Assembly (NCBI GenBank): GCA_022843805.1
Contig: JALHMY010000037.1
Span: 18,011-82,010, forward strand
Origin: Fuerstiella sp.
GTDB taxonomy: Bacteria > Planctomycetota > Planctomycetia > Planctomycetales > Planctomycetaceae
Direction: 5' to 3'
Length of the DNA stretch: 64,000 nt
In this document: positions 1 to 64,000 of the stretch, in pieces
Layout of the letters: every line of letters begins with the position of its first letter
Position numbering within the stretch: position 1 is the stretch's first letter
Notes under the pieces: model-generated
Told to the model about the DNA's origin: nothing
Seen by the model: only the letters and a program-made list of their open reading frames with translations
The model's database searches: none
Translations under genes and position numbers: made by a program

Positions 1-363
1 CGGACGATCTTCTGTCTGAACGACTTCTTCCAGAATCAGTCGTCTTTTTCGCAGAAGCAACAGAGACAGAACATATCGATACTGCTGCTGAACGACGTTC
101 GGAGAATCATTCAACTGAACGAAATAGTCGAACAGTGAGTCCGGATCGAGCTTCAGTCGATGGTTTTCTGCAGATGCCGGAATCATGCACTGCCAGTGAC
201 CAATCGCGCCATCCGGCGGACCGTGCCACTCTTCCATCGAATAATCCTGACGAACCAGTTTGCCATCCTGTTCAAGAAGTACGGACCAGCACGTTTCCCC
301 GGGCTGGAATGCTCTTCCTGACTTAAAACAGGATCTCGAAACTGGGCGAATATTGAAATCCAT
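1..363 (-). CDS. Conserved planctomycete hypothetical protein, 3' end beyond window start (partial)
   Basis: Reverse-strand reading from ATG at 363 is open to base 1: MDFNIRPVSRSCFKSGRAFQPGETCWSVLLEQDGKLVRQDYSMEEWHGPPDGAIGHWQCMIPASAENHRLKLDPDSLFDYFVQ...YRYVLSLLLLRKRRLILEE. Not in the ORF track because it has no stop inside the window. Confidence 0.75.
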   Translation of the reverse strand, partial: MDFNIRPVSRSCFKSGRAFQPGETCWSVLLEQDGKLVRQDYSMEEWHGPPDGAIGHWQCMIPASAENHRLKLDPDSLFDYFVQLNDSPNVVQQQYRYVLSLLLLRKRRLILEEVVQTEDRP

Positions 364-487
364 TTCCCTGATCGCCTCATGACCGGACAAAAATTCCGAA
401 CAAAACGCCGCGTTTGAATGCACGAGAGCGCGCATGGTGTTTCGGAACCTGTCGCATCGTAAGTGGTTTTGTAATTCCAGCCAATAG

Positions 488-523
488 GAAAAAAAAAGCC
501 GCAGAATCCCCGATCCTGCGGCT
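488..523 (-). terminator. Rho-independent terminator downstream of the 639-965 gene
   Basis: AGCCGCAG (497-504) / CTGCGGCT (516-523) stem; a run of A on the + strand (U-tract on the minus strand) at 488-497. Confidence 0.75.
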
Positions 524-558
524 CTCCAAATCTCAGGATAAAGAGTTTGGGTTGGAGG

Positions 559-614
559 TAGTGGATCTTGCTAAAGATCCCCTGGCTGCAGGACCTTTAG
601 CAAGGTCCACTACC
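559..614 (-). other. Long stem-loop in the 3' region of the minus-strand gene
   Basis: GTAGTGGATCTTGCTAAAG (559-577) pairs with CTTTAGCAAGGTCCACTAC (596-614), 19 bp with one mismatch/wobble; the loop contains CCTG-GCTG-CAGG. Confidence 0.7.
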
Positions 615-638
615 GGAAATTCATAGCCTGACAAAGCA

Positions 639-965
639 CTAGTAGCAATGACCGCCGCCCCATCCGCCATGTCGATGACCATATCCGTAGGATGGATAGA
701 CAGGGGCGTATCCGTAATTTCTTACAGGATAACCATAGCCACGCGGCATTCCGCCAATCCATGGGCCATTGCCCCATCGGCCGTAACCGCCATGGCCATA
801 TCCACGGTTATATCCGACATTGAACCCGCTTCCGTAGCCGTAGCCTGAACCAACCGAAATGGACAGACTGGTTCCGCGACGCGGGCCATGAAAGGCCATT
901 GCATCGGAACTTGTTACAGCCAGCAATGCACCCGCAGCAAACAACAGCAGAAGAACTCTTTTCAT
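639..965 (-). CDS. Small secreted Gly/Tyr/His-rich protein
   Basis: 108 aa; signal peptide MKRVLLLLFAAGALLAVTSSDAMA followed by a GYGYGSGF.../GYGHRHGGWGGGH low-complexity body; followed by a terminator. Confidence 0.65.
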   Translation of the reverse strand: MKRVLLLLFAAGALLAVTSSDAMAFHGPRRGTSLSISVGSGYGYGSGFNVGYNRGYGHGGYGRWGNGPWIGGMPRGYGYPVRNYGYAPVYPSYGYGHRHGGWGGGHCY

Positions 966-1588
966 CTCTGAAACTCCTCAAAATGAGTTTGAAAAATAGT
1001 CACAGGCAGCCATGAACGGATTGTTCACTCAGGGGAAACTGTCCGTGACGATTTGCTCTGCACACGGCTTCGGTGAGCTCTGCCATACTGCATCCCGCAG
1101 AATGACATTCTGTTCACTGAAGCAATCCTGATGGAAAACCCGGTCGTCCCGCCGCGTAAGGCGATCGCAGGACGGTGTCCCCGCTCAAAGACTAGCCGCC
1201 CCTGCTCCGTGGAAGGCCAAAACGCTTTTGCTGCAGTACGACCGGGCTGTTTCTCCATCTTGTCTCTGTCCATCCCTGACTTGTCGTTCCCTGACGCAAT
1301 CAGGAAAAAGCCAATGCCATGCCAGAACTTGAGCAATTCTTTTCTGAATTCATAAGTTGAATGGGCAGAGCAGTTTATGGAGAGTCGAGTTATGCGGCGG
1401 CAGGATTCGCCGAATTTCAGACTGTCTTCATGGTGACTGTGTGTGGTGTCGAAATGAGTACATATTCTGAGGTCGGTTCGTTGCTTTTCTGACGAGCCCT
1501 TCATTTGTCGTTTAACCCGGATTGGTATATTTCAGTGGTTGCTGCAGAACGGAACTTTGGGCTTTTTTTTGGAACAGTGCGAAAAACG

Positions 1589-2377
1589 ATGAAATTCCTG
1601 ATCACCAATGACGACGGGTACGATGCTCCGGGGCTGGCCGCTTTGTACCTGGCTCTGAAACCACTGGGTGAAGTTGTTGTTGTGGCTCCCAGCACGTGCC
1701 ACAGTTCGAGGGGGCATGCGGTCGACACGAAATCTCATATTCGGCTTGAACGAAAAGTTGTCGATCCATTTGGGCCGATCCATATCGTCCACTCATCGCC
1801 AGCGGACTGTGTCCGGGTAGGACTGAGACATCTCCTCGATACGCCGCCCGACTTTGTTGTTGCCGGCATCAATCCCGGAGCCAATCTGGGAGTGGATTTG
1901 TTCTATTCGGGAACGGCCGCTGCGGCGCGTGAAGCGGCTCTGCTGCATGTTCCGGCGTTCGCACTTTCCCGATATCTGCATCCCGATTTCCCGGTGGACT
2001 GGAACATTTTGAGTCAGCATGCGGGGCGAGTGGTGAAGACGCTTTCGGCAAAGCAATATGCGCTGCCGACCGGACATTTCTGGAATATCAATTTCCCTGC
2101 TGTTCGAAATGAACAATATCCCGAAGAAATTCGATTTGTGCCGCATGGAACTGATCCTCACGCGGTCGCATTCAAAGTCGTCGAATCCGATGAAAACTCG
2201 CAGTTGCTCGCCTATTCAGCTGTCTACCGGGATCGGGGACGATCAGACGTATGTGACGTACGTCATCTGTTTGAAGACCGACTGACTGCGACGGCTGTGG
2301 GGCCACAGCTGACTGCTCAGCAGTATTTCCCCGTTAACTGTCAGGTTTCACTGGATGGCGCAGTCTTCCCGAATTGA
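1589..2377 (+). CDS. surE: 5'/3'-nucleotidase SurE
   Basis: MKFLITNDDGYDAPGLAAL...VVAPSTCHSSRGHAV...GINPGANLGVDLFYSGTAAAAREA: canonical SurE motifs; the ATG at 1589 matches the family start better than 1505. Confidence 0.95.
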   Translation: MKFLITNDDGYDAPGLAALYLALKPLGEVVVVAPSTCHSSRGHAVDTKSHIRLERKVVDPFGPIHIVHSSPADCVRVGLRHLLDTPPDFVVAGINPGANLGVDLFYSGTAAAAREAALLHVPAFALSRYLHPDFPVDWNILSQHAGRVVKTLSAKQYALPTGHFWNINFPAVRNEQYPEEIRFVPHGTDPHAVAFKVVESDENSQLLAYSAVYRDRGRSDVCDVRHLFEDRLTATAVGPQLTAQQYFPVNCQVSLDGAVFPN

Positions 2378-2467
2378 CTCCGGGCGGAACAGATGTCAGG
2401 ATGCTGTTCTGGCTGGTGCCACGAGAGGAATTTTAGCTCCTGGATCATTCATCCTGCACTGTGAAAC

Positions 2468-3415
2468 ATGTACGAACACCTGACTATCCTGAGCGGTCGA
2501 GCAAACCCGGACCTTGCGAGAGAGATTGCGGGGTACCTGGGAATTTCACTTGGCCATGTGGACGTTGGGAATTTTCCCGACGGTGAAATCAGTGTGAAGC
2601 TGAATCAGAACATTCGCGGGTGCGACGTGTTTCTGATTCAGCCCACGTGCCCGCCGGTGAATGAAAACCTGTTTGAGCTGCTGATTATGATTGATGCCTG
2701 TCGGCGTGCCAGTGCGGCAAGGATCACGGCGGTGATCCCGTATTTTGGCTATGCTCGACAGGATCGGAAGGATTCCGGGCGAGTTCCCATCACTTCGAAG
2801 CTGATTGCAAATCTGATTGTGCAGGCGGGCGCACATCGGGTACTCACCATGGACCTGCATGCTGCTCAGATACAGGGGTTCTTCGATGTTCCGGTAGATC
2901 ATTTGTATGCAGCACCTATCCTGGACAAGCATTTTCGATCGCTGAATATTCCCCGAGAGGAACTGGTGATCGTGAGTCCGGATGAGGGCAGCATCAAGCG
3001 GTCACTTCAGCATCTGGATCATCTGGGTGGATCACTCGCGATTGTTGACAAGCGTCGCGCGAATGCGCTGGAGACTCGCCAGGCAAATCTGATCGGCGGT
3101 CCGATCACCGGCAAGACCGCGCTGATCTTTGATGACATGATCACCACGGCGGGATCGATTTGCGGAGCTGTTGAGGTGGTGCGGGCTCACGGAGCCAGGC
3201 GGATCTATCTGGGAGCAACTCATCCCGTACTTTGCGGGCCTGCCATCCAGCGACTGCAGAATGCAGGCGTGGACGGCATCGTGGTAACCAACAGCTGCCC
3301 GCTGAGCCCGGCTCAGAGACTTTCCAACATTACTGTTGTGAGCGTGGCCGAGCTTCTGGGGGAAGCGATTCGGCGAGTACACCGCAATGAGTCGGTGAGC
3401 TACCTGTTTGACTGA
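2468..3415 (+). CDS. prs: Ribose-phosphate pyrophosphokinase
   Basis: GRANPDLAREIAGYLGISLG..., DLHAAQIQGFFDVPVDHLYA, PRPP loop IFDDMITTAGSICGA. Confidence 0.95.
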   Translation: MYEHLTILSGRANPDLAREIAGYLGISLGHVDVGNFPDGEISVKLNQNIRGCDVFLIQPTCPPVNENLFELLIMIDACRRASAARITAVIPYFGYARQDRKDSGRVPITSKLIANLIVQAGAHRVLTMDLHAAQIQGFFDVPVDHLYAAPILDKHFRSLNIPREELVIVSPDEGSIKRSLQHLDHLGGSLAIVDKRRANALETRQANLIGGPITGKTALIFDDMITTAGSICGAVEVVRAHGARRIYLGATHPVLCGPAIQRLQNAGVDGIVVTNSCPLSPAQRLSNITVVSVAELLGEAIRRVHRNESVSYLFD

Positions 3416-3430
3416 GAGCGACAGGAACTG

Positions 3431-3693
3431 CGAGTCTCGGAGAGACTCGCCTACGTGGTTGCGAGGAAATTTCTGGCGACGTCACGAATTCGTGGGGGCG
3501 TCTTTTGAATTAGAAATTCGTTTGGCTGCCGCTGCGTGTCTGGTGACAAACAATGATCGAATAGCATTCGTGTCGATGAGTCCCACGTAGGCGAGTCTCT
3601 CCGAGACTCGCGATTCCCCGACCGCGCCCCGCACATCAAATGTGTGTTCCCCCGTCTCGGAGAGACGGGGGATCCGAGTCTCGGAGAGACTCG
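3431..3693. repeat. Cluster of palindromic stem-loops
   Basis: CGAGTCTCGGAGAGACTCG at 3431-3449 and 3675-3693, the opposite orientation CGAGTCTCTCCGAGACTCG at 3592-3610, and CCCCCGTCTCGGAGAGACGGGGG at 3649-3671. Confidence 0.85.
3510..3566 (-). pseudogene. Decayed duplicate of the 3' end of the Flp-like pilin gene
   Basis: Minus-strand reading ...CYSIIVCHQTRSGSQTNF* parallels the intact gene's C-terminus ...CNSIIVCDPASSGGEKNF*; flanking non-coding sequence is also duplicated (3431-3566 vs 3675-3816). Confidence 0.65.
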
Positions 3694-3758
3694 GCTACGT
3701 GTGTGCCAGAAAATTTGTTGCGGGGTCCCGAGTTCGCGGGGGTGAGGCGTTCCTGGAA

Positions 3759-4082
3759 TTAGAAATTCTTTTCGCCGCCGCTGCTGGCCGGGTCGCAGAC
3801 GATGATCGAATTACAGTCGCAGATATCCGGATTGTCGTTATACCGGGCACCTGCTGTTGCGCCCTTGATACCGCCATGCTTTTTGAAGGATGTGATTCCG
3901 CTGGTCTGATAGCTTTGATCCAGGTTGCCGATGGCATCGCCAAGGTCGCTCAGTTCGGCCACGACGGCACACTGCAGTTCCACAAGTCCGACAATCATAC
4001 CTATGACCAGGATTGTGGCGATCAGTACCAGTTCGGCGGAAAGGATAATTCCGACTTCGTCTTTCCACAGTGCCTTCAACAT
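3759..4082 (-). CDS. Flp/Fap-type pilin-like small membrane protein
   Basis: MLKALWKDEVGIILSAELVLIATILVIGMIVGLVELQCAVVAELSDLGDAIGNLDQSY: short N-terminal positive segment, then one hydrophobic helix after an AEL motif. Confidence 0.65.
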   Translation of the reverse strand: MLKALWKDEVGIILSAELVLIATILVIGMIVGLVELQCAVVAELSDLGDAIGNLDQSYQTSGITSFKKHGGIKGATAGARYNDNPDICDCNSIIVCDPASSGGEKNF

Positions 4083-4533
4083 CTTCGTTTGCCTTTCAAA
4101 TCGTTTTCAGAAGGTTGGGCCGCAACAATTTTCCATTCGGATTTGAAATCCGTGAATGGTCTGACTGAAGCTCGCCGTCAGTTCCGGCAGAGGACACATC
4201 GCGGTGTCAGTCAATGAAGTTGGGCTGCCGGAACTGCTCACATTCAGAAGCACGGCAGATACCAATCGAAGCGGCGACGGGCTGTGGTGAGAAGGCAACA
4301 ACCTTCGAATGGCGAGGTGGACAACGATCAGAGCGGCCATCCCAGCTCAAAAATGTGGCTTCGGAATTCCTGATGCTGTTACTGAAAAGCAACGTTCTGC
4401 GTCGGGGTTCGCAACATCTGACTTTGCGCTTTGTACAGGGAGCTGTGACCGGGGAACGAGTCTGGTGATGCAAGAACGCAACATTGGCGGCGCGTTCCGG
4501 AGCCAGGAGTTATTTGAACATGGTAAGGTCCCG

Positions 4534-6534
4534 TCAGCGGCTCTGCGGAACGGGTGAGAGCATGTTTAACAGTTGCTGATGGCGATCCGCCTGAGACTGA
4601 TTTCCGATCGTTTGATACATTCTGATCAGCGTTGCGTGCAGGTCAGGACGGAATGGCTGGATGCGGGCCGCATGCTCTATCGACTCAATTCCAGGTTTTT
4701 GCAACCCAAGTTGAAAGCGGGCGATTCCCAGCAACATCCAGTCTTCGGAATTTCGTCGCAGCTGAACGAGTTCTTCCAGAGGGGCGACAGCTCGAGCAGA
4801 ATCGCGGGCGTCGAGGTAGCAGTTGGCGGCAATCAGCAATGCATTGATTCTTTCGCCAACAGTAATTCGGGAGCTCTTTAACGCCTTTGAGGAATACTCC
4901 AGTGCCACAGACGTTTGATTGTCTTCAAACGCTAAGCGAGACAGAGCAGCGTAAACATCGCCGTCGGCACTCTCACTGTTGAGCACACTGTTCAGCAGCT
5001 GGCGTGCTTCCTGGCGATAGCTTTTCGCGGAACCGGGATCCGATCGTCGGCCGCTCAGCTCCAGATAGGCGAGTCCCAGGCATCTCGCCTGCTCCGCCTC
5101 GGAGAGGTTTGATAATTCTCCAAACGGCACAAGTTTTCCTCGGGCAGCGATGCCGGATTTGACGGAATTATCGCCGCGATGGATTCCAATGCGATGGTGG
5201 GTAAATGCAATATGAGGAATGTCTGTTGAAACCTGTGGCATGTGACATTTCAGACAGTCGTTTGAAAACGGCTGTTTTTCCCGTTCCTCCAGGCTTATGC
5301 CGCAGTCAGCGTTAGAGTGACATTCAAGGCATTTGCTGCGATAGAAACCAGCCATTGCTTCGGGAGGCTGGCTCAGATGGGATTCATGGCAGGTGGCACA
5401 TGACAAATCTGCGGATTGTTGCCAGCAGCGACTGGCGTGCATCTGTTCAACATGTCCCACAACCTTCATTTGCCCGTCGCTGTCTGCCAGATGGTAATCG
5501 ATGCGGATATTGGTCAGCGGCATTCCCGGACGAAAATCACTGACAGCACGTCCGGACCGCAGGACGGTAGCGTCGCCTCGCAGGTGGCACTGTGCGCAGA
5601 TCGCTTCCTGCATTTCTCTTGTGAGTCTTCCAGGATGGACGATCGTATCGTCGGCTTCCTCGACTGTTGCGACAGTCACGCCTGGCTTCGATAAGGTTTC
5701 CGGCGGGCTGAAGGCGACAACAGACGCCCGATTTTTCCATTTTGTCACATGCTCCGAGCCTGGACCATGACAGCGTTCGCACCCGATTGCCGTTTCATGA
5801 ATATCGAGACGGTTTAGAGCTCCATCGATCGGCGTGAACTGGCCCACATGGCAAATCAGGCAGCCCTGATCGGCCGCTCGTTCAAATCCCATATGTCCGG
5901 GATGATCGTATCCGGGCGACATGCTCCACTGTCGGGTTGACGTGTACCATGTCACGGGAGATTCCATCAGAAAGCCGTCCTGTTCCACAAGATACGTTCG
6001 GCTGTGGCGTCCCGATCCCACGAGATATTTGAGCGGTAACTGAACACGCGGGCCGGAAGAATCATCCGGACTGTGGATCGGCGTGTTGGAGATATTAGCA
6101 CTTGTTGAGGCAGCGTTCTTTGACAGGTCGGAGGCTGCTGATTCGGAATGCCAGAGCTGGTCTCCTTCACGGTAGACCGCGTACTGACGGCGCGACTTTG
6201 TATGGAAAAACGAATGATCGGCTGGTTCGGAATTCGGGTCGACGACACTCATGGCACGACTATGAGCTGTCTGAAGGTATGAATGATGCTGGTTTGTGTG
6301 GCAGGTTGCGCAAACTGTCGAGCCTACATAGGTGGAGGAGTTGTGGAACGGAGTCGCCGCGGCAACTGCCGCCGGTTTCTCGCTGACCTGTGCCGGGGTC
6401 GTCGGGGTTGGGGTCAGTTCGGCAGCGTTGTCAGGTTTGACGAACGGTGAGACAGACCGGAAGTGCAAAATTGTTCCGGCTGTGATGACGGCGACGGCGA
6501 TCAGGAAAAGCACGGACTTAATTCTTGTGTGCAT
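4534..6534 (-). CDS. Multiheme c-type cytochrome with C-terminal TPR region
   Basis: Signal/anchor N-terminus; seven CXXCH motifs (CATCH, CLICH, CERCH, CAQCH, CATCH, CLECH, CLKCH); TPR-like helices in the C-terminal third. Confidence 0.9.
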   Translation of the reverse strand: MHTRIKSVLFLIAVAVITAGTILHFRSVSPFVKPDNAAELTPTPTTPAQVSEKPAAVAAATPFHNSSTYVGSTVCATCHTNQHHSYLQTAHSRAMSVVDPNSEPADHSFFHTKSRRQYAVYREGDQLWHSESAASDLSKNAASTSANISNTPIHSPDDSSGPRVQLPLKYLVGSGRHSRTYLVEQDGFLMESPVTWYTSTRQWSMSPGYDHPGHMGFERAADQGCLICHVGQFTPIDGALNRLDIHETAIGCERCHGPGSEHVTKWKNRASVVAFSPPETLSKPGVTVATVEEADDTIVHPGRLTREMQEAICAQCHLRGDATVLRSGRAVSDFRPGMPLTNIRIDYHLADSDGQMKVVGHVEQMHASRCWQQSADLSCATCHESHLSQPPEAMAGFYRSKCLECHSNADCGISLEEREKQPFSNDCLKCHMPQVSTDIPHIAFTHHRIGIHRGDNSVKSGIAARGKLVPFGELSNLSEAEQARCLGLAYLELSGRRSDPGSAKSYRQEARQLLNSVLNSESADGDVYAALSRLAFEDNQTSVALEYSSKALKSSRITVGERINALLIAANCYLDARDSARAVAPLEELVQLRRNSEDWMLLGIARFQLGLQKPGIESIEHAARIQPFRPDLHATLIRMYQTIGNQSQADRHQQLLNMLSPVPQSR

Positions 6535-7495
6535 TTTCGGTCACTATTTTCCTATTTTGCGGGTATTCAGGGAGTTTCTGATCCCGGGTAAACGACGATC
6601 TTACTGTAACAGAAAGTTTTTAGCGTGCTGATCTCGTGGTTTGTTCTGCGTTGAGGAAACTGGGGGAGTTCTGACTTCTTGCCGACCCGGAAATCCGGGC
6701 TATTCTGGACGCGGGGAGTAATGAGGTATCAGATACTGCAGTTCTCTTCCGGACAAGACAGTTAGCGGAGCAGCGCCAGCTGCCGGGCGAGTGTATTTAG
6801 AACAGCACGTACTCATCATACGGTTTGCGCCGTACGGCTATTTTGGCAGCAAGCCTGACTAAGTCTGGTATCGCAGTGCATCCCAGGAGACGGGATTCAC
6901 AGACGTTAGGTCGGTCATCAGAAAAGCCAGCCTGGGACACTTTTTTTAGCGCTGTTAAGTTATGTCTTTCTTCAGAAATGTCCGGCAGTACCATTGTATT
7001 CCTGAAGTTCGGAATGCTTCAATTTCCGTTGTCTTCGGGCTTGATTGCGTTTGTGAATTTCTATTCGCCGCTCAGTGATTGAATTTGCGGGGTTAGAGGC
7101 GTTTGCTGTGCTCGTCTGAAGTGGATGACTCCGGGAAATTTATGAAGTAACCGGGGGGGATTCGGCGGCAGCGTTTCTGAACACATTCTCGGAAGTTGAT
7201 CTGGGTGGCAGGCATCGGGGATGCCTGAAGATTAGGCAGTTCGATGCTTTTTCCTGCCGGCCCGTTTCAGGGAAATGCAGCAAAAACCGGCATTAATGTA
7301 AGAATGCACAGTTTCCGGAATATGAATTGCTGGGTGGTGGTCAAGTGTTGGCAGGGATCGGATGTGTCGGCGGATTTCGGGAAGTCTGGTTATCGTAGTC
7401 AGTGTTATCTTTGTGTTTTTTGAACAGGTTTCAGCTCAGTATTGCCTCTCATCGTCCGTGAGGCTGGTCCGTCTTTCGTTTCAGGAGGTTTTCTT

Positions 7496-8548
7496 ATGAG
7501 AAGTGTTCGACGCGCTCGAGGCTTTACGCTGATCGAGTTGCTGGTGGTCATTGCAATTATTGCGATTTTGATTGCTTTGTTGTTGCCTGCGGTACAGCAG
7601 GCTCGCGAAGCGGCCCGCAGGACCGAGTGCAAGAATAAGATGAAGCAGTGGGGGTTGGCGCTTCACAACTACCATGACACACATGGAGTGTTCCCACCAG
7701 CGTTGAATGGATCGGGTCGATTCAATTCTGCAGCTTTTTATGTAGGTAACAACCGAGTCCAGAACACTTCCGGATTCGTTTTTCTGCTGCCATTTATTGA
7801 GCAGGCACCGGCATACCAGATGTACGATTTCAATCAGACGGGAAGTCTGTCGAATCCCTACAGCATGCCGATTGCTGGTAATGTCTCTATCAATCCGAAC
7901 GTTGCGGTAACCTCAATTCCAATGCCTGCTCTGAGCTGTCCGTCGCATCCGCAGGCTGGCGAAATGTCGAGCTCCGGCGTTACGAATCAGGCTGATTTTT
8001 ATAGCCGTGAGAATGCTCGCCGTGCCAGCTACGCTTTCAACACCGGAAGCATGACCGACTATAATGCTCCATGGCACACGTTTAACAGTGACATTCGTCA
8101 GGGTGCTTTTGGCAACAATGGCGCTGCAAAAATTGCTGCTCTGACAGACGGCACGACCAACGTGATTCTGCTGGGTGAAGCATGGGGTGGCGGACGTTAC
8201 AAGACAAGTGCTTCCTTTGGCCCATGGGGTCTGTCGGGAACTCATACCTGCTGTCACTTGTACACACCTTCTAACAGCAGTTCAGCGTTGACGCTTGCCA
8301 ATATCACCGATCCTGCGTCGATGTTTGGCCCGCGTTTCAGAATTAACGCGGCGTATTTTGAAGTTGCTTCCGGCATTCCAGATGCACAGAAGCGTCAGTA
8401 TGCATGGGGTTACGGCAGTGGACATACCGGCGGATGTCAGGTGACTTTGGGCGATGGTTCAGTCCGTTTCCTGAGTGAGAACATGGACATGCTGGTCTTC
8501 TGGAGACTGAACTACATCCATGACGGTCAGGTGGTTGGTGAATTCTGA
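7496..8548 (+). CDS. DUF1559 domain-containing prepilin-like protein
   Basis: RRARGFTLIELLVVIAIIAILIALLLPAVQQAREAARRTECKNKMKQWGLALHNYHDTHGVFPP: type IV prepilin methylation motif plus DUF1559 signature; C-terminal H-X9-DG motif (GGCQVTLGDGSVRFLSENM). RBS AGGAGG upstream of the ATG at 7496. Confidence 0.95.
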   Translation: MRSVRRARGFTLIELLVVIAIIAILIALLLPAVQQAREAARRTECKNKMKQWGLALHNYHDTHGVFPPALNGSGRFNSAAFYVGNNRVQNTSGFVFLLPFIEQAPAYQMYDFNQTGSLSNPYSMPIAGNVSINPNVAVTSIPMPALSCPSHPQAGEMSSSGVTNQADFYSRENARRASYAFNTGSMTDYNAPWHTFNSDIRQGAFGNNGAAKIAALTDGTTNVILLGEAWGGGRYKTSASFGPWGLSGTHTCCHLYTPSNSSSALTLANITDPASMFGPRFRINAAYFEVASGIPDAQKRQYAWGYGSGHTGGCQVTLGDGSVRFLSENMDMLVFWRLNYIHDGQVVGEF

Positions 8549-8586
8549 CAGAGTGCTGACTTGAACATGGTAAGGTCTTGTTTGTC

Positions 8587-8622
8587 GGCACGGATCACTT
8601 TTGTGATCCGTGCCACTTTTTC
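8587..8622 (+). terminator. Rho-independent terminator after the DUF1559 gene
   Basis: GGCACGGATCAC-TTTT-GTGATCCGTGCC perfect 12-bp stem followed by ACTTTTTC. Confidence 0.9.
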
Positions 8623-8788
8623 TGGTAGCGCAAGCGTCTGAGTAGCAGTGGCGTTTGAGTCGTGATAGATTTGTGGAGTTGGCGAAATCGTTTTTCTGAT
8701 ACAATGGTGCTGCGACCTGTGCATACCTGTCTGATAGTCCTGACGGATATCAGCTTTTCACTTTGGTATTGTTTTTGACGCTCAAACA

Positions 8789-9283
8789 GTGAGTTTCTGT
8801 ACGATGCATCGTTTTCAAAATTTTAATGGCTTTCGCTTTTCATCTGCTGTTTTGGCTTGTGTTTTAATGGCGGGTTGTGGAGAGGCGCCGGCCGGGCGAG
8901 GCGTGCCGGTTGAAGGCACAGTCACGATGGATGGCAAACCGCTGGACGGTGCTACGATCACCTTCATGAACGATACCTTTGCTGGTTTTGGCCGAACAGA
9001 TGCAAACGGCAAGTATCGGCTGGTGCAGGGAGCATTGCCAGGGGTTAACAAAGTGGTGGTTTCCAAGCTACCACCGGGGGCCGTTGATCCGACAGTTGTA
9101 CTCGATCCGGAAAATGGGATTGACGCTGGTCAAATAGAAGCCCAGGCCATGGGCAGTGGCAAAAAGGTTCAGGATCTTAGGCCAAAAGACCTGGTTCCAG
9201 CGGATTACAGTGACCCTGCAAAGACTAAACTGACTTATGATGTGCCTGCTGGTGGTTCAACCGGTGTGGATTTCAATATCTGA
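8789..9283 (+). CDS. Planctomycete lipoprotein with carboxypeptidase-regulatory/transthyretin-like fold
   Basis: Lipobox LMAGCGEAPAG; VPVEGTVTMDGKPLDGATITFMND..GRTDANGKYRL. Alternative start at ATG 8804. Confidence 0.8.
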   Translation: MSFCTMHRFQNFNGFRFSSAVLACVLMAGCGEAPAGRGVPVEGTVTMDGKPLDGATITFMNDTFAGFGRTDANGKYRLVQGALPGVNKVVVSKLPPGAVDPTVVLDPENGIDAGQIEAQAMGSGKKVQDLRPKDLVPADYSDPAKTKLTYDVPAGGSTGVDFNI

Positions 9284-9347
9284 ACGGCGATTGATGATGT
9301 GAACCGGTCTCCCTGCAAATCCGTCTCGTCGTGAACCAGGGAATTCA

Positions 9348-11114
9348 TTGTTCATGAGAATGTTCCTGGTCTTCGCACTGACTGCGTCATTGTTGCCCGG
9401 GTGTGGCTCAGGGGTAAAGGATTCTTCCGCTGAGCCTGCCGTTTCAGGCCAGGGGGGAATCCTCAGATTCACCAGCGTCGCGACAGATCGCGGACTGATT
9501 TTTTCGCATCATCCGGGAAAAGAACGCAGGTACTATTTCCCGGAAATCATGTGTGCCGGAGCGGCATTTTTCGATTCAGACGGCGACAATGACCTTGATG
9601 TGCTGCTGATTGATGCACGTGAAGAGACGGAACCTGCGGGCATTGCTGGCACCCGATCATCCTGCCGATTATTTCGGCAGGATGACAAACGGTTTCTCGA
9701 TGTCACAGAATCCGCCGGGCTGACTGACCATGGCTATGGCATGGGTGTGGCCGCTGGTGACGTCAATAACGATGGTCGGCCGGATTTTTATGTCACATGT
9801 GTTGGCGCCGATTCGCTTTATCTGAATCTGGGCGAGAATCGTTTTCAGAACATTTCTGAAGCCGCTGGCATCCAAAACGACCGCTGGTCGGCATCCGCAT
9901 GCTTTGTCGATTTTGATCGTGATGGCTGGCTTGACCTGTTTGTCACGAACTACGTTGACTATCAGCCTTTTGCTCCGTGTCGAGATGGTTCTGGCCGCGA
10001 CGATTACTGTAATCCGGCGATCTTTCCCCGCACTACAGACAGATTGTTTCGTAATGTTACAGCGAATTCCTCCGACGGCAGCCCGAAGTTTATTGATGTC
10101 AGTGTTGCTGCGGGTATCGCAGGCCGTGCGGGTGCTGGTCTGGGTGTTCTTTGCGGTGATTTCAATGGTGATTTTTGGCCCGATCTTTACGTGGCTAATG
10201 ACGGTCATGCCAACTTTCTGTGGATGAATCAGCGAGATGGCACGTTTCGCGACGAAGCCGTGCTGATGGGTGTCGCCAATGACGTTGTTGGCCGTGGACA
10301 GGGCAGCATGGGGCTGGCGTCCGGTGATTTGAATGCCGATGGTCTCCCGGACATTCTGGTCACAAACCTGGAAGGCGAAAACAATGCTGTTTATGCCTCG
10401 GTGCAAGGCGGAGTCTTTACAGAAATCTCACGTGAGCTTGGTCTGTTTGGCCCCAGTCTTCCGTCAACAGGTTTTGGCGTTGTGCTTGAAGATTTTGATC
10501 ATGACGGAGATTTGGACGCCGCCGTGGCGAATGGTCGAGTTCGCCGACCTGGCGACGCAGATCAGACTGCGTCGAGGTCGAACGGTAAAACCGAATCAGG
10601 GCTCGATGTTTTCTGGAACGATTATTCGGAGCGGAGCCAGTTGTTCGAGAATGCTGGTTCCGGAGGGGAATTTGCAGAGCAGGCTCATCCCGACGATCAG
10701 TTTTCAAGGGACCTCGCTGTCTCTCGTGCCCTCGTAAGTGGTGACTTTGACAATGATGGTGATATTGACCTGTTGAGCACTCAGATTGCCGGCCCTGTGC
10801 GTCTGTATGAGAATCAGACGGCTTCCAAAGGAAACTGGATTTCGATTCGAGTGATCGATCCGGCGCTGGGTGGGCGCGATGCCTATGGCAGTGTGGTTTC
10901 CGTGACGGCGGATAAGAGTCGCGTTTCACGGTATGCGAATCCGGCATCGAGTTATCTTTCATCCTGCGATCCTCGAGTCCACTTTGGAATTGGTGGCAGT
11001 GACAGGGTGGATCGCATTGATGTGATCTGGCCGGACGGAGTTGCTGAGGAGTTTCCGGAAGCCCTGGCAAATCAGTTTCTGATTCTGAAGCGTGGCGAAG
11101 GAAAGCGGCCGTGA
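9348..11114 (+). CDS. CRTAC1 family protein (FG-GAP/VCBS repeats plus ASPIC/UnbV domain), lipoprotein
   Basis: Lipobox SLLPGCGSG; repeated D-x-D-x-D-G motifs (DSDGDNDLDVLLID, DVNNDGRPDFYV, DFDRDGWLDLFV, DFDHDGDLDAAVANG); C-terminal HFGIGGSDRVDRIDVIWPDG. Confidence 0.92.
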   Translation: MFMRMFLVFALTASLLPGCGSGVKDSSAEPAVSGQGGILRFTSVATDRGLIFSHHPGKERRYYFPEIMCAGAAFFDSDGDNDLDVLLIDAREETEPAGIAGTRSSCRLFRQDDKRFLDVTESAGLTDHGYGMGVAAGDVNNDGRPDFYVTCVGADSLYLNLGENRFQNISEAAGIQNDRWSASACFVDFDRDGWLDLFVTNYVDYQPFAPCRDGSGRDDYCNPAIFPRTTDRLFRNVTANSSDGSPKFIDVSVAAGIAGRAGAGLGVLCGDFNGDFWPDLYVANDGHANFLWMNQRDGTFRDEAVLMGVANDVVGRGQGSMGLASGDLNADGLPDILVTNLEGENNAVYASVQGGVFTEISRELGLFGPSLPSTGFGVVLEDFDHDGDLDAAVANGRVRRPGDADQTASRSNGKTESGLDVFWNDYSERSQLFENAGSGGEFAEQAHPDDQFSRDLAVSRALVSGDFDNDGDIDLLSTQIAGPVRLYENQTASKGNWISIRVIDPALGGRDAYGSVVSVTADKSRVSRYANPASSYLSSCDPRVHFGIGGSDRVDRIDVIWPDGVAEEFPEALANQFLILKRGEGKRP

Positions 11115-12502
11115 GCACTGAGCCACCACTTTCGCAGAATTCCAGGGACTGTGGAGGCCGTCTGCCTGCTCGTCCGACGCGTTTCGTTATCGCTTTCGGC
11201 ATTGTGATTTTTGCCGCCGTTGTTTTATCCGCGATTGGATTTTGGAACTTCAGGCCGGCTAAGAGTCCGCCGCAGGTGGATTTGTCGCAGGCAAATGCTG
11301 ATATCGCTGCCTTAATACAGAAATCACGTGAACAGGTCATCAATTCCCCCGGAAATGCGGCCGCATGGGGGCGGCTCGGGATGGAATTGTTCGCTCACGA
11401 GTGGGAAACCGAAGCTGCCTTTTGTTTCGAACAGGCAGCGGAGTTGAATGGCAGTGAACCAAAATGGCCTTACCTGCACGCATTAACCGTTATGTCGGGG
11501 GACCGGGAGAAAGCTGCCATACTGCTGCGGCAGGCGATTGGCAGTCGAACTGATTTTGGAGTGGCTCGAAATCGACTTGGGGAACTGTTGCTGGAAAGCA
11601 ATGCGCTGAAAGAGGCGGAGGCTGAACTGGTGATCGCTCATCGTTCGCATCCGGATGCACTTCGACCATTGCTGGCACTTGCCAGAGTGGCATGGCTCGG
11701 CGGGCGACCTGACGAAGCCAAACGCTGGGCACAGGATGCGGCAGCAAAAGATCCTTCACTCCGATCGGTGCATGAACTTTTGGCAATGATCTGCCAGGCA
11801 ACGGGTGATCGTGCAGCTGCTGATCGCGAAATGAAGATTGCGGAAAGCCTGCCGGACAGGCCTCTGGAGTGGGACGATCCGATCGCCGCCGACGTCCTCT
11901 CCCGCCGCCGTGATACTCGCTGGAAAAGTATGCAGGCTGAAGAACTGCTGGCATCCGGCGACTATTCGCGCGGAATTCGGCTGCTTCAGCAGATTCTGAC
12001 TTTGGACAAAGGGGAGCCGAAGGTCTTCAGCATTCTTGGCCGTGCACTGACCGAAGTGGGCGACCTTCAGTCGGCGATGATTGTATTGACGGACGCGGCT
12101 ACTCTTCATCCGGATTCTGCTGACATTCACTTTCAAAAGGGCAGTACACTATTTCTGCGAGGCGAGTTTAATGCTGCTCGCGAGTCCTTTGAGAACGCCA
12201 TCCGCTTAAAGCCGGATTTTGCTCTGGCACTTTTTAACCTCGCAAATACTATGGAACAGCTGGGAGATTCGGAAAATGCGTTAGCCGCATATCGGCGGTC
12301 GGTGGCCGCACAGCCCTCGCTGGTACCTGGTTACACCGGAGCAGCAAAAATCCTCGTATCTCGCGGAGAAAAATCGGCGGCAGGAGAACTGCTTCAGTCG
12401 GCTCTGATCGTTTCACCCGGAAATTCGACGGTTGCAGACATGATGCGGGAATTGTCCGAAACTGAGGCGACTCCGCAGGAAACCGAAAAAAAGTCGGACT
12501 GA
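11111..12502 (+). CDS. Membrane-anchored tetratricopeptide repeat protein
   Basis: N-terminal TM segment FVIAFGIVIFAAVVLSAIGF; multiple TPR repeats; start overlaps the preceding stop. Confidence 0.88.
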   Translation: MSTEPPLSQNSRDCGGRLPARPTRFVIAFGIVIFAAVVLSAIGFWNFRPAKSPPQVDLSQANADIAALIQKSREQVINSPGNAAAWGRLGMELFAHEWETEAAFCFEQAAELNGSEPKWPYLHALTVMSGDREKAAILLRQAIGSRTDFGVARNRLGELLLESNALKEAEAELVIAHRSHPDALRPLLALARVAWLGGRPDEAKRWAQDAAAKDPSLRSVHELLAMICQATGDRAAADREMKIAESLPDRPLEWDDPIAADVLSRRRDTRWKSMQAEELLASGDYSRGIRLLQQILTLDKGEPKVFSILGRALTEVGDLQSAMIVLTDAATLHPDSADIHFQKGSTLFLRGEFNAARESFENAIRLKPDFALALFNLANTMEQLGDSENALAAYRRSVAAQPSLVPGYTGAAKILVSRGEKSAAGELLQSALIVSPGNSTVADMMRELSETEATPQETEKKSD

Positions 12503-12525
12503 CTGGCTTTCAGGAGAACTGAACG

Positions 12526-13995
12526 ATGCAAATGAACCTGAATCGTCGTGAGCTGCTGTCATCGGCGGGCTGTGGATTTGGCGCGCTTGCGATGCAGGCC
12601 CTGACGGCAGATGCCGGCGGTCAGGCAGCCGCCAGCGAGGATGTCAAAACGTCTGACGTTATCACGGGCCAGAAAAAGACCGATGAGACACTGGGCGAAA
12701 AACCGCCAATGTATCCGGCTCGTGCAAAACGCATCATTTTCATTTTTATGCAGGGTGGCCCCAGTCACGTGGATACGTTTGACTGGAAACCTGAACTGCA
12801 GAAGTCTGACGGCAAGTCGATCGATTTTACCGGTGTTCGATTCGGCGATTTCGGGCAGCAGACAAAGCAGACACTCATGCGCCCGTTGTGGCGTTTTTCG
12901 CGCCATGGGGAGTGTGGGAGAACAGTGTCCGAGCTGTTTCCTCACATTGCTCGCCATGTGGATGACTTGTGTTTCCTGAACGGCATGCATACGGACGGAG
13001 TAGCACATGGTCCGGCAACTCTGTTTCTTCACACCGGCGCGACAAATCTGATCCGACCATCGCTGGGTTCATGGCTGATGTATGGCCTGGGCACGGAGAA
13101 TCAGAATCTTCCTGGATTTGTCCTGCTGCAGCCATCGGATGAAAAAGGTGGTCCGCGAAATTATTCGAACGCCTTCCTTCCCACGGTCTGTCAGGGGACA
13201 CCTATTGGTCGATCGTGGAAACCGATCGATCAGATGACCATCGACCATATTCGTAACACTCAGCTGCCTCCTGGCATTTCCACCGAACGATTTGCTTTGA
13301 CTCAGCGATTGAGTGAGCTGCAGCTTGACAGGCGAACCGACCATGACAGTCGTCTTGATGCCGTGATCCGCAGTTACGAGCTCGCCTGGAAAATGCAGGC
13401 AAAGGCGCCGGAGTTGCTGGATCTGTCGGGTGAAACTCAGGCGACCCAGGAAATGTATGGAATCGGCGAAAAGGCGACGGATGAGTTTGGGCGACAGTGT
13501 CTTCTGGGGCGAAGGCTGTCAGAGGCGGGAGTTCGATTTGTGCAAATCAACTATGCGGACGAATCTCCCAATCCTCGCTGGGACCAGCATTCCAATATGC
13601 CGAAACATGAAGAGCATGCAAAAGCCACAGACAAACCGGTCGCTGCGTTACTGGCCGATCTGAAGCAGCGAGGACTTCTGGAAGACACACTGGTATGGTG
13701 GGGTGGAGAGTTCGGACGTACCCCGTTTTCTCAGAGCAACGACGGTCGCGACCATAATCCGCGAGGCTTTACCGTGTTTCTTGCCGGCGGAGGTGTGAAG
13801 CCGGGGTTTTCGTGGGGAGCAACCGATGAAATCGGGCATCTTGCGGTCGAAGGGAAAGTGCATATGCACGATCTTCATGCCACCCTGCTTCATCTGATGG
13901 GGATTGATCATGAACGGCTGACATTCCGACATGCTGGCCGGGATTTTCGACCCACAGACATCTACGGACGTATTGTGCAGGACATCATTGCCTGA
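12526..13995 (+). CDS. DUF1501 domain-containing protein
   Basis: Tat-like NRRELLSSAGCGFGALA; FIFMQGGPSHVDTFDWKP; WWGGEFGRTPFSQSNDGRDHNPRGFTVFLAGGGVKPGFSWGATDEIG. Confidence 0.95.
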   Translation: MQMNLNRRELLSSAGCGFGALAMQALTADAGGQAAASEDVKTSDVITGQKKTDETLGEKPPMYPARAKRIIFIFMQGGPSHVDTFDWKPELQKSDGKSIDFTGVRFGDFGQQTKQTLMRPLWRFSRHGECGRTVSELFPHIARHVDDLCFLNGMHTDGVAHGPATLFLHTGATNLIRPSLGSWLMYGLGTENQNLPGFVLLQPSDEKGGPRNYSNAFLPTVCQGTPIGRSWKPIDQMTIDHIRNTQLPPGISTERFALTQRLSELQLDRRTDHDSRLDAVIRSYELAWKMQAKAPELLDLSGETQATQEMYGIGEKATDEFGRQCLLGRRLSEAGVRFVQINYADESPNPRWDQHSNMPKHEEHAKATDKPVAALLADLKQRGLLEDTLVWWGGEFGRTPFSQSNDGRDHNPRGFTVFLAGGGVKPGFSWGATDEIGHLAVEGKVHMHDLHATLLHLMGIDHERLTFRHAGRDFRPTDIYGRIVQDIIA

Positions 13996-14056
13996 CGGGC
14001 AGGAATGCCCATCGTACCCCAAAACGAAGTATGGACAAAGCACTGAGGCAGGCTTA

Positions 14057-14959
14057 ATGAACCCGGAATTTGACCAGGAGACAATGGCGGCGGCCGTCAG
14101 CCTGATTGAGATTGCACTGACCGAAGATCTGCGTGACCGAGGGGATTTGACCAGTCTTTCCACGATTCCTGAAGAGTTGTCGGCTTCGGTCAGCATTGTG
14201 TCCAGAGAAAACGGAGTTCTCTGTGGTGCGCCCCTGATTCCTCTGGTGTTTCAGAACCTGAACAGCCGAATGGCGATGAGCTCGCAAGTCACGGTGGATC
14301 TCGCCATTCCGGATGGAGGCAGCGTTAAACCCGGAAATCGGATCGCGAGTATCAGCGGGCCAGTCAGAACATTGCTGACCGGTGAACGGACTGTGCTGAA
14401 TTTTTTAATTCACCTGAGCGGTGTGGCGTCAAAGACGCAGGCGTTTGTGCAAAAAGTTCAGGGGACGAAAGCCGTCATTCTGGATACTCGGAAGACTCTC
14501 CCGGGTTATCGGCTGCTGCACAAATATGCGGTTCGCTGTGGAGGAGGCACAAATCATCGGATGGGGTTGTACGACGGAATTCTCATCAAGGACAACCACC
14601 TGGCCGCACGTGGTGATCAGAGAGTCTCCGCAGCCGTTTCGGATGCTCGCCACTACATGCAGTTGCATGGAATGAAATTGCCGGTGGAAATCGAAGTGGA
14701 TACGCTGGAGCAGCTTCGGGATGCTCTTGATGAGAATCCTGAAATCGTACTGCTGGACAATATGGGGCCGTCCTTGCTGATCGAGGCCGTTCGAATGCGG
14801 GACACGATGGCACCGAAGACAAAGCTTGAAGCGTCCGGACGAGTGACTCTGGAGACAGTCAGAGCCATTGCTGAAACGGGTGTCGACCGGATCAGCATTG
14901 GTGGTTTGACTCATTCTGCACCGGCGCTCGATCTTGGCTTTGACTGGCCGTGGGGCTGA
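14057..14959 (+). CDS. nadC: Nicotinate-nucleotide pyrophosphorylase (carboxylating)
   Basis: ALTEDLRDRGDLTSLS, LNFLIHLSGVAS, ILDTRKTLPGYRLLHKYAVRCGGGTNHRMGLYDGILIKDNHL, SIGGLTHSAPALDLGFDW. Confidence 0.95.
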   Translation: MNPEFDQETMAAAVSLIEIALTEDLRDRGDLTSLSTIPEELSASVSIVSRENGVLCGAPLIPLVFQNLNSRMAMSSQVTVDLAIPDGGSVKPGNRIASISGPVRTLLTGERTVLNFLIHLSGVASKTQAFVQKVQGTKAVILDTRKTLPGYRLLHKYAVRCGGGTNHRMGLYDGILIKDNHLAARGDQRVSAAVSDARHYMQLHGMKLPVEIEVDTLEQLRDALDENPEIVLLDNMGPSLLIEAVRMRDTMAPKTKLEASGRVTLETVRAIAETGVDRISIGGLTHSAPALDLGFDWPWG

Positions 14960-17748
14960 ACGCGGCAAAAACAACGGGTGGGAGCTGGATGATCATGGAA
15001 ACGGGAGTATTAAACGGCGCGGTGTCCCGGCTACGAATCCTGGTGATCTGTCTGATGACGGCGGATGTCGTTCATTCAGACGAAGCTGTCGACTATCTTC
15101 GGCAGGTGAAACCCCTGCTTCAGGAACGCTGCTTTGCCTGCCACGGAGCACTCAAACAGGAGAGCGGGCTGCGGCTGGACACATCGGCACTGGCAATTCA
15201 GGGCGGAGAAAGCGGTCCGGCAATAGTGCCCGGTGAGGCCTCTGCAAGTCGAATCATCAGCCGCATTTCTTCTGCAGACCCGGCAGACCGGATGCCGCCG
15301 GAAGGTGAACCTCTGAAAGGCGAGCAGATTCGACTGATTGAACGGTGGATCTCGCAGGGTGCGATGGGACCAGCAGACGAAGAGCCTGAGCAGGATCCTC
15401 GCGCTCACTGGGCCTTTCAAAAACCTGTCCGTCAAGCGGTGCCCGCTGTGTCTGATCCGGACTGGGGTACGGCATCGATTGACGCGTTTCTTGCAGCCGG
15501 TCATGAACGACATGATCTGAAGCATCAGAGCACTGCGGATCCACTGACGCTGTTGCGCCGGATTTCCCTGGATCTTACTGGTTTGCCGCCAACTCTGGCT
15601 GAGCAGGATGATTTTCTGCAGCGCACGTCCAAAGAAGGTTTGGAACCAGCGTATAAAGACGTTGTTGATCGCTTACTGGCGAGTCCGCAATATGGCGAGC
15701 GATGGGGCCGACACTGGATGGATATCTGGCGTTACAGTGACTGGTGGGGTTTGGGGGCAGAAGTACGCAATTCTCAGAAACACATCTGGCACTGGCGTGA
15801 CTGGATTATTGAGTCTCTTAATGAGGACAAAGGTTACGATCAGATGCTGCGCGAAATGCTGGCTGCTGACGAATTGTATCCCAATGATCTCAGCCGCCTG
15901 CGAGCCACCGGGTTTCTGGCCCGCCAGTACTTTAAATTCAATCGCACGTCATGGCTGGATGAAACCATCGAACATACGTCAAAGGCGATGCTGGGGCTGA
16001 CCTTCAATTGCTGCAAGTGCCACGATCATAAGTATGATCCCTTTGAGCAGACAGACTACTATCGGCTGCGAGCCGTCTTTGAGCCATATCAGATTCGAAT
16101 CGATCAGGTTGTCGGCGAAACCGATCTCGAGAAAGACGGAATTCCCCGGGCTTTCGACTGTAACCTGGATGTGAGCACTTTCGTTCACATTCGAGGTGAC
16201 GATCGCAATCCGGACAGCAGCAATCCCCTGCTTCCCGGAATTCCGAGTGTGCTGTCGTTCGACGAATGGAAAGTCGTTCCTGTTTCATTGCCCGCAGAAG
16301 CCATTCACCCTGGATTACGCGGTCATGTGGTGCAGAATTACCTTGGTGCCGCTCAAAAGAAACTTGCAATTGCTCAGCAGGAACTCGAACAGGCGAAAGC
16401 GGACCTGGTCCGGATTGAGTCAGAGGGAGACGCCGGGGCAGCCCGGACAGTTGATGGCGGGGCACCGAAGGAGGGGCAGTCGAAAACCCCGGAAGAAGCG
16501 AGTCTTGCGCAGATCGCTGCAGAGAAGCGAGTGGCCTTATCCAAAGCGGAGCTGGAATCGATTCAGCATCGTGCAGCTGCGGAACGTGCACGTGTGGATG
16601 CACCCGAGACAGAGCAGACTTTGTTGCTGGTTAAGCAGGCTGCCCAAAGCGAACGTGCGGCGGACGTTGCGAAGGCCGAAGGCGATCTGGCTCAGGCAGA
16701 ACTTGCATTGCTGCGAAAGGCGGGAACAGACAAGCTTCCGGAGATAAGCAAGCAGAAACAGGCGGCAGAGCAAAGACTGCAGCAGGCTCGAAAAGCGCTG
16801 GACAGTCCGGGAGAAACGTTCACGCCACTTGCGGGGGCCATCAAGACTCTGGAGTCAAATCTTGAAACCGAAGAGTCTCGAATGCGACCGTTTCCTCCCA
16901 GCAGTACTGGTCGACGGACAGCGTTTGCATCATGGATCACAGATGAGCGAAATCCGCTGACAGCAAGAGTGGCGGTGAACCATATCTGGATGCGGCATAT
17001 GGGGCGTGCGCTGGTGCCGACCGTGTTTGACTTTGGTCGCAAAGGCACTCCTCCCACACATCCCGAACTCCTGGACTGGCTGGCGGTGGAGCTGATGGAA
17101 AGCGGCTGGAGTATGAAACATGTGCATCGTCTGGTCGTTATGTCGCAGGCATATCGCATGTCGTCGAGTGCCGCGGGTTTCGATCAGAATGCTGGGGCGG
17201 ATGTCGGCAACCGATTCTATTGGCGGGCGAATCCGTCGAGAATGGAATCGCAGGTTGTTCGAGATTCGCTGCTGCTGCTGGCCGGGCAGCTCGATCTGAC
17301 CGCCGGGGGACCGTCGATTCCGGTGAAGGATGAAAAGTCGCGGCGCCGCAGTCTGTACTTTGTGCATTCGCACAATGAACATCAGAAATTTCTGGCGATG
17401 TTTGACGATGCCAGTGTGCTGGACTGTTATCGGCGAGCCGAGAGCATCGTGCCACAGCAGGCGCTGGCTCTGGAGAACAGTGAGCTGGCATCGACAATGG
17501 CGGCAAAGATCGCTGAAAATCTGGCGCAAGGCAATTTAGCCGAGACGGACGAACAGTTTTGCCGTCTGGCATTTCGGCTGTTGCTGTGTACTGAGCCGAA
17601 CGAGGAGGAGTTGCAGCTGGCATTGAAAAGTCTGCAAAAGCTGACAGAGGCGGCGACGACTGCAAAGCGTGAGCAGCCGGATCGTTTCGCTCGACAGCTG
17701 CTAGTTCTGGCACTCATCAATCACAATGATTTTGTGACGATCCGATAA
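14950..17748 (+). CDS. PSD1 / DUF1549-DUF1553 domain protein with planctomycete cytochrome c domain
   Basis: N-terminal CFACHGALKQESGLRLDT; DRLLASPQYGERWGRHWMDIWRYSD; CCKCHDHKYDPF; NPLTARVAVNHIWMRHMGRALVPTVFDFGRKGTPPTHPELLDWLAVE. Central coiled-coil insertion. Likely real start near 14989-14998. Confidence 0.93.
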   Translation: MGLNAAKTTGGSWMIMETGVLNGAVSRLRILVICLMTADVVHSDEAVDYLRQVKPLLQERCFACHGALKQESGLRLDTSALAIQGGESGPAIVPGEASASRIISRISSADPADRMPPEGEPLKGEQIRLIERWISQGAMGPADEEPEQDPRAHWAFQKPVRQAVPAVSDPDWGTASIDAFLAAGHERHDLKHQSTADPLTLLRRISLDLTGLPPTLAEQDDFLQRTSKEGLEPAYKDVVDRLLASPQYGERWGRHWMDIWRYSDWWGLGAEVRNSQKHIWHWRDWIIESLNEDKGYDQMLREMLAADELYPNDLSRLRATGFLARQYFKFNRTSWLDETIEHTSKAMLGLTFNCCKCHDHKYDPFEQTDYYRLRAVFEPYQIRIDQVVGETDLEKDGIPRAFDCNLDVSTFVHIRGDDRNPDSSNPLLPGIPSVLSFDEWKVVPVSLPAEAIHPGLRGHVVQNYLGAAQKKLAIAQQELEQAKADLVRIESEGDAGAARTVDGGAPKEGQSKTPEEASLAQIAAEKRVALSKAELESIQHRAAAERARVDAPETEQTLLLVKQAAQSERAADVAKAEGDLAQAELALLRKAGTDKLPEISKQKQAAEQRLQQARKALDSPGETFTPLAGAIKTLESNLETEESRMRPFPPSSTGRRTAFASWITDERNPLTARVAVNHIWMRHMGRALVPTVFDFGRKGTPPTHPELLDWLAVELMESGWSMKHVHRLVVMSQAYRMSSSAAGFDQNAGADVGNRFYWRANPSRMESQVVRDSLLLLAGQLDLTAGGPSIPVKDEKSRRRSLYFVHSHNEHQKFLAMFDDASVLDCYRRAESIVPQQALALENSELASTMAAKIAENLAQGNLAETDEQFCRLAFRLLLCTEPNEEELQLALKSLQKLTEAATTAKREQPDRFARQLLVLALINHNDFVTIR

Positions 17749-17776
17749 AAAAAGCTTCTGTTAACAGAAGCTTCAA
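17748..17776 (-). terminator. Rho-independent terminator for the tRNA-Leu gene (also downstream of the PSD1 gene)
   Basis: AAGCTTCTG-TTAA-CAGAAGCTT perfect palindrome with A-run on the + strand (U-tract for minus-strand transcription). Confidence 0.85.
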
Positions 17777-17860
17777 TGCGCAAGACAGGACTTGAACCTG
17801 CACGGTATTGCTACCACCAGCCCCTCAAGCTGGCGCGTCTGCCGATTTCGCCACTTGCGC
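17777..17860 (-). tRNA. tRNA-Leu (anticodon GAG)
   Basis: Minus strand GCGCAAGTGGCGAAATCGGCAGACGCGCCAGCTTGAGGGGCTGGTGGTAGCAATACCGTGCAGGTTCAAGTCCTGTCTTGCGCA: 7-bp acceptor stem, CCAGC-TTGAGGG-GCTGG anticodon arm, GGTTCAAGTCC T-arm, long variable arm. CCA not encoded. Confidence 0.95.
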
Positions 17861-17966
17861 TTAGGATTGATTGTGTGGCGGGGAGGATAACAGCCAAATG
17901 GGACTGTGTTCAAGTGGCAACGGGTATTGGTATTCCGGATGTCACGAAATTTGAACCTGCCCTTTA

Positions 17967-18348
17967 AGGCGAGCGGCAAAATCGTTTTTACCGGGAGGGC
18001 GAGGCTCCTGCCGAGCTTTTCTCTTTACCGGGAGGGCGAGGCTCCTGCCGAGCTTTTCTCGGCTCAGCAGGAGCTTCGCCCTCCCATCTTCGGCTCAGCA
18101 GGAGCTTCGCCCTCCCATCTTCGGCTCAGCGGGAGCTTCGCCCTCCCATCTTCGGCTCAGCGGGAGCTTCGCCCTCCCATCTTCGGCTCAGCGGGAGCTT
18201 CGCCCTCCCATCTTCGGCTCAGCGGGAGCTTCGCCCTCCCATTTTCGGCTCAGCAGGAGCTTCGCCCTCCCATTTTCGGCTCAGCGGGAGCTTCGCCCTC
18301 CCATTTTCGGTTCAGCGGGAGCTTCGCCCTCCCATTCGCCGCTCGCCT
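17967..18348. repeat. Head-to-head array of 'GGGAGGGCGAGGCTCCTGCCGAGC' repeats with inverted ends
   Basis: Two forward copies (from about 17990) then nine reverse-complement copies at exact 31-bp spacing from 18061; outer ends AGGCGAGCGGC (17967-17977) and GCCGCTCGCCT (18338-18348) are perfect inverted repeats. Confidence 0.92.
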
Positions 18349-18542
18349 GACAGGACCATAGACACAATTGGCAGGATTGGGTTCACTGGAGCACGGAGAT
18401 CGTGGAAAAACGGGGCAGCCGGAGGAGAAACGGCAGGCCGTCTGTTCCTTCACGAGCCTGCGTTCGCTAATCTGGATGCAGCCGTCACTGGCGTGTTTTT
18501 CAGACTCTGCTTTCTCATCATCAGCAAAAACAATCGGATTAC

Positions 18543-18998
18543 ATGACCGAACCACTCCATTTTATGATGGGTCAGTTTCAGGCGATGATTCCCTGTGACC
18601 GAGCCTATTCTGCTCGCCATCTCTGGCTGCAGCCGATTTCCGGAGGAGTTTACCGTGTCGGATTCACATCGTATTCCGTTCGGTTATTGCAGGACGTGTA
18701 TTTTCTGGAATGGTCGGTGGATCCGGGGTCGATGGTAAAGGAGAAGCAGGAGATTGGCGAGATCGAGAGTTCCAAGGCGATATCGTCCATGTTTCCTCCA
18801 TGTGCCGGGCTGATTGTCGACTTCAATCCGTCTTTACTGAACGACCCTTCAGGAATCAATGCGGACAATTACGGAAATGGCTGGCTGTATGAATTTCGGC
18901 CGATGGCAGAACTGCTGACGCCCGAACAATACATTAAAGTGCTCGAATCTGGCTGGGAGAATACTCAGCGGGCCATCAAAGGCCAGATGAACGAATGA
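18543..18998 (+). CDS. Glycine cleavage H-like lipoyl-domain protein
   Basis: VYRVGFTSYSVRLLQDVYFLEWSVDPGSMVKEKQEIGEIESSKAISSMFPPCAGLIVDFN..LLNDPSGINADNYGNGWLYEFRP: GcvH fold with lipoylation lysine motif ESSKA. Confidence 0.85.
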   Translation: MTEPLHFMMGQFQAMIPCDRAYSARHLWLQPISGGVYRVGFTSYSVRLLQDVYFLEWSVDPGSMVKEKQEIGEIESSKAISSMFPPCAGLIVDFNPSLLNDPSGINADNYGNGWLYEFRPMAELLTPEQYIKVLESGWENTQRAIKGQMNE

Positions 18999-19027
18999 CC
19001 TCCAAACCGGAATTTCGGTGAAATAAC

Positions 19028-20077
19028 ATGGCTGGAACCAAAGTTACCGTTGTCATAGCTCAGGCCCAGGGACGAAATCCCGTCAAGCGTCAGCTGGAAG
19101 AAGACATCGCTACTGCTCTGATGATGGAACCGGGTGTTGATGTTTCGCTGGTGCCCCATCTGTATGACATGCCTCAGGATCACACGGGCATGTTGTATCT
19201 GCGATCGGTGCCAGGTAACCTGGTCGTGCTGAGCTGGCTGTATGAGCGAGCAGCCAGGTGGACGCTGGACAGAGCAAACATCAGGGGTCACGTGGGATTG
19301 TCGCTGCTGAAGTCAGCGGACGATGAAGACACTGACGAAGACGAAGAAAACGTATCTGATGCTGAGGAAGAAAACCGAGGCATCGGCAGCGTCGGTGTTC
19401 CTGATCGGCGAGTCTACTGTATTGATCTGAGAATCTCTGAAGATCCTCAGGTATTTATACGCGAAATTCGTCGTATCGCTGAAGAAAATTCGATGCAGGT
19501 CGTGGACCTGATGAGCTGGATTGGGGGAAGTCCAAACCAGCAGCAGCTGCAGCGATATCTGCAGCCCGAGCGAATGCTGGAAGCTCGACGTGCTCTGGAC
19601 AGTGGTGCAGCCAACCACGTTGATAAGGCTGCCCTTCCTGAAGATACATCTCGTCGCTGGTATCCGGTGATCGATTACAGTCGCTGCACGAACTGCATGG
19701 AATGCATCGACTTCTGTCTGTTTGGTGTCTACGGTGTTGATCAGCTGGACAGAATTCTTGTCGAGCAGCAGGATAACTGTAAAAAGGGCTGTCCTGCCTG
19801 CAGTCGCGTGTGTCCCGAGAATGCCATCATTTTCCCTCAGCACAAAACACCCGCGATTGCCGGTGCGCTCGGAGAAGTCGGGGGTCTGAAGATCGATCTG
19901 ACTCAGCTTTTCGGAGGTGACTCCGGAGAATCGGCTGTGGAAATGGCTGTGAAGGAACGGGATGCCGAATTGATTCTCGCCGGTCGCGACGCTGTGGGAA
20001 TGAGTATTGGCATTAAGCAGGCGCATCAAACGGAAATTGATGATCTCATTGAGCAACTGGATGCGCTGGAATTCTGA
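19028..20077 (+). CDS. 4Fe-4S ferredoxin-type protein with novel N-terminal region
   Basis: [23 protein letters not shown] and [23 protein letters not shown] cysteine clusters; acidic linker [21 protein letters not shown]. Confidence 0.82.
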
Positions 20078-20168
20078 TTCAGGTGCAGTTCACTGCCGTT
20101 TGCGTATTGCTGTCATGTGACGGTGAATGTGCTTTGTCTGCCACAGAGGTTTGTCAGTCGGTAATTCG

Positions 20169-21395
20169 ATGCCTGCAGACGATTTGCAATGCCCGGCCGG
20201 AGATGAGACTTTTCCGACACATTCGTCTGACGCTTCGACACGGGCCAGCGCTGATGCTGAACGTTCCGATAGCGGAACGGCGGAAATCAGAACTGATGTG
20301 CTGACGGGTCGTCGTGTGATCGTGGCTGCTCGACGAGCATTGCGGCCCAATGCCATTTCTCCTGATCCGTTACTCGATCGAGCGAATGATCCGTTTGCCA
20401 CCGGATTTGAAACCGAAACGCCGGGAGAACGATTGTCGCTCAGGGCCAGGGATACGGAACCCAATCAGCCTGGCTGGCAGTTGCGACTGGTGCCGAATCG
20501 CTATCCATTTCTGACCGATCGCCGATTGACCGGACATTCATCACCAAACAGTTCGCCGTTTTTTCCGTCGGAGCTGGCGACGGGGCAGCATGATGTTGTG
20601 ATTGAATGTCCCGGGACAGTCACGCGACTGACTGAACTCACCCCTGTGGAAGTCGTTTACATCATTCAGGCATGGCAAAAGCGTGTAAAGCAGCTGAGTG
20701 AAACGACTGGTATTCGAAGCGTGTCAGTTTTTCGGAACGAAGGATACGGCGCCGGTGCGTCGCTTGCTCATTGTCATTCACAGATCGTTGGCTCTGAAAT
20801 TCTGATGCCTGGAGATGTGGAACGTGTTCGGCGAGCAGCAGAACATCATCGACAGACCGGCCGTGAGCTAACCGGCGACCTGCTGGACGCGGAACTCCGG
20901 GATGGCCGTCGTATTGTTCATCGATCCGGCCACATGACGATACTCTGTCCGTTTGCGCCACGCACAGCATGGAACATCCGCATTCTTCCGCATACGACAG
21001 TACAAAGCAGCTCTGTTGCAGCCTGCCAGTTTGAGTCGATGGGTGTCGATGTCGTGAGGGAGCTGGTCGATCAGCTGTTAACGGCCGTCAGAGCTATCGA
21101 GGCATGTGTGGGAGTTTTTTCATACAACCTGACACTGACATTGCCTCCCGTGGGCGGTCCCCTGCCCTGTCGCTGGATGCTGGATATTCTGCCGAGAATT
21201 TCCCGAAATGCCGGATGGGAGATGCTGACGGATGTGGAGGTTGTTTCGACGGTCCCTGAATTTTCGGCGGCCGAGCTGCGCCAGCAATGGATGAGGGTCT
21301 CGCAACCGGCCAATCATCAGCCTGCGAACCATTCACCGGCAAACCATCATGTGCAGCCCGATCCGGATAGCCTCGTCTGGCGTTCGGCTAACTGA
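20169..21395 (+). CDS. Galactose-1-phosphate uridylyltransferase-like (HIT superfamily) protein
   Basis: EIRTDVLTGRRVIVAARRALRPN; VPNRYPFL; VSVFRNEGYGAGASLAHCHSQIVG (HxHxQ). The track ORF opens at 20127; ATG at 20169 gives MPADDLQ. Confidence 0.82.
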   Translation: MPADDLQCPAGDETFPTHSSDASTRASADAERSDSGTAEIRTDVLTGRRVIVAARRALRPNAISPDPLLDRANDPFATGFETETPGERLSLRARDTEPNQPGWQLRLVPNRYPFLTDRRLTGHSSPNSSPFFPSELATGQHDVVIECPGTVTRLTELTPVEVVYIIQAWQKRVKQLSETTGIRSVSVFRNEGYGAGASLAHCHSQIVGSEILMPGDVERVRRAAEHHRQTGRELTGDLLDAELRDGRRIVHRSGHMTILCPFAPRTAWNIRILPHTTVQSSSVAACQFESMGVDVVRELVDQLLTAVRAIEACVGVFSYNLTLTLPPVGGPLPCRWMLDILPRISRNAGWEMLTDVEVVSTVPEFSAAELRQQWMRVSQPANHQPANHSPANHHVQPDPDSLVWRSAN

Positions 21396-21509
21396 AATCT
21401 GGTCGCTGGCAGAAAGATTTCAGGGCAGAAAAATGAATCGCAGTGGAGCCTGGCATTCCAGTCTGAGCATCTTTCATGGTGGGGACTTCGGAATCTGAGG
21501 ACTCACATG

Positions 21510-22379
21510 TCAGCTGCGGCGACGTTCACGATAGTCCAGCTGTCCGTGCCAGCCCAGTTTTCGATGCAGGGTATTGTAGTAGCTGTGGCCGGGCAGTCGG
21601 ACGAGCTTAAACGTTGGGCCGGCTTTGCGAATAATGATCTGATCGTCGCGATGAACCGGACGCCGGATCTGGCCGTCAATCACAACTGTAACTCCGACGG
21701 GCGGGTCTGTGACCGAAAGACAATAGGTGCGGGATGCGCAGTCAACAATTGGACGAACGCTCAGCGTATGCGGACAGATGGGGGTGATCGCAAAGACCTG
21801 AAGTTCCTGTCTGAGTATCGGGCCGCCGGCCGAAAGATTATGGGCGGTTGAGCCAACGGGCGTGCTTACGATCAGACCGTCGCAGGTAAATGTTGTGACA
21901 TCTTCCTGATCGATCAGCAGTTGTATGTCAAGCATTTTAAATGACCCACCGGAAGTGATGGTCACCTCATTGAGTCCCAGGTCAGTATGGATAGCTCCGT
22001 TGGGACCGTGGTGCTGACATTCAAACATCAGGTGTTCGGCAACTGTATATTTTCCTGTCTTCAGAAGTTCCAGTCCATCGCGAAAATCTTCAGGACTCAG
22101 ATCGGCAAGAAAGCCCAGGCGGCCAAGATTGACGCCAACGATCGGGATTTGCCGAGGCCCCAGCTGACGACATCCCCGAAGGATTGATCCATCTCCACCC
22201 AGAATGACAACCAGATCGGCGCTGACATCGGGAGGAATATCCTGATTTCGAGCGAACGCACCGACCACTTCAATGCCGGTCGCGTCGCGGAGGAATGGTA
22301 ACAACTCCTGCCACGCCTTCTGGACCTCCGGCCGGTCGCTGCCGGTCAGAATGATTAATCTGAGATCGTTCCCAGCCAT
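21510..22379 (-). CDS. nadK: NAD(+)/NADH kinase
   Basis: VVILGGDGSILRGCRQ, GVNLGRLGFLADLSPEDF, NEVTITSGGSFKMLDI, CDGLIVSTPVGSTAHNLSAGGPI. Confidence 0.95.
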   Translation of the reverse strand: MAGNDLRLIILTGSDRPEVQKAWQELLPFLRDATGIEVVGAFARNQDIPPDVSADLVVILGGDGSILRGCRQLGPRQIPIVGVNLGRLGFLADLSPEDFRDGLELLKTGKYTVAEHLMFECQHHGPNGAIHTDLGLNEVTITSGGSFKMLDIQLLIDQEDVTTFTCDGLIVSTPVGSTAHNLSAGGPILRQELQVFAITPICPHTLSVRPIVDCASRTYCLSVTDPPVGVTVVIDGQIRRPVHRDDQIIIRKAGPTFKLVRLPGHSYYNTLHRKLGWHGQLDYRERRRS

Positions 22380-22848
22380 AAGGGCGCCTGTTGGTTCTGT
22401 AATTTCAAAGATTCTGACTGTCAGAAATTGCCTGAGAATTCAGGACAACTGTTAATTCGGCATGGTCAGGAAGACGGAATGACAGCATGTCATGTGGACT
22501 GAGAAGAAAATATGAATCTGAAACAAATGTACGAACCGTTCGTCATACCGCGATTTGCATCGAACAGCGTATCCGGGAATGTAGGTTTTGTGCCTGAAAA
22601 ACAGAATTGAAGCGGGAAATTGCATCGTCGAGAAAACTGGCCACCGCGTCGACTTTCCTGATTCTTCAGTCGACTCAGGTGCTCAAATCTGCCAGGCTCA
22701 TCCGCTGTTGATGTGATACGGCAGGATTCGTGCAGGGTTTATGAAGCCCTGCGGAGTTCTCAGAACATGGCAGGCAGGACTCCGGAGCTGCGGCGTGAAT
22801 CGACGGTAGCTCCTGACTGATTATTATCAGAAGCAGCAGCAGCGAATC

Positions 22849-23688
22849 ATGGTTTCCAGAGACAAACTATCCGGCGACAGCGTGATTGTGGTAACCGGTG
22901 CCTCAGCTGGAATCGGGCGCGAGATATGTTTGCGTCTCGCTCGCCGGGGCGGACGATATGTTCTGGCAGCTCGTTCCGCCGACAGGCTGGTGACGCTGCA
23001 GGCAGAATTGCGATCATTGGGCGTGGAAAGCCTTTGTGTTACGACCGACGTATCAGATCCGAATGATCTGGAACGTCTGGTTGAACAGACAATGAAGCAG
23101 TTCGGTCGGATCGATGTGCTCATCAATAACGCGGGAGTTGACTGCTTTTGTGAGTTTGAGAAGTTAACCACGGAACAGATACTGCAAACAATCGAAATCA
23201 ATCTGACTGGAAGCATCCTGCTGGCTCGACTTGTCGTTCCCATCATGCGAACTCAAAGCTGCGGCGCCATTATCAATATGGCGTCGACGGCCGGCAAACA
23301 CGGGCCGGCTTTTGGTGCTGTGTATGGGGCAACCAAAGCGGGGCTCATTGGCTTCACGCAGGGACTCCGTGGTGAATTGTTGCAGCATGGGATCAGCGTG
23401 ACAGCAATTTGCCCGGGCTTCACCGAACACGGCGGGATCTACGATCGAATCGTTGAAGCCACTGGAAAGCAGACATCAAAATTTGTTGGCGGGACAACAA
23501 CTCAGCAGGTCGCTGCGGCCGTCGAAAAAGCGATTGACAGCGGTGTACCGGAGATGATCGTCAACTGGCCGCCAATGCGACCCATCTTCCTGCTGCGAGA
23601 TCTCTTTCCCCGACTTGGCGAAAAAATTATTCTGATGGCTTCCCGGAAATTTCTGAAACGTGCTGCAATGACGAAAAACGAAACATAA
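22849..23688 (+). CDS. Short-chain dehydrogenase/reductase
   Basis: VIVVTGASAGIGREICLRLA, LINNAGVD, NMASTAGKHG...YGATKAGLIGFTQGL. Confidence 0.93.
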   Translation: MVSRDKLSGDSVIVVTGASAGIGREICLRLARRGGRYVLAARSADRLVTLQAELRSLGVESLCVTTDVSDPNDLERLVEQTMKQFGRIDVLINNAGVDCFCEFEKLTTEQILQTIEINLTGSILLARLVVPIMRTQSCGAIINMASTAGKHGPAFGAVYGATKAGLIGFTQGLRGELLQHGISVTAICPGFTEHGGIYDRIVEATGKQTSKFVGGTTTQQVAAAVEKAIDSGVPEMIVNWPPMRPIFLLRDLFPRLGEKIILMASRKFLKRAAMTKNET

Positions 23689-23722
23689 TGCGGCTCAATT
23701 TGAAGTACAGACCAGTTTCATC

Positions 23723-24583
23723 ATGACCACGACCGCAGCAGGTGAATCCGATGAGCTGAGTCATGAGCGTCGAAATGTGATTCTGCTCGGCGCCAGCAAT
23801 CTGACGATCGCGTGGCGACAGATTGTCAGTCTGTTGCAGCAGGGTCTGGCTGAGCCTGTGAACCTGTTTGTTGCTCTCGGAATGGGGCGGTCCTATGTGA
23901 ACTGGTCCAGGTTCATGTTTCGACAGCTGCCCGGTATCAGCTGCTGTCAGCTATTCGAAGATTTACGAAGCCTTCATCAAAGTTCGGTTTCGCATCGTGT
24001 GGCATTACCCAATGAACTCGCCACGTTCGAGCCAGGTCTCAGTCCCCTGGTACTTATCACGGACGTCGGAAACGATCTGGTTTACGGAAGGCTGCCGGAA
24101 GCTGTTATATCTGCTGTCGACAGCTGTGCTGAGAATATCCGAAGGTGGAAACCGCAGAGCCGGATTCTGATCACCACATTGCCACTGCATTCGATACAGC
24201 GGCTGTCGAAGCTCCGTTTTCTGGTGGCGAGGACGATCCTCTTTCCCGGATCGCAGCTGACGTTGCCTGTCATCGCTGAACGCGCCGAGGAACTGGATCG
24301 TCTTGTCCGACAGTTAGCCGAACGTCACCAGATGAAAATTGTGGAACCACTCGATCATTGGTACGGACTGGATCCGATTCACGTGCGGAGTCATCTGCGA
24401 ACGGAAGCCTTTCGATACATCTTTGAGAACTGGTCAGAGTTTTCTGCCGCTGAAGTTCAGCGGGACGTCATCGCTGCAGCTCCAGCGCTGCCGAAGGTTG
24501 TCGAACGAATTGTCTGGGGACGCAGGCAGTCGACGGAGCAGCCCTGCTTTCTCGCCGATCGCCTCAGCGTCTTTGGATACTGA
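23723..24583 (+). CDS. SGNH/GDSL-like hydrolase fold protein (tentative)
   Basis: NVILLGASNLT (block I-like), GMGRSY, ITDVGNDLVYG (GxND), DPIHVRSHL (DxxH). Confidence 0.5.
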   Translation: MTTTAAGESDELSHERRNVILLGASNLTIAWRQIVSLLQQGLAEPVNLFVALGMGRSYVNWSRFMFRQLPGISCCQLFEDLRSLHQSSVSHRVALPNELATFEPGLSPLVLITDVGNDLVYGRLPEAVISAVDSCAENIRRWKPQSRILITTLPLHSIQRLSKLRFLVARTILFPGSQLTLPVIAERAEELDRLVRQLAERHQMKIVEPLDHWYGLDPIHVRSHLRTEAFRYIFENWSEFSAAEVQRDVIAAAPALPKVVERIVWGRRQSTEQPCFLADRLSVFGY

Positions 24584-24759
24584 TCAGATTCGGACACAGC
24601 TCAAAGTCGCCGCGAGTTTCCGGGAGGCGCACTGCAATTTGTGAGACCCCCGGCCCGCGGGGCCGACTGTACGCCCGGCATTTCCACCCGCCGCATTCGT
24701 GACTCTGAAAAATGCAAAGACCTTTCTGAGCTCGCAGGGTGCGGACTGGTTCTCCGGCG

Positions 24760-26349
24760 TTATCCCTGCGGGCCACTGGCGGCGACTTCCGGCGCGGATT
24801 CCGACGCATACTTTTCGAAATTCTTTCGGAACAGTCCGGCCACTTTCCGAGCGGTCTTCTCAAACGCTTCCTTATCGCGCCATGCCAGTCCCGGGGACAG
24901 CATCTCTGCAGGAACACCGTCGCACTGAGTGACAACGTTCAGACCAAGAATGGGGTCGGTTTGCATGTTTGCCGTACGCAAAGCGCCGGAGTGGATTTCA
25001 TCAATGATTGCCCGAGTAAACCGCAGGGGCATGCGACTGCCGATGCCGTAGGCGCCGCCCGACCACCCAGTGTTCACAAGCCACACTGCCGAATCATGCT
25101 TTGAGATTTTTTCGGCCAGCAGGCTGGCATAACGTGCCGGGTGGCAAACGAGGAAAGGGCCACCAAAACAGGGTGAGAAGGTCGCCTCCGGTTCGGTGAC
25201 CCCCATTTCTGTCCCGGCAACTTTCGCGGTGTACCCGCTGATAAAGTAATACATGGCCTGTTCGCGACTCAGTCGGCTCACCGGTGGAATCACACCAAAG
25301 GCATCACACGTCAGAAAGATGACATCTGACGGATGAGTGGCCACGCAGGGGATTCTGGCATTCTTCATATGCTCAATCGGATAAGCGCCACGCGTATTCT
25401 GAGTGATGGACGTGTCATTGAAGTCCACATGGTGGTGGCCCTTGTCGTAAACCACGTTTTCCAGTACCGCTCCGAATCGCAGTGCGTCGAAGATTTCCGG
25501 TTCGGATTCCCGAGTCAGATAGACGGCCTTCGCGTAGCATCCGCCTTCGATGTTAAAGATGCCTTCGTCGGACCACCCATGTTCATCATCGCCAATCAGC
25601 GCTCGGCGCGGATCGGCCGAAAGAGTGGTCTTGCCGGTACCTGACAGTCCAAACAGCACCGAAGAGCGACCATTCTGCCTGTCGCAGGTGGCCGAACAGT
25701 GCATTGAAAGGATCCCACGTTTGGGCAAAAGATAATTCATGTAGGTGAAAACCGCTTTTTTCATCTCACCTGCATATTCAGTGCCCAGAAGTACGACTTC
25801 CCGTCGTTCAAGACTTAAGTCAACACTGGTTCTCGAAGTCATTCCTGTTGTGTAGCGATTCGCAGGAAATCCGCCAGCATTGTAAATTACGAAATCGGGT
25901 ACACCAAACTCAGCGAGTTCCGCGTCTGTGGGACGAATCAGCATGTTGTGCATGAATAGCGCATGATAGGGGCGAGCACAGATGACACGTACTTTCAGCC
26001 GAGTTGATGATTCCCAGCCCGCATAAGCGTCCACGCAATAAATCCTTGGGCGAGTATTCAGGTAGTCAACGGCTCGCTCACGGTTAATGGAAAACGTCAG
26101 CTCATCCTGAGGAAAATTCACCGGGCCCCACCAGACGTCGTTTTCAGAGTCTTTGTGACGGACCACGCGTTTGTCTTTGGGAGATCGTCCCGTTTTTTCA
26201 CCCGAATAGGCGATCAGGCAGCCCGTATCAGAAATACTTGTTCCCGATTCATGGCGAATCGCTTCTTCATAGAGAACGCTCGGGCTGATGTTGCGGCAAA
26301 TGTCTCGAACGGTGATACCGTGCGCAGTCAAATCAAACGGCTTTTCCAA
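24760..26349 (-). CDS. pckA: Phosphoenolpyruvate carboxykinase (ATP)
   Basis: YSGEKTGRSPKDKRVV, GTEYAGEMKKAVFTYMNYLLPKRGILSMHCSA, FGLSGTGKTTLSADPRRALIGDDEHGWSDEGIFNIEGGCYAK. TTG start with GGAAGG upstream. Confidence 0.96.
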   Translation of the reverse strand: MEKPFDLTAHGITVRDICRNISPSVLYEEAIRHESGTSISDTGCLIAYSGEKTGRSPKDKRVVRHKDSENDVWWGPVNFPQDELTFSINRERAVDYLNTRPRIYCVDAYAGWESSTRLKVRVICARPYHALFMHNMLIRPTDAELAEFGVPDFVIYNAGGFPANRYTTGMTSRTSVDLSLERREVVLLGTEYAGEMKKAVFTYMNYLLPKRGILSMHCSATCDRQNGRSSVLFGLSGTGKTTLSADPRRALIGDDEHGWSDEGIFNIEGGCYAKAVYLTRESEPEIFDALRFGAVLENVVYDKGHHHVDFNDTSITQNTRGAYPIEHMKNARIPCVATHPSDVIFLTCDAFGVIPPVSRLSREQAMYYFISGYTAKVAGTEMGVTEPEATFSPCFGGPFLVCHPARYASLLAEKISKHDSAVWLVNTGWSGGAYGIGSRMPLRFTRAIIDEIHSGALRTANMQTDPILGLNVVTQCDGVPAEMLSPGLAWRDKEAFEKTARKVAGLFRKNFEKYASESAPEVAASGPQG

Positions 26350-26401
26350 GGTGATTCGTCCTTCCGAAAGTCAGTTCTGTCGCTGATCGACTCGCTATTT
26401 A

Positions 26402-26682
26402 CGTGAGCGGCAAATTGTTTTTACCGCGAGGGCGAGGCTCCCGCCGAGCCGATCTTACCGGGAGGGCGAGGCTCCTGCCGAGCCGATCTTACCGGGAGGG
26501 CGAGGTTCCCGCCGAGCCGATCTTACCGGGAGGGCGAGGCTCCTGCCGAGCCGATCTTTTCACGGCTCAGCAGGAGCTTCGCCCTCCCATGTGTCGCAGC
26601 TTTTCACGGCTCAGCAGGAGCTTCGCCCTCCCATGTGTTATTCACGGCTCAGCAGGAGCTTCGCCCTCCCATATGCGCGGTG
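26402..26682. repeat. Second head-to-head array of the 'GGGAGGGCGAGGCTCC' repeat family
   Basis: Leader GTGAGCGGCAAATTGTTTTTACC, four forward copies at about 34-bp period (..CTCCTGCCGAGCCGATCTTACC), then three reverse copies (GGCTCAGCAGGAGCTTCGCCCTCCCAT). Confidence 0.9.
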
Positions 26683-27136
26683 ATTGGTATGTTTTCACCA
26701 GCCGGTCGCCTCAACATTTACGCCGACAGTTTATTTTGCTCCAAATACGATAGCAAACTCGTAATGGGCAATCACCATTTTCAAGGCCTGTGTCTCTGTT
26801 ATGGGGCCAGTGTTTCTCAGGCAGGCGAGTTTTCGAGTCGTCGACAGAGGTCTTCGAAAAAATACGGACGATTCGAATTGCCGTGATTCCTGTTAAAATG
26901 AGCAGGCTTGTTCAGCGAGGAAGTTTTGAGTGGCAGTTTCACGGGGCTTCGGCTGGAGTATTTGGCAATCAACGCTTGAGTTGTTCTATGTCTGCGAATA
27001 CAGTTCAGGCCGTGCGTTGCTGGTCACAGGCTGACTTGAAGATGGGTCGGCTGTGAGACAAATCGGTGATGGCATGTGATACGGCGGCAGCATGTCGCTG
27101 GTAAGTTCGATGGACGTGATTCAAGGAGGATTCACG

Positions 27137-27481
27137 ATGAACCGAGTTTCGCTGCGATTGTATTCCCCACCCCAGGATGTGGAAGAACAGGAAACAGACG
27201 TCGACAATCTGTCGGACATTATCCCATTTGAAGCGGCTCGCAGAACTCTGATCTTTAGTGCACGGCTGCCGGAGCCAGCTCACCGGGCCAAACTGATTCG
27301 CGATAATGCCACGTGTCCCAGCTGTAATCATCAGGACATTGAAGTCCTGGAACTGGAAGACGCCGTAATCAGCTCCAGAAGCCGACTTCCGATACCGGGC
27401 ACCGCCACAATCGTGGGATTTCACTGCAATGACTGTGGCGTGGAATGGCCGGTCTACGAAATTTCTCGCAGAAATGGGTGA
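27137..27481 (+). CDS. Small zinc-ribbon-like protein
   Basis: CPSCNHQDIEVLELEDAV...FHCNDCGVEWPVYE (two CxxC pairs); AAGGAGG RBS before ATG 27137. Confidence 0.7.
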   Translation: MNRVSLRLYSPPQDVEEQETDVDNLSDIIPFEAARRTLIFSARLPEPAHRAKLIRDNATCPSCNHQDIEVLELEDAVISSRSRLPIPGTATIVGFHCNDCGVEWPVYEISRRNG

Positions 27482-27588
27482 AAGTTCGTCCCGAAATGAT
27501 TCAACGAACGCATAGAATGCCTGTATGTCTGATGGACTAAACACCGGAAACTGAAGTCGAAGGGTCTTTTGATTCGGCCGATGAATTC

Positions 27589-30500
27589 ATGAGTTGGTTT
27601 CACCGAACTACTGGCCGAGCAACCTGCGATACCCTTTTTCGGGGTTGTCGTGTTCGAAAGCAGTGGAGCCGCATTCGTGAAGCGGTTCCGGCTGCGGTTA
27701 TGTGGCTGCTTTTTGTCTGTCCGATTTGGTGTCCTGCGGCCACGTTCTTTTCGAGCGTTCAGGCGCGCGGTCAGGAACACGGATCGTTTCAGCACCTTGA
27801 GCATGATCTGTTTCGGCAAAATGACTTTCAGCGATTGCTGGGTCGTGCAGGCGACGCAATACGTGACGGGCAGCTATCGGCTGCCGCAGAGATTCTTCAA
27901 ACGATTCTTTCTGCGGAGCAGGATGCTTTTCAGCTTGATGCGGATGTGAAGACGGTGACCAGCATTCGTGCGAATGCGATGTCACTGCTTTCCGAATCGC
28001 CTGAAGGAATGAGAACCGCATGGCAGCATCTGGTCGGGCGGGCTGCAGACTCTGAGCTTGCGTCTGCCGTTCATTCAGGAAACCGGATCGCAATCCGTCG
28101 AGTTGCCCGTAAATTTCCTTTCACGCAGGCGGGTATCAATGCGATCGTTCTGAGTCTGGTTGAATTTCGCGAACGGGGGGAACTGGATGCAGCTCGCCAG
28201 TATGCGGCTCACTGGATCGGACTGTATGAACGGCATGAACGATGGCAGGCACCTGTTCGAAAGGTTCAACAAACGATTGGCCGTCTGAATTCCCCGGATG
28301 GCTCCGCCGATCTTCTGCGCGCCGGAAATCAGACTCGGCCGTCGTTGATGATGCGGAAGGTTCCTGAAACATTGAGTGCTCCATGGCCAGTCCCGGTTTG
28401 GACATGGAACGCTGCAGGTGGCAAGCCCGGCGGACTTAACGTGGATCTTCTGAGCAGTGACAGTCAGACCGGCAGGGTTCAGAGTGTTGCACAGGAGGCC
28501 TCGTTTTCGAACTGGGTACCGTTGATCAGAGAATCGTCAATCATTGTTCGCAGTACCAGGCAGCTGCTGGGTTTTGAGAAGTTGTCCGGCAAGCTGATCT
28601 GGATGATGGATACCGATACCGGCCCCGGTTTTGCTTCTCCGAAAACTGCTGATCTCCCGAACGACGGCCTTTCCGGCACGGAGGAAGAATCGCACAGGGC
28701 TGCAGCCGACTGGACAACTCCTCGTTCCAGTTTTGGCTTGTTATCAGGTGACGACCAATATGTTTTCTTTGTCGATCATTTTCGATCACCTTCACAGCTT
28801 AGACAGTCGGCCGAGTATCCTGATCGCAGACGACGTTTTCGCGCTGGGCGAGGTGATATTCTTGCCCCGGGCTATCAGGAATTTCCGGACCTGCCTCCTC
28901 CCGCGACGCCGCGCGCCGGTGAGCGGCTGACGGCCCTGCGTTTTTCAGTGGGCTCCGCAGTACCGGTCGTGGCATGGACGATCGGTACCGTTCCGGAACG
29001 TCCCTATCTGATCCGAACCCATCAGTCTGATCAGTCTGATCAGTCTGATCAGTCCGTTGATGCTCAGCCTGAATTGTCAGCTCCGGCAGGCGAATTGCCC
29101 GCGGGCGAGTTTGCTGACCACCAGTTTCTGACAGTTCCCACAGGCAATGATTCTCATTTGTTCGTGCTCACCGGTACAAATGACCGAGTGTGGGCCAATT
29201 GCATCGCGAAATCGACCGGTCGTCTGTTGTGGCGACAGCCAGTCATTTTCGATCAGGATCTGATGATTCACCGGCTGGTCAATGTACCGGAAACAGAGAA
29301 GTCCGATGCCTGTCTGCTGCATGAAGATCTGGTCATCTGTGTGATGTCTTCGGGGAACGTCGTTGGGCTGAGCCAGGCAGACGGTCAGCTTCGATGGGCA
29401 ACGAACATTCGTGAAGAGAATCAGGGTGCGGGCACCGTGCCGTACGGAGTTCTTGATGACGGGCGAACCGGAACAATTGCCTTTCTCCCCCTCATTGGGC
29501 AGTCAAAGCTGATTTGTTCGTGCTTTCAGTCCAACAGCATTTTTGCACTGGATCTTCTGACCGGGCGGATCCTCTGGAAGGCACCCCGGAATTCCTCGGG
29601 TGAAGCCGGGATTTCGAGTCAGCCGGACCATTTTGCGGCCGGCATTTTCAGGGACCGCATTATCCTGCTGGGATCTCGACACTGCAGATCTATTCATCCT
29701 GATTCTGGTGAGCAGCAGTGGATTACGGAAGTGATCCAGCCAACCGGGCGAGCGTGGTGTTCGAGTGATCGTTGTCTGGTACCTGAATCAGACGGTCGCA
29801 TCGCAGTGATCGAAACAGAGACTGGAATGGTCAGCCGTGTGGCGCCTTCACTGCTGCCCGATGGTTCTGCCGGCCAGTATGGTTCGATTGCCGGGGATGA
29901 GGAAATCGTTGCGGTGAGTCTCCCGGATTCTGTCTCCGTGTTCCTGGGCTCGGATGCATTGCTGAAGAATCCCGCGCATGTGGAGATGCTTGCCAGCAAG
30001 CCGATGCTCAAATACCTGGTTATGGCGCAGGCACAGCTGCTTGCAGGCAACACACCGGCTTCACTGGATGTATTGAAGGAAGCGATTGGTGGTATGCCAG
30101 CGGACGAAGATGCGGTCCCCCTGCACCGTTTTGCTGCAGAACTGCTGTTGCAGGAAACGGGGAAACTCCTGTTTTCCGGTCAGACTGTCGCGACCGGTGC
30201 CTCAAGCCAGTCGATCCTTTCGGAAGAGTCCGTCGCCCGGCTGCAGAGCAGCTTCAGACTGCTCGACCAGCTAAAGTTGTCGGCGTCCGAGCAGGCTCGC
30301 CGTGAATTACTGGCCACCGTATGTCATATCCGCGAAATCGCTTTGGACAGACCGATTTTTAGCGGCGTAAGGGCTCGCGATCTGGATATTCCAATTACAA
30401 TCGACGGAGACTGGCAGGCTCAGCTGCTGCTGGCAATGGAAGCGTTTGAACCCAATCAGCCATTCGACAGTTCCGTTGAGCAGTCCTTTGAGCAATCAGA

Positions 30501-32199
30501 ACACCTCAGTCCACAGCAGGCAGAAAAGGCAATTCTGTTTCCCGACCTGCTGGGGAAGGGGCAGCAGTGGAGGAAACGAAGCGAGATTTTGCTCGACAAT
30601 GACAGTCCCGAAGCAGCCGAATTTCTTGCACTGACCGGAATTCGTCATCAAAGGGAAATGGGTATCCCCCCTGGCGAGGATGATCTGCGTTTATTGAAGA
30701 ATATTCGAGCATCCCGTCTGTCGATTTCAACATTCAAGCCGGCGGATGTCTCTGCCTCGGCTGGTGTGAACGCGGATTCTCGCAAACCTGCTGTGAAGAA
30801 CGCTGATGACTTCCCTGTTGTTCGAACGGTGTCATTTTCACAGAAACCTGTACTGCGAACCCCCGACTCATTCTGCATGGATGTGGTTCGTTATCGGTCC
30901 AATCTGCGGATGCCTCATCAGGGAGTGTTGCAGTGGCGAATGAACAATGAGTTGAGTGACAAAACAGAGATCGCCGGTTTCGACATGTTCGATGGTGCTC
31001 GGACAGATCAGATCACCGTGCCATTTGCCGTGCAAACATCCCGGACTGCTGAGCGGCAGGTTCTTGCTCCCGGAATTACTCTTTTGTGCGGCAGCAATGA
31101 TGTGGCCGTGGTCGGAGCTGCTCAGCCAGGTTCGGCGAGACTTCTCTGGCACCGACATGTCAGGGAAGAACCGCTCGCCGGAATTGTCGGAGTTATTCCC
31201 GGCCCTGTTGGCCCTGATTTTGTCGTTTGGCAGTCGGCTCGCCGACTCCATTGCAGTCATCCGCTCACAGGACGAACGTTATGGAGTCGGGACTGCCTGC
31301 AGTCACCGGGAAACAGTTCATCCGGATCAGCTCATTCTCTGTTCGGTGACGAAAATGTCATCATCGTCATGGGGGCGGACGAGAAAAGCTACCGACGGTA
31401 CCGCACTCGGGATGGTCTCTTCCTGGGCGATGGAAGCCTTCAGATTGGTCGTGGAAGTACGTCCGCATCGGTCGGTCGAAAACTGATCTATTCTGATGCG
31501 AACGGCAGGCTGAGGATCTTTGACGGACTGACCGGTGAGGATCCATTGTCTGACGCTCCACCAATTGAACTCTACAGCGCAGATATTCCCATCAGGGTGT
31601 TGAACGAAGGTCGAATTGTCACTGTCACGCGTCAGCATGAGATTCTGGTGCTGGATACGTTTGCTGACCGGGAGGTATTCCGCACTTCGGTCGCTTCGCA
31701 GATGAATACCCGATTTGTTTTCGGATTCGTCGCATTCGAACGTGACGGCAGGCTTTACGCCGGTTTAAACGACGAACATGCGTTTGGTCAGCAGTTTCGG
31801 GCGGCACCGGTCTTTGGCGAACCGCGAACGGATTTCGGACGGCTATTCTGTCTTCATCCGGAAACGGGCCAGCAATTCTGGTCCACGCGAACAGACCCCT
31901 CTGTTGTCCTGAATATCTTTGGAGAGAACTGTCCGCTGCTGATCACATGGACCAGAATGGTGAGTCTGGAAGATCAGTCGAGAATTCGATCGTCGGGTTC
32001 TCTTCGACTAAGAGTTCAGGACACAAAGACCGGAGAATACCTGCTCGACCGAAACAACCTGGCGTTTGATCTGCCCGTCCGAGGTGTGTATCACCAGGAT
32101 GAAGGCACCGTTCAAATATTTCTGCATGGGTCGCTGATCACGCTGACGCTCGACGACCGTCTGAACGAAATCCCGTCGCTCACTGAGTCGCACTGGTAG
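27589..32199 (+). CDS. Large PQQ-like beta-propeller repeat protein, exported
   Basis: 1536 aa; repeated W-type propeller blades (LLGFEKLSGKLIWMMDTDTG, CIAKSTGRLLWRQPVIF, LSQADGQLRWATNI, LDLLTGRILWKAP, CSHPLTGRTLWSRDC, LHPETGQQFWSTRTD). Confidence 0.88.
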   Translation: MSWFHRTTGRATCDTLFRGCRVRKQWSRIREAVPAAVMWLLFVCPIWCPAATFFSSVQARGQEHGSFQHLEHDLFRQNDFQRLLGRAGDAIRDGQLSAAAEILQTILSAEQDAFQLDADVKTVTSIRANAMSLLSESPEGMRTAWQHLVGRAADSELASAVHSGNRIAIRRVARKFPFTQAGINAIVLSLVEFRERGELDAARQYAAHWIGLYERHERWQAPVRKVQQTIGRLNSPDGSADLLRAGNQTRPSLMMRKVPETLSAPWPVPVWTWNAAGGKPGGLNVDLLSSDSQTGRVQSVAQEASFSNWVPLIRESSIIVRSTRQLLGFEKLSGKLIWMMDTDTGPGFASPKTADLPNDGLSGTEEESHRAAADWTTPRSSFGLLSGDDQYVFFVDHFRSPSQLRQSAEYPDRRRRFRAGRGDILAPGYQEFPDLPPPATPRAGERLTALRFSVGSAVPVVAWTIGTVPERPYLIRTHQSDQSDQSDQSVDAQPELSAPAGELPAGEFADHQFLTVPTGNDSHLFVLTGTNDRVWANCIAKSTGRLLWRQPVIFDQDLMIHRLVNVPETEKSDACLLHEDLVICVMSSGNVVGLSQADGQLRWATNIREENQGAGTVPYGVLDDGRTGTIAFLPLIGQSKLICSCFQSNSIFALDLLTGRILWKAPRNSSGEAGISSQPDHFAAGIFRDRIILLGSRHCRSIHPDSGEQQWITEVIQPTGRAWCSSDRCLVPESDGRIAVIETETGMVSRVAPSLLPDGSAGQYGSIAGDEEIVAVSLPDSVSVFLGSDALLKNPAHVEMLASKPMLKYLVMAQAQLLAGNTPASLDVLKEAIGGMPADEDAVPLHRFAAELLLQETGKLLFSGQTVATGASSQSILSEESVARLQSSFRLLDQLKLSASEQARRELLATVCHIREIALDRPIFSGVRARDLDIPITIDGDWQAQLLLAMEAFEPNQPFDSSVEQSFEQSEHLSPQQAEKAILFPDLLGKGQQWRKRSEILLDNDSPEAAEFLALTGIRHQREMGIPPGEDDLRLLKNIRASRLSISTFKPADVSASAGVNADSRKPAVKNADDFPVVRTVSFSQKPVLRTPDSFCMDVVRYRSNLRMPHQGVLQWRMNNELSDKTEIAGFDMFDGARTDQITVPFAVQTSRTAERQVLAPGITLLCGSNDVAVVGAAQPGSARLLWHRHVREEPLAGIVGVIPGPVGPDFVVWQSARRLHCSHPLTGRTLWSRDCLQSPGNSSSGSAHSLFGDENVIIVMGADEKSYRRYRTRDGLFLGDGSLQIGRGSTSASVGRKLIYSDANGRLRIFDGLTGEDPLSDAPPIELYSADIPIRVLNEGRIVTVTRQHEILVLDTFADREVFRTSVASQMNTRFVFGFVAFERDGRLYAGLNDEHAFGQQFRAAPVFGEPRTDFGRLFCLHPETGQQFWSTRTDPSVVLNIFGENCPLLITWTRMVSLEDQSRIRSSGSLRLRVQDTKTGEYLLDRNNLAFDLPVRGVYHQDEGTVQIFLHGSLITLTLDDRLNEIPSLTESHW

Positions 32200-32225
32200 C
32201 ACTGCATCTCGCGTTGCCGGTCCAC

Positions 32226-32930
32226 TCAGAACTTCAGGTAGAAGTCTCGTGTCAATTCGACATATTCGGCCGAGTATTCCCGATGCTGATCGCTTCGTAC
32301 GATCAGGTTTGCTGCAGGGTGCAGGATGTCCGGTGGCTGCTGTCGAAATTCCAGCAACGATCGGGTGGGAAGCTTGCTGCTGATCGCCTGGATGTCACAG
32401 CGGCGATGACAAAACAGGTTTTGCTGCATGGCAAGAGCCCGAAATCGCTCCACGGAAGAACATGGCAGAATGACGCTGAAAAATCCCTGGGGAGACAATA
32501 ACCGTTCGACCGCACTGATCAATTCCTGATATCCCAGAGAGACGCTGTGCCTTGCGCGATTTCGGGGCAGTGAGCAGGTTGTTGTCAGGTCATGAAAAAA
32601 AGGCGGGTTCGAGACGATCAGATCATATGGGCTCGTCGCCTGAAATCGTGTGATGGAATCAGTGATGACTTCGAGGCGATTGCTCCACGGGCTGGTTCGG
32701 AAATTGTCAGCTGCCTGCAGAGAAGCGGATTCGTCAATCTCCACTGCCTGAACAATACTTTCCGGAAAGCGCTGTGCCAGCATCAGTGCGATGACTCCGC
32801 TGCCGGTACCGATATCCAGGATTCTTCGCGGGTCAGTCGCTGCGGCCCATGCCCCGAGCAGCACGGCATCGGTATTCACCTTCATGGCACAGCGATCATG
32901 CTGAACACAGAATTGTTTAAACTGAAACAT
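32226..32930 (-). CDS. tRNA1(Val) (adenine-N6)-methyltransferase family, TrmN6/YfiC-like
   Basis: FKQFCVQHDRCAMKVNTDAVLLGAWA, ILDIGTGSGVIALMLAQR, DLIVSNPPFFHD (NPPF catalytic motif). Confidence 0.9.
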   Translation of the reverse strand: MFQFKQFCVQHDRCAMKVNTDAVLLGAWAAATDPRRILDIGTGSGVIALMLAQRFPESIVQAVEIDESASLQAADNFRTSPWSNRLEVITDSITRFQATSPYDLIVSNPPFFHDLTTTCSLPRNRARHSVSLGYQELISAVERLLSPQGFFSVILPCSSVERFRALAMQQNLFCHRRCDIQAISSKLPTRSLLEFRQQPPDILHPAANLIVRSDQHREYSAEYVELTRDFYLKF

Positions 32931-33052
32931 GAATCTGACAATAGCGTTTTAGAATTGCGTTGTCATTTCGACAGAGAGATTTCCTGGGCAAAAACATCTG
33001 GAGTGAGGCTGCACGCCTTTGGTATTGCCGCCGCATTCGACGGACGATGTGC

Positions 33053-33098
33053 AAAGTAGCCATCACTCTCCGAGTGACGAATTGCGATTCCCTGTCAC
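33053..33098 (+). repeat. Dispersed stem-loop repeat, copy 1
   Basis: AAAGTAGCCATCACTCTCCGAGTGACGAATTGCGATTCCCTGTCACC. Confidence 0.8.
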
Positions 33099-33414
33099 CT
33101 TTTCAAAGGCTATGTCAACCTGATGCACGATCAGGCAGAAACGGAGAACAGGAAATCGCACCGGTCGCCGCGCTGCCTGGTTCAGGTATTGAGAGTCTGC
33201 TTTCCGGCTCCGGGATCATTCGTTGTACGCCGCCAGTGAACTGGCTATCGCCATGCGCAGTGGCAGCAAATCTGCAGGAGGTTAAATCGGGATTTAGGTC
33301 GCTGAGGAATTCGCGGTCTTCATTGTTTCTTAATCCGGAAAAGCTTGCTAGCTGTGTTCGGTTCGCTATTTTAACTCCCGGTTTTTCCAATATTGACTTC
33401 GGGAAGGTGATAAA

Positions 33415-34191
33415 ATGCGTACAGTTCAATTGGTGTTTGTGTTATTCATTGTAAGTGCGATGGCTTCAAGTGGATATGCTGGAGTGCTTTATACGCAGGA
33501 TTTCGAGAATCCGAATGGATTCGTGAATGACGGGGGTGATATTAATATATTCAGGAGCATCAACCAGCTGTATGGCAGCCAGCCAGTTGGGTTTGTATTC
33601 TCTCAGAGTTTCACGACTGAGACCTTGCTCGTTGGTGGCACTCAGGCATTTGGCCGCGGGTATGTCGACCCCGATGGACGTGCTGGCAAATATGTAGTTG
33701 GACAATTGTCAGATGTTCAAAACGACCTGCTCGGACTGGCATTCAACGTAGGAGCTTTCAAGTTCCTGAACGTAAGCATGGACATATCAGGTATTGATCT
33801 TGACCGCTTCGGAGGACCATTTGTACCGGCATCCGGTTTTGCACCCGCTTTTCGATTCAGTTTGTTTGACAACCCGTCCGGAGCACCCGGTATTGGTGGT
33901 GGAACACTTTTGGACCGATTTGACGCAACTGCCCCGTTCAATCCGCTTAAGAATAGTTTTCTGTGGACAAAGGTACTCAATGGACTCGATGCCTCAAAGT
34001 CAGTCAATGGCAATGTCATACTGCAAATCGATGTGCTTTCCGGTGGTTACGCAGCATTTGATAACATCGTGGTTTCCGCCGATGATGTGAACATTGGTGT
34101 CGTTCCCGAACCCTCAACGATGGTCATATTTATGGCCGCACTAGGATGCTGCATGGTCCGTGGGATGCGCCGCCCAGGCGTTAAAATCTGA
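33415..34191 (+). CDS. PEP-CTERM sorting domain protein
   Basis: Signal peptide MRTVQLVFVLFIVSAMASSGYAG; C-terminus VVPEPSTMVIFMAALGCCMVRGMRRPG. Confidence 0.9.
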   Translation: MRTVQLVFVLFIVSAMASSGYAGVLYTQDFENPNGFVNDGGDINIFRSINQLYGSQPVGFVFSQSFTTETLLVGGTQAFGRGYVDPDGRAGKYVVGQLSDVQNDLLGLAFNVGAFKFLNVSMDISGIDLDRFGGPFVPASGFAPAFRFSLFDNPSGAPGIGGGTLLDRFDATAPFNPLKNSFLWTKVLNGLDASKSVNGNVILQIDVLSGGYAAFDNIVVSADDVNIGVVPEPSTMVIFMAALGCCMVRGMRRPGVKI

Positions 34192-34323
34192 CTCGCAGGT
34201 GAGGGCAGCAGTAATCGTATTCTGCCAGCGAACTCACTGGTTGTGAAAAAAAGATTACCAGGGCGAATGAGTAGTGAACTCAACGAGGAGGACCGACTCA
34301 TTCGCCCCTGGCCTTTGCGTGAC

Positions 34324-34369
34324 CAAAGTAGCCATCACTCTCCGAGTGATGCATTGCGATTTCCTGTGA
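34324..34369 (+). repeat. Dispersed stem-loop repeat, copy 2
   Basis: AAAGTAGCCATCACTCTCCGAGTGATGCATTGCGATTTCCTGTGACC. Confidence 0.8.
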
Positions 34370-34415
34370 CCTTCGGCATCAACCTCTGTGTTCAAGCCTT
34401 CTTGGGACCTGGCGA

Positions 34416-34493
34416 ACAATAAGTTAGCACCATAGTCGCCTTTCGCTCCGCGAAAGAACATCCTTTTGCGGAGCAAAAGGCGACACTTATTGT
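34416..34493. repeat. Nested inverted-repeat (MITE-like) element
   Basis: ACAATAAGT (34416-34424)/ACTTATTGT (34485-34493) outer arms; TCGCCTTTCGCTCCGC (34436-34451)/GCGGAGCAAAAGGCGA (34468-34483) inner arms with one mismatch. Confidence 0.75.
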
Positions 34494-34605
34494 CTGACAT
34501 CGCCTCACTGGTGCTGGATGGTGTCCGAAGTTGAAGGGCATGAATAACGGCATTGCGCTGCTATGCGCGATGTTGGATGGTATACTGAGGGAAAGGACAC
34601 AAACA

Positions 34606-34921
34606 ATGATCGAGATCAGATACACTGGCGACGCGCTTTGGCAAAGGATTGAACGTGCTGTGGAAAAAGTGAAGGACCGATTACGATGCGTCACCCGTGC
34701 TTTGAATGCCGCGAATATCCCCTACGCAGTGATTGGCGGAAACGCGGTTCAGCACTGGGTGGCTCAGGTCGGCGAATCGGTCGTCAGGAATACCCGTGAC
34801 GTCGATATTATCCTCAATGAATCTGATTTGGATCGGGCTGCTGGATGAAAGCTGGCTCGAAAGGCTTTCACCAGAACTGCGGCTGCGAATGGAGGAATTG
34901 TTAAACGATCCTGACGGGTAG
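34606..34921 (+). pseudogene. Internally deleted nucleotidyltransferase-family gene
   Basis: N-terminal MIEIRYTGDALWQRIERAVEKVKDRLRCVTRALNAANIPYAVIGGNAVQHWVAQVGESVVRNTRDVDIILNESDLDRAAG* followed in the +1 frame by GLLDESWLERLSPELRLRMEELLNDPDG*, a typical C-terminus of the same family. Confidence 0.7.
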
Positions 34922-34991
34922 CCATTGAGGTCATGCAATGACGTTTCGTGTCATCATTTTTCCGCATTGTCATCTGTTGGAGAGTTTCATG

Positions 34992-37900
34992 TTATCTGTA
35001 TTCGTTCCGGGCAACGAGATTCTCATGCAGAAGGAGAGATAAAGGGCCCTCAGCAGCCAGGACTGCCATCACTTGATCGATCCTGTATTGATTCTGATCG
35101 TCAGCGATTTCGCTGATGTCCGGCAGGTCGCTGACATCCGCTGAGCCGCTGTTGTCGATCGTCGAAGTCGAAGGTGCACCTGGCTCGGATCGCCCTGTAC
35201 GTGGGCCACTGTTGGGTGGCTTCGTTTCACCGGATGTCAGAATCAATGCGTTAAACGAGTTGGAGATATTTTCTTCGTCAAACGAATCCGGTCCTGCAAC
35301 GGCTGGCTGCATCGGCACGTTCAGAAAGTCTGCATCAGCAACAACGATATCGCGGGCGATGCTCCATGGACTCATCTCTCCGGTGGAGCTTACGGCTCTT
35401 AGCCAGACTCGGTAAGTTCCTGTCGGCAATGGTGTGGAAGGCATGAAGGATGTTCCCGTGAGTTGCGTGTTCCGGAGATAGCCGGATTGAATTCCCACTC
35501 GATCGATCCACAGTTCATATCGAACAGCTCCCTCTGTCGTTGACCATGTGATGGTCGGCTGGCCCATTGAACTTCCGGAAGTCACAGTCACCGTCGGCCG
35601 ACCGCCGACGAAAAGCGGCTGCGGTGTCGACCAGAGGCTGCGCATTCCGGAGGAGCTCTGGGCCAGCACCTGCCAGCGGTAAGAGCCATCTGCAAGACTG
35701 GCTGGAGGAGTCCAGCTGGTTGTGGTCAGACCAGTTTGAGTTGTCACGACTCCATTCACTTCATTGACCAGCCGCACTTCATAAGTCTGCGCACCTGCAA
35801 CGCCGGTCCAGGTGAAGGTCGGGCGGCGGTTAAAAGTTGCGGAAGTCGGGCCAGTGACTGCAGGCGGAGCAACGATCAGGATTTCGGTCATGTTCAGCCA
35901 TGGTGTCGTAACGCCGCCTGCGTCACGCCCGCGAACCCAGATTCGATAAGTACCCATCGGCCAGTCTGTTGCTGCTGTCCACGCAGTCTGTGTCCATGCG
36001 GATTCGTACACAAACTTCTGCTGGCCTGTTGTGAGATTGTCGATCCAGAGTTCATAGCTCTGTGCACCTGGTAACGCGGCCCATTGAATGGCTGGGGTTG
36101 CGTCTCCATAGAATCGATCCATAGGCTGGACTGCAACAGGCGCACCGATCATAACATTGTATTGCGGGCTCCACTCGGAGCGCACGCCGTTTACATCCAC
36201 GCTTCTTCGCCAGACCGCATAGCGGCCAATGTCAAACGGTGTTGACGGCGTCCAGGAGTTCGTTGAGGCTGTTTCCTGCCGCCAGGGATTGACGCCGGTC
36301 GTCAAATTCGCGAACCAGAGTTCGTAAGATACGGCTCCCTGTGCTGGCGCCCACTGGAATGTTGGAGTTAGCGTATTTGCGGATGCTCCGGGTGCAGTAA
36401 AGCCGGACGGCAGGTTGAACCATGTTGTTGTGTCAGGCTGGTTCGGCAGAGGTTCTTCGTTACCCACCTGATCCACGGCAACACTGTAGAACTGATAGGT
36501 TCTGCCATGACGGCCGGTGAATACGGCAGAGGCCGCTGTTGTCTGGCTTTGCCAGATCGTGAATGGTCCGCCGTTCTCCGACACATAAACATTGTACGCG
36601 GCGATCCCGGAACCTGCCCCATCAGTTCCCGACCACGTGACATTATATGCAGGCGTGGTGACAGGATAAGGCAGCGCGGTCACACTGCTCGATGGGCGAT
36701 TCAGGTCGACTGTATTGAGCCAGGTATTGGTCACAATCGGGGCCTCTGTATCAAAGACAATTGAGGCCTGTCCTGTGTATTCGGTGCCACTGACAGCGCT
36801 GGATTTCGGGGCAATAGTGTACGAGACAAATCCCTGGCCACGGCCCGTCGCATCATCAGGCAGAAGGAAGCCGGCGAGTCCATCCCATGGGAGGTCGAAA
36901 GTCACGGGATCCAGAGATCGGAAGGTCCAGCTCAGCTGGCCAGTCGCCGAGTTAAACAGTGCAGTGACTTCAACGACAAGGCCGCTTGCCGGATCAGAGA
37001 CGCGTCCTGTCCATGACTTTAGTCCTGCGGGGACGTTCATCACGACCTCGCCCCAGCCGAATTGATTCAATTCGAACGAATCCCAGTTGAGATCCGTATC
37101 CAGCTGCTGCGTGACGAACACTTCCTGAGCGGGAGCTGCGGCTGTGGGCACATTCTGGAAGTAGATCGTGTAAGGGAAAAGTGAGGGCGTTGTCAGGAAT
37201 CCCGCAGCGCCTGTTCCGGCGGGCCCGACGATCTCGTTCGGGTCACCGGGAGTCCTCTGTTCGCTGGTCTCAAGGTCCCTTTCGCCCTGTTTGCAAAGAG
37301 AAAGGTAATACAGAACAAGATCAATGGAAGGCTCCTCTCCGGGATTGTCGAGCCTCCATGTATCGATCAGAGTCTTCAGGCATGGATGCAGTCCCGAAAT
37401 CCTGTCGATCTGCTCTCTGGTAATATTCACTGGTTCGGAATCAGAGTTTTCAGTTGCGATGATTACCCCTATCATGGGGCCTAAAAGAGCTCTGCCGTTT
37501 AGGATCGCCTGACGAGTTGCGGCCATAACGCCCTGAGCAATGGGCGGACCTATTTCAGCAAGTAACTCGGCACTCGCGATAAAAGTGTCGACGGCAACCA
37601 ATCCTTCGCCGACGGGACCAAGTGACGATCCGACGATTACCTTTCCGCCCTGCTTTGTTACGAGGGTCCTTAGTTTACGTTTCACATCCCCCTGCAGAAC
37701 AACCTTTAGTATTGGTTTGAGCGGATCAACTGCTCCTTCGCCTGTAAGGCCGGAAGGGTCGATTGTTGTAACCGGCGCATTATCTGCATACCGATAAAGA
37801 TTGACATCGCCGCCCTGAAATCCGATGGGATCAGGCTGAGTGAATCGGCCCGCTGCGGAATCATATAGTCGTGCTCGCATGTCGAATCCGGTGGTCCCGC

Positions 37901-40900
37901 GCTGCGAGACGCCCCACTGACCGTTGAATGTGTAACGATTCGTCGAAACGGCCGTACCAGTGGCCGACAGAATCTCCCCGAACGGCAGATACCGATAACT
38001 GGCCGAGACACTGCCATCCTCTGCCGTCAGTGCTGTCGTATTGCCGGTCATATCGAAATGATAGTAGCTTTGAGTACCCGTGTTCGAAAATCTGGCTTCG
38101 AGGCCGGTGCCAGTTACATACGATGCGGTCTGATTGCCGCTCACGTATTCCGCCAGCACATCGTTGAGACCATCGACTCCGCCCAGTGCGTCCATCAGAA
38201 GTTCGGTTCGCGTTCCGTTCAGTGTCACGGCCGATCGATGGCCCAGCGGGTCGTATTCAAACTGCCAGATGTTGCTTCCATCAGTGATGGTGGCCAGCCG
38301 ATTTCTGCCGTCATAGGAATACTGCAGGCTGCTGCCGTCAGTCCTGACCATCGAGATCAGATTGCCATCCGCGTCGTATTCAAACTGCTCGCCGTTCGGT
38401 CCGGTCTGGTACTGATTCAGCGAGTTTGTCGAATATCCCGCTCGATTACCGACCGCATCGGTGTCATAGCGGTGAATTGTAGTGTCCGGAAGTGTGACGG
38501 CGATCAGCTGTCCCTCGGGATCATACTCCCAGGAGGTGAGACCTGCAGCATCGGTCATCGAGATTGGTCGATTGTACGAGTCATACACATAGTCATTGAA
38601 ACCAATCACTGCCGATGTGTTGTCACGGTGTTCAATGCGAGTGAGCTGACTGAAGCTGTTGTACGTGTAAAGCGTCGATGCACCGTTACTGAATGTCCTG
38701 GACGCCAGTTGTCCGGTTGTGTTGTAAGTGTAGGTGACCTGTAAACTGCCGTTGCGGCTGACGGTTGACAGATTCCCGATGCTGTCGAATGTGTATTCGA
38801 TGGTAAGTCCATCAGAGGTGCTGATTTGATCCGGTCGGCCGCCTGCATCGTAACGGTAGTTGACAAAGCGACCGTTCGGATACGTGATTCGAGTGATTCG
38901 ATCGGTCGCATCGTAGGTGAATGTGACTGTACCTGTGGATCCATCGCTGCTGGTTTCCACGAGTTGTATCAGATTGCGACGAGCGTCGTATGTGTAATCC
39001 TGCCGTGAGCCATCGGAGAACTCGCGACGAGTGATCAGGTTGCTGTTGTTGACAGTGTCGAGTGTCCAGCGGCTGCCTTCGGTCTTCTGCAGAAGTCGAT
39101 TGCCACGGGAGTCGTAACCATAAAGCTTGTAGCCGCCATCCGGATTCACCAGACTCGTCAAAAGGCCCTGGCTGTTTCGAAAGAAGTCCGTAAAACGCCC
39201 GATGGCATCGGTGATTCCCTCAGAGAACACACCGGAAGAATCATAGTCGATGTCTGTATCATGGCCACTGGGCGATGTCAGGCGAGTAATGTTTCCGGAC
39301 GCATCCCGCACGAGTGATATGCGAGAGATTCCCTGTCTTACTCCGGTGAGCCGGCCAGCGTCATCAAACCGAAGATCGGCTGTCTGCCCATTGGATTCTG
39401 TCAATTCCGTGGCCTGACCGAATTCACCTTCCAGCCATGAAATGGAGCGTCCGGATGCATCGGTGACAGTGACTCGGCCGAGATGTGACGGGCCGCCATA
39501 GGTGTAACTGACTGCCTGCAGATTGTTGGCCAGCGAGGATTGCCGGAGACGGCCGACTGAGTCATAAACGAAGTTCGAACGCACGCCATCGATTCCGATA
39601 ACACCGGAAATTGTCCACGCTTTCGGTCCGGTTGTGTCATTGTTCCATTCGTATGTGACAACGCCGGCGGACGAGGTAACTGACGTCAGTCTTTGCTGAG
39701 CGTCATAAGCAAAAGTTGTGACTCGGCCCACAGGATCAGTAGTAGAAACGATTCGTCCGTTCGCGTTGTACGTAAATGTTGTCACATCGCCGAAGTGATC
39801 GGTCAGGGTCGTCAGTCGTCCGGCGGTATAACCGGCGGTGACGCGAACTCCCAGACGGGATTCGGTGTAATCCCATTTTCCATCGGCTGAGTAAGCCGTG
39901 ATTGTTCCGTCGGCTTCGGTCAGGATGTATCCCCCGCCACTGCGATTCGACAGCTGCCCGCGATCTGCACCATATCCGATAAAACTGCTGCCCGATCGCC
40001 GGAATGACCGAATCGAAAACCCGGTGATCAGGTCGACGTTACCATCAGCGTCAGTTACGGCGCGGAGATCCAGAGGGTTTTCAGTGCCTCGTCCGTATGC
40101 CGTCAACTCGAATCTCTGATGAATCAGCCCAAATCGGTTGGCCTGCTGAATCAGGTAGGCCATCGTTCGAGACAGGTTCAAAGTCGAAAGGCCGTCCTGG
40201 GCCAGAACTGCGGCCGCGCTGCGAATGGCGTTGCTCCAGCTTTGCAGCGTGTTGCCAACAAGAGCTGACAGTGCTGGTCGGACGGCGTTTGTCCATGCTT
40301 CAGCAGAAATGAAATCCGGACGGTAAACATCCAGCATGGCGGTTGTAAGGGGCAGCTGACTTTCCACTGGAAAGACCGCGCCTCCCGCTCCGATTCGTGA
40401 CTGAATCGATGTTTCCGCGATCGCGGCTGCTGCCACTCTGGTGAATACATGCAGACCGTTGGCTCGCGGCAGAACAAAGAGTCGCAGCGTTACAGTTTCT
40501 CCCGGCGCATAATTATCCGCACGGCCGCTCTCCTTAACTGCCAGCACGCTGGCAAAGTCTTCCGATGCCTCTGTTTCTCCCACAGGCAGAAATGCGCCAT
40601 TGTCGGTAATCAGCTGTATCACAGGAGCTGGCTGACTTCTGGTGCTGTTGTTTTTTACCGTTACCAGAACCGGGATGTTGCGGAATGGTCGAGTGATCTC
40701 AGGCATATTGACTTCGATCTGCCAGTTCGGCATCCTCGCCCATGCGTCAGCTGCTGATGTGCCGCCCGACACGACCGTAAAACTCTTTCCGGAGTACACG
40801 ACAGGCGCACCGCCATTGCTGGCAGAGATCTGGAATGGTCCGCCAATGCCCAGATTCGAGAATGTGATTGCCGCTGTGGTTGAGTCAACAAGAGTGACGC

Positions 40901-43900
40901 TGCTCGCGAGTTGAGTGCCAAGGCGGAACTGAGTGGCTGAGGTGAATCCGGTTCCTCGTACCGTCAGCGACAGAGCATCGGCAACCAGCAGCTGCGAACT
41001 GATCGACGCTTCGTTTTCGATGCCGAGGAGGCTCAGCGATAAGTTGTCTGCTCGAGTCACCGCGATGCCGGGAGCTCGGCTGATCACGGAAACGTAGTAT
41101 GTTCCGGCAACGGGTTCATCCATCGTGACGCGGGCAATGCGATTTCCGCCTTCGACAATGGCGGACGCTACATAGGGGTCATCAGATCCACCGGTCGGCA
41201 GGCTGTCGCGTCGAATTCGAATTTCCCCGGCATCGTCTGCCAGAAATGTTGTCATCACCTGAATCGTCGTCGCACCGGTGGGTATGGTTAGTGCATAGTA
41301 TACCGGCTCGCTGGTCGGAGCGTTGCTGTTAACGTTCACTCCAAACGGCAGGGCTTCTGCAGCAATCTGAATGGTGGAGGATGCAGGACGAGTATTGTTG
41401 GATCGATTCAGGTCCAGCACGACTCCGGCGGCATCAGCAGCAGGAATCACGAACCAGCGGCCCGGACGATTCGGTGCTGTGACAGTCTCCGTAATCGTGA
41501 TGCTGCCAAAAGCCGACAGCGATGTTGTGGGGGCTGATCGCTTCAGCGGCAGATCGTGCAGATCGAGAATAGAGTTCTCAGAAAGAAACAGCAAATCTGT
41601 CCATGGGCCGCTGATAGTGCGATCCGTCAGATTGCGAACGGTGTACTGAACCTGAAACGTCTGGCCAGGACTGAGCGGCCCCGATACGCCCAGCAACTGA
41701 ACGTTCTCGATCGTCAGGTCGGTGGCGATCGAAGAGAGTCCCAGAGTCACTGTGTTCGAGGTGACAGTCGCAGCCAGCCCGTTCACTTCGATGTCATCAA
41801 ACGTACCGTTGATTGCTGACGCCGTGACAACATCAAAGCGATCGGTCTCCAGCGGCTGAAAGCCGTTTTCCAGTCCTGTGATCAGTGCTCCTTCAAGTGT
41901 TGTCGTACTGGTAGTGCTGAGCCGCCCCATGTTCGTCGTTCCACCCACCAGAGTCGTCAGCGAACCTGTGGAACTTTGCGCAAACGCTCCATTGACGGTC
42001 AGTGTGCTGTTGCTGCCCAGTGTGATTTCCCCCTGATTTTCGAAGGCACCGCTGCGAGTCCAGTTGGCGCCTCCGGTCAGAGCGAAGTGTCCGCGGACAG
42101 TGGCCAGTTCTTCCAGTCCTGTGAACTGACTGCCTGCTCCGTCGAGGTGCAGTTCACCGCCGAGGGTTGTGAAGAATGAGCCGGCGGAAGGAAAGTCGAT
42201 GCGACTGCCGTCGATGATATGCCAGTCACCCGCCAGCGTCGTCACTCCTGATCCATGCGCCGTTTCTCCACGCGGGGCACTGATCGTGAGGAATGCTGCG
42301 TTATCCATCGAGACAACGCCCTGGTTCTCGAAGCGAGTCTGAATCCAGGCGCCGCCTCCGTCCATTCGCACCAGTCCCTGGTTCACGAACAGCGGCGACT
42401 GGCTCACCTGCACACCTCCGTTGAACACGCCAGGAACCTGGCTTCCGTCCTCCAGAGTGACTGTGCCGCTGGGGCGATTGATCAGTGTGCCCCGTCCCTG
42501 GAAGAGCTGGTTCAGCTGAAGCTGAGTTCCGCTCTGAACGGTCAGAGTCCCTTCATTGATAAGTTCACCCCACATATGTCGTGATCCTGCAGCGGGACCA
42601 ATCCTCAAATCCCCCTCGTTCACGAGACGGCCGAAGTTCGTGCCCGCATCCCAGATGGCCATTCCCGTCGGGAAATCAATGACCGCATTGTCCCACCAGT
42701 TGCCACCCAGCCGGATCGTACCGCCACCTTCTGCGGTATAGCGCCCTGAGTAGCGGGGAGAACCGGTGGCTGCACTGCCATTGGACAGGTCGAGTGTTGC
42801 GCCAGGAGACACAACAAAGTGTCCGCCTTTGCTGAAGCTCTGCTCAGAGGGTGTAGAAGACCAGTGACGGAGGCCCGAAAAATCGAGTGTCCCGGCAGTC
42901 ACTTCGATGCGACCTTCCGGTGAGTTCTGCAATAACAGTCCGTCCCAATACGCAGATGCCCCCGGAGTATTTGAAATCAGTGTACCGCTGTTGAACAGGT
43001 ACGAAGGTCCAACTCCATTGATCCAGGCCGAAGGAATATTTGCATTCACGGAACTCAGGAACGTTACTGTTCCGCCCGTTCGGTTGTCGATGGCAGAACC
43101 CTGTAAGCCGAACCCGCTGCCAGCAGAGGATGTATCAATGACGATGCTGCCCTGATTGTGAATCGTGGCTGCTGACATGACGGCTGAAGTGTGTTCGGCA
43201 GGCTCAAACTTCACCACACCCGTGTTAACGAACGGATTGAAGGTGTAGGAGGTAAACTGACCCGGTGTACCGATTCTTCCCCGCACGACTTTGAGTTCAG
43301 AGAGATTGAAGACACCGCTGCCGGCAATCTGCGTACTGCTGCCGTTACCCGAAAGAGCTTCCAGACGCAGCGTTGTGGCCACAGAGTTGAGAGTATGGCC
43401 ATTGGGGTACATGACTCCCGCGATATGACGCCATTCACCACCTCCCGTCAGCAGAATGTCATCAAGGATCTGCACCGAAGCGGATGTTTGAAGTGAAGCC
43501 GATGGACTGACTTCGATGTCGCCCAGAAGGTCCTGCTGAGTGCCACCGAGGTTGAGGGTGCCGCCATCGATTTCAATTCGACTCCCGGTTTGTGATTGAA
43601 TGCGGGACGAAATGGTCGCGTTGATTCCAGTGCCAGTCTTGCGGATCACTCCATGGTTCACCAAAACAGGCTGGCCCCAGTCCGATCGGATTGCGCTGTC
43701 ATTGATCAGCTCAATGACCCCCGTGGCGCTATTGGTGATCGCTCCGGTTGCCACAATCGGCCAGCTTGTGATGAAAGGACCATTCTGCAGTCTGAACGTA
43801 CCGTTGTTTGTGAGGGAGCCCCAGAGACGAGGAGCACCATCGCCCACGGAATTGACTCCGACGGGCACATCAATATTGAGCGTTCCATTGTTGATGAATC

Positions 43901-44330
43901 CGCCCAGCAACAAGCCTCCCTCGATCGTTCCTCCGTTAATGGTGAGAGTTGAGACGCTGGTGTTGAGTTGCAGGTTGGGGGCAGTGGATTCCCAGTTCAG
44001 TGTGCCGATCGTGAGGTTGGCGTTCAGACTCAGGCTCGGTCCGCCTGCAATGATGGCTGTGTCATCAGCATCCGGGAAACCCTGATTGGTTGCACCCAGA
44101 TCAACGTTCATCCAGTTTCGAGCATCCTGCCAGACATTCGATGCGAATCCTCCCTGCCACGAATAAGTGGCCAGCACAATACGTTCTTCCAGGGACTCAG
44201 CAGCCGGTCGCCGGTCCCGGGAAGAACGCTTTCTTCGAAGTGCGGAGCTGCTGCGGTGGGTAGAAGGCCCGTTCGCCCGTCCGTTGGCTTCAAAGATTTG
44301 TCGTGCTTTCCTGATGAACGCCTGAATCAT
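34992..44330 (-). CDS. Giant (3112 aa) surface protein: adhesin-like repeats, CARDB-like domain, RHS/YD repeats with RHS core, C-terminal FN3-like repeats
   Basis: N-terminal ESLEERIVLATYSWQGG; many NxGTLxxxx repeats; YTVRNLTDRTISGPW; YD repeats (YTYNTTGQLASRTFSNGASTLYTYN); core YRYLPFGEILSATGTAVSTNRYTFNGQWG...DMRARLYDSAAGRFTQPDPIGFQGGDVNLYRYADNAP; repeated TPxFxWxxxxGAxxYELWIDNLTTG units. Confidence 0.93.
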   Translation of the reverse strand: MIQAFIRKARQIFEANGRANGPSTHRSSSALRRKRSSRDRRPAAESLEERIVLATYSWQGGFASNVWQDARNWMNVDLGATNQGFPDADDTAIIAGGPSLSLNANLTIGTLNWESTAPNLQLNTSVSTLTINGGTIEGGLLLGGFINNGTLNIDVPVGVNSVGDGAPRLWGSLTNNGTFRLQNGPFITSWPIVATGAITNSATGVIELINDSAIRSDWGQPVLVNHGVIRKTGTGINATISSRIQSQTGSRIEIDGGTLNLGGTQQDLLGDIEVSPSASLQTSASVQILDDILLTGGGEWRHIAGVMYPNGHTLNSVATTLRLEALSGNGSSTQIAGSGVFNLSELKVVRGRIGTPGQFTSYTFNPFVNTGVVKFEPAEHTSAVMSAATIHNQGSIVIDTSSAGSGFGLQGSAIDNRTGGTVTFLSSVNANIPSAWINGVGPSYLFNSGTLISNTPGASAYWDGLLLQNSPEGRIEVTAGTLDFSGLRHWSSTPSEQSFSKGGHFVVSPGATLDLSNGSAATGSPRYSGRYTAEGGGTIRLGGNWWDNAVIDFPTGMAIWDAGTNFGRLVNEGDLRIGPAAGSRHMWGELINEGTLTVQSGTQLQLNQLFQGRGTLINRPSGTVTLEDGSQVPGVFNGGVQVSQSPLFVNQGLVRMDGGGAWIQTRFENQGVVSMDNAAFLTISAPRGETAHGSGVTTLAGDWHIIDGSRIDFPSAGSFFTTLGGELHLDGAGSQFTGLEELATVRGHFALTGGANWTRSGAFENQGEITLGSNSTLTVNGAFAQSSTGSLTTLVGGTTNMGRLSTTSTTTLEGALITGLENGFQPLETDRFDVVTASAINGTFDDIEVNGLAATVTSNTVTLGLSSIATDLTIENVQLLGVSGPLSPGQTFQVQYTVRNLTDRTISGPWTDLLFLSENSILDLHDLPLKRSAPTTSLSAFGSITITETVTAPNRPGRWFVIPAADAAGVVLDLNRSNNTRPASSTIQIAAEALPFGVNVNSNAPTSEPVYYALTIPTGATTIQVMTTFLADDAGEIRIRRDSLPTGGSDDPYVASAIVEGGNRIARVTMDEPVAGTYYVSVISRAPGIAVTRADNLSLSLLGIENEASISSQLLVADALSLTVRGTGFTSATQFRLGTQLASSVTLVDSTTAAITFSNLGIGGPFQISASNGGAPVVYSGKSFTVVSGGTSAADAWARMPNWQIEVNMPEITRPFRNIPVLVTVKNNSTRSQPAPVIQLITDNGAFLPVGETEASEDFASVLAVKESGRADNYAPGETVTLRLFVLPRANGLHVFTRVAAAAIAETSIQSRIGAGGAVFPVESQLPLTTAMLDVYRPDFISAEAWTNAVRPALSALVGNTLQSWSNAIRSAAAVLAQDGLSTLNLSRTMAYLIQQANRFGLIHQRFELTAYGRGTENPLDLRAVTDADGNVDLITGFSIRSFRRSGSSFIGYGADRGQLSNRSGGGYILTEADGTITAYSADGKWDYTESRLGVRVTAGYTAGRLTTLTDHFGDVTTFTYNANGRIVSTTDPVGRVTTFAYDAQQRLTSVTSSAGVVTYEWNNDTTGPKAWTISGVIGIDGVRSNFVYDSVGRLRQSSLANNLQAVSYTYGGPSHLGRVTVTDASGRSISWLEGEFGQATELTESNGQTADLRFDDAGRLTGVRQGISRISLVRDASGNITRLTSPSGHDTDIDYDSSGVFSEGITDAIGRFTDFFRNSQGLLTSLVNPDGGYKLYGYDSRGNRLLQKTEGSRWTLDTVNNSNLITRREFSDGSRQDYTYDARRNLIQLVETSSDGSTGTVTFTYDATDRITRITYPNGRFVNYRYDAGGRPDQISTSDGLTIEYTFDSIGNLSTVSRNGSLQVTYTYNTTGQLASRTFSNGASTLYTYNSFSQLTRIEHRDNTSAVIGFNDYVYDSYNRPISMTDAAGLTSWEYDPEGQLIAVTLPDTTIHRYDTDAVGNRAGYSTNSLNQYQTGPNGEQFEYDADGNLISMVRTDGSSLQYSYDGRNRLATITDGSNIWQFEYDPLGHRSAVTLNGTRTELLMDALGGVDGLNDVLAEYVSGNQTASYVTGTGLEARFSNTGTQSYYHFDMTGNTTALTAEDGSVSASYRYLPFGEILSATGTAVSTNRYTFNGQWGVSQRGTTGFDMRARLYDSAAGRFTQPDPIGFQGGDVNLYRYADNAPVTTIDPSGLTGEGAVDPLKPILKVVLQGDVKRKLRTLVTKQGGKVIVGSSLGPVGEGLVAVDTFIASAELLAEIGPPIAQGVMAATRQAILNGRALLGPMIGVIIATENSDSEPVNITREQIDRISGLHPCLKTLIDTWRLDNPGEEPSIDLVLYYLSLCKQGERDLETSEQRTPGDPNEIVGPAGTGAAGFLTTPSLFPYTIYFQNVPTAAAPAQEVFVTQQLDTDLNWDSFELNQFGWGEVVMNVPAGLKSWTGRVSDPASGLVVEVTALFNSATGQLSWTFRSLDPVTFDLPWDGLAGFLLPDDATGRGQGFVSYTIAPKSSAVSGTEYTGQASIVFDTEAPIVTNTWLNTVDLNRPSSSVTALPYPVTTPAYNVTWSGTDGAGSGIAAYNVYVSENGGPFTIWQSQTTAASAVFTGRHGRTYQFYSVAVDQVGNEEPLPNQPDTTTWFNLPSGFTAPGASANTLTPTFQWAPAQGAVSYELWFANLTTGVNPWRQETASTNSWTPSTPFDIGRYAVWRRSVDVNGVRSEWSPQYNVMIGAPVAVQPMDRFYGDATPAIQWAALPGAQSYELWIDNLTTGQQKFVYESAWTQTAWTAATDWPMGTYRIWVRGRDAGGVTTPWLNMTEILIVAPPAVTGPTSATFNRRPTFTWTGVAGAQTYEVRLVNEVNGVVTTQTGLTTTSWTPPASLADGSYRWQVLAQSSSGMRSLWSTPQPLFVGGRPTVTVTSGSSMGQPTITWSTTEGAVRYELWIDRVGIQSGYLRNTQLTGTSFMPSTPLPTGTYRVWLRAVSSTGEMSPWSIARDIVVADADFLNVPMQPAVAGPDSFDEENISNSFNALILTSGETKPPNSGPRTGRSEPGAPSTSTIDNSGSADVSDLPDISEIADDQNQYRIDQVMAVLAAEGPLSLLLHENLVARNEYR

Positions 44331-44590
44331 GGGAGGTCTCGCCGCCAGAGTATTCGGGAAAAAACCGACTGCGGCGTCCGTACGGCTGACGTTCCGGTCG
44401 TGTGACAGAAGTGGCCCGATTTTTCTGAAGAATTCGCGATTTCCCGTGTTTTTTGCGGTTTACGGATCAATTTTGCGGATGAATCAGGTGGCTGAATCAA
44501 CGTATACTGAGAAATGATTTTTGGTACGGGATTGCGAAATATCAGGATTGCGAAATCAGTGAATTCTGTAGAGTTTGCCGAGAAATGTAG

Positions 44591-46807
44591 TTGGCCAGAC
44601 AGGTGATCAGACCGGTGACGCAGGTTGTTGAAACGAAAACAGTGATTCCAGGTTATGAGCTCCTGAACCTTTTGGGGCGTGGGGGCACAGGCCGCGTTTT
44701 CAAAGCTCGTGATCTCAAACTGGGTCGCACCGTCGCGATTAAGCTGCTGATCGACTTTGATGACGCAGAGCAGGTGGCTCGGTTCGAAGAGGAAGCTCGA
44801 GTCGTTGCCAACCTGACCCATCCCAATATCGTACGGCTGATTGAATTCGGTAAGCTTGCCGATGACGCTCCCTATTGTGTGATGGAGTATGCGTCCGGAG
44901 GCTCGCTGGCGGACGTGCTGCGAGGAAAACCGGTCCGCTGGGAGTTTGCCGCCAGAACTGTTCTGACACTGGCGCGAGCTCTCCAGGCCGCTCATTCCGC
45001 GGGCATCCTGCATCGTGACATCAAACCAGGGAATGTTCTGATTGCCAGTGACGAGGATCTCGATAGCGCGAAAGACCCGGCGGGAGTTTCGTTTTCACAG
45101 ACTTCACTGCGCATTACCGACTTTGGGCTCGCTCGACGAATCCAGGCACCTCAGCATATCACTCGAACCGGACAAATGCTGGGTACGCCTGGCTATACGG
45201 CGCCGGAACAGATTTCCGGAATGAGCAGCAACCCCGGGCCTGGCACGGACATTTACTCGCTGGGCTGCGTCCTGTTCGAACTCATCACTGGCCGACCGCC
45301 GTTTATTGCGGCTGATCCATTTGACGTGATGATTCGATCCATGTCCGATGATCCGCCCACTCCACGATCACTGCAGCCATCAATCCCTGCGGATCTGCAG
45401 ACCATCTGTTTGAAGTGTCTCGCCAAAACACCGGGTCGCCGTTATTTGTCGGCGACTGGGCTGGCTGATGATCTCGACCGGCTTTTGGCGGGAAAACCCA
45501 TTCTGGCCAGGCCGGTGTCGAGGATTGAAAAGCTTTCCAAATGGATTTCACGCAATCCATGGAAGTCAGCGGCTCTCGGGCTGCTGCTGTTACTTACTGC
45601 GGGATGCATTGCAGGCATGGTGGCTCTGCAGTCTGCTTACAACGAAACGCTGAGTTCCAATAAACAGCTGAAGATCGCGATTCAGGAATCAGACGAGTCC
45701 TTCAGGCTGACGCAGGATGCTTTGGATCGAGTTGTCAATCGTGTTCGCAATGACCTGTATGAGGTCCCTCAGGCCACCGGATTGATGCATCAAACGGCCA
45801 TCGATTCGGCCGAGCTGAATCGCAGGTTGTTTAAGATGCGCCCAAATGACCTGCGAGCGGCTCACAATCTGATCGATGCGCTGGAGCAGCTGGCGACTGC
45901 CGAATGGGTATTTGGAGATGTGTCAAAAAGTGTTCAGGTCACCGCAGAACTCGAGTCATTGCTGAATAACCTCGTCAAACAGCACCACAACAATGAACGC
46001 ATTGATGTGGCTCGGGCGAAACTGCTGCTGGAGAAAGTTCAGTTTCCTGCAGATGGAATGATAGCCGTGCAGCGACAGCAGATTGAGCAGGAGGTTGGTG
46101 CGGCTTTCAGGCATCTTGAAGAGACGCATCCCAAATCTCTGCTGGTTGGTCCGCTGCGAATTCAGGAAGCCCAGTACCAGATGAACAGGATTTCTCCGGA
46201 AGAAGATCCGGAGGCCTTTGTTCGGAAGGGGAAACGTCGGCTGGATCTGACGTTTCAGAATTATGAACTGCAGCCGGAGGCGGCGAGATCAGAAGCAACA
46301 TCCTGGGTCATCATGGCCTGCATCGCTCTCGCTGATGGGTTTTCAGTGCTTGGTCAGCATGAAAACGCTGCCCAGTACTTTGGACTGGGGATTGAGCATG
46401 CAGACAAATCTCCTGAAATTGGGGCAGAGCGAAATCACCAGCAGCAGAAAGCCACTATGCTGACCGGACGTGGTCTCGCGCTTGCTCGCTCAGGAAGAAT
46501 GATGGAAGGTTCCGAAACGGTTCAGCAGGCACTGGTGTTGATTCGAAAGCTGATTGAACACTTTCCGGAAGATCAGGAATATCTCAAAACACGAATCGCC
46601 GTTTTGCTGGCACTGGCCGAAATCGATCAGCTGGCAGGCAATCCTTCACCGGCTGAGCGTACGGGCTCGGCGATTCTGGAGGACCTGAATGCACTTGAAG
46701 CAGCAGGCTATCCGGCTCAGCTGCTGACGAAACTTCGCTCACGTGCCGCAAAACTGCAGTCCGGGCCGCCTGAAAGCTCACCCAAACCGGTTGATAACAG
46801 AGAATAG
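44591..46807 (+). CDS. Serine/threonine protein kinase, single TM, C-terminal helical repeats
   Basis: YELLNLLGRGGTGRVFKARDLKLGRTVAIKLL, ILHRDIKPGNVLI, ITDFGLARR, GTPGYTAPEQ; TM SAALGLLLLLTAGCIAGMVAL. Apparent TTG start. Confidence 0.94.
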   Translation: MARQVIRPVTQVVETKTVIPGYELLNLLGRGGTGRVFKARDLKLGRTVAIKLLIDFDDAEQVARFEEEARVVANLTHPNIVRLIEFGKLADDAPYCVMEYASGGSLADVLRGKPVRWEFAARTVLTLARALQAAHSAGILHRDIKPGNVLIASDEDLDSAKDPAGVSFSQTSLRITDFGLARRIQAPQHITRTGQMLGTPGYTAPEQISGMSSNPGPGTDIYSLGCVLFELITGRPPFIAADPFDVMIRSMSDDPPTPRSLQPSIPADLQTICLKCLAKTPGRRYLSATGLADDLDRLLAGKPILARPVSRIEKLSKWISRNPWKSAALGLLLLLTAGCIAGMVALQSAYNETLSSNKQLKIAIQESDESFRLTQDALDRVVNRVRNDLYEVPQATGLMHQTAIDSAELNRRLFKMRPNDLRAAHNLIDALEQLATAEWVFGDVSKSVQVTAELESLLNNLVKQHHNNERIDVARAKLLLEKVQFPADGMIAVQRQQIEQEVGAAFRHLEETHPKSLLVGPLRIQEAQYQMNRISPEEDPEAFVRKGKRRLDLTFQNYELQPEAARSEATSWVIMACIALADGFSVLGQHENAAQYFGLGIEHADKSPEIGAERNHQQQKATMLTGRGLALARSGRMMEGSETVQQALVLIRKLIEHFPEDQEYLKTRIAVLLALAEIDQLAGNPSPAERTGSAILEDLNALEAAGYPAQLLTKLRSRAAKLQSGPPESSPKPVDNRE

Positions 46808-46814
46808 GTGGCGA

Positions 46815-47564
46815 GTGGCCGACGAACAGATTTCAGATGAATATCTCTCCGATGAATATATTGATGCGATCAGAACTCGCTGGAGTCTGGTGCGTCTGGC
46901 CCATTTGAACGGGCAGGGATTCGATGCGAGTCAGGCGAGACAGCGACTGGTGATGCGTTACGCTGCTGCGATTCGCCGCTATGCCGGTGCGATCGTTCGA
47001 GATCAGAATCATGCGGATGAGATTTCGCAGGAAGTCATTGTGCGGCTGATTCGAGGCGACTTCAGCGGGGCCGATCCTCAGCGAGGACGTTTTCGTGATC
47101 TTCTGAAAACGGCAATTCGGAATCGAGTTCGCGACTACTTTGCTTATGAGGGACGTCGAAGGTCGGCGTCACTTGATTTCGAAATGCCTGATGACGACAG
47201 CGAAGATCGGCTTGAGCAGCGCTGGCTGCATATCTGGCAAAAAGCAGTATTCGAACAAACGTGGATCCGACTGCTCGACGATGAAGGCGGAAAACAAACA
47301 CCCGGATATCTGGCGCTGAAACTGCGGAGTGAGTACCCGGACCGATCATCCGAACAGCTGTCGGAAGAACTCAGTCGCCTTACAGAAATTGAAGTCAAAG
47401 CGGATCGATTTCGTCAGTTGCTGCATCGGACACGAAAGCGTTTCGCTGCATTACTCGTCGATGAAGTCAGGTCGTGCCTGGATGAGGAATCCGATGAACG
47501 CCTTGAAGAAGAGCTCAGTGCACTCGAACTGCTCGAGTTTTTGCGGGACCAGCTCCAGCCTTAG
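46815..47564 (+). CDS. RNA polymerase sigma factor, sigma-70/ECF type
   Basis: RYAGAIVRDQNHADEISQEVIVRLIRGDFSGADPQRGRFRDLLKTAIRNRVRDYF (sigma region 2 signature); GTG start 8 nt after the kinase stop. Confidence 0.85.
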   Translation: MADEQISDEYLSDEYIDAIRTRWSLVRLAHLNGQGFDASQARQRLVMRYAAAIRRYAGAIVRDQNHADEISQEVIVRLIRGDFSGADPQRGRFRDLLKTAIRNRVRDYFAYEGRRRSASLDFEMPDDDSEDRLEQRWLHIWQKAVFEQTWIRLLDDEGGKQTPGYLALKLRSEYPDRSSEQLSEELSRLTEIEVKADRFRQLLHRTRKRFAALLVDEVRSCLDEESDERLEEELSALELLEFLRDQLQP

Positions 47565-47636
47565 GCTCAGCGTCGACCGCTGGCCAAAAAAAATCGATGT
47601 TTTCCCAGGTCTCACCCAGGCAAAATAGCCGTCACT

Positions 47637-47684
47637 AAAGTAGCCGTCACTCTCCGAGTGACGCATTGCGATTCCCTGCCACCC
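47637..47684 (+). repeat. Dispersed stem-loop repeat, copy 3
   Basis: AAGTAGCCGTCACTCTCCGAGTGACGCATTGCGATTCCCTGCCACC; preceded by a partial copy AAAATAGCCGTCACT (47622-47636). Confidence 0.8.
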
Positions 47685-48270
47685 CCGGCGTCGATTTCCA
47701 CGTTTGATACGGAAGTCAAAAAGGGGGGCACGGCAGAATCTCCTCATCGGCATTTGCGGCCGGAAACTGTTGGTTTCCGGCCGGTTTACACCGGCCGCTC
47801 GCCGGTGCGCTCCGGTGACACAAGGTCCTGAAGACGCAACGGAAGAAATGTCCCAGCGGGCGTGAGGCTGTAGACCAACTCGCATTCTTCCGTAGAGCCC
47901 CGAAGCGACGACAGTCTGAAACTCCTGCCGCCGCATTGCGGCTCCGATCGCCTTTGTATCGTCTGTCTGCGGGTGCAGGCCCGCGCTGACCGGATTAAAA
48001 CAGAGCGGTTGGCGGTGGTGATATTTGCAATCCTGGTGCGTTCTACTAGACTTTCGTACCGATATCGCTTCACAAAAGCAAAAGGACTGCACTGTTAATA
48101 TTCAGCACGTTGTGGATATTCAGTCGGGCCGGTTGCATTGCCGGAAGCGAGAGAAAACGGTTGGGCGAGGACTTGCCCTTGAAAGTGTATGCGATGTCGC
48201 ATATTTCACCGACTTCTCATTCGCTCGCAAAACTGTGTGTGGGCGGATTTCGGACTTCAGAGGGCGAAAT

Positions 48271-48651
48271 GTGGACATTCCCGCGCTGCCTCCGCTATTG
48301 ATTTACGGAGCGATTTTGGTTGGTTTCGTAATAACCAACATGGTGCTCGCTCATTTGCTGGGCCCAAAGAAAAAGACGGTCGTTAAGGACATGCCGTACG
48401 AATCGGGCATGGATCCGGTCGGTGACGCTCGCCAGCCGTTTGACGTGCGCTTTTATCTCGTGGCAATCCTGTTTCTCGTATTTGACGTTGAACTTCTGTT
48501 CCTGTACCCGTGGGCAGTCAGCGCCTACAGTGAACTGGGGATCCCCAAAGAGTTGCGGGATGCCGTGTTTGCAGTCATGGTCGTCTTTATGGCAACTCTT
48601 GGCCTGGCTTGGGTTTATGCACTTCGAAAAGGGGTGTTCCGATGGCGGTAG
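48271..48651 (+). CDS. nuoA: NADH-quinone oxidoreductase subunit A
   Basis: KDMPYESGMDPVGDARQPFDVRFYLVAILFLVFDVELLFLYPWA; GTG start at 48271 (VDIPALPP) preferred over the 48025 ORF start. Confidence 0.93.
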   Translation: MDIPALPPLLIYGAILVGFVITNMVLAHLLGPKKKTVVKDMPYESGMDPVGDARQPFDVRFYLVAILFLVFDVELLFLYPWAVSAYSELGIPKELRDAVFAVMVVFMATLGLAWVYALRKGVFRWR

Positions 48652-49292
48652 GGTTGCCTGAGAACGTTTTTATGACTCAGCTGGACGCGGCGGCCAGCTG
48701 GGCTCGGTCGAATAGCTTGTGGCCAATGCCATTTGCTACGGCCTGTTGTGGAATTGAACTGATGGCGACTGCCGCGTCTCGTTATGACCTCGCCCGGTTT
48801 GGTGCAGAAGTCATGCGATTTAGCCCTCGGCAGTGTGACCTGCTGATTGTGGCTGGGCGAGTGGTGATGAAAATGTTGCCTGTGCTTCAGCGAATCTGGC
48901 TGCAGATGCCTGAGCCCAAGTGGTGCATTTCCATGGGCGCATGTGCCTGTTCGGGCGGGGTTTTTGATACCTACGCTGTGGTGCAGGGAGTGGATCGGTT
49001 TATTCCGGTCGACATGTATGTTCCCGGCTGTCCTCCTCGGCCGGAGCAGCTGCTGGCGGCAATCATCGACATGCAGGCAAAGGTTCGTCGTACCGGTACG
49101 GTTGACGGGCGGGAGTTTCTGGATCGGACAACTGCCATGGGCCCTGCTCCGTTTGATGCGGACGAGTTGCGGCGAGTGAAAGATGCGGCCTTTGTGCAGC
49201 TGGGCGGATTTTCTCCTCTGGCAATGCCGGGGAAGAAGTCATCGGGATCTTCGGGCTCACCTGCTGCCGGTGGAGTGGTGACGAATGGTTGA
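48642..49292 (+). CDS. nuoB: NADH-quinone oxidoreductase subunit B
   Basis: PFATACCGIELMATAASRYDLARFG...MPEPKWCISMGACACSGGVFDTYAVVQGVDRFIPVDMYVPGCPPRPEQL. Confidence 0.95.
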   Translation: MAVGLPENVFMTQLDAAASWARSNSLWPMPFATACCGIELMATAASRYDLARFGAEVMRFSPRQCDLLIVAGRVVMKMLPVLQRIWLQMPEPKWCISMGACACSGGVFDTYAVVQGVDRFIPVDMYVPGCPPRPEQLLAAIIDMQAKVRRTGTVDGREFLDRTTAMGPAPFDADELRRVKDAAFVQLGGFSPLAMPGKKSSGSSGSPAAGGVVTNG

Positions 49293-49776
49293 GCTATCCG
49301 TTCTGCAGACTCGAGTTGCCAGTGTTCTCAAGGAAAGTCAGTTTCGGGATAATCGCCGAATTGACGTGTCTTCCGGGGATGTTTTTGGGTTGCTGGGTGT
49401 GTTGAAGCAGGAATTTGGCTTTGACATGCTGATTGATATTACCGCCGTGGATTGTCTCGAATATCCGGGCGCAGTCGATCGGTTTATGGTTGTGTATCAG
49501 CTGTTGAATACCGAATCCGGCGAGCGGCTGACGGTGCGAACGTGGCTGAACCTTCCGGATCCGACGCTGCCGTCGGCCTGTTCGTTGTGGCGGGGCGCAA
49601 ACTGGCTGGAGCGCGAAGTTTACGACATGTTCGGGATCGGATTTACCGACCATCCGGACTTGCGACGAATTCTGATGCCGGAAGAATTTGTTGAGTATCC
49701 GCTGCGAAAGGATTATCCGTTGAAAGGTCGGGGAGAACGGCACAATTTCCCCGTGATTACTCGATCGGAAAGTTAA
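49285..49776 (+). CDS. nuoC: NADH-quinone oxidoreductase subunit C
   Basis: NWLEREVYDMFGIGFTDHPDLRRILMPEEFVEYPLRKDYPLKGRGERHNF. Confidence 0.95.
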   Translation: MVELSVLQTRVASVLKESQFRDNRRIDVSSGDVFGLLGVLKQEFGFDMLIDITAVDCLEYPGAVDRFMVVYQLLNTESGERLTVRTWLNLPDPTLPSACSLWRGANWLEREVYDMFGIGFTDHPDLRRILMPEEFVEYPLRKDYPLKGRGERHNFPVITRSES

Positions 49777-49931
49777 GCATCTGCGTGCATCATCTTCCTG
49801 GATGAACAGTGCCCTGGATGAGCAGAGTCCTTGATGGGGGCGGCCTTCAGCGAATTTGATGAAGGTGAGTGGTCGGAGTTGGGGTGTTTCAGATTTTTTT
49901 TCTTCTTCCTCAGTGACGCGGTTTACCGTCG

Positions 49932-51152
49932 ATGCCACTTTCACCTGTTGATCCCGATGCAGTCGATTCGTCTGAGCGGGAATATGTCTGGACCCTGAAC
50001 TTCGGACCGCAGCATCCTGCGACGCACACGACTCTTCGTCTTGTGCTGACGCTGGATGGAGAGCGTGTACTGAATGCGGTACCTCATATTGGGTATCTGC
50101 ACAGTGGTTTTGAGAAGCTGGGTGAGCATCTGGATTTTAACCAGTATGTCACCATCGTGGACCGCATGAATTATGTTTCGCCGCTGGCCAACGAAATTGC
50201 CTGGCATCATGCGGTGGAAAAGCTGCTGAACATTGAACTGACTCCCCGATGTCGGTATCTGCGAACGATTCTTGCTGAGCTGATGCGTTTGCACGACCAT
50301 CTGCTGAATGTGGGCACGACGGCGCTGGATCTGGGTGGATTTACCGCGTTTCTGTATGCGTTTCAGCAGCGAGAAAAGATTTACGACATTGTGGAAACCG
50401 CTTCCGGGCAGCGTTTTCACACCAGCTACACGCGAGTTGGCGGTGTGCTGTTTGATGTGAATAATGAATGGGTTGACAAGGTTCGCACGTTCATTCAGGA
50501 CCTTCCCCGAACTCACGCGGAAATCCATCGCCTGCTGACGAAGAATCGGATCTTCGTGGAGCGAACCAAAGGCATTGGATATCTGAGTCGTGAGGATGCC
50601 ATCAACTTCAGTGCGACCGGGCCGGTGGCTCGTGCAAGTGGCGTCGCCCGCGACCTTCGCAAGGATGAGCCGTATCTGGCCTATGCCGATCTGGACTTTG
50701 ACATGGTGTGCTCGCGCGGAGGCGACTGTTACGCACGTTATCTGGTCAGAATGCAGGAAATCCTTGAGAGTCTGAAGATCCTGAAGCAGGCGGTTGAGAA
50801 CATTCCGGCCGGGCCGGTCAACATTGACGTTGTCAGCGATATTGTTTTGCCAGCCAAACCGGCTGTGTATCGAAGTATTGAGGGACTGATTCAGCATTTT
50901 GAAGTGCTGATGCCCAACAGAGGTTACGACGTTCCTCTGGAACAGGTTTATGCAGCAACCGAATCACCAAACGGTGAGCTGGGGTTCTATCTTGCCGGAA
51001 ACGGTGAAACACGTGCTTACAGAGCGCGAACCCGTCCGCCGTCTTATATTCACTTTGGAATGTTTCCCCATATGATCCGGGGTCACCAGCTGGGCGATGT
51101 GGTGGCAGTGCTCGGAAGTATCAATATCATTGCCGCCGAGCTGGATCGTTAG
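49932..51152 (+). CDS. nuoD: NADH-quinone oxidoreductase subunit D
   Basis: NFGPQHPATHTTLRLVLTLDGERV...HIGYLHSGFEKLGEHLDFNQYV...PPSYIHFGMFPHMIRGHQLGDVVAVLGSINIIAAELDR. Confidence 0.96.
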   Translation: MPLSPVDPDAVDSSEREYVWTLNFGPQHPATHTTLRLVLTLDGERVLNAVPHIGYLHSGFEKLGEHLDFNQYVTIVDRMNYVSPLANEIAWHHAVEKLLNIELTPRCRYLRTILAELMRLHDHLLNVGTTALDLGGFTAFLYAFQQREKIYDIVETASGQRFHTSYTRVGGVLFDVNNEWVDKVRTFIQDLPRTHAEIHRLLTKNRIFVERTKGIGYLSREDAINFSATGPVARASGVARDLRKDEPYLAYADLDFDMVCSRGGDCYARYLVRMQEILESLKILKQAVENIPAGPVNIDVVSDIVLPAKPAVYRSIEGLIQHFEVLMPNRGYDVPLEQVYAATESPNGELGFYLAGNGETRAYRARTRPPSYIHFGMFPHMIRGHQLGDVVAVLGSINIIAAELDR

Positions 51153-51169
51153 GTGAAGGCTGTCTCACG

Positions 51170-51643
51170 ATGAGTGTTTTGACTGAAGAGCTTCGGGAAC
51201 GAATCAAAGCGGAGTTTCCAAAATATCCCAGTAAGCGGGCGGTGACGCTGCCAGCGCTGCACATTGTTCATGATGCGATGCGAGCTGTTTCCACTGGGGC
51301 GATTGAGGAAATTGCCGAGCTGCTGGAACTGCATCCCAGTGAAGTTCATGACACGATGTCATTTTATAATTTCTTTAAGGACGAGAAGCATCCGCTGGGT
51401 CGGCATCGGGTCTGGGTTTGCCGCAGTATTTCCTGCATGCTTCGTGGTGGCGAAGAGTTGCTGGAGAAGCTGGCGGAAAAGTACGGCGTTCATCCCGGAC
51501 AGACAACAGCTGATGGAAAGTTTACTCTTGAGTTTGCTGAGTGTCTCGGTGCCTGTGAAGGGGCGCCCTGCATTCTGCTGAACGACGAATGTCACATGGA
51601 TATGACTGATCAGTCGGCAAGTGAATTGATTAATCGTCTTTGA
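51170..51643 (+). CDS. nuoE: NADH-quinone oxidoreductase subunit E
   Basis: VHDTMSFYNFF...VWVCRSISCMLRGGEELL...ECLGACEGAPCILLND (2Fe-2S ligands). Confidence 0.94.
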   Translation: MSVLTEELRERIKAEFPKYPSKRAVTLPALHIVHDAMRAVSTGAIEEIAELLELHPSEVHDTMSFYNFFKDEKHPLGRHRVWVCRSISCMLRGGEELLEKLAEKYGVHPGQTTADGKFTLEFAECLGACEGAPCILLNDECHMDMTDQSASELINRL

Positions 51644-51758
51644 GTTCTGTGAGTTCCGTGTTTTTTTGATCCGTGTTTGAGCTGATCCTGATTCGGCTGG
51701 CGGCGTTTGGCAAAGATTATACGAATTTTCCCCGTGTATTCGAAATTTCGGTTCCGAT

Positions 51759-53093
51759 ATGGCAGTTTTTGAACCCGTATTACTGGCTCGTATTAATCGG
51801 CCTGACAGTGCAACGCTGAAGTCCTATCAGGCGGATGGCGGATATGCGCGGCTGAAGGAAATTCTGAGCATGGCTCCGGCCGATGTGACGAACATCGTGA
51901 AGGATTCCGGGTTGCGCGGTCGCGGGGGTGCCGGATTTCCCTGCGGGCTGAAATGGACGTTTCTGCCCAAGGATCATCCAGGTCCGATTTATCTGTGCAT
52001 CAATGCGGATGAAAGTGAACCTGGTACGTTTAACAACCGTATTTTGATGGAGAAGGATCCTCATCAGCTGATTGAAGGCATCATGATTGCCTGCCATGCC
52101 ATTCGATCGAGCAATGCATATCTGTACCTGCGTTACGAATATGGGACAAGTTATCGGGCGCTGGATGCTGCCGTGAAGGAGTGTTACGGGGCCGGTCTGC
52201 TTGGGAAGAACATTCTGGGGACGGGATTCAATCTGGATATCGTTCTTCATCGGGGAGCGGGCGCTTATATCTGCGGTGAAGAGACCGGGCTGATTGAAAG
52301 TCTCGAAGGCAAGCGTGCGTGGCCTCGGATTAAGCCGCCGTTTCCAGCGATTGAAGGTTTGTTTCGCAAGCCAACAATTGTAAACAACGTAGAAACTCTG
52401 TGCTGCGTGACTCAGATTCTGAAACGCGGAAAAGAGTGGTTTCAGTCAATCGGAGTTCCCCCGGATCCGGCAAACCCCAGAGATCCAGGCAGTTACGGTC
52501 CAAAACTGTATTGTGTCAGCGGCCACGTCAATAAACCCTGCTGTGTGGAACTGCCACTGGGAGTCACGGCTCGCGAACTGATTGAAGAACATGCAGGCGG
52601 AGTCTGGAAGGGGCGAAAAGTCAAGGCCGTCGTTCCAGGCGGTATCAGCATGGGATTCCTGTCCGCAGCAGAATTGGACACGAAACTGGATTTTGCAGGA
52701 CCCGGCAAGGCTGGTTGTCTGGGACTGGGGACAGCAGCGGTTGTCGTGGTGGATGACCAGACCAGCATGGTGGATGTGTTATACAACTGTTGTCGGTTTA
52801 TGTCCCATGAATCGTGCGGCCAGTGTACTCCGTGTCGCGAGGGAACGTCCTGGATGACTCGGATTCTGGAGCGAATTCGAGCGGGTCAGGGAAAAGTTGA
52901 GGACCTGAACCTTCTGACGGAGGTGGCAGGGTCGATGGGAATTATTCCGGGGACGACGATTTGCGGATTGTCGGATGGGGCCGCCTGGCCGGTGAAGAAT
53001 GCCATCAGCAAATTCCGTTCCGAATTCGAAGAATACATTACCAGTCGTCGAGCCTCAGTGACGTCGGCTCAGCGACTGATGGCGGCCCACTAA
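51759..53093 (+). CDS. nuoF: NADH-quinone oxidoreductase subunit F
   Basis: SGLRGRGGAGFPCGLKW, NADESEPGTFNNRILMEKDPHQLIEG, HRGAGAYICGEETGLIESLEGKR, ESCGQCTPCREGTSW. Confidence 0.97.
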   Translation: MAVFEPVLLARINRPDSATLKSYQADGGYARLKEILSMAPADVTNIVKDSGLRGRGGAGFPCGLKWTFLPKDHPGPIYLCINADESEPGTFNNRILMEKDPHQLIEGIMIACHAIRSSNAYLYLRYEYGTSYRALDAAVKECYGAGLLGKNILGTGFNLDIVLHRGAGAYICGEETGLIESLEGKRAWPRIKPPFPAIEGLFRKPTIVNNVETLCCVTQILKRGKEWFQSIGVPPDPANPRDPGSYGPKLYCVSGHVNKPCCVELPLGVTARELIEEHAGGVWKGRKVKAVVPGGISMGFLSAAELDTKLDFAGPGKAGCLGLGTAAVVVVDDQTSMVDVLYNCCRFMSHESCGQCTPCREGTSWMTRILERIRAGQGKVEDLNLLTEVAGSMGIIPGTTICGLSDGAAWPVKNAISKFRSEFEEYITSRRASVTSAQRLMAAH

Positions 53094-53181
53094 TGCTGCA
53101 TGAAATTTTGGGAATGGGCAGTCGATGCCTGATGGCGGGTAATGCCGTGCCAGAGTCAAACAATCTGATCGAAAGCGTTCC

Positions 53182-54822
53182 ATGGCCACTGTGATCGTCA
53201 ACAATACACCCGTCGAGATCGGTGCGGACGAACGACTGAACTGTATTCAGGCGGCCGCAAAGATTGGCGTCGAAATTCCGGCTTATTGCTGGCATCCTGC
53301 GTTGTCGGTCGTTGCCAGCTGCCGTATGTGCCTCGTCGAAGTTGGTGATAAGAAGCCCGACGGCACCGTGCAGATGCAGCCAAAACTTGTACCCGGCTGT
53401 CAGACTCCGGCGAAGGACGGCACGGTCATCATTTCTGACAGCCCAAAGGTGCAGGAAGCCAGAAAAGCGACGCTGGAATACCTGCTGCTCAATCATCCTC
53501 TCGACTGTCCAACCTGTGATCAGGCGGGCGAATGCTTTCTGCAGGACTTCAGTTATCGATATGGCCGGGGTTACAGCCGCCTTCAGGAACCCAAGAACGA
53601 AAAACCTGATAAGGATCACATTGGCGATCAGATCACGCTGTTTACTGACCGCTGCATTATGTGCACTCGCTGCGTGCGATTTACTCGGGAGATCAGCGGA
53701 ACGAGTGAACTGCAGGTGGTGAGTCGGGGGAGCCATGAGGAAATCGACATTTTCCCGGGGCATCCTTGTGACAACAAGCTGGCAGGGAATGTTGTTGATA
53801 TTTGTCCGGTTGGTGCTCTGTGCAGCAAGGACTTTCTGTATAAGCAGAGAGTCTGGTGGCTGAAGACAGCCACGTCTGTTTGCCCGAACTGCAGCACGGG
53901 CTGCAGTGTTCATGTGGATCAGAATGAAGATCACGTTTATCGCCTGCAGCCGAGGCCTAATCCTCTGGCGCAGGGCCACTTTATGTGTGACGACGGTCGT
54001 TTCGGCTGGAAATACACACATTCTGAACAGCGACTGGGATCGCCCGGTTTGAGAGCGAGCGGGCAGATTGTTTCAAAAGACTGGGATTCCGTCCTGCAGT
54101 CTGTACGAGGAGCTCTGAAAAAGGCGGCTGAGTCCGGTGCCAATCGAATTGGAGCAATGATTTCTCCGTGGATGACGGTTGAGGAGGCGTGGCTGCTGTG
54201 CAGTTATCTGACCGGACTGTCGCCAAAAGTGACGCTGGCGATGGGGCCTGTGCGTATTGTCGGAGAAGATGATCATTATCCAAAGGATGTAAAAGGCCGC
54301 GCTGTCGAGCCAGTGACATTTACAATTCGGGCGGAGAAGTGTCCGAATCGTGCGGGCGTTGAGCTCGTGTTGAAGCATTTTGTTAAGGAAGTGATTCCAG
54401 CCGAGGAATTGCTTCGTCTCGCGGCATCCGGCCAGTTCAAGGCGGTTTGGCTTGTGGGTGGCGATCCGGATGGCTGGATTTCGGAATTGCAGGCAGAAGC
54501 GTTTTCGACGACTGACACCGTGATTGTTCAGGATTTTCTGCCTTCACCCGTGATTCGCCATGCAACTCATCTTCTTGCATCCGGCACGTTTGTCGAACGT
54601 GAGGGCGTGTTTGTGAATCATCGCGGGCTTGCTCAGCTGATTCAGAAGGCCGTGCGATCTCCGGACGATGCGCGACCTGATCACAGAATTCTGTGGGATC
54701 TGGCAGAACGTCGAGGACTGTTTAACGGGGATGCTCTTCGAAAGGAAATCTCGGAAGCAGTCCCGTCGCTTGCATTGCTGGCGAATTCGTCTTTAGCAGA
54801 AAATGGTGTGATACTGAGATGA
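53182..54822 (+). CDS. nuoG: NADH-quinone oxidoreductase subunit G (short form, 546 aa)
   Basis: 2Fe-2S and HxxxCxxC region (LEYLLLNHPLDCPTCDQAGECFLQDF), DRCIMCTRCVRFTREISG, VCPNCSTGCSVHVDQNEDHVYRLQPRPNPLAQGHFMCDDGRFG. Confidence 0.93.
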   Translation: MATVIVNNTPVEIGADERLNCIQAAAKIGVEIPAYCWHPALSVVASCRMCLVEVGDKKPDGTVQMQPKLVPGCQTPAKDGTVIISDSPKVQEARKATLEYLLLNHPLDCPTCDQAGECFLQDFSYRYGRGYSRLQEPKNEKPDKDHIGDQITLFTDRCIMCTRCVRFTREISGTSELQVVSRGSHEEIDIFPGHPCDNKLAGNVVDICPVGALCSKDFLYKQRVWWLKTATSVCPNCSTGCSVHVDQNEDHVYRLQPRPNPLAQGHFMCDDGRFGWKYTHSEQRLGSPGLRASGQIVSKDWDSVLQSVRGALKKAAESGANRIGAMISPWMTVEEAWLLCSYLTGLSPKVTLAMGPVRIVGEDDHYPKDVKGRAVEPVTFTIRAEKCPNRAGVELVLKHFVKEVIPAEELLRLAASGQFKAVWLVGGDPDGWISELQAEAFSTTDTVIVQDFLPSPVIRHATHLLASGTFVEREGVFVNHRGLAQLIQKAVRSPDDARPDHRILWDLAERRGLFNGDALRKEISEAVPSLALLANSSLAENGVILR

Positions 54823-56009
54823 CAGAGATTCTGGTAACACTCTTGACGGTGCTTGTGGTCGTTGGGGCGATTCCCGGCGTGTGCAATTACCTGATTCTGC
54901 TTGAACGAAAAATGGCTGCGTGGATGCAGGACCGAGTAGGGCCGAATCGCGTTGGTCCCTGGGGGCTTTTACAGCCACTTGCGGACGGCATTAAGCTGTT
55001 GCTGAAGGAAGAAGTGATTCCAGGGCACGTGGATCGTGCGCTGTATATCATGGCACCCATGATCTCGGTTTTCACGACCATGCTGGCGCTGGCTGTCGTT
55101 CCGTTTGGTCCGGTGGAAGACGCTCCCTGGTGGCTGCGATTCATCATCGCACCCAATATTGATATCGGTCTTGTATTTATTTTTGCGATCACCAGCCTTG
55201 CGGTGTATGGGATTATTCTGGGCGGCTGGGCATCGAACAGCAAATACAGTGCGCTCGGTGCGCTCCGTGCAAGTGCTCAGGTGGTGAGCTACGAGATTCC
55301 ACTGGGAATGTCGGTTCTGGGCATTGCACTCATGTCCGGAACGCTGAATCTTGAACAGATTCAGTCGCAGCAGGCGGCGGCTGGTTTGCTGGGTTGGAAC
55401 ATCTGGATTCAGCCACTGGCCTGTCTGATCTTTTTTACCAGCTCACTTGCGGAAGCCAACCGACTTCCTTTTGACCTTGCAGAATGTGAGCAGGAGCTTG
55501 TCGGCGGATGGCATACGGAATACAGCGCTCTGAAATGGGCTCTGTTCTTTCTGGGCGAATATACTCATGTCATTACAATCAGCTTCCTGACTTCGATTCT
55601 GTTCTTTGGTGGCTGGCACTTCCCGGGCATCGCCACTGCGGAAAGTACCTACATGTTTGCCTGGCTCGTCAAGCTGATGGTGCTGATGACGAAGGTTTTC
55701 ATGTGCATTATTCTGATCATGCTGCTGCGATGGACCATTCCGCGATTTCGCTTTGACCAGCTGATGGAACTTGCATGGAAGATCATGATTCCATTGTCGC
55801 TGTTCAACGTGGTGCTGGTCATGATCTGCCGACATTTTGAGCTGAGTAATGTGTGGCTGCTGACGGGATCCGTCACGATGTTCTGTGTCTGGGGTATTGT
55901 CAGTACGAATATGCGGCGGAGTGAATTACAGGCAAAATCACCGGGTTATCGAATGGCGGCAGCCGCACCTGTGGCGGCGACGTCAGCAGCGAGTGGTGGG
56001 CATCATTAA
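54819..56009 (+). CDS. nuoH: NADH-quinone oxidoreductase subunit H
   Basis: LLERKMAAWMQDRVGPNRVGPWGLLQPLADGIKLLLKE...SLAEANRLPFDLAECEQELVGGWHTEYSALKWALFFLGEY. Confidence 0.97.
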   Translation: MTEILVTLLTVLVVVGAIPGVCNYLILLERKMAAWMQDRVGPNRVGPWGLLQPLADGIKLLLKEEVIPGHVDRALYIMAPMISVFTTMLALAVVPFGPVEDAPWWLRFIIAPNIDIGLVFIFAITSLAVYGIILGGWASNSKYSALGALRASAQVVSYEIPLGMSVLGIALMSGTLNLEQIQSQQAAAGLLGWNIWIQPLACLIFFTSSLAEANRLPFDLAECEQELVGGWHTEYSALKWALFFLGEYTHVITISFLTSILFFGGWHFPGIATAESTYMFAWLVKLMVLMTKVFMCIILIMLLRWTIPRFRFDQLMELAWKIMIPLSLFNVVLVMICRHFELSNVWLLTGSVTMFCVWGIVSTNMRRSELQAKSPGYRMAAAAPVAATSAASGGHH

Positions 56010-56093
56010 AATATCACCAGGATTCTGAATTCCTGCGAAATCTGTCGAAATCTGTTTTCAACCATGCTCCAGCTGGAGCAGGACAAGTGTTTT

Positions 56094-56765
56094 ATGTCTG
56101 AATCATCGAAGCAAGTGAAATGGGTCGAGGAGCCGGAACTGGGCTTCTGGGAGGCCACATTTGTGCCGGCGATCATTCAGGGTCTGAAAACGACTCTGAA
56201 TCACGTCATCAGTCACAAGGCGGTTACCGAAGAGTATCCGGAAGTGAAGCCTGACCTGCCTCTCCATTATCGGGGTGTGCATCGGCTGAATCGTGATGAG
56301 AAGGATCGAGTAAAGTGTGTGGCCTGCATGTTGTGTGCAACCGCCTGTCCGGCTCGTTGCATCACGATTGAGGCAGCACCTGCTCCAAAGGACTGGCCGG
56401 ATCGGGACAAGTTCCCAAAATCATTCGTTCTGGATGAGCTGCGTTGTATTTATTGCGGGATGTGTGAAGAGGCCTGCCCGGTTGACGCGATTGAGCTGAC
56501 TCATATTTATGATCTGACCGGTGAAAACCGTGATGATCTGATGTATGACCGTGAAAAGCTGCTCGGCGTGTACGACGAAACGAAAGACAATCCCCGGGAT
56601 CCGGTCCGTACGAAACGCGGAAAGCTGGGTGCTGCTGCCGACTTCCAGGGTCTGCCGACACTGGGGCCGGCGACTGACGTGGCCGGTAACGACCGATCTG
56701 CACGGACAGGCACTTCCGGAGTCATCGCCGGTTCGGGTGCACCCGCGAAGGAGAACAGGTCATGA
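56094..56765 (+). CDS. nuoI: NADH-quinone oxidoreductase subunit I
   Basis: CVACMLCATACPARCITIEA and CIYCGMCEEACPVDAIELTH 8Fe ferredoxin motifs. Confidence 0.95.
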   Translation: MSESSKQVKWVEEPELGFWEATFVPAIIQGLKTTLNHVISHKAVTEEYPEVKPDLPLHYRGVHRLNRDEKDRVKCVACMLCATACPARCITIEAAPAPKDWPDRDKFPKSFVLDELRCIYCGMCEEACPVDAIELTHIYDLTGENRDDLMYDREKLLGVYDETKDNPRDPVRTKRGKLGAAADFQGLPTLGPATDVAGNDRSARTGTSGVIAGSGAPAKENRS

Positions 56766-57544
56766 TGCAGTGGATGACAGGGCACCCGGTATCGGTTTTC
56801 GGACTCATTCTCTGGGCCGCCGGGATTTTGTGGCTGATGCCAGGAACAAAAATCGCCGCATCCCGGCCGAGAATTCCTGGCCTTGTGATGTCCACTCTGG
56901 GCGTACTCGCTCTTTGTGGGTCAGCTGGGGCTGGCCAGAGTGATCTGGCCGCCAGTTTTCTGTTCTGGCTGTTTGCCGTTGGTGCGCTGGTATCTGGCGT
57001 CCTCATGATTACAGCGACCTATCCGGTGTATTCAGCACTTTGGTTTGCTGTGGTCACGTTATGTACCTGTGGCCTGTTCGTGCTTCGAAGTGCACCGTTT
57101 CTTGCTGCGGCAACAATAATTGTCTACGCAGGAGCCGTCATTGTAACGTTCCTGTTTGTGATCATGCTGGCTCAGCAGAGTGGCGCAGCGGGTTATGACC
57201 AGACGTCGCGTCAGGGAAAAATGGCGACGATTTCGGCCTTTGTGCTGCTCGGAGCTATTGTGATGGCCGTGCAGACACCTGCCGCTGCCGGAAGTCCGGT
57301 TGTGGCTGGTGATGCTGTGGCAGGTGATGCTGTCGCCGCTGCACCTGCAGTTTCAAACCCGGCGACCGTTGCGAATACGCTGAGTCTGAAGGATGAACAG
57401 CATGAGGTTGGGAATCTGAAGGGACTGGGGCGGTCGTTGTTTGGAGATTATCTTTACGCTGTGGAAATGGCAGGTACGCTTCTGCTGATCGCCTGCATTG
57501 GCGCTATCGCAATTGCACCGCGCAGAGAGCAGGGAACATTATAA
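56762..57544 (+). CDS. nuoJ: NADH-quinone oxidoreductase subunit J
   Basis: Position and multi-TM topology; YAGAVIVTFLFVIMLAQQSG; overlaps the nuoI stop. Confidence 0.92.
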   Translation: MMQWMTGHPVSVFGLILWAAGILWLMPGTKIAASRPRIPGLVMSTLGVLALCGSAGAGQSDLAASFLFWLFAVGALVSGVLMITATYPVYSALWFAVVTLCTCGLFVLRSAPFLAAATIIVYAGAVIVTFLFVIMLAQQSGAAGYDQTSRQGKMATISAFVLLGAIVMAVQTPAAAGSPVVAGDAVAGDAVAAAPAVSNPATVANTLSLKDEQHEVGNLKGLGRSLFGDYLYAVEMAGTLLLIACIGAIAIAPRREQGTL

Positions 57545-58011
57545 TGGGTGACGCGGACCGTTTTCTCATCGTCGGTGCAGGACTGTTCGTGCTGGGCGCG
57601 ATTGGGTTCGTGACTCGTCGCAACCTGATACTGATGATTCTGTCAGCAGAGCTGATGCTGCATGGCGTTTCACTGACCCTGGTCACATTTGGTCATCTGC
57701 ATGCCACGAATGAAGGCCAGGCATTCACGATCTTCACGCTGACGGTCGCTGCCTGTGAAGCCGGGCTGGCGCTTTCACTGGTACTGCTGCTCTATCGAAA
57801 TTCCGGATCGCTTGATATTCAGCTTTGGTCAGAACTTCGTGAATCGGATATGCCTGCTCCGGCCGGTGGATTTCCCAAAGAGGAGCCCGGTACAGAGCCT
57901 CGCGTGTCGCCAGGTTATGACGGTCTTCCCAGGCTGACTCCAGCGGGGCGAGTGCCGACGGATCCATCCCGGTCGTCGAATGCTTCTGCCAGCACTTCGG
58001 TTCGGACATAG
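57544..58011 (+). CDS. nuoK: NADH-quinone oxidoreductase subunit K with C-terminal extension
   Basis: RRNLILMILSAELMLHGVSLTLVTF...FTIFTLTVAACEAGLALSLVLLLYR, then about 60 aa Pro/Ser/Gly-rich tail. Confidence 0.94.
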   Translation: MGDADRFLIVGAGLFVLGAIGFVTRRNLILMILSAELMLHGVSLTLVTFGHLHATNEGQAFTIFTLTVAACEAGLALSLVLLLYRNSGSLDIQLWSELRESDMPAPAGGFPKEEPGTEPRVSPGYDGLPRLTPAGRVPTDPSRSSNASASTSVRT

Positions 58012-58021
58012 GTAAACAGCA

Positions 58022-60061
58022 ATGTCAGAAACTACCCAACAATTAATTTTATGGCTCATTCCTGTCGCCCCATTGCTGTCGGCGCTGATCACAGCGCTGG
58101 CTGGTCCCGGGGCGCTGCGTTACAAGAGCCACCTGCCCTGCTGGACGGCTCTGGCCGTTTCCTTTGTCTGTTCGCTGATTCTGCTCTTTCAGATTCTGCC
58201 TTCGGTGAGCCAGCCTCGTACTGTGGCCTCGGAAACGACCACATCTGAATCTGCAGAGTCTGTCGCCATTGCTCCGGGAGTCACGGCTGCTGTTCGACCT
58301 CAGGTAATTGCGGTCGGGTATGAATGGTTTCAGGTGGGTACGCTGAATGTGCGGATGGATCTGCGAGCGGATTCCATGACGGCCATCATGCTCTGTATGG
58401 TAACGGGTGTGAGTCTGCTGGTGTCGATGTTCGGTTCAGGTTACATGCACCATGATCCGGGTTACCCTCGATTCTTCGCCGCTGTTTCGTTGTTTGTGTT
58501 TTCGATGTGTATGCTGGTGCTGGCCGGCAGTTTCCTGATGTTATTTGTTTTCTGGGAAGCTGTGGGGCTTTGCAGTTATTTGCTGATCGGTTTCTGGTTT
58601 CAGAAACCGGCGGCAGCCGCCGCAGCGAAAAAGGCGTTTGTGGTTAACCGAATTGGTGACTTTGGTCTGATCATCGGAATATTTCTGATCTGGCAGACGT
58701 TTGGTTCGCTGTCGTTTGAAGAAGTCTTTGGAGGAACGGCGCTTCTGAACGCCGTTGCGGAGACTGACCCGGGCCGGATTCAGCTGATCTGTCTTTGTCT
58801 GTTTCTTGGGGCTATGGGCAAATCAGCTCAGTTTCCTCTGCAGGTCTGGCTTCCGGACGCGATGGAAGGTCCGACTCCCGTGAGTGCCCTGATTCACGCG
58901 GCGACGATGGTGACCGCGGGCGTTTATCTTGTGGCGCGGTGTACTCCGCTGTTCGTTCTGGCTCCGGGCGTGCAGTTATTTATTTGTGCCACGGGTGCCA
59001 TCACGGCGGCGATTGCCGCATTGACAGCTCTGACACAGACAGACCTGAAACGAGTGCTGGCCTATTCAACGGTGAGTCAGCTGGGCTTCATGTTTATGGC
59101 TTTGGGTTGCGGAGCTGCCGGACCGGAACTGGTCACGGCTGCAGTGACCGCAGGGATGTTTCATCTGTTTACTCATGCTTACTTTAAAGCCCTGCTGTTC
59201 CTTGCAGCCGGAAGTGTCATGCACGCAATGGGCGATGTGATTGACATGCGGCGGTTCAGTGGGCTGAAGAAGGCTTTGCCGATCACACACTGGACGTTTC
59301 TGGCTGGTGCTGCTGCTCTTGCAGGAGTGCCTTTGTTGTCCGGCTTCTGGAGCAAGGACGACATTCTGGCGGTCATTGGTGAGGCCACTCACAGCGCTCA
59401 GTATGGAACGTTCTTCAGAGTGATTCAGATCGTGGCCTCCATCACGGCGTTGCTGACAGCGTTTTACACCTTTCGCGCATATTTCATGACGTTCTGGGGC
59501 GAAGAGAAGTTTCCGGAAGAAGCCGGACACCATCCTCACGATGCGTCACCTGTGATGGCCTGGCCTCTGGGAATTCTGGCTGTCTGTGCCGTGGGCATCG
59601 GTTTGCTGACCGGGCCGACTCATCTGTTTGCCGGAACCCTGCAGCGTATTCAGGGACTGACGGCTGTGGAAACGCACGGATTGCACTGGGGAGTGATGGC
59701 TGTCAGCAGTGGGATAGCGATTGTCGGCATTGGAGCAGCCTGGTTTCTTTATGTATTGTCGCCAGGTATTCCTGCATCTCTGGCTGCGGGCATGAAGCCG
59801 CTGTACCTGATTTCAAACGGAAAGTTTTTCCTGGACGAGATCTTCCAGTGGATCGTTGTGTTTCCACTGCGAAAGCTGGCAGCGTTGGCTGTGTTATTCG
59901 ATCGGTTCGTCATTGATGGAATTGTGGATGCTGTGGGAATGGTCCCGCGAGCACTCAGTGTCCTGCCCCGACAGCTGCATGGTGGGCTCGTAGAGTCATA
60001 TGCCGGTGTGATGTGGGTGAGTGTGGTCGCGGCGGTGGTTGTGGTGTTGAGTCTGTTCTGA
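58022..60061 (+). CDS. nuoL: NADH-quinone oxidoreductase subunit L
   Basis: FWEAVGLCSYLLIGFW, WLPDAMEGPTPVSALIHAATMVTAGVYL, FTHAYFKALLFLAAGSVMHAMG. Confidence 0.97.
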   Translation: MSETTQQLILWLIPVAPLLSALITALAGPGALRYKSHLPCWTALAVSFVCSLILLFQILPSVSQPRTVASETTTSESAESVAIAPGVTAAVRPQVIAVGYEWFQVGTLNVRMDLRADSMTAIMLCMVTGVSLLVSMFGSGYMHHDPGYPRFFAAVSLFVFSMCMLVLAGSFLMLFVFWEAVGLCSYLLIGFWFQKPAAAAAAKKAFVVNRIGDFGLIIGIFLIWQTFGSLSFEEVFGGTALLNAVAETDPGRIQLICLCLFLGAMGKSAQFPLQVWLPDAMEGPTPVSALIHAATMVTAGVYLVARCTPLFVLAPGVQLFICATGAITAAIAALTALTQTDLKRVLAYSTVSQLGFMFMALGCGAAGPELVTAAVTAGMFHLFTHAYFKALLFLAAGSVMHAMGDVIDMRRFSGLKKALPITHWTFLAGAAALAGVPLLSGFWSKDDILAVIGEATHSAQYGTFFRVIQIVASITALLTAFYTFRAYFMTFWGEEKFPEEAGHHPHDASPVMAWPLGILAVCAVGIGLLTGPTHLFAGTLQRIQGLTAVETHGLHWGVMAVSSGIAIVGIGAAWFLYVLSPGIPASLAAGMKPLYLISNGKFFLDEIFQWIVVFPLRKLAALAVLFDRFVIDGIVDAVGMVPRALSVLPRQLHGGLVESYAGVMWVSVVAAVVVVLSLF

Positions 60062-60081
60062 GGTTAGATGGCAGAACCGGT

Positions 60082-61788
60082 ATGATTGCACTTTTGTTCC
60101 TTTCGCTTGCGGTACCGTTTGCATCGGCAGTTCTGCTGATGCTGTTTCGCGGTTCGCTGAATCAGACGTCGTCGCGGCTGCTGGCACTCAGCGGAAGCGT
60201 CGCCACGCTGTTTCTGTCGCTACTACTACTTGCTCAGTATAAGACTGTGGTGTTGAAGCCGCTGGAGACCGGGAATCGGCCTGCGGTGTCTTCCGCCAGT
60301 GAAGCATCAGCAATTCGACCGCGGGCCGAGTTTCGGCACGAGTGGCTGAAGATTACTGACAGCAGTGGTAAAGTGACTGCCCGGCTGGAAATGTATTTCG
60401 GTCTTGACGGTATCAGTGTTGCCCTGATCGCACTCACAACACTTCTGACAGTTTCCAGTGTGTTGATTTCATGGGAAGCGATTAGTGATCGGGCGTCGGA
60501 ATTCTATGCGGCGCTGCTGATCCTCGAAACAGGGCTGATCGGCGTCTTCTGTTCGATGGACCTGGTGATGTTTTATGTGTTCTTCGAACTTACTCTGATT
60601 CCTCTGTTCTTCCTGATTGCCATTTGGGGAGGACCGGATCGACGAAAGGCTGCCGTCAGGTTTTTCCTGTATACGCTGGCAGGAAGTTTGATCACACTTT
60701 CGGGACTGGTTGCCCTTGTTGCGTGGGTCGCCCGTGCCGGACTGACAAGTCCCACATCGCTGCCTGCACTGGCAGACTGGCTTGCGGCAAATCCTCTGCC
60801 TCAGGCACTTCAGATTTCCTTCTTTCTGGCTCTGTCTGCCGGCTTTCTTGTGAAGGTACCCGTATTTCCTTTTCACACCTGGCTGCCTCTGGCCCACGTG
60901 GAAGCTCCCACCGCGGGTTCTGTTCTTCTTGCCGGAGTGTTGCTGAAACTGGGGACCTATGGTTTCCTGCGACTTTGCCTTCCCATGTTTCCGGACGCAT
61001 GTCGAGTTGTCGGGTTGCCAATGATTGGACTGCTTTCTGTCATTGGAATTCTTTACGGTTCTTTCTGTGCGCTGTCGCAGCGAGATATCAAGAAACTGGT
61101 GGCCTACAGCAGCGTCGCCCACCTGGGATTCTGTATGCTGGGACTTTTTGCTCTGAATACTGAAGGGATCACCGGTGGTGTTCTGCAGATGGTCAATCAT
61201 GGATTGTCGACCGGTGCTCTGTTTCTGATTGTCGGCATGATTTACGAGCGTTATCACACTCGCATGCTGGACGATATCGGGGGGCTCGCAAAGCGTCTTC
61301 CACTGATTGCCTGCAGCATGGTGTTTATTTCGATGTCCAGCATTGGACTTCCGGGGCTGAACGGATTCGTCGGTGAATTTCTGTCACTGGCAGGAATGTT
61401 TCGTTCGTCTCCGGTTTATGCGGTTCTGGCAACGGCGGGCGTGGTTCTGGGAGCCTGGTACCTGCTGACCGCGGTTCAGCTGGCGTTTTTTGGTACGCTG
61501 CGTGAGCCGCATCAGGATGATTCTCATGGACACCCGCATGTGATCACTGACCTGAACGCTCGGGAGTTTACCGCGCTGGCACCGCTTGCTGCACTTTGTC
61601 TGTGGCTGGGAGTTTTTCCTGCGTCACTGATTGAACTGATTGAGCCGGACGTTGCTGCCCTTTCAGCACTCTATCAGGACGCTCCGCCGGTACCTGTTGC
61701 GGTCAACCCGGTCTCCGGACTGGTGCCTGCAGCAGTTCCGGTACCACAAGTATTGAGTCTTTCACAGCGAATTATCGTTGCCGACTGA
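60082..61788 (+). CDS. nuoM: NADH-quinone oxidoreductase subunit M
   Basis: FYVFFELTLIPLFFLIAIWGG, FPFHTWLPLAHVEAPTAGSVLLAGVLLKLGTYGFLR, KKLVAYSSVAHLGFCMLG. Confidence 0.96.
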   Translation: MIALLFLSLAVPFASAVLLMLFRGSLNQTSSRLLALSGSVATLFLSLLLLAQYKTVVLKPLETGNRPAVSSASEASAIRPRAEFRHEWLKITDSSGKVTARLEMYFGLDGISVALIALTTLLTVSSVLISWEAISDRASEFYAALLILETGLIGVFCSMDLVMFYVFFELTLIPLFFLIAIWGGPDRRKAAVRFFLYTLAGSLITLSGLVALVAWVARAGLTSPTSLPALADWLAANPLPQALQISFFLALSAGFLVKVPVFPFHTWLPLAHVEAPTAGSVLLAGVLLKLGTYGFLRLCLPMFPDACRVVGLPMIGLLSVIGILYGSFCALSQRDIKKLVAYSSVAHLGFCMLGLFALNTEGITGGVLQMVNHGLSTGALFLIVGMIYERYHTRMLDDIGGLAKRLPLIACSMVFISMSSIGLPGLNGFVGEFLSLAGMFRSSPVYAVLATAGVVLGAWYLLTAVQLAFFGTLREPHQDDSHGHPHVITDLNAREFTALAPLAALCLWLGVFPASLIELIEPDVAALSALYQDAPPVPVAVNPVSGLVPAAVPVPQVLSLSQRIIVAD

Positions 61789-61809
61789 AGTGTCTAAGGA
61801 CGTGTTTAC

Positions 61810-63345
61810 GTGGAACCATCATCGATAATTCCTCCAACGATTTATGACGTGATTAATCAGGCCACTGGGCTGATTATTCCGGAGATCATACTTCTGGCGA
61901 CGGTCTGTCTCATGTTTTTGGCCGGCCCGTTTCTGGTGAGCGAAACGGGTCAGGCTCCGGCCGGACTGCGTCATCGCTGGGGAATTCTTTCCCTGCTGGC
62001 CCTTTCTTGCGCATTCGTTGCGTGGTCCAATACTTCTGTAGTGGAACCAGGGGCAGGTCCGTTCCGTTCGGATGCGCTGGTCTGGTATGTGCGGGGACTC
62101 TCGCTGACCGCCGGAATTCTGCTGACTCTGCTGCTGTGGGACCAGATCGATGACGGTAAAGCGGCGGAGGCGCATGCCTGTCTGCTGGCGATCATTGCCG
62201 GAACGAATTTTGTGACGATCGCCAACGATTTGGTGACCGTGTTTCTGGGGCTGGAACTGGTCAGCATTCCAACCTATGTGCTTCTGATTCTGCCGCGCCG
62301 AGACTGGAAAGCGCGTGAAGCAACGATTAAATATTTCCTGCTCAGCATTTTCTCATCGGCGCTTGTGCTGTACGGTCTGAGCTGGGTGTTTGGTATCGCA
62401 GGAACGACCAATCTGACGGCGATTGCAGCTCGTGCTGCCGACGTACAGTTTGATGTCGATCGTGGCATGTTCAGGATTGCCATGCTGCTTGTGATTGCCG
62501 GACTGAGCTTTCGAATAACGGCCGTGCCCTTTCATTTTTACGCTCCGGACGTTTTCCAGGGTGTGACGTCGTCTTCGGCGGCCATGTTATCGTTCATTCC
62601 AAAGCTCGTTGGATTTTCCGCTTTGCTGCGATTGCTGTCTGTCAGTTTTGGAGCCACCAGCCTTGCTGTTTGGACTCCTTCAGAAGTCGTCCGGTTTATC
62701 CTCGCAGTACTTGCTATCGCAACGATGTTTGTTGGCAATCTGCTGGCGCTGAGGCAGACTAATATTTTGCGGCTATTAGCGTACTCCAGTATTGCTCACG
62801 CGGGCTACATGCTGGTGGGACTCGCCGTTGGTGCCAATCTTTCCGGGACGAGTGGTATTGCGGCACTGCTGTTCTATGTGGCGATTTACGGAGTGATGAC
62901 GCTGGGTGTGTTTGCGCTGCTGACAGCGGCCGGATCATTCACGAGTCCGATTAAGATGCTGTCAGAACTGTCAGGTCTCGGGAGAACTCAGCCGGTGACC
63001 GCTCTGCTGATGGCAGTCTGCGTATTCGGTCTCAGTGGTCTGCCGCCGACAGGCGGGTTTCTTGGAAAACTGAATCTGTTTTTGGCTGCCTGGTCAGATG
63101 GTTCAACAACCAGCCGGGTGCTGGCAATAGTGCTGGCGGTGAATGCGGTGATTGGCGCAAGCTATTATCTGCGAATGATCGGTCTGATGTATCTGGAACC
63201 TTCCAGCGCCGAGCAGTCGACCGGGCCGGCAATGACTCAACCCGCCGCGCTTGTCGCCGGGATGTTCTGTGCGGCGGCGACCCTGATTGTGTTTGTTTCG
63301 CCGCAGTGGCTGTGGGATGCAGCAACGTTGCTGGCTAAATCCTGA
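61810..63345 (+). CDS. nuoN: NADH-quinone oxidoreductase subunit N
   Basis: FLGLELVSIPTYVLLILPRRDWKAREATIKYFLLSIFSSALVLYGLSWVFG, FHFYAPDVFQGV, RLLAYSSIAHAGYMLVG. Confidence 0.96.
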   Translation: MEPSSIIPPTIYDVINQATGLIIPEIILLATVCLMFLAGPFLVSETGQAPAGLRHRWGILSLLALSCAFVAWSNTSVVEPGAGPFRSDALVWYVRGLSLTAGILLTLLLWDQIDDGKAAEAHACLLAIIAGTNFVTIANDLVTVFLGLELVSIPTYVLLILPRRDWKAREATIKYFLLSIFSSALVLYGLSWVFGIAGTTNLTAIAARAADVQFDVDRGMFRIAMLLVIAGLSFRITAVPFHFYAPDVFQGVTSSSAAMLSFIPKLVGFSALLRLLSVSFGATSLAVWTPSEVVRFILAVLAIATMFVGNLLALRQTNILRLLAYSSIAHAGYMLVGLAVGANLSGTSGIAALLFYVAIYGVMTLGVFALLTAAGSFTSPIKMLSELSGLGRTQPVTALLMAVCVFGLSGLPPTGGFLGKLNLFLAAWSDGSTTSRVLAIVLAVNAVIGASYYLRMIGLMYLEPSSAEQSTGPAMTQPAALVAGMFCAAATLIVFVSPQWLWDAATLLAKS

Positions 63346-63375
63346 CTGCAGTAAAACGAACGCAATTTCATTAGT

Positions 63376-63412
63376 CGAGCGACAAAATCGTTTTGCCCGG
63401 GAGGGCGAGGCT
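63376..63412 (+). repeat. Truncated single copy of the 'GGGAGGGCGAGGCTCC' repeat with leader
   Basis: CGAGCGACAAAATCGTTTTGCCCGGGAGGGCGAGGCT matches the leader and first unit at 17970-18006, then homology stops abruptly. Confidence 0.75.
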
Positions 63413-63456
63413 GGGATGGTGAAAAGACGGCTAAGTGCGTGATTTGGGTAGTTTTA

Positions 63457-63566
63457 GACTTGAAATACTGTTACGCGCCAACGTATTCGTTTTGTGTCAA
63501 ACCCACGAAACGAAGGAGCGTAACAGTGGTCGCATTGTCCCCATTTGTCCCTCGACATTTCAAGTC
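63457..63566. repeat. Nested triple inverted repeat at the transposase-like gene 5' end
   Basis: GACTTGAAAT (63457-63466)/ATTTCAAGTC (63557-63566); CTGTTACGC (63468-63476)/GCGTAACAG (63518-63526); TTCGTTT (63486-63492)/AAACGAA (63508-63514); all perfect. Confidence 0.8.
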
Positions 63567-64000
63567 GCCTTTGAGAATCCTGTGTCGTGTTTTCTTTCAT
63601 TCTCGAAACCACTGGCAACAGGTTGCGGAAGCTCGAGGCGCTGAGATTCACCGCCTCAAAGCCCAGCGTGATCAGGCGCTGCGAGACATCCGGACGCTCC
63701 AGGGACGGCTGGAGGCCTGCCAATTGCAGGCTCAGCAGGTCCAGCAGCCTGTCTGGCACAGCGACAGGCCGCTGTCAGGCCATCAACATAGTGCCCGAAT
63801 GATTGCTCTGTGCTGTCAACTCTGCCTGCTGGTCGGTTTCCGAGCCACTCCGAAAGTCCTTCAGTGTGTCAGCCATGCATGCGGTATGAATCTCAGGATT
63901 CCATCGCGTGACGTCGTCAGAAACTGGAACTGTCGCAACGGTGTCGCGATGCTGCAGGAGCCGAACAAAGCCCCGGACTGGATCTGGATGATCGACCACA
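63526..64000 (+). mobile_element. Transposase-like CDS, 5' portion (runs off window end)
   Basis: Open from GTG 63526 to window end: VVALSPFVPRHFKSPLRILCRVFFHSRNHWQQVAEARGAEIHRLKAQRDQALRDIRTLQGRLEACQLQ...RMIALCCQLCLLVGFRATPKVLQCVSHACGMNLRIPSRDVVRNWNCRNGVAMLQEPNKAPDWIWMIDH: coiled coil, HTH-like region, then a DWIWMIDH segment reminiscent of DDE transposases. Confidence 0.6.

What the first reader, a model, noticed from the sequence alone, without database searches (positions are those of the whole stretch)
34992..44330. RHS giant with an internal RHS core and FN3-like tail instead of a C-terminal toxin
In polymorphic toxins the RHS core (here ...RLYDSAAGRFTQPDPIGFQGGDVNLYRYADNAP) directly precedes a short variable C-terminal toxin. 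Here the core (near 37800-37900) is followed by about 930 more residues: a helical segment (VDPLKPILKVVLQGDVKRKLRTLVTKQGG...LYYLSLCKQGERD), a DPNEIVGPAGTG beta domain and several FN3-like TPxFxWxxxxGAxxYELWI repeats. The N-terminus adds a long stretch of NxGTL adhesin-type repeats and a CARDB-like domain. This may be a non-toxic surface adhesin that uses the RHS shell, or carry its cargo inside the shell in the helical segment. No immunity-like gene is adjacent.
Basis: partly seen in the sequence, partly recalled or inferred. Interest (0 to 1): 0.6.

Follow-up and report, generated by a model that had tools for sequence, protein, structure and literature searches.

The report
RHS surface giant with swappable cargo
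A planctomycete-like bacterium encodes a giant surface protein whose RHS shell is followed by a short swapped-out segment in the usual toxin position and then by a conserved adhesive tail, an arrangement found in several bacterial phyla that suggests a cargo slot built into a surface protein rather than a simple toxin or a simple adhesin.

Summary
The 3112-aa gene at 34992-44330 (-) is real and has the described layout. The post-core region is two things. Residues 2363-3000 are conserved structure: DUF7619, then FN3-like repeats. Residues 2196-~2310, directly after the core's DPSGL, form a cassette unrelated to the one in the same-genus ortholog. The flanks there are mostly 84-93% identical, and DNA similarity stops at 37787 and resumes at 37293. 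Forty-seven distinct proteins from planctomycetes, cyanobacteria, proteobacteria and others share the order RHS core, cassette (62-307 aa), DUF7619. Cassettes are mostly unrelated, yet one is shared between a planctomycete and a cyanobacterium, so at least some displacement occurred. P0001 keeps the full Arg-Asp-Asp autoprotease triad (41 of 46 members do). No cassette hits a toxin family, and immunity-like genes are rarer than beside ordinary RHS tips. Best reading: a surface contact protein with SGS1/teneurin-like topology. The cassette would sit in the shell, the tail outside, with a predicted cut after L2195. The cassette is cargo or filler, not a recognised toxin. Enclosure is inferred; the structure model left the cassette unresolved. 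New variant of a known kind.

The parts
34992..44330 (-). Whole gene P0001, 3112 aa, 331.6 kDa
44166..44330 (-). aa 1-55: basic N-terminus ending SLEERIVLA; similar LEER/LEDR/LETR-xxLLA motifs start other giants of this family
   Evidence: sequence
41811..44153 (-). aa 60-840: NxGTL-type adhesin-like repeat region
   Evidence: 14 motif copies vs 2.1 in shuffles
41361..41726 (-). aa 869-990: CARDB-like domain (by eye only)
   Evidence: sequence; no Pfam hit
41085..41300 (-). aa 1011-1082: PPC-like domain (weak)
   Evidence: PF04151 E 0.0015, below cut-off
37746..40100 (-). aa 1411-2195: RHS/YD shell
   Evidence: PF05593, TIGR01643; AF2 pLDDT mostly 80-97; Foldseek E ~1e-47 to Rhs cocoons
37746..37991 (-). 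aa 2114-2195: RHS-associated core, aspartyl autoprotease with R2154 (37869-37871), D2167 (37830-37832), D2191 (37758-37760)
   Evidence: TIGR03696 E 7e-20; triad spacing 13 and 24 as in BiTLP R2103/D2116/D2140
37401..37745 (-). aa 2196-2310: hypervariable cassette directly after DPSGL; predicted autocleavage between L2195 and T2196
   Evidence: not homologous to the cassette of the G011 ortholog; no relatives in 170 genomes
37245..37400 (-). aa 2311-2362: helical hinge HPCLKTL...DLETSEQRTP, with the protein's only two cysteines (C2317, C2346)
   Evidence: 63% identical in G011; cysteines; helices pLDDT 50-70
36711..37244 (-). aa 2363-2540: DUF7619 domain
   Evidence: PF24595 E 5.7e-16; 93% identical in G011
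35331..36710 (-). aa 2541-3000: FN3-like repeats
   Evidence: motifs; Big_13 E 3.7e-4; phage tail-fibre J profile E 1.6e-6
34992..35330 (-). aa 3001-3112: low-complexity C-tail, not conserved
   Evidence: 26% identical to G011; DNA similarity ends at 35335

Best explanation
P0001 is a secreted, surface-displayed contact protein built on an RHS shell, with the topology of the mosquito protein SGS1 and of animal teneurins rather than of ordinary bacterial Rhs toxins. SHOWN: adhesin-like N-terminal repeats; an RHS shell with a complete autoprotease triad; a cassette of about 115 (at most 167) residues immediately after the cleavage motif that differs completely from the one in the close ortholog; then a conserved DUF7619 and FN3-like tail. 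SHOWN FOR THE FAMILY: the cassette slot is hypervariable, and in at least one case the same cassette sits in distant backbones while close backbones carry unrelated ones. INFERRED: the cassette lies inside the shell (12-18 kDa, the size of known enclosed domains), the chain leaves through the shell wall, and the 750-residue tail (81 kDa), too large for the cavity, lies outside and binds partners. INFERRED: the shell cuts itself after L2195, leaving a 98.7-kDa cassette-plus-tail fragment held by threading rather than covalently. In this member the cassette is cargo or filler without a recognisable toxin fold, which fits the missing immunity gene.
For: Ortholog G011: identity 84-93% upstream of the cassette apart from one 77% stretch (aa 1521-1800), 93% in DUF7619, but only 17-40% in gapped alignment over aa 2196-2310; cassette similarity is no better than shuffled (SW 26 vs mean 32). 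DNA similarity of 81% (window 47556-37787) stops and resumes at 37293-35335. Unconstrained drift at the upstream synonymous divergence (0.53) reaches so low a score in 0-0.7% of simulations. Family: 47 distinct cassettes between RHS core and DUF7619, mean column identity 8%. L100 and L119 have RHS 73% and DUF 70% but unrelated cassettes (z 0.8); L044 and L119 share one (z 13.7) at RHS 51%, DUF 49%. Triad in 41 of 46. Sizes; 42 of 47 cassettes are at most 200 aa. Precedents: SGS1 holds ~230 residues inside and exits by a mid-opening, shared with teneurins (PMC9935623); BiTLP cavity ~44,000 A3, C-terminal domains ~15 kDa (PMC13018210). Fold matches to Rhs cocoons, teneurin-like protein, teneurins and SGS1.
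Against: Enclosure is not shown: cassette pLDDT is about 22-40, and TM-scores to known cocoons are at most 0.50 with rmsd 7-25 A or more, so the model does not establish a closed shell. In the solved bacterial teneurin-like protein there is no exit in the shell (PMC13018210). At the downstream synonymous divergence (0.87-1.23) drift alone could also erase the cassette (10-66% of simulations), so displacement in this pair is likely but not proven. Neither cassette of the pair has a known donor. Cleavage, secretion and surface location are untested.
Confidence: 0.5

Rival explanations
1. Pure structural adhesin: the RHS shell is only a scaffold, and the cassette is an unconstrained linker whose only job is to lead the chain from the core to DUF7619 outside, so it drifts, expands and is replaced without functional consequence.
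For: No cassette of 47 matches a toxin family against at least 3 of 25 ordinary RHS tips of the same bacterial family (Fisher p 0.04). Immunity-like neighbours (ORF of at least 100 aa starting within 20 nt of the stop) 4/38 vs 8/22 (p 0.02). Cassettes have fewer His, Cys and Trp (3.3 vs 5.8 per 100) and some are plainly Pro- or Gly-rich linkers; L097 and L098 differ by expansion of a PTPTP stretch.
Against: L044 and L119 share a specific cassette across phyla with a conserved NTDNC motif, which a filler would not keep. The autoprotease triad is kept in 41 of 46 members, whereas adhesive animal teneurins lack its last Asp (PMC9935623). Many cassettes have hydrophobic helices and normal complexity.
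Confidence: 0.32
2. True polymorphic toxin with an unusual address: the cassette is a toxic effector released from the shell, and DUF7619-FN3 is a receptor-binding or pulling tail.
For: The cassette sits exactly at the toxin position after an intact DPSGL autoprotease motif, is hypervariable, and is swapped in at least one family case. Bacterial teneurin-like proteins of similar shell type carry ~15-kDa toxic C-terminal domains, one of them a hydrophobic membrane-permeabilising one (PMC13018210).
Against: No toxin domain in 47 cassettes; no immunity gene here and few in the family; the toxic part would be released still joined to an 81-kDa tail unless a second cut occurs.
Confidence: 0.13
3. 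Gene fusion or decay product: an RHS toxin gene recently joined to, or read into, a DUF7619-FN3 giant, without a function of its own.
For: DUF7619 and FN3 tails also occur in giants without an RHS shell, e.g. L040 in the same genome. The C-tail and downstream DNA are not conserved with G011.
Against: The same order is found in 47 distinct proteins of several phyla, and in this gene both sides are conserved between two species.
Confidence: 0.05

Closest known systems
Bacterial teneurin-like proteins (TLP; BiTLP, PDB 9ifo/9pt5; PMC13018210)
   Same: Adhesion modules at the N-terminus, RHS/YD shell, Arg-Asp-Asp triad with identical spacing (13 and 24), hypervariable segment right after DPxGL
   Different: TLPs end with the ~15-kDa domain, which stays wholly inside a shell without an exit, and nearly all have an immunity gene; P0001 continues for 750 residues after the cassette and has no immunity gene. 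FN-plug and NHL domains were not tested here
Mosquito SGS1 (PDB 8fjp; PMC9935623)
   Same: RHS shell with complete triad, a segment of ~230 residues inside, chain leaving the shell, further domains outside
   Different: SGS1 is an animal protein with beta-propellers and a lectin; its inner segment is a series of predicted membrane helices; no polymorphism of that segment is described in the passages read
Animal teneurins
   Same: RHS shell, C-terminal chain leaves the shell and folds outside; adhesion role
   Different: Teneurins lack the last catalytic Asp and are not cleaved there; their outer domains are ABD and Tox-GHH, not DUF7619 and FN3
T6SS Rhs effectors (RhsA, Tse15, Tre23) and CDI/Rhs polymorphic toxins (PMC8765631)
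   Same: RHS cocoon, PxxxxDPxGL core, C-terminal displacement logic
   Different: Toxin is the C-terminal end and an immunity gene is usual; no VgrG or PAAR part was recognised in P0001
DUF7619 proteins (PF24595; PMC12617251)
   Same: The DPN[DE]xxGPAG domain of surface proteins, related to DUF11; a predicted isopeptide-bond domain
   Different: By eye, the Lys near the domain start expected for the isopeptide bond is not seen in the planctomycete-type domain (not modelled)

Membership tests
RHS/YD-shell proteins | RHS repeats plus RHS-associated core | tested here: met
RHS/YD-shell proteins | Arg-Asp-Asp autoprotease triad and DPxGL | tested here: met
   R2154, D2167, D2191, DPSGL
RHS/YD-shell proteins | Actual self-cleavage | not testable with these tools
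   needs purified protein
Polymorphic RHS toxins | Toxin at the C-terminal end directly after the core | tested here: not met
   750 residues follow the cassette
Polymorphic RHS toxins | Variable domain after a conserved core, replaced between relatives | tested here: met
   P0001/G011 difference; family displacement
Polymorphic RHS toxins | Recognisable toxin domain | tested here: not met
   0 of 47 cassettes; none in P0001
Polymorphic RHS toxins | Adjacent immunity gene | tested here: not met
   family 4/38 vs 8/22
Teneurin/SGS1-like topology | Chain leaves the shell and folds outside | tested here: inconclusive
   tail (81 kDa) too large for a ~44,000 A3 cavity, but the path is unresolved
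Bacterial teneurin-like proteins | FN-plug, NHL and YD-shell superfold | not tested
   only the YD shell was compared
DUF7619 surface proteins | PF24595 match above cut-off | tested here: met
   59.2 bits, cut-off 27

The most novel reading that the evidence does not exclude
A widespread class of surface proteins in which a swappable effector is enclosed in the RHS shell while still tethered to an external DUF7619-FN3 tail, so that binding or pulling of the tail after self-cleavage draws the cassette out of the shell: a polymorphic cargo with a pull-ring.
Probability: 0.12. Interest if true: 0.8.

Novelty: new variant of a known kind. Interest (0 to 1): 0.5.

Why it matters
Animal teneurins are thought to derive from bacterial RHS toxins, and the solved bacterial teneurin-like protein keeps its toxic end wholly inside. 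A broad bacterial family with a hypervariable cassette in the toxin slot, a retained autoprotease and a conserved adhesive tail would be a natural intermediate between toxin and adhesion receptor, and a concrete place to test how a chain leaves an RHS shell. It also cautions against annotating all RHS proteins as terminal-toxin systems.

Tried and rejected
Toxin search in the cassette with Pfam and NCBIfam: nothing. Relatives of the P0001 cassette in 170 genomes: only itself and the G011 hinge; the G011 cassette likewise, apart from two marginal hits. Relatives of the shared L044/L119 cassette: none in plasmids, viral contigs or 392 planctomycete genomes. Its AlphaFold2 model is poor (pLDDT 43) and has no significant fold match, so my impression of a permuted papain-like order of elements is not used. 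Considered and rejected: terminal toxin (the end is low-complexity and not conserved); T6SS effector (no VgrG or PAAR part recognised). Literature searches found no description of this architecture, but the library holds only open-licence papers.

Full report
CHECK. The gene (34992-44330, minus strand, 3112 aa) is one open frame in a 9.2-Mb genome. Domains in order: basic N-terminus ending SLEERIVLA, NxGTL-type repeats (14 copies, 2.1 expected), a CARDB-like stretch by eye, a weak PPC match, RHS shell with the associated core ending at aa 2195, a helical stretch, DUF7619, four FN3-like repeats and a low-complexity tail. The gene lies apart from its neighbours: a divergent Ser/Thr kinase upstream, and 800 bp without a same-strand gene downstream.

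THE POST-CORE REGION IS TWO THINGS. One ortholog exists in the same genus (G011, L039). Upstream of the core's end the two proteins are mostly 84-93% identical (77% in aa 1521-1800). DUF7619 is 93% identical and the FN3-like repeats 68-84%. Between them, aa 2196-2310 show no similarity beyond chance. At DNA level, 81% identity runs from window 47556 to 37787, breaks, and resumes at 37293. The break falls at the DPSGL motif, where polymorphic toxins exchange their toxic ends. Synonymous divergence is 0.53 per site just upstream and 0.87-1.23 downstream. Simulated unconstrained drift reaches the observed dissimilarity in under 1% of runs at the upstream value, but in 10-66% at the downstream values. 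Replacement is therefore the more likely explanation for this pair, not a proven one.

THE FAMILY. Scanning genomes with the DUF7619 alignment and reading upstream gave 47 distinct proteins with the order RHS core, cassette, DUF7619, from planctomycetes, cyanobacteria, proteobacteria, Chloroflexi, Spirochaetales and others. Cassettes are 62-307 aa (median 156); 42 of 47 are at most 200 aa. Their forced alignment has 8% mean column identity. Two backbones that are 73% identical (L100, L119) carry unrelated cassettes (z 0.8), while L119 shares its cassette (z 13.7) with a planctomycete backbone only 51% identical (L044). That is displacement. Inheritance is also seen (L100 and L109 share a cassette), as is simple linker expansion (L097, L098).

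IS THE CASSETTE A TOXIN? Nothing supports it for P0001. None of 47 cassettes matches a toxin family, against at least 3 of 25 ordinary RHS tips from the same bacterial family (p 0.04). Immunity-like neighbours are rarer (4/38 vs 8/22, p 0.02). These controls are small, come from one bacterial family, and the neighbour test uses mechanical ORFs. On the other hand the autoprotease triad is intact: R2154, D2167 and D2191 have the same spacing as in BiTLP, and 41 of 46 members keep it. Adhesive teneurins lack the last Asp (PMC9935623).

STRUCTURE. AlphaFold2 (32-sequence alignment) gave a confident shell and DUF7619, but an unresolved cassette (pLDDT about 22-40) and modest confidence for the helical hinge. 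Foldseek finds Rhs effectors, the teneurin-like protein, teneurins, Tc toxins and SGS1. TM-scores are low, so the model does not show whether the cocoon closes or where the chain runs. The enclosure argument is one of size: cassette 12-18 kDa, tail 81 kDa, cavity about 44,000 A3 in BiTLP (PMC13018210). It also rests on precedent: SGS1 houses ~230 residues and lets the chain out through the wall (PMC9935623).

VERDICT. A surface RHS protein with a swappable internal segment and a conserved external tail, combining the polymorphism of RHS toxins with the topology expected from SGS1 and teneurins. I rate it a new variant of a known kind. The main uncertainty is whether the cassette does anything.

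Noticed in passing
window 34531-34848 (+): Short frame resembling part of a nucleotidyltransferase (NTP_transf_5, E 8e-4, below cut-off), probably a gene remnant, in the gap downstream of P0001.
   Followed up: partly
aa 2317 and 2346 (window 37245-37400): The only two cysteines of the 3112-residue protein lie in the helical hinge; the ortholog has Ala and Ile there.
   Followed up: partly
P0001 vs L039: Four-fold synonymous divergence rises along the gene from 0.42 to above 1.2, perhaps from recombination of the 3' half.
   Followed up: no
G000 contigs C35, C91, C141, C92 (L059, L060, L061, L064): Ordinary RHS proteins in the same genome have terminal variable tips with a same-strand immunity-like ORF directly behind, one ankyrin-like by eye.
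   Followed up: partly
L040, L041, L055, L069: DUF7619 giants without an RHS shell carry instead a related-looking helical domain of about 300 aa in front of DUF7619.
   Followed up: no
G031:C1: Two RHS-core frames of 12,114 and 12,618 codons.
   Followed up: no
L045 (aa ~590-940): An alpha/beta-hydrolase-like stretch (by eye) directly before DUF7619 in a giant without a detected RHS core.
   Followed up: no
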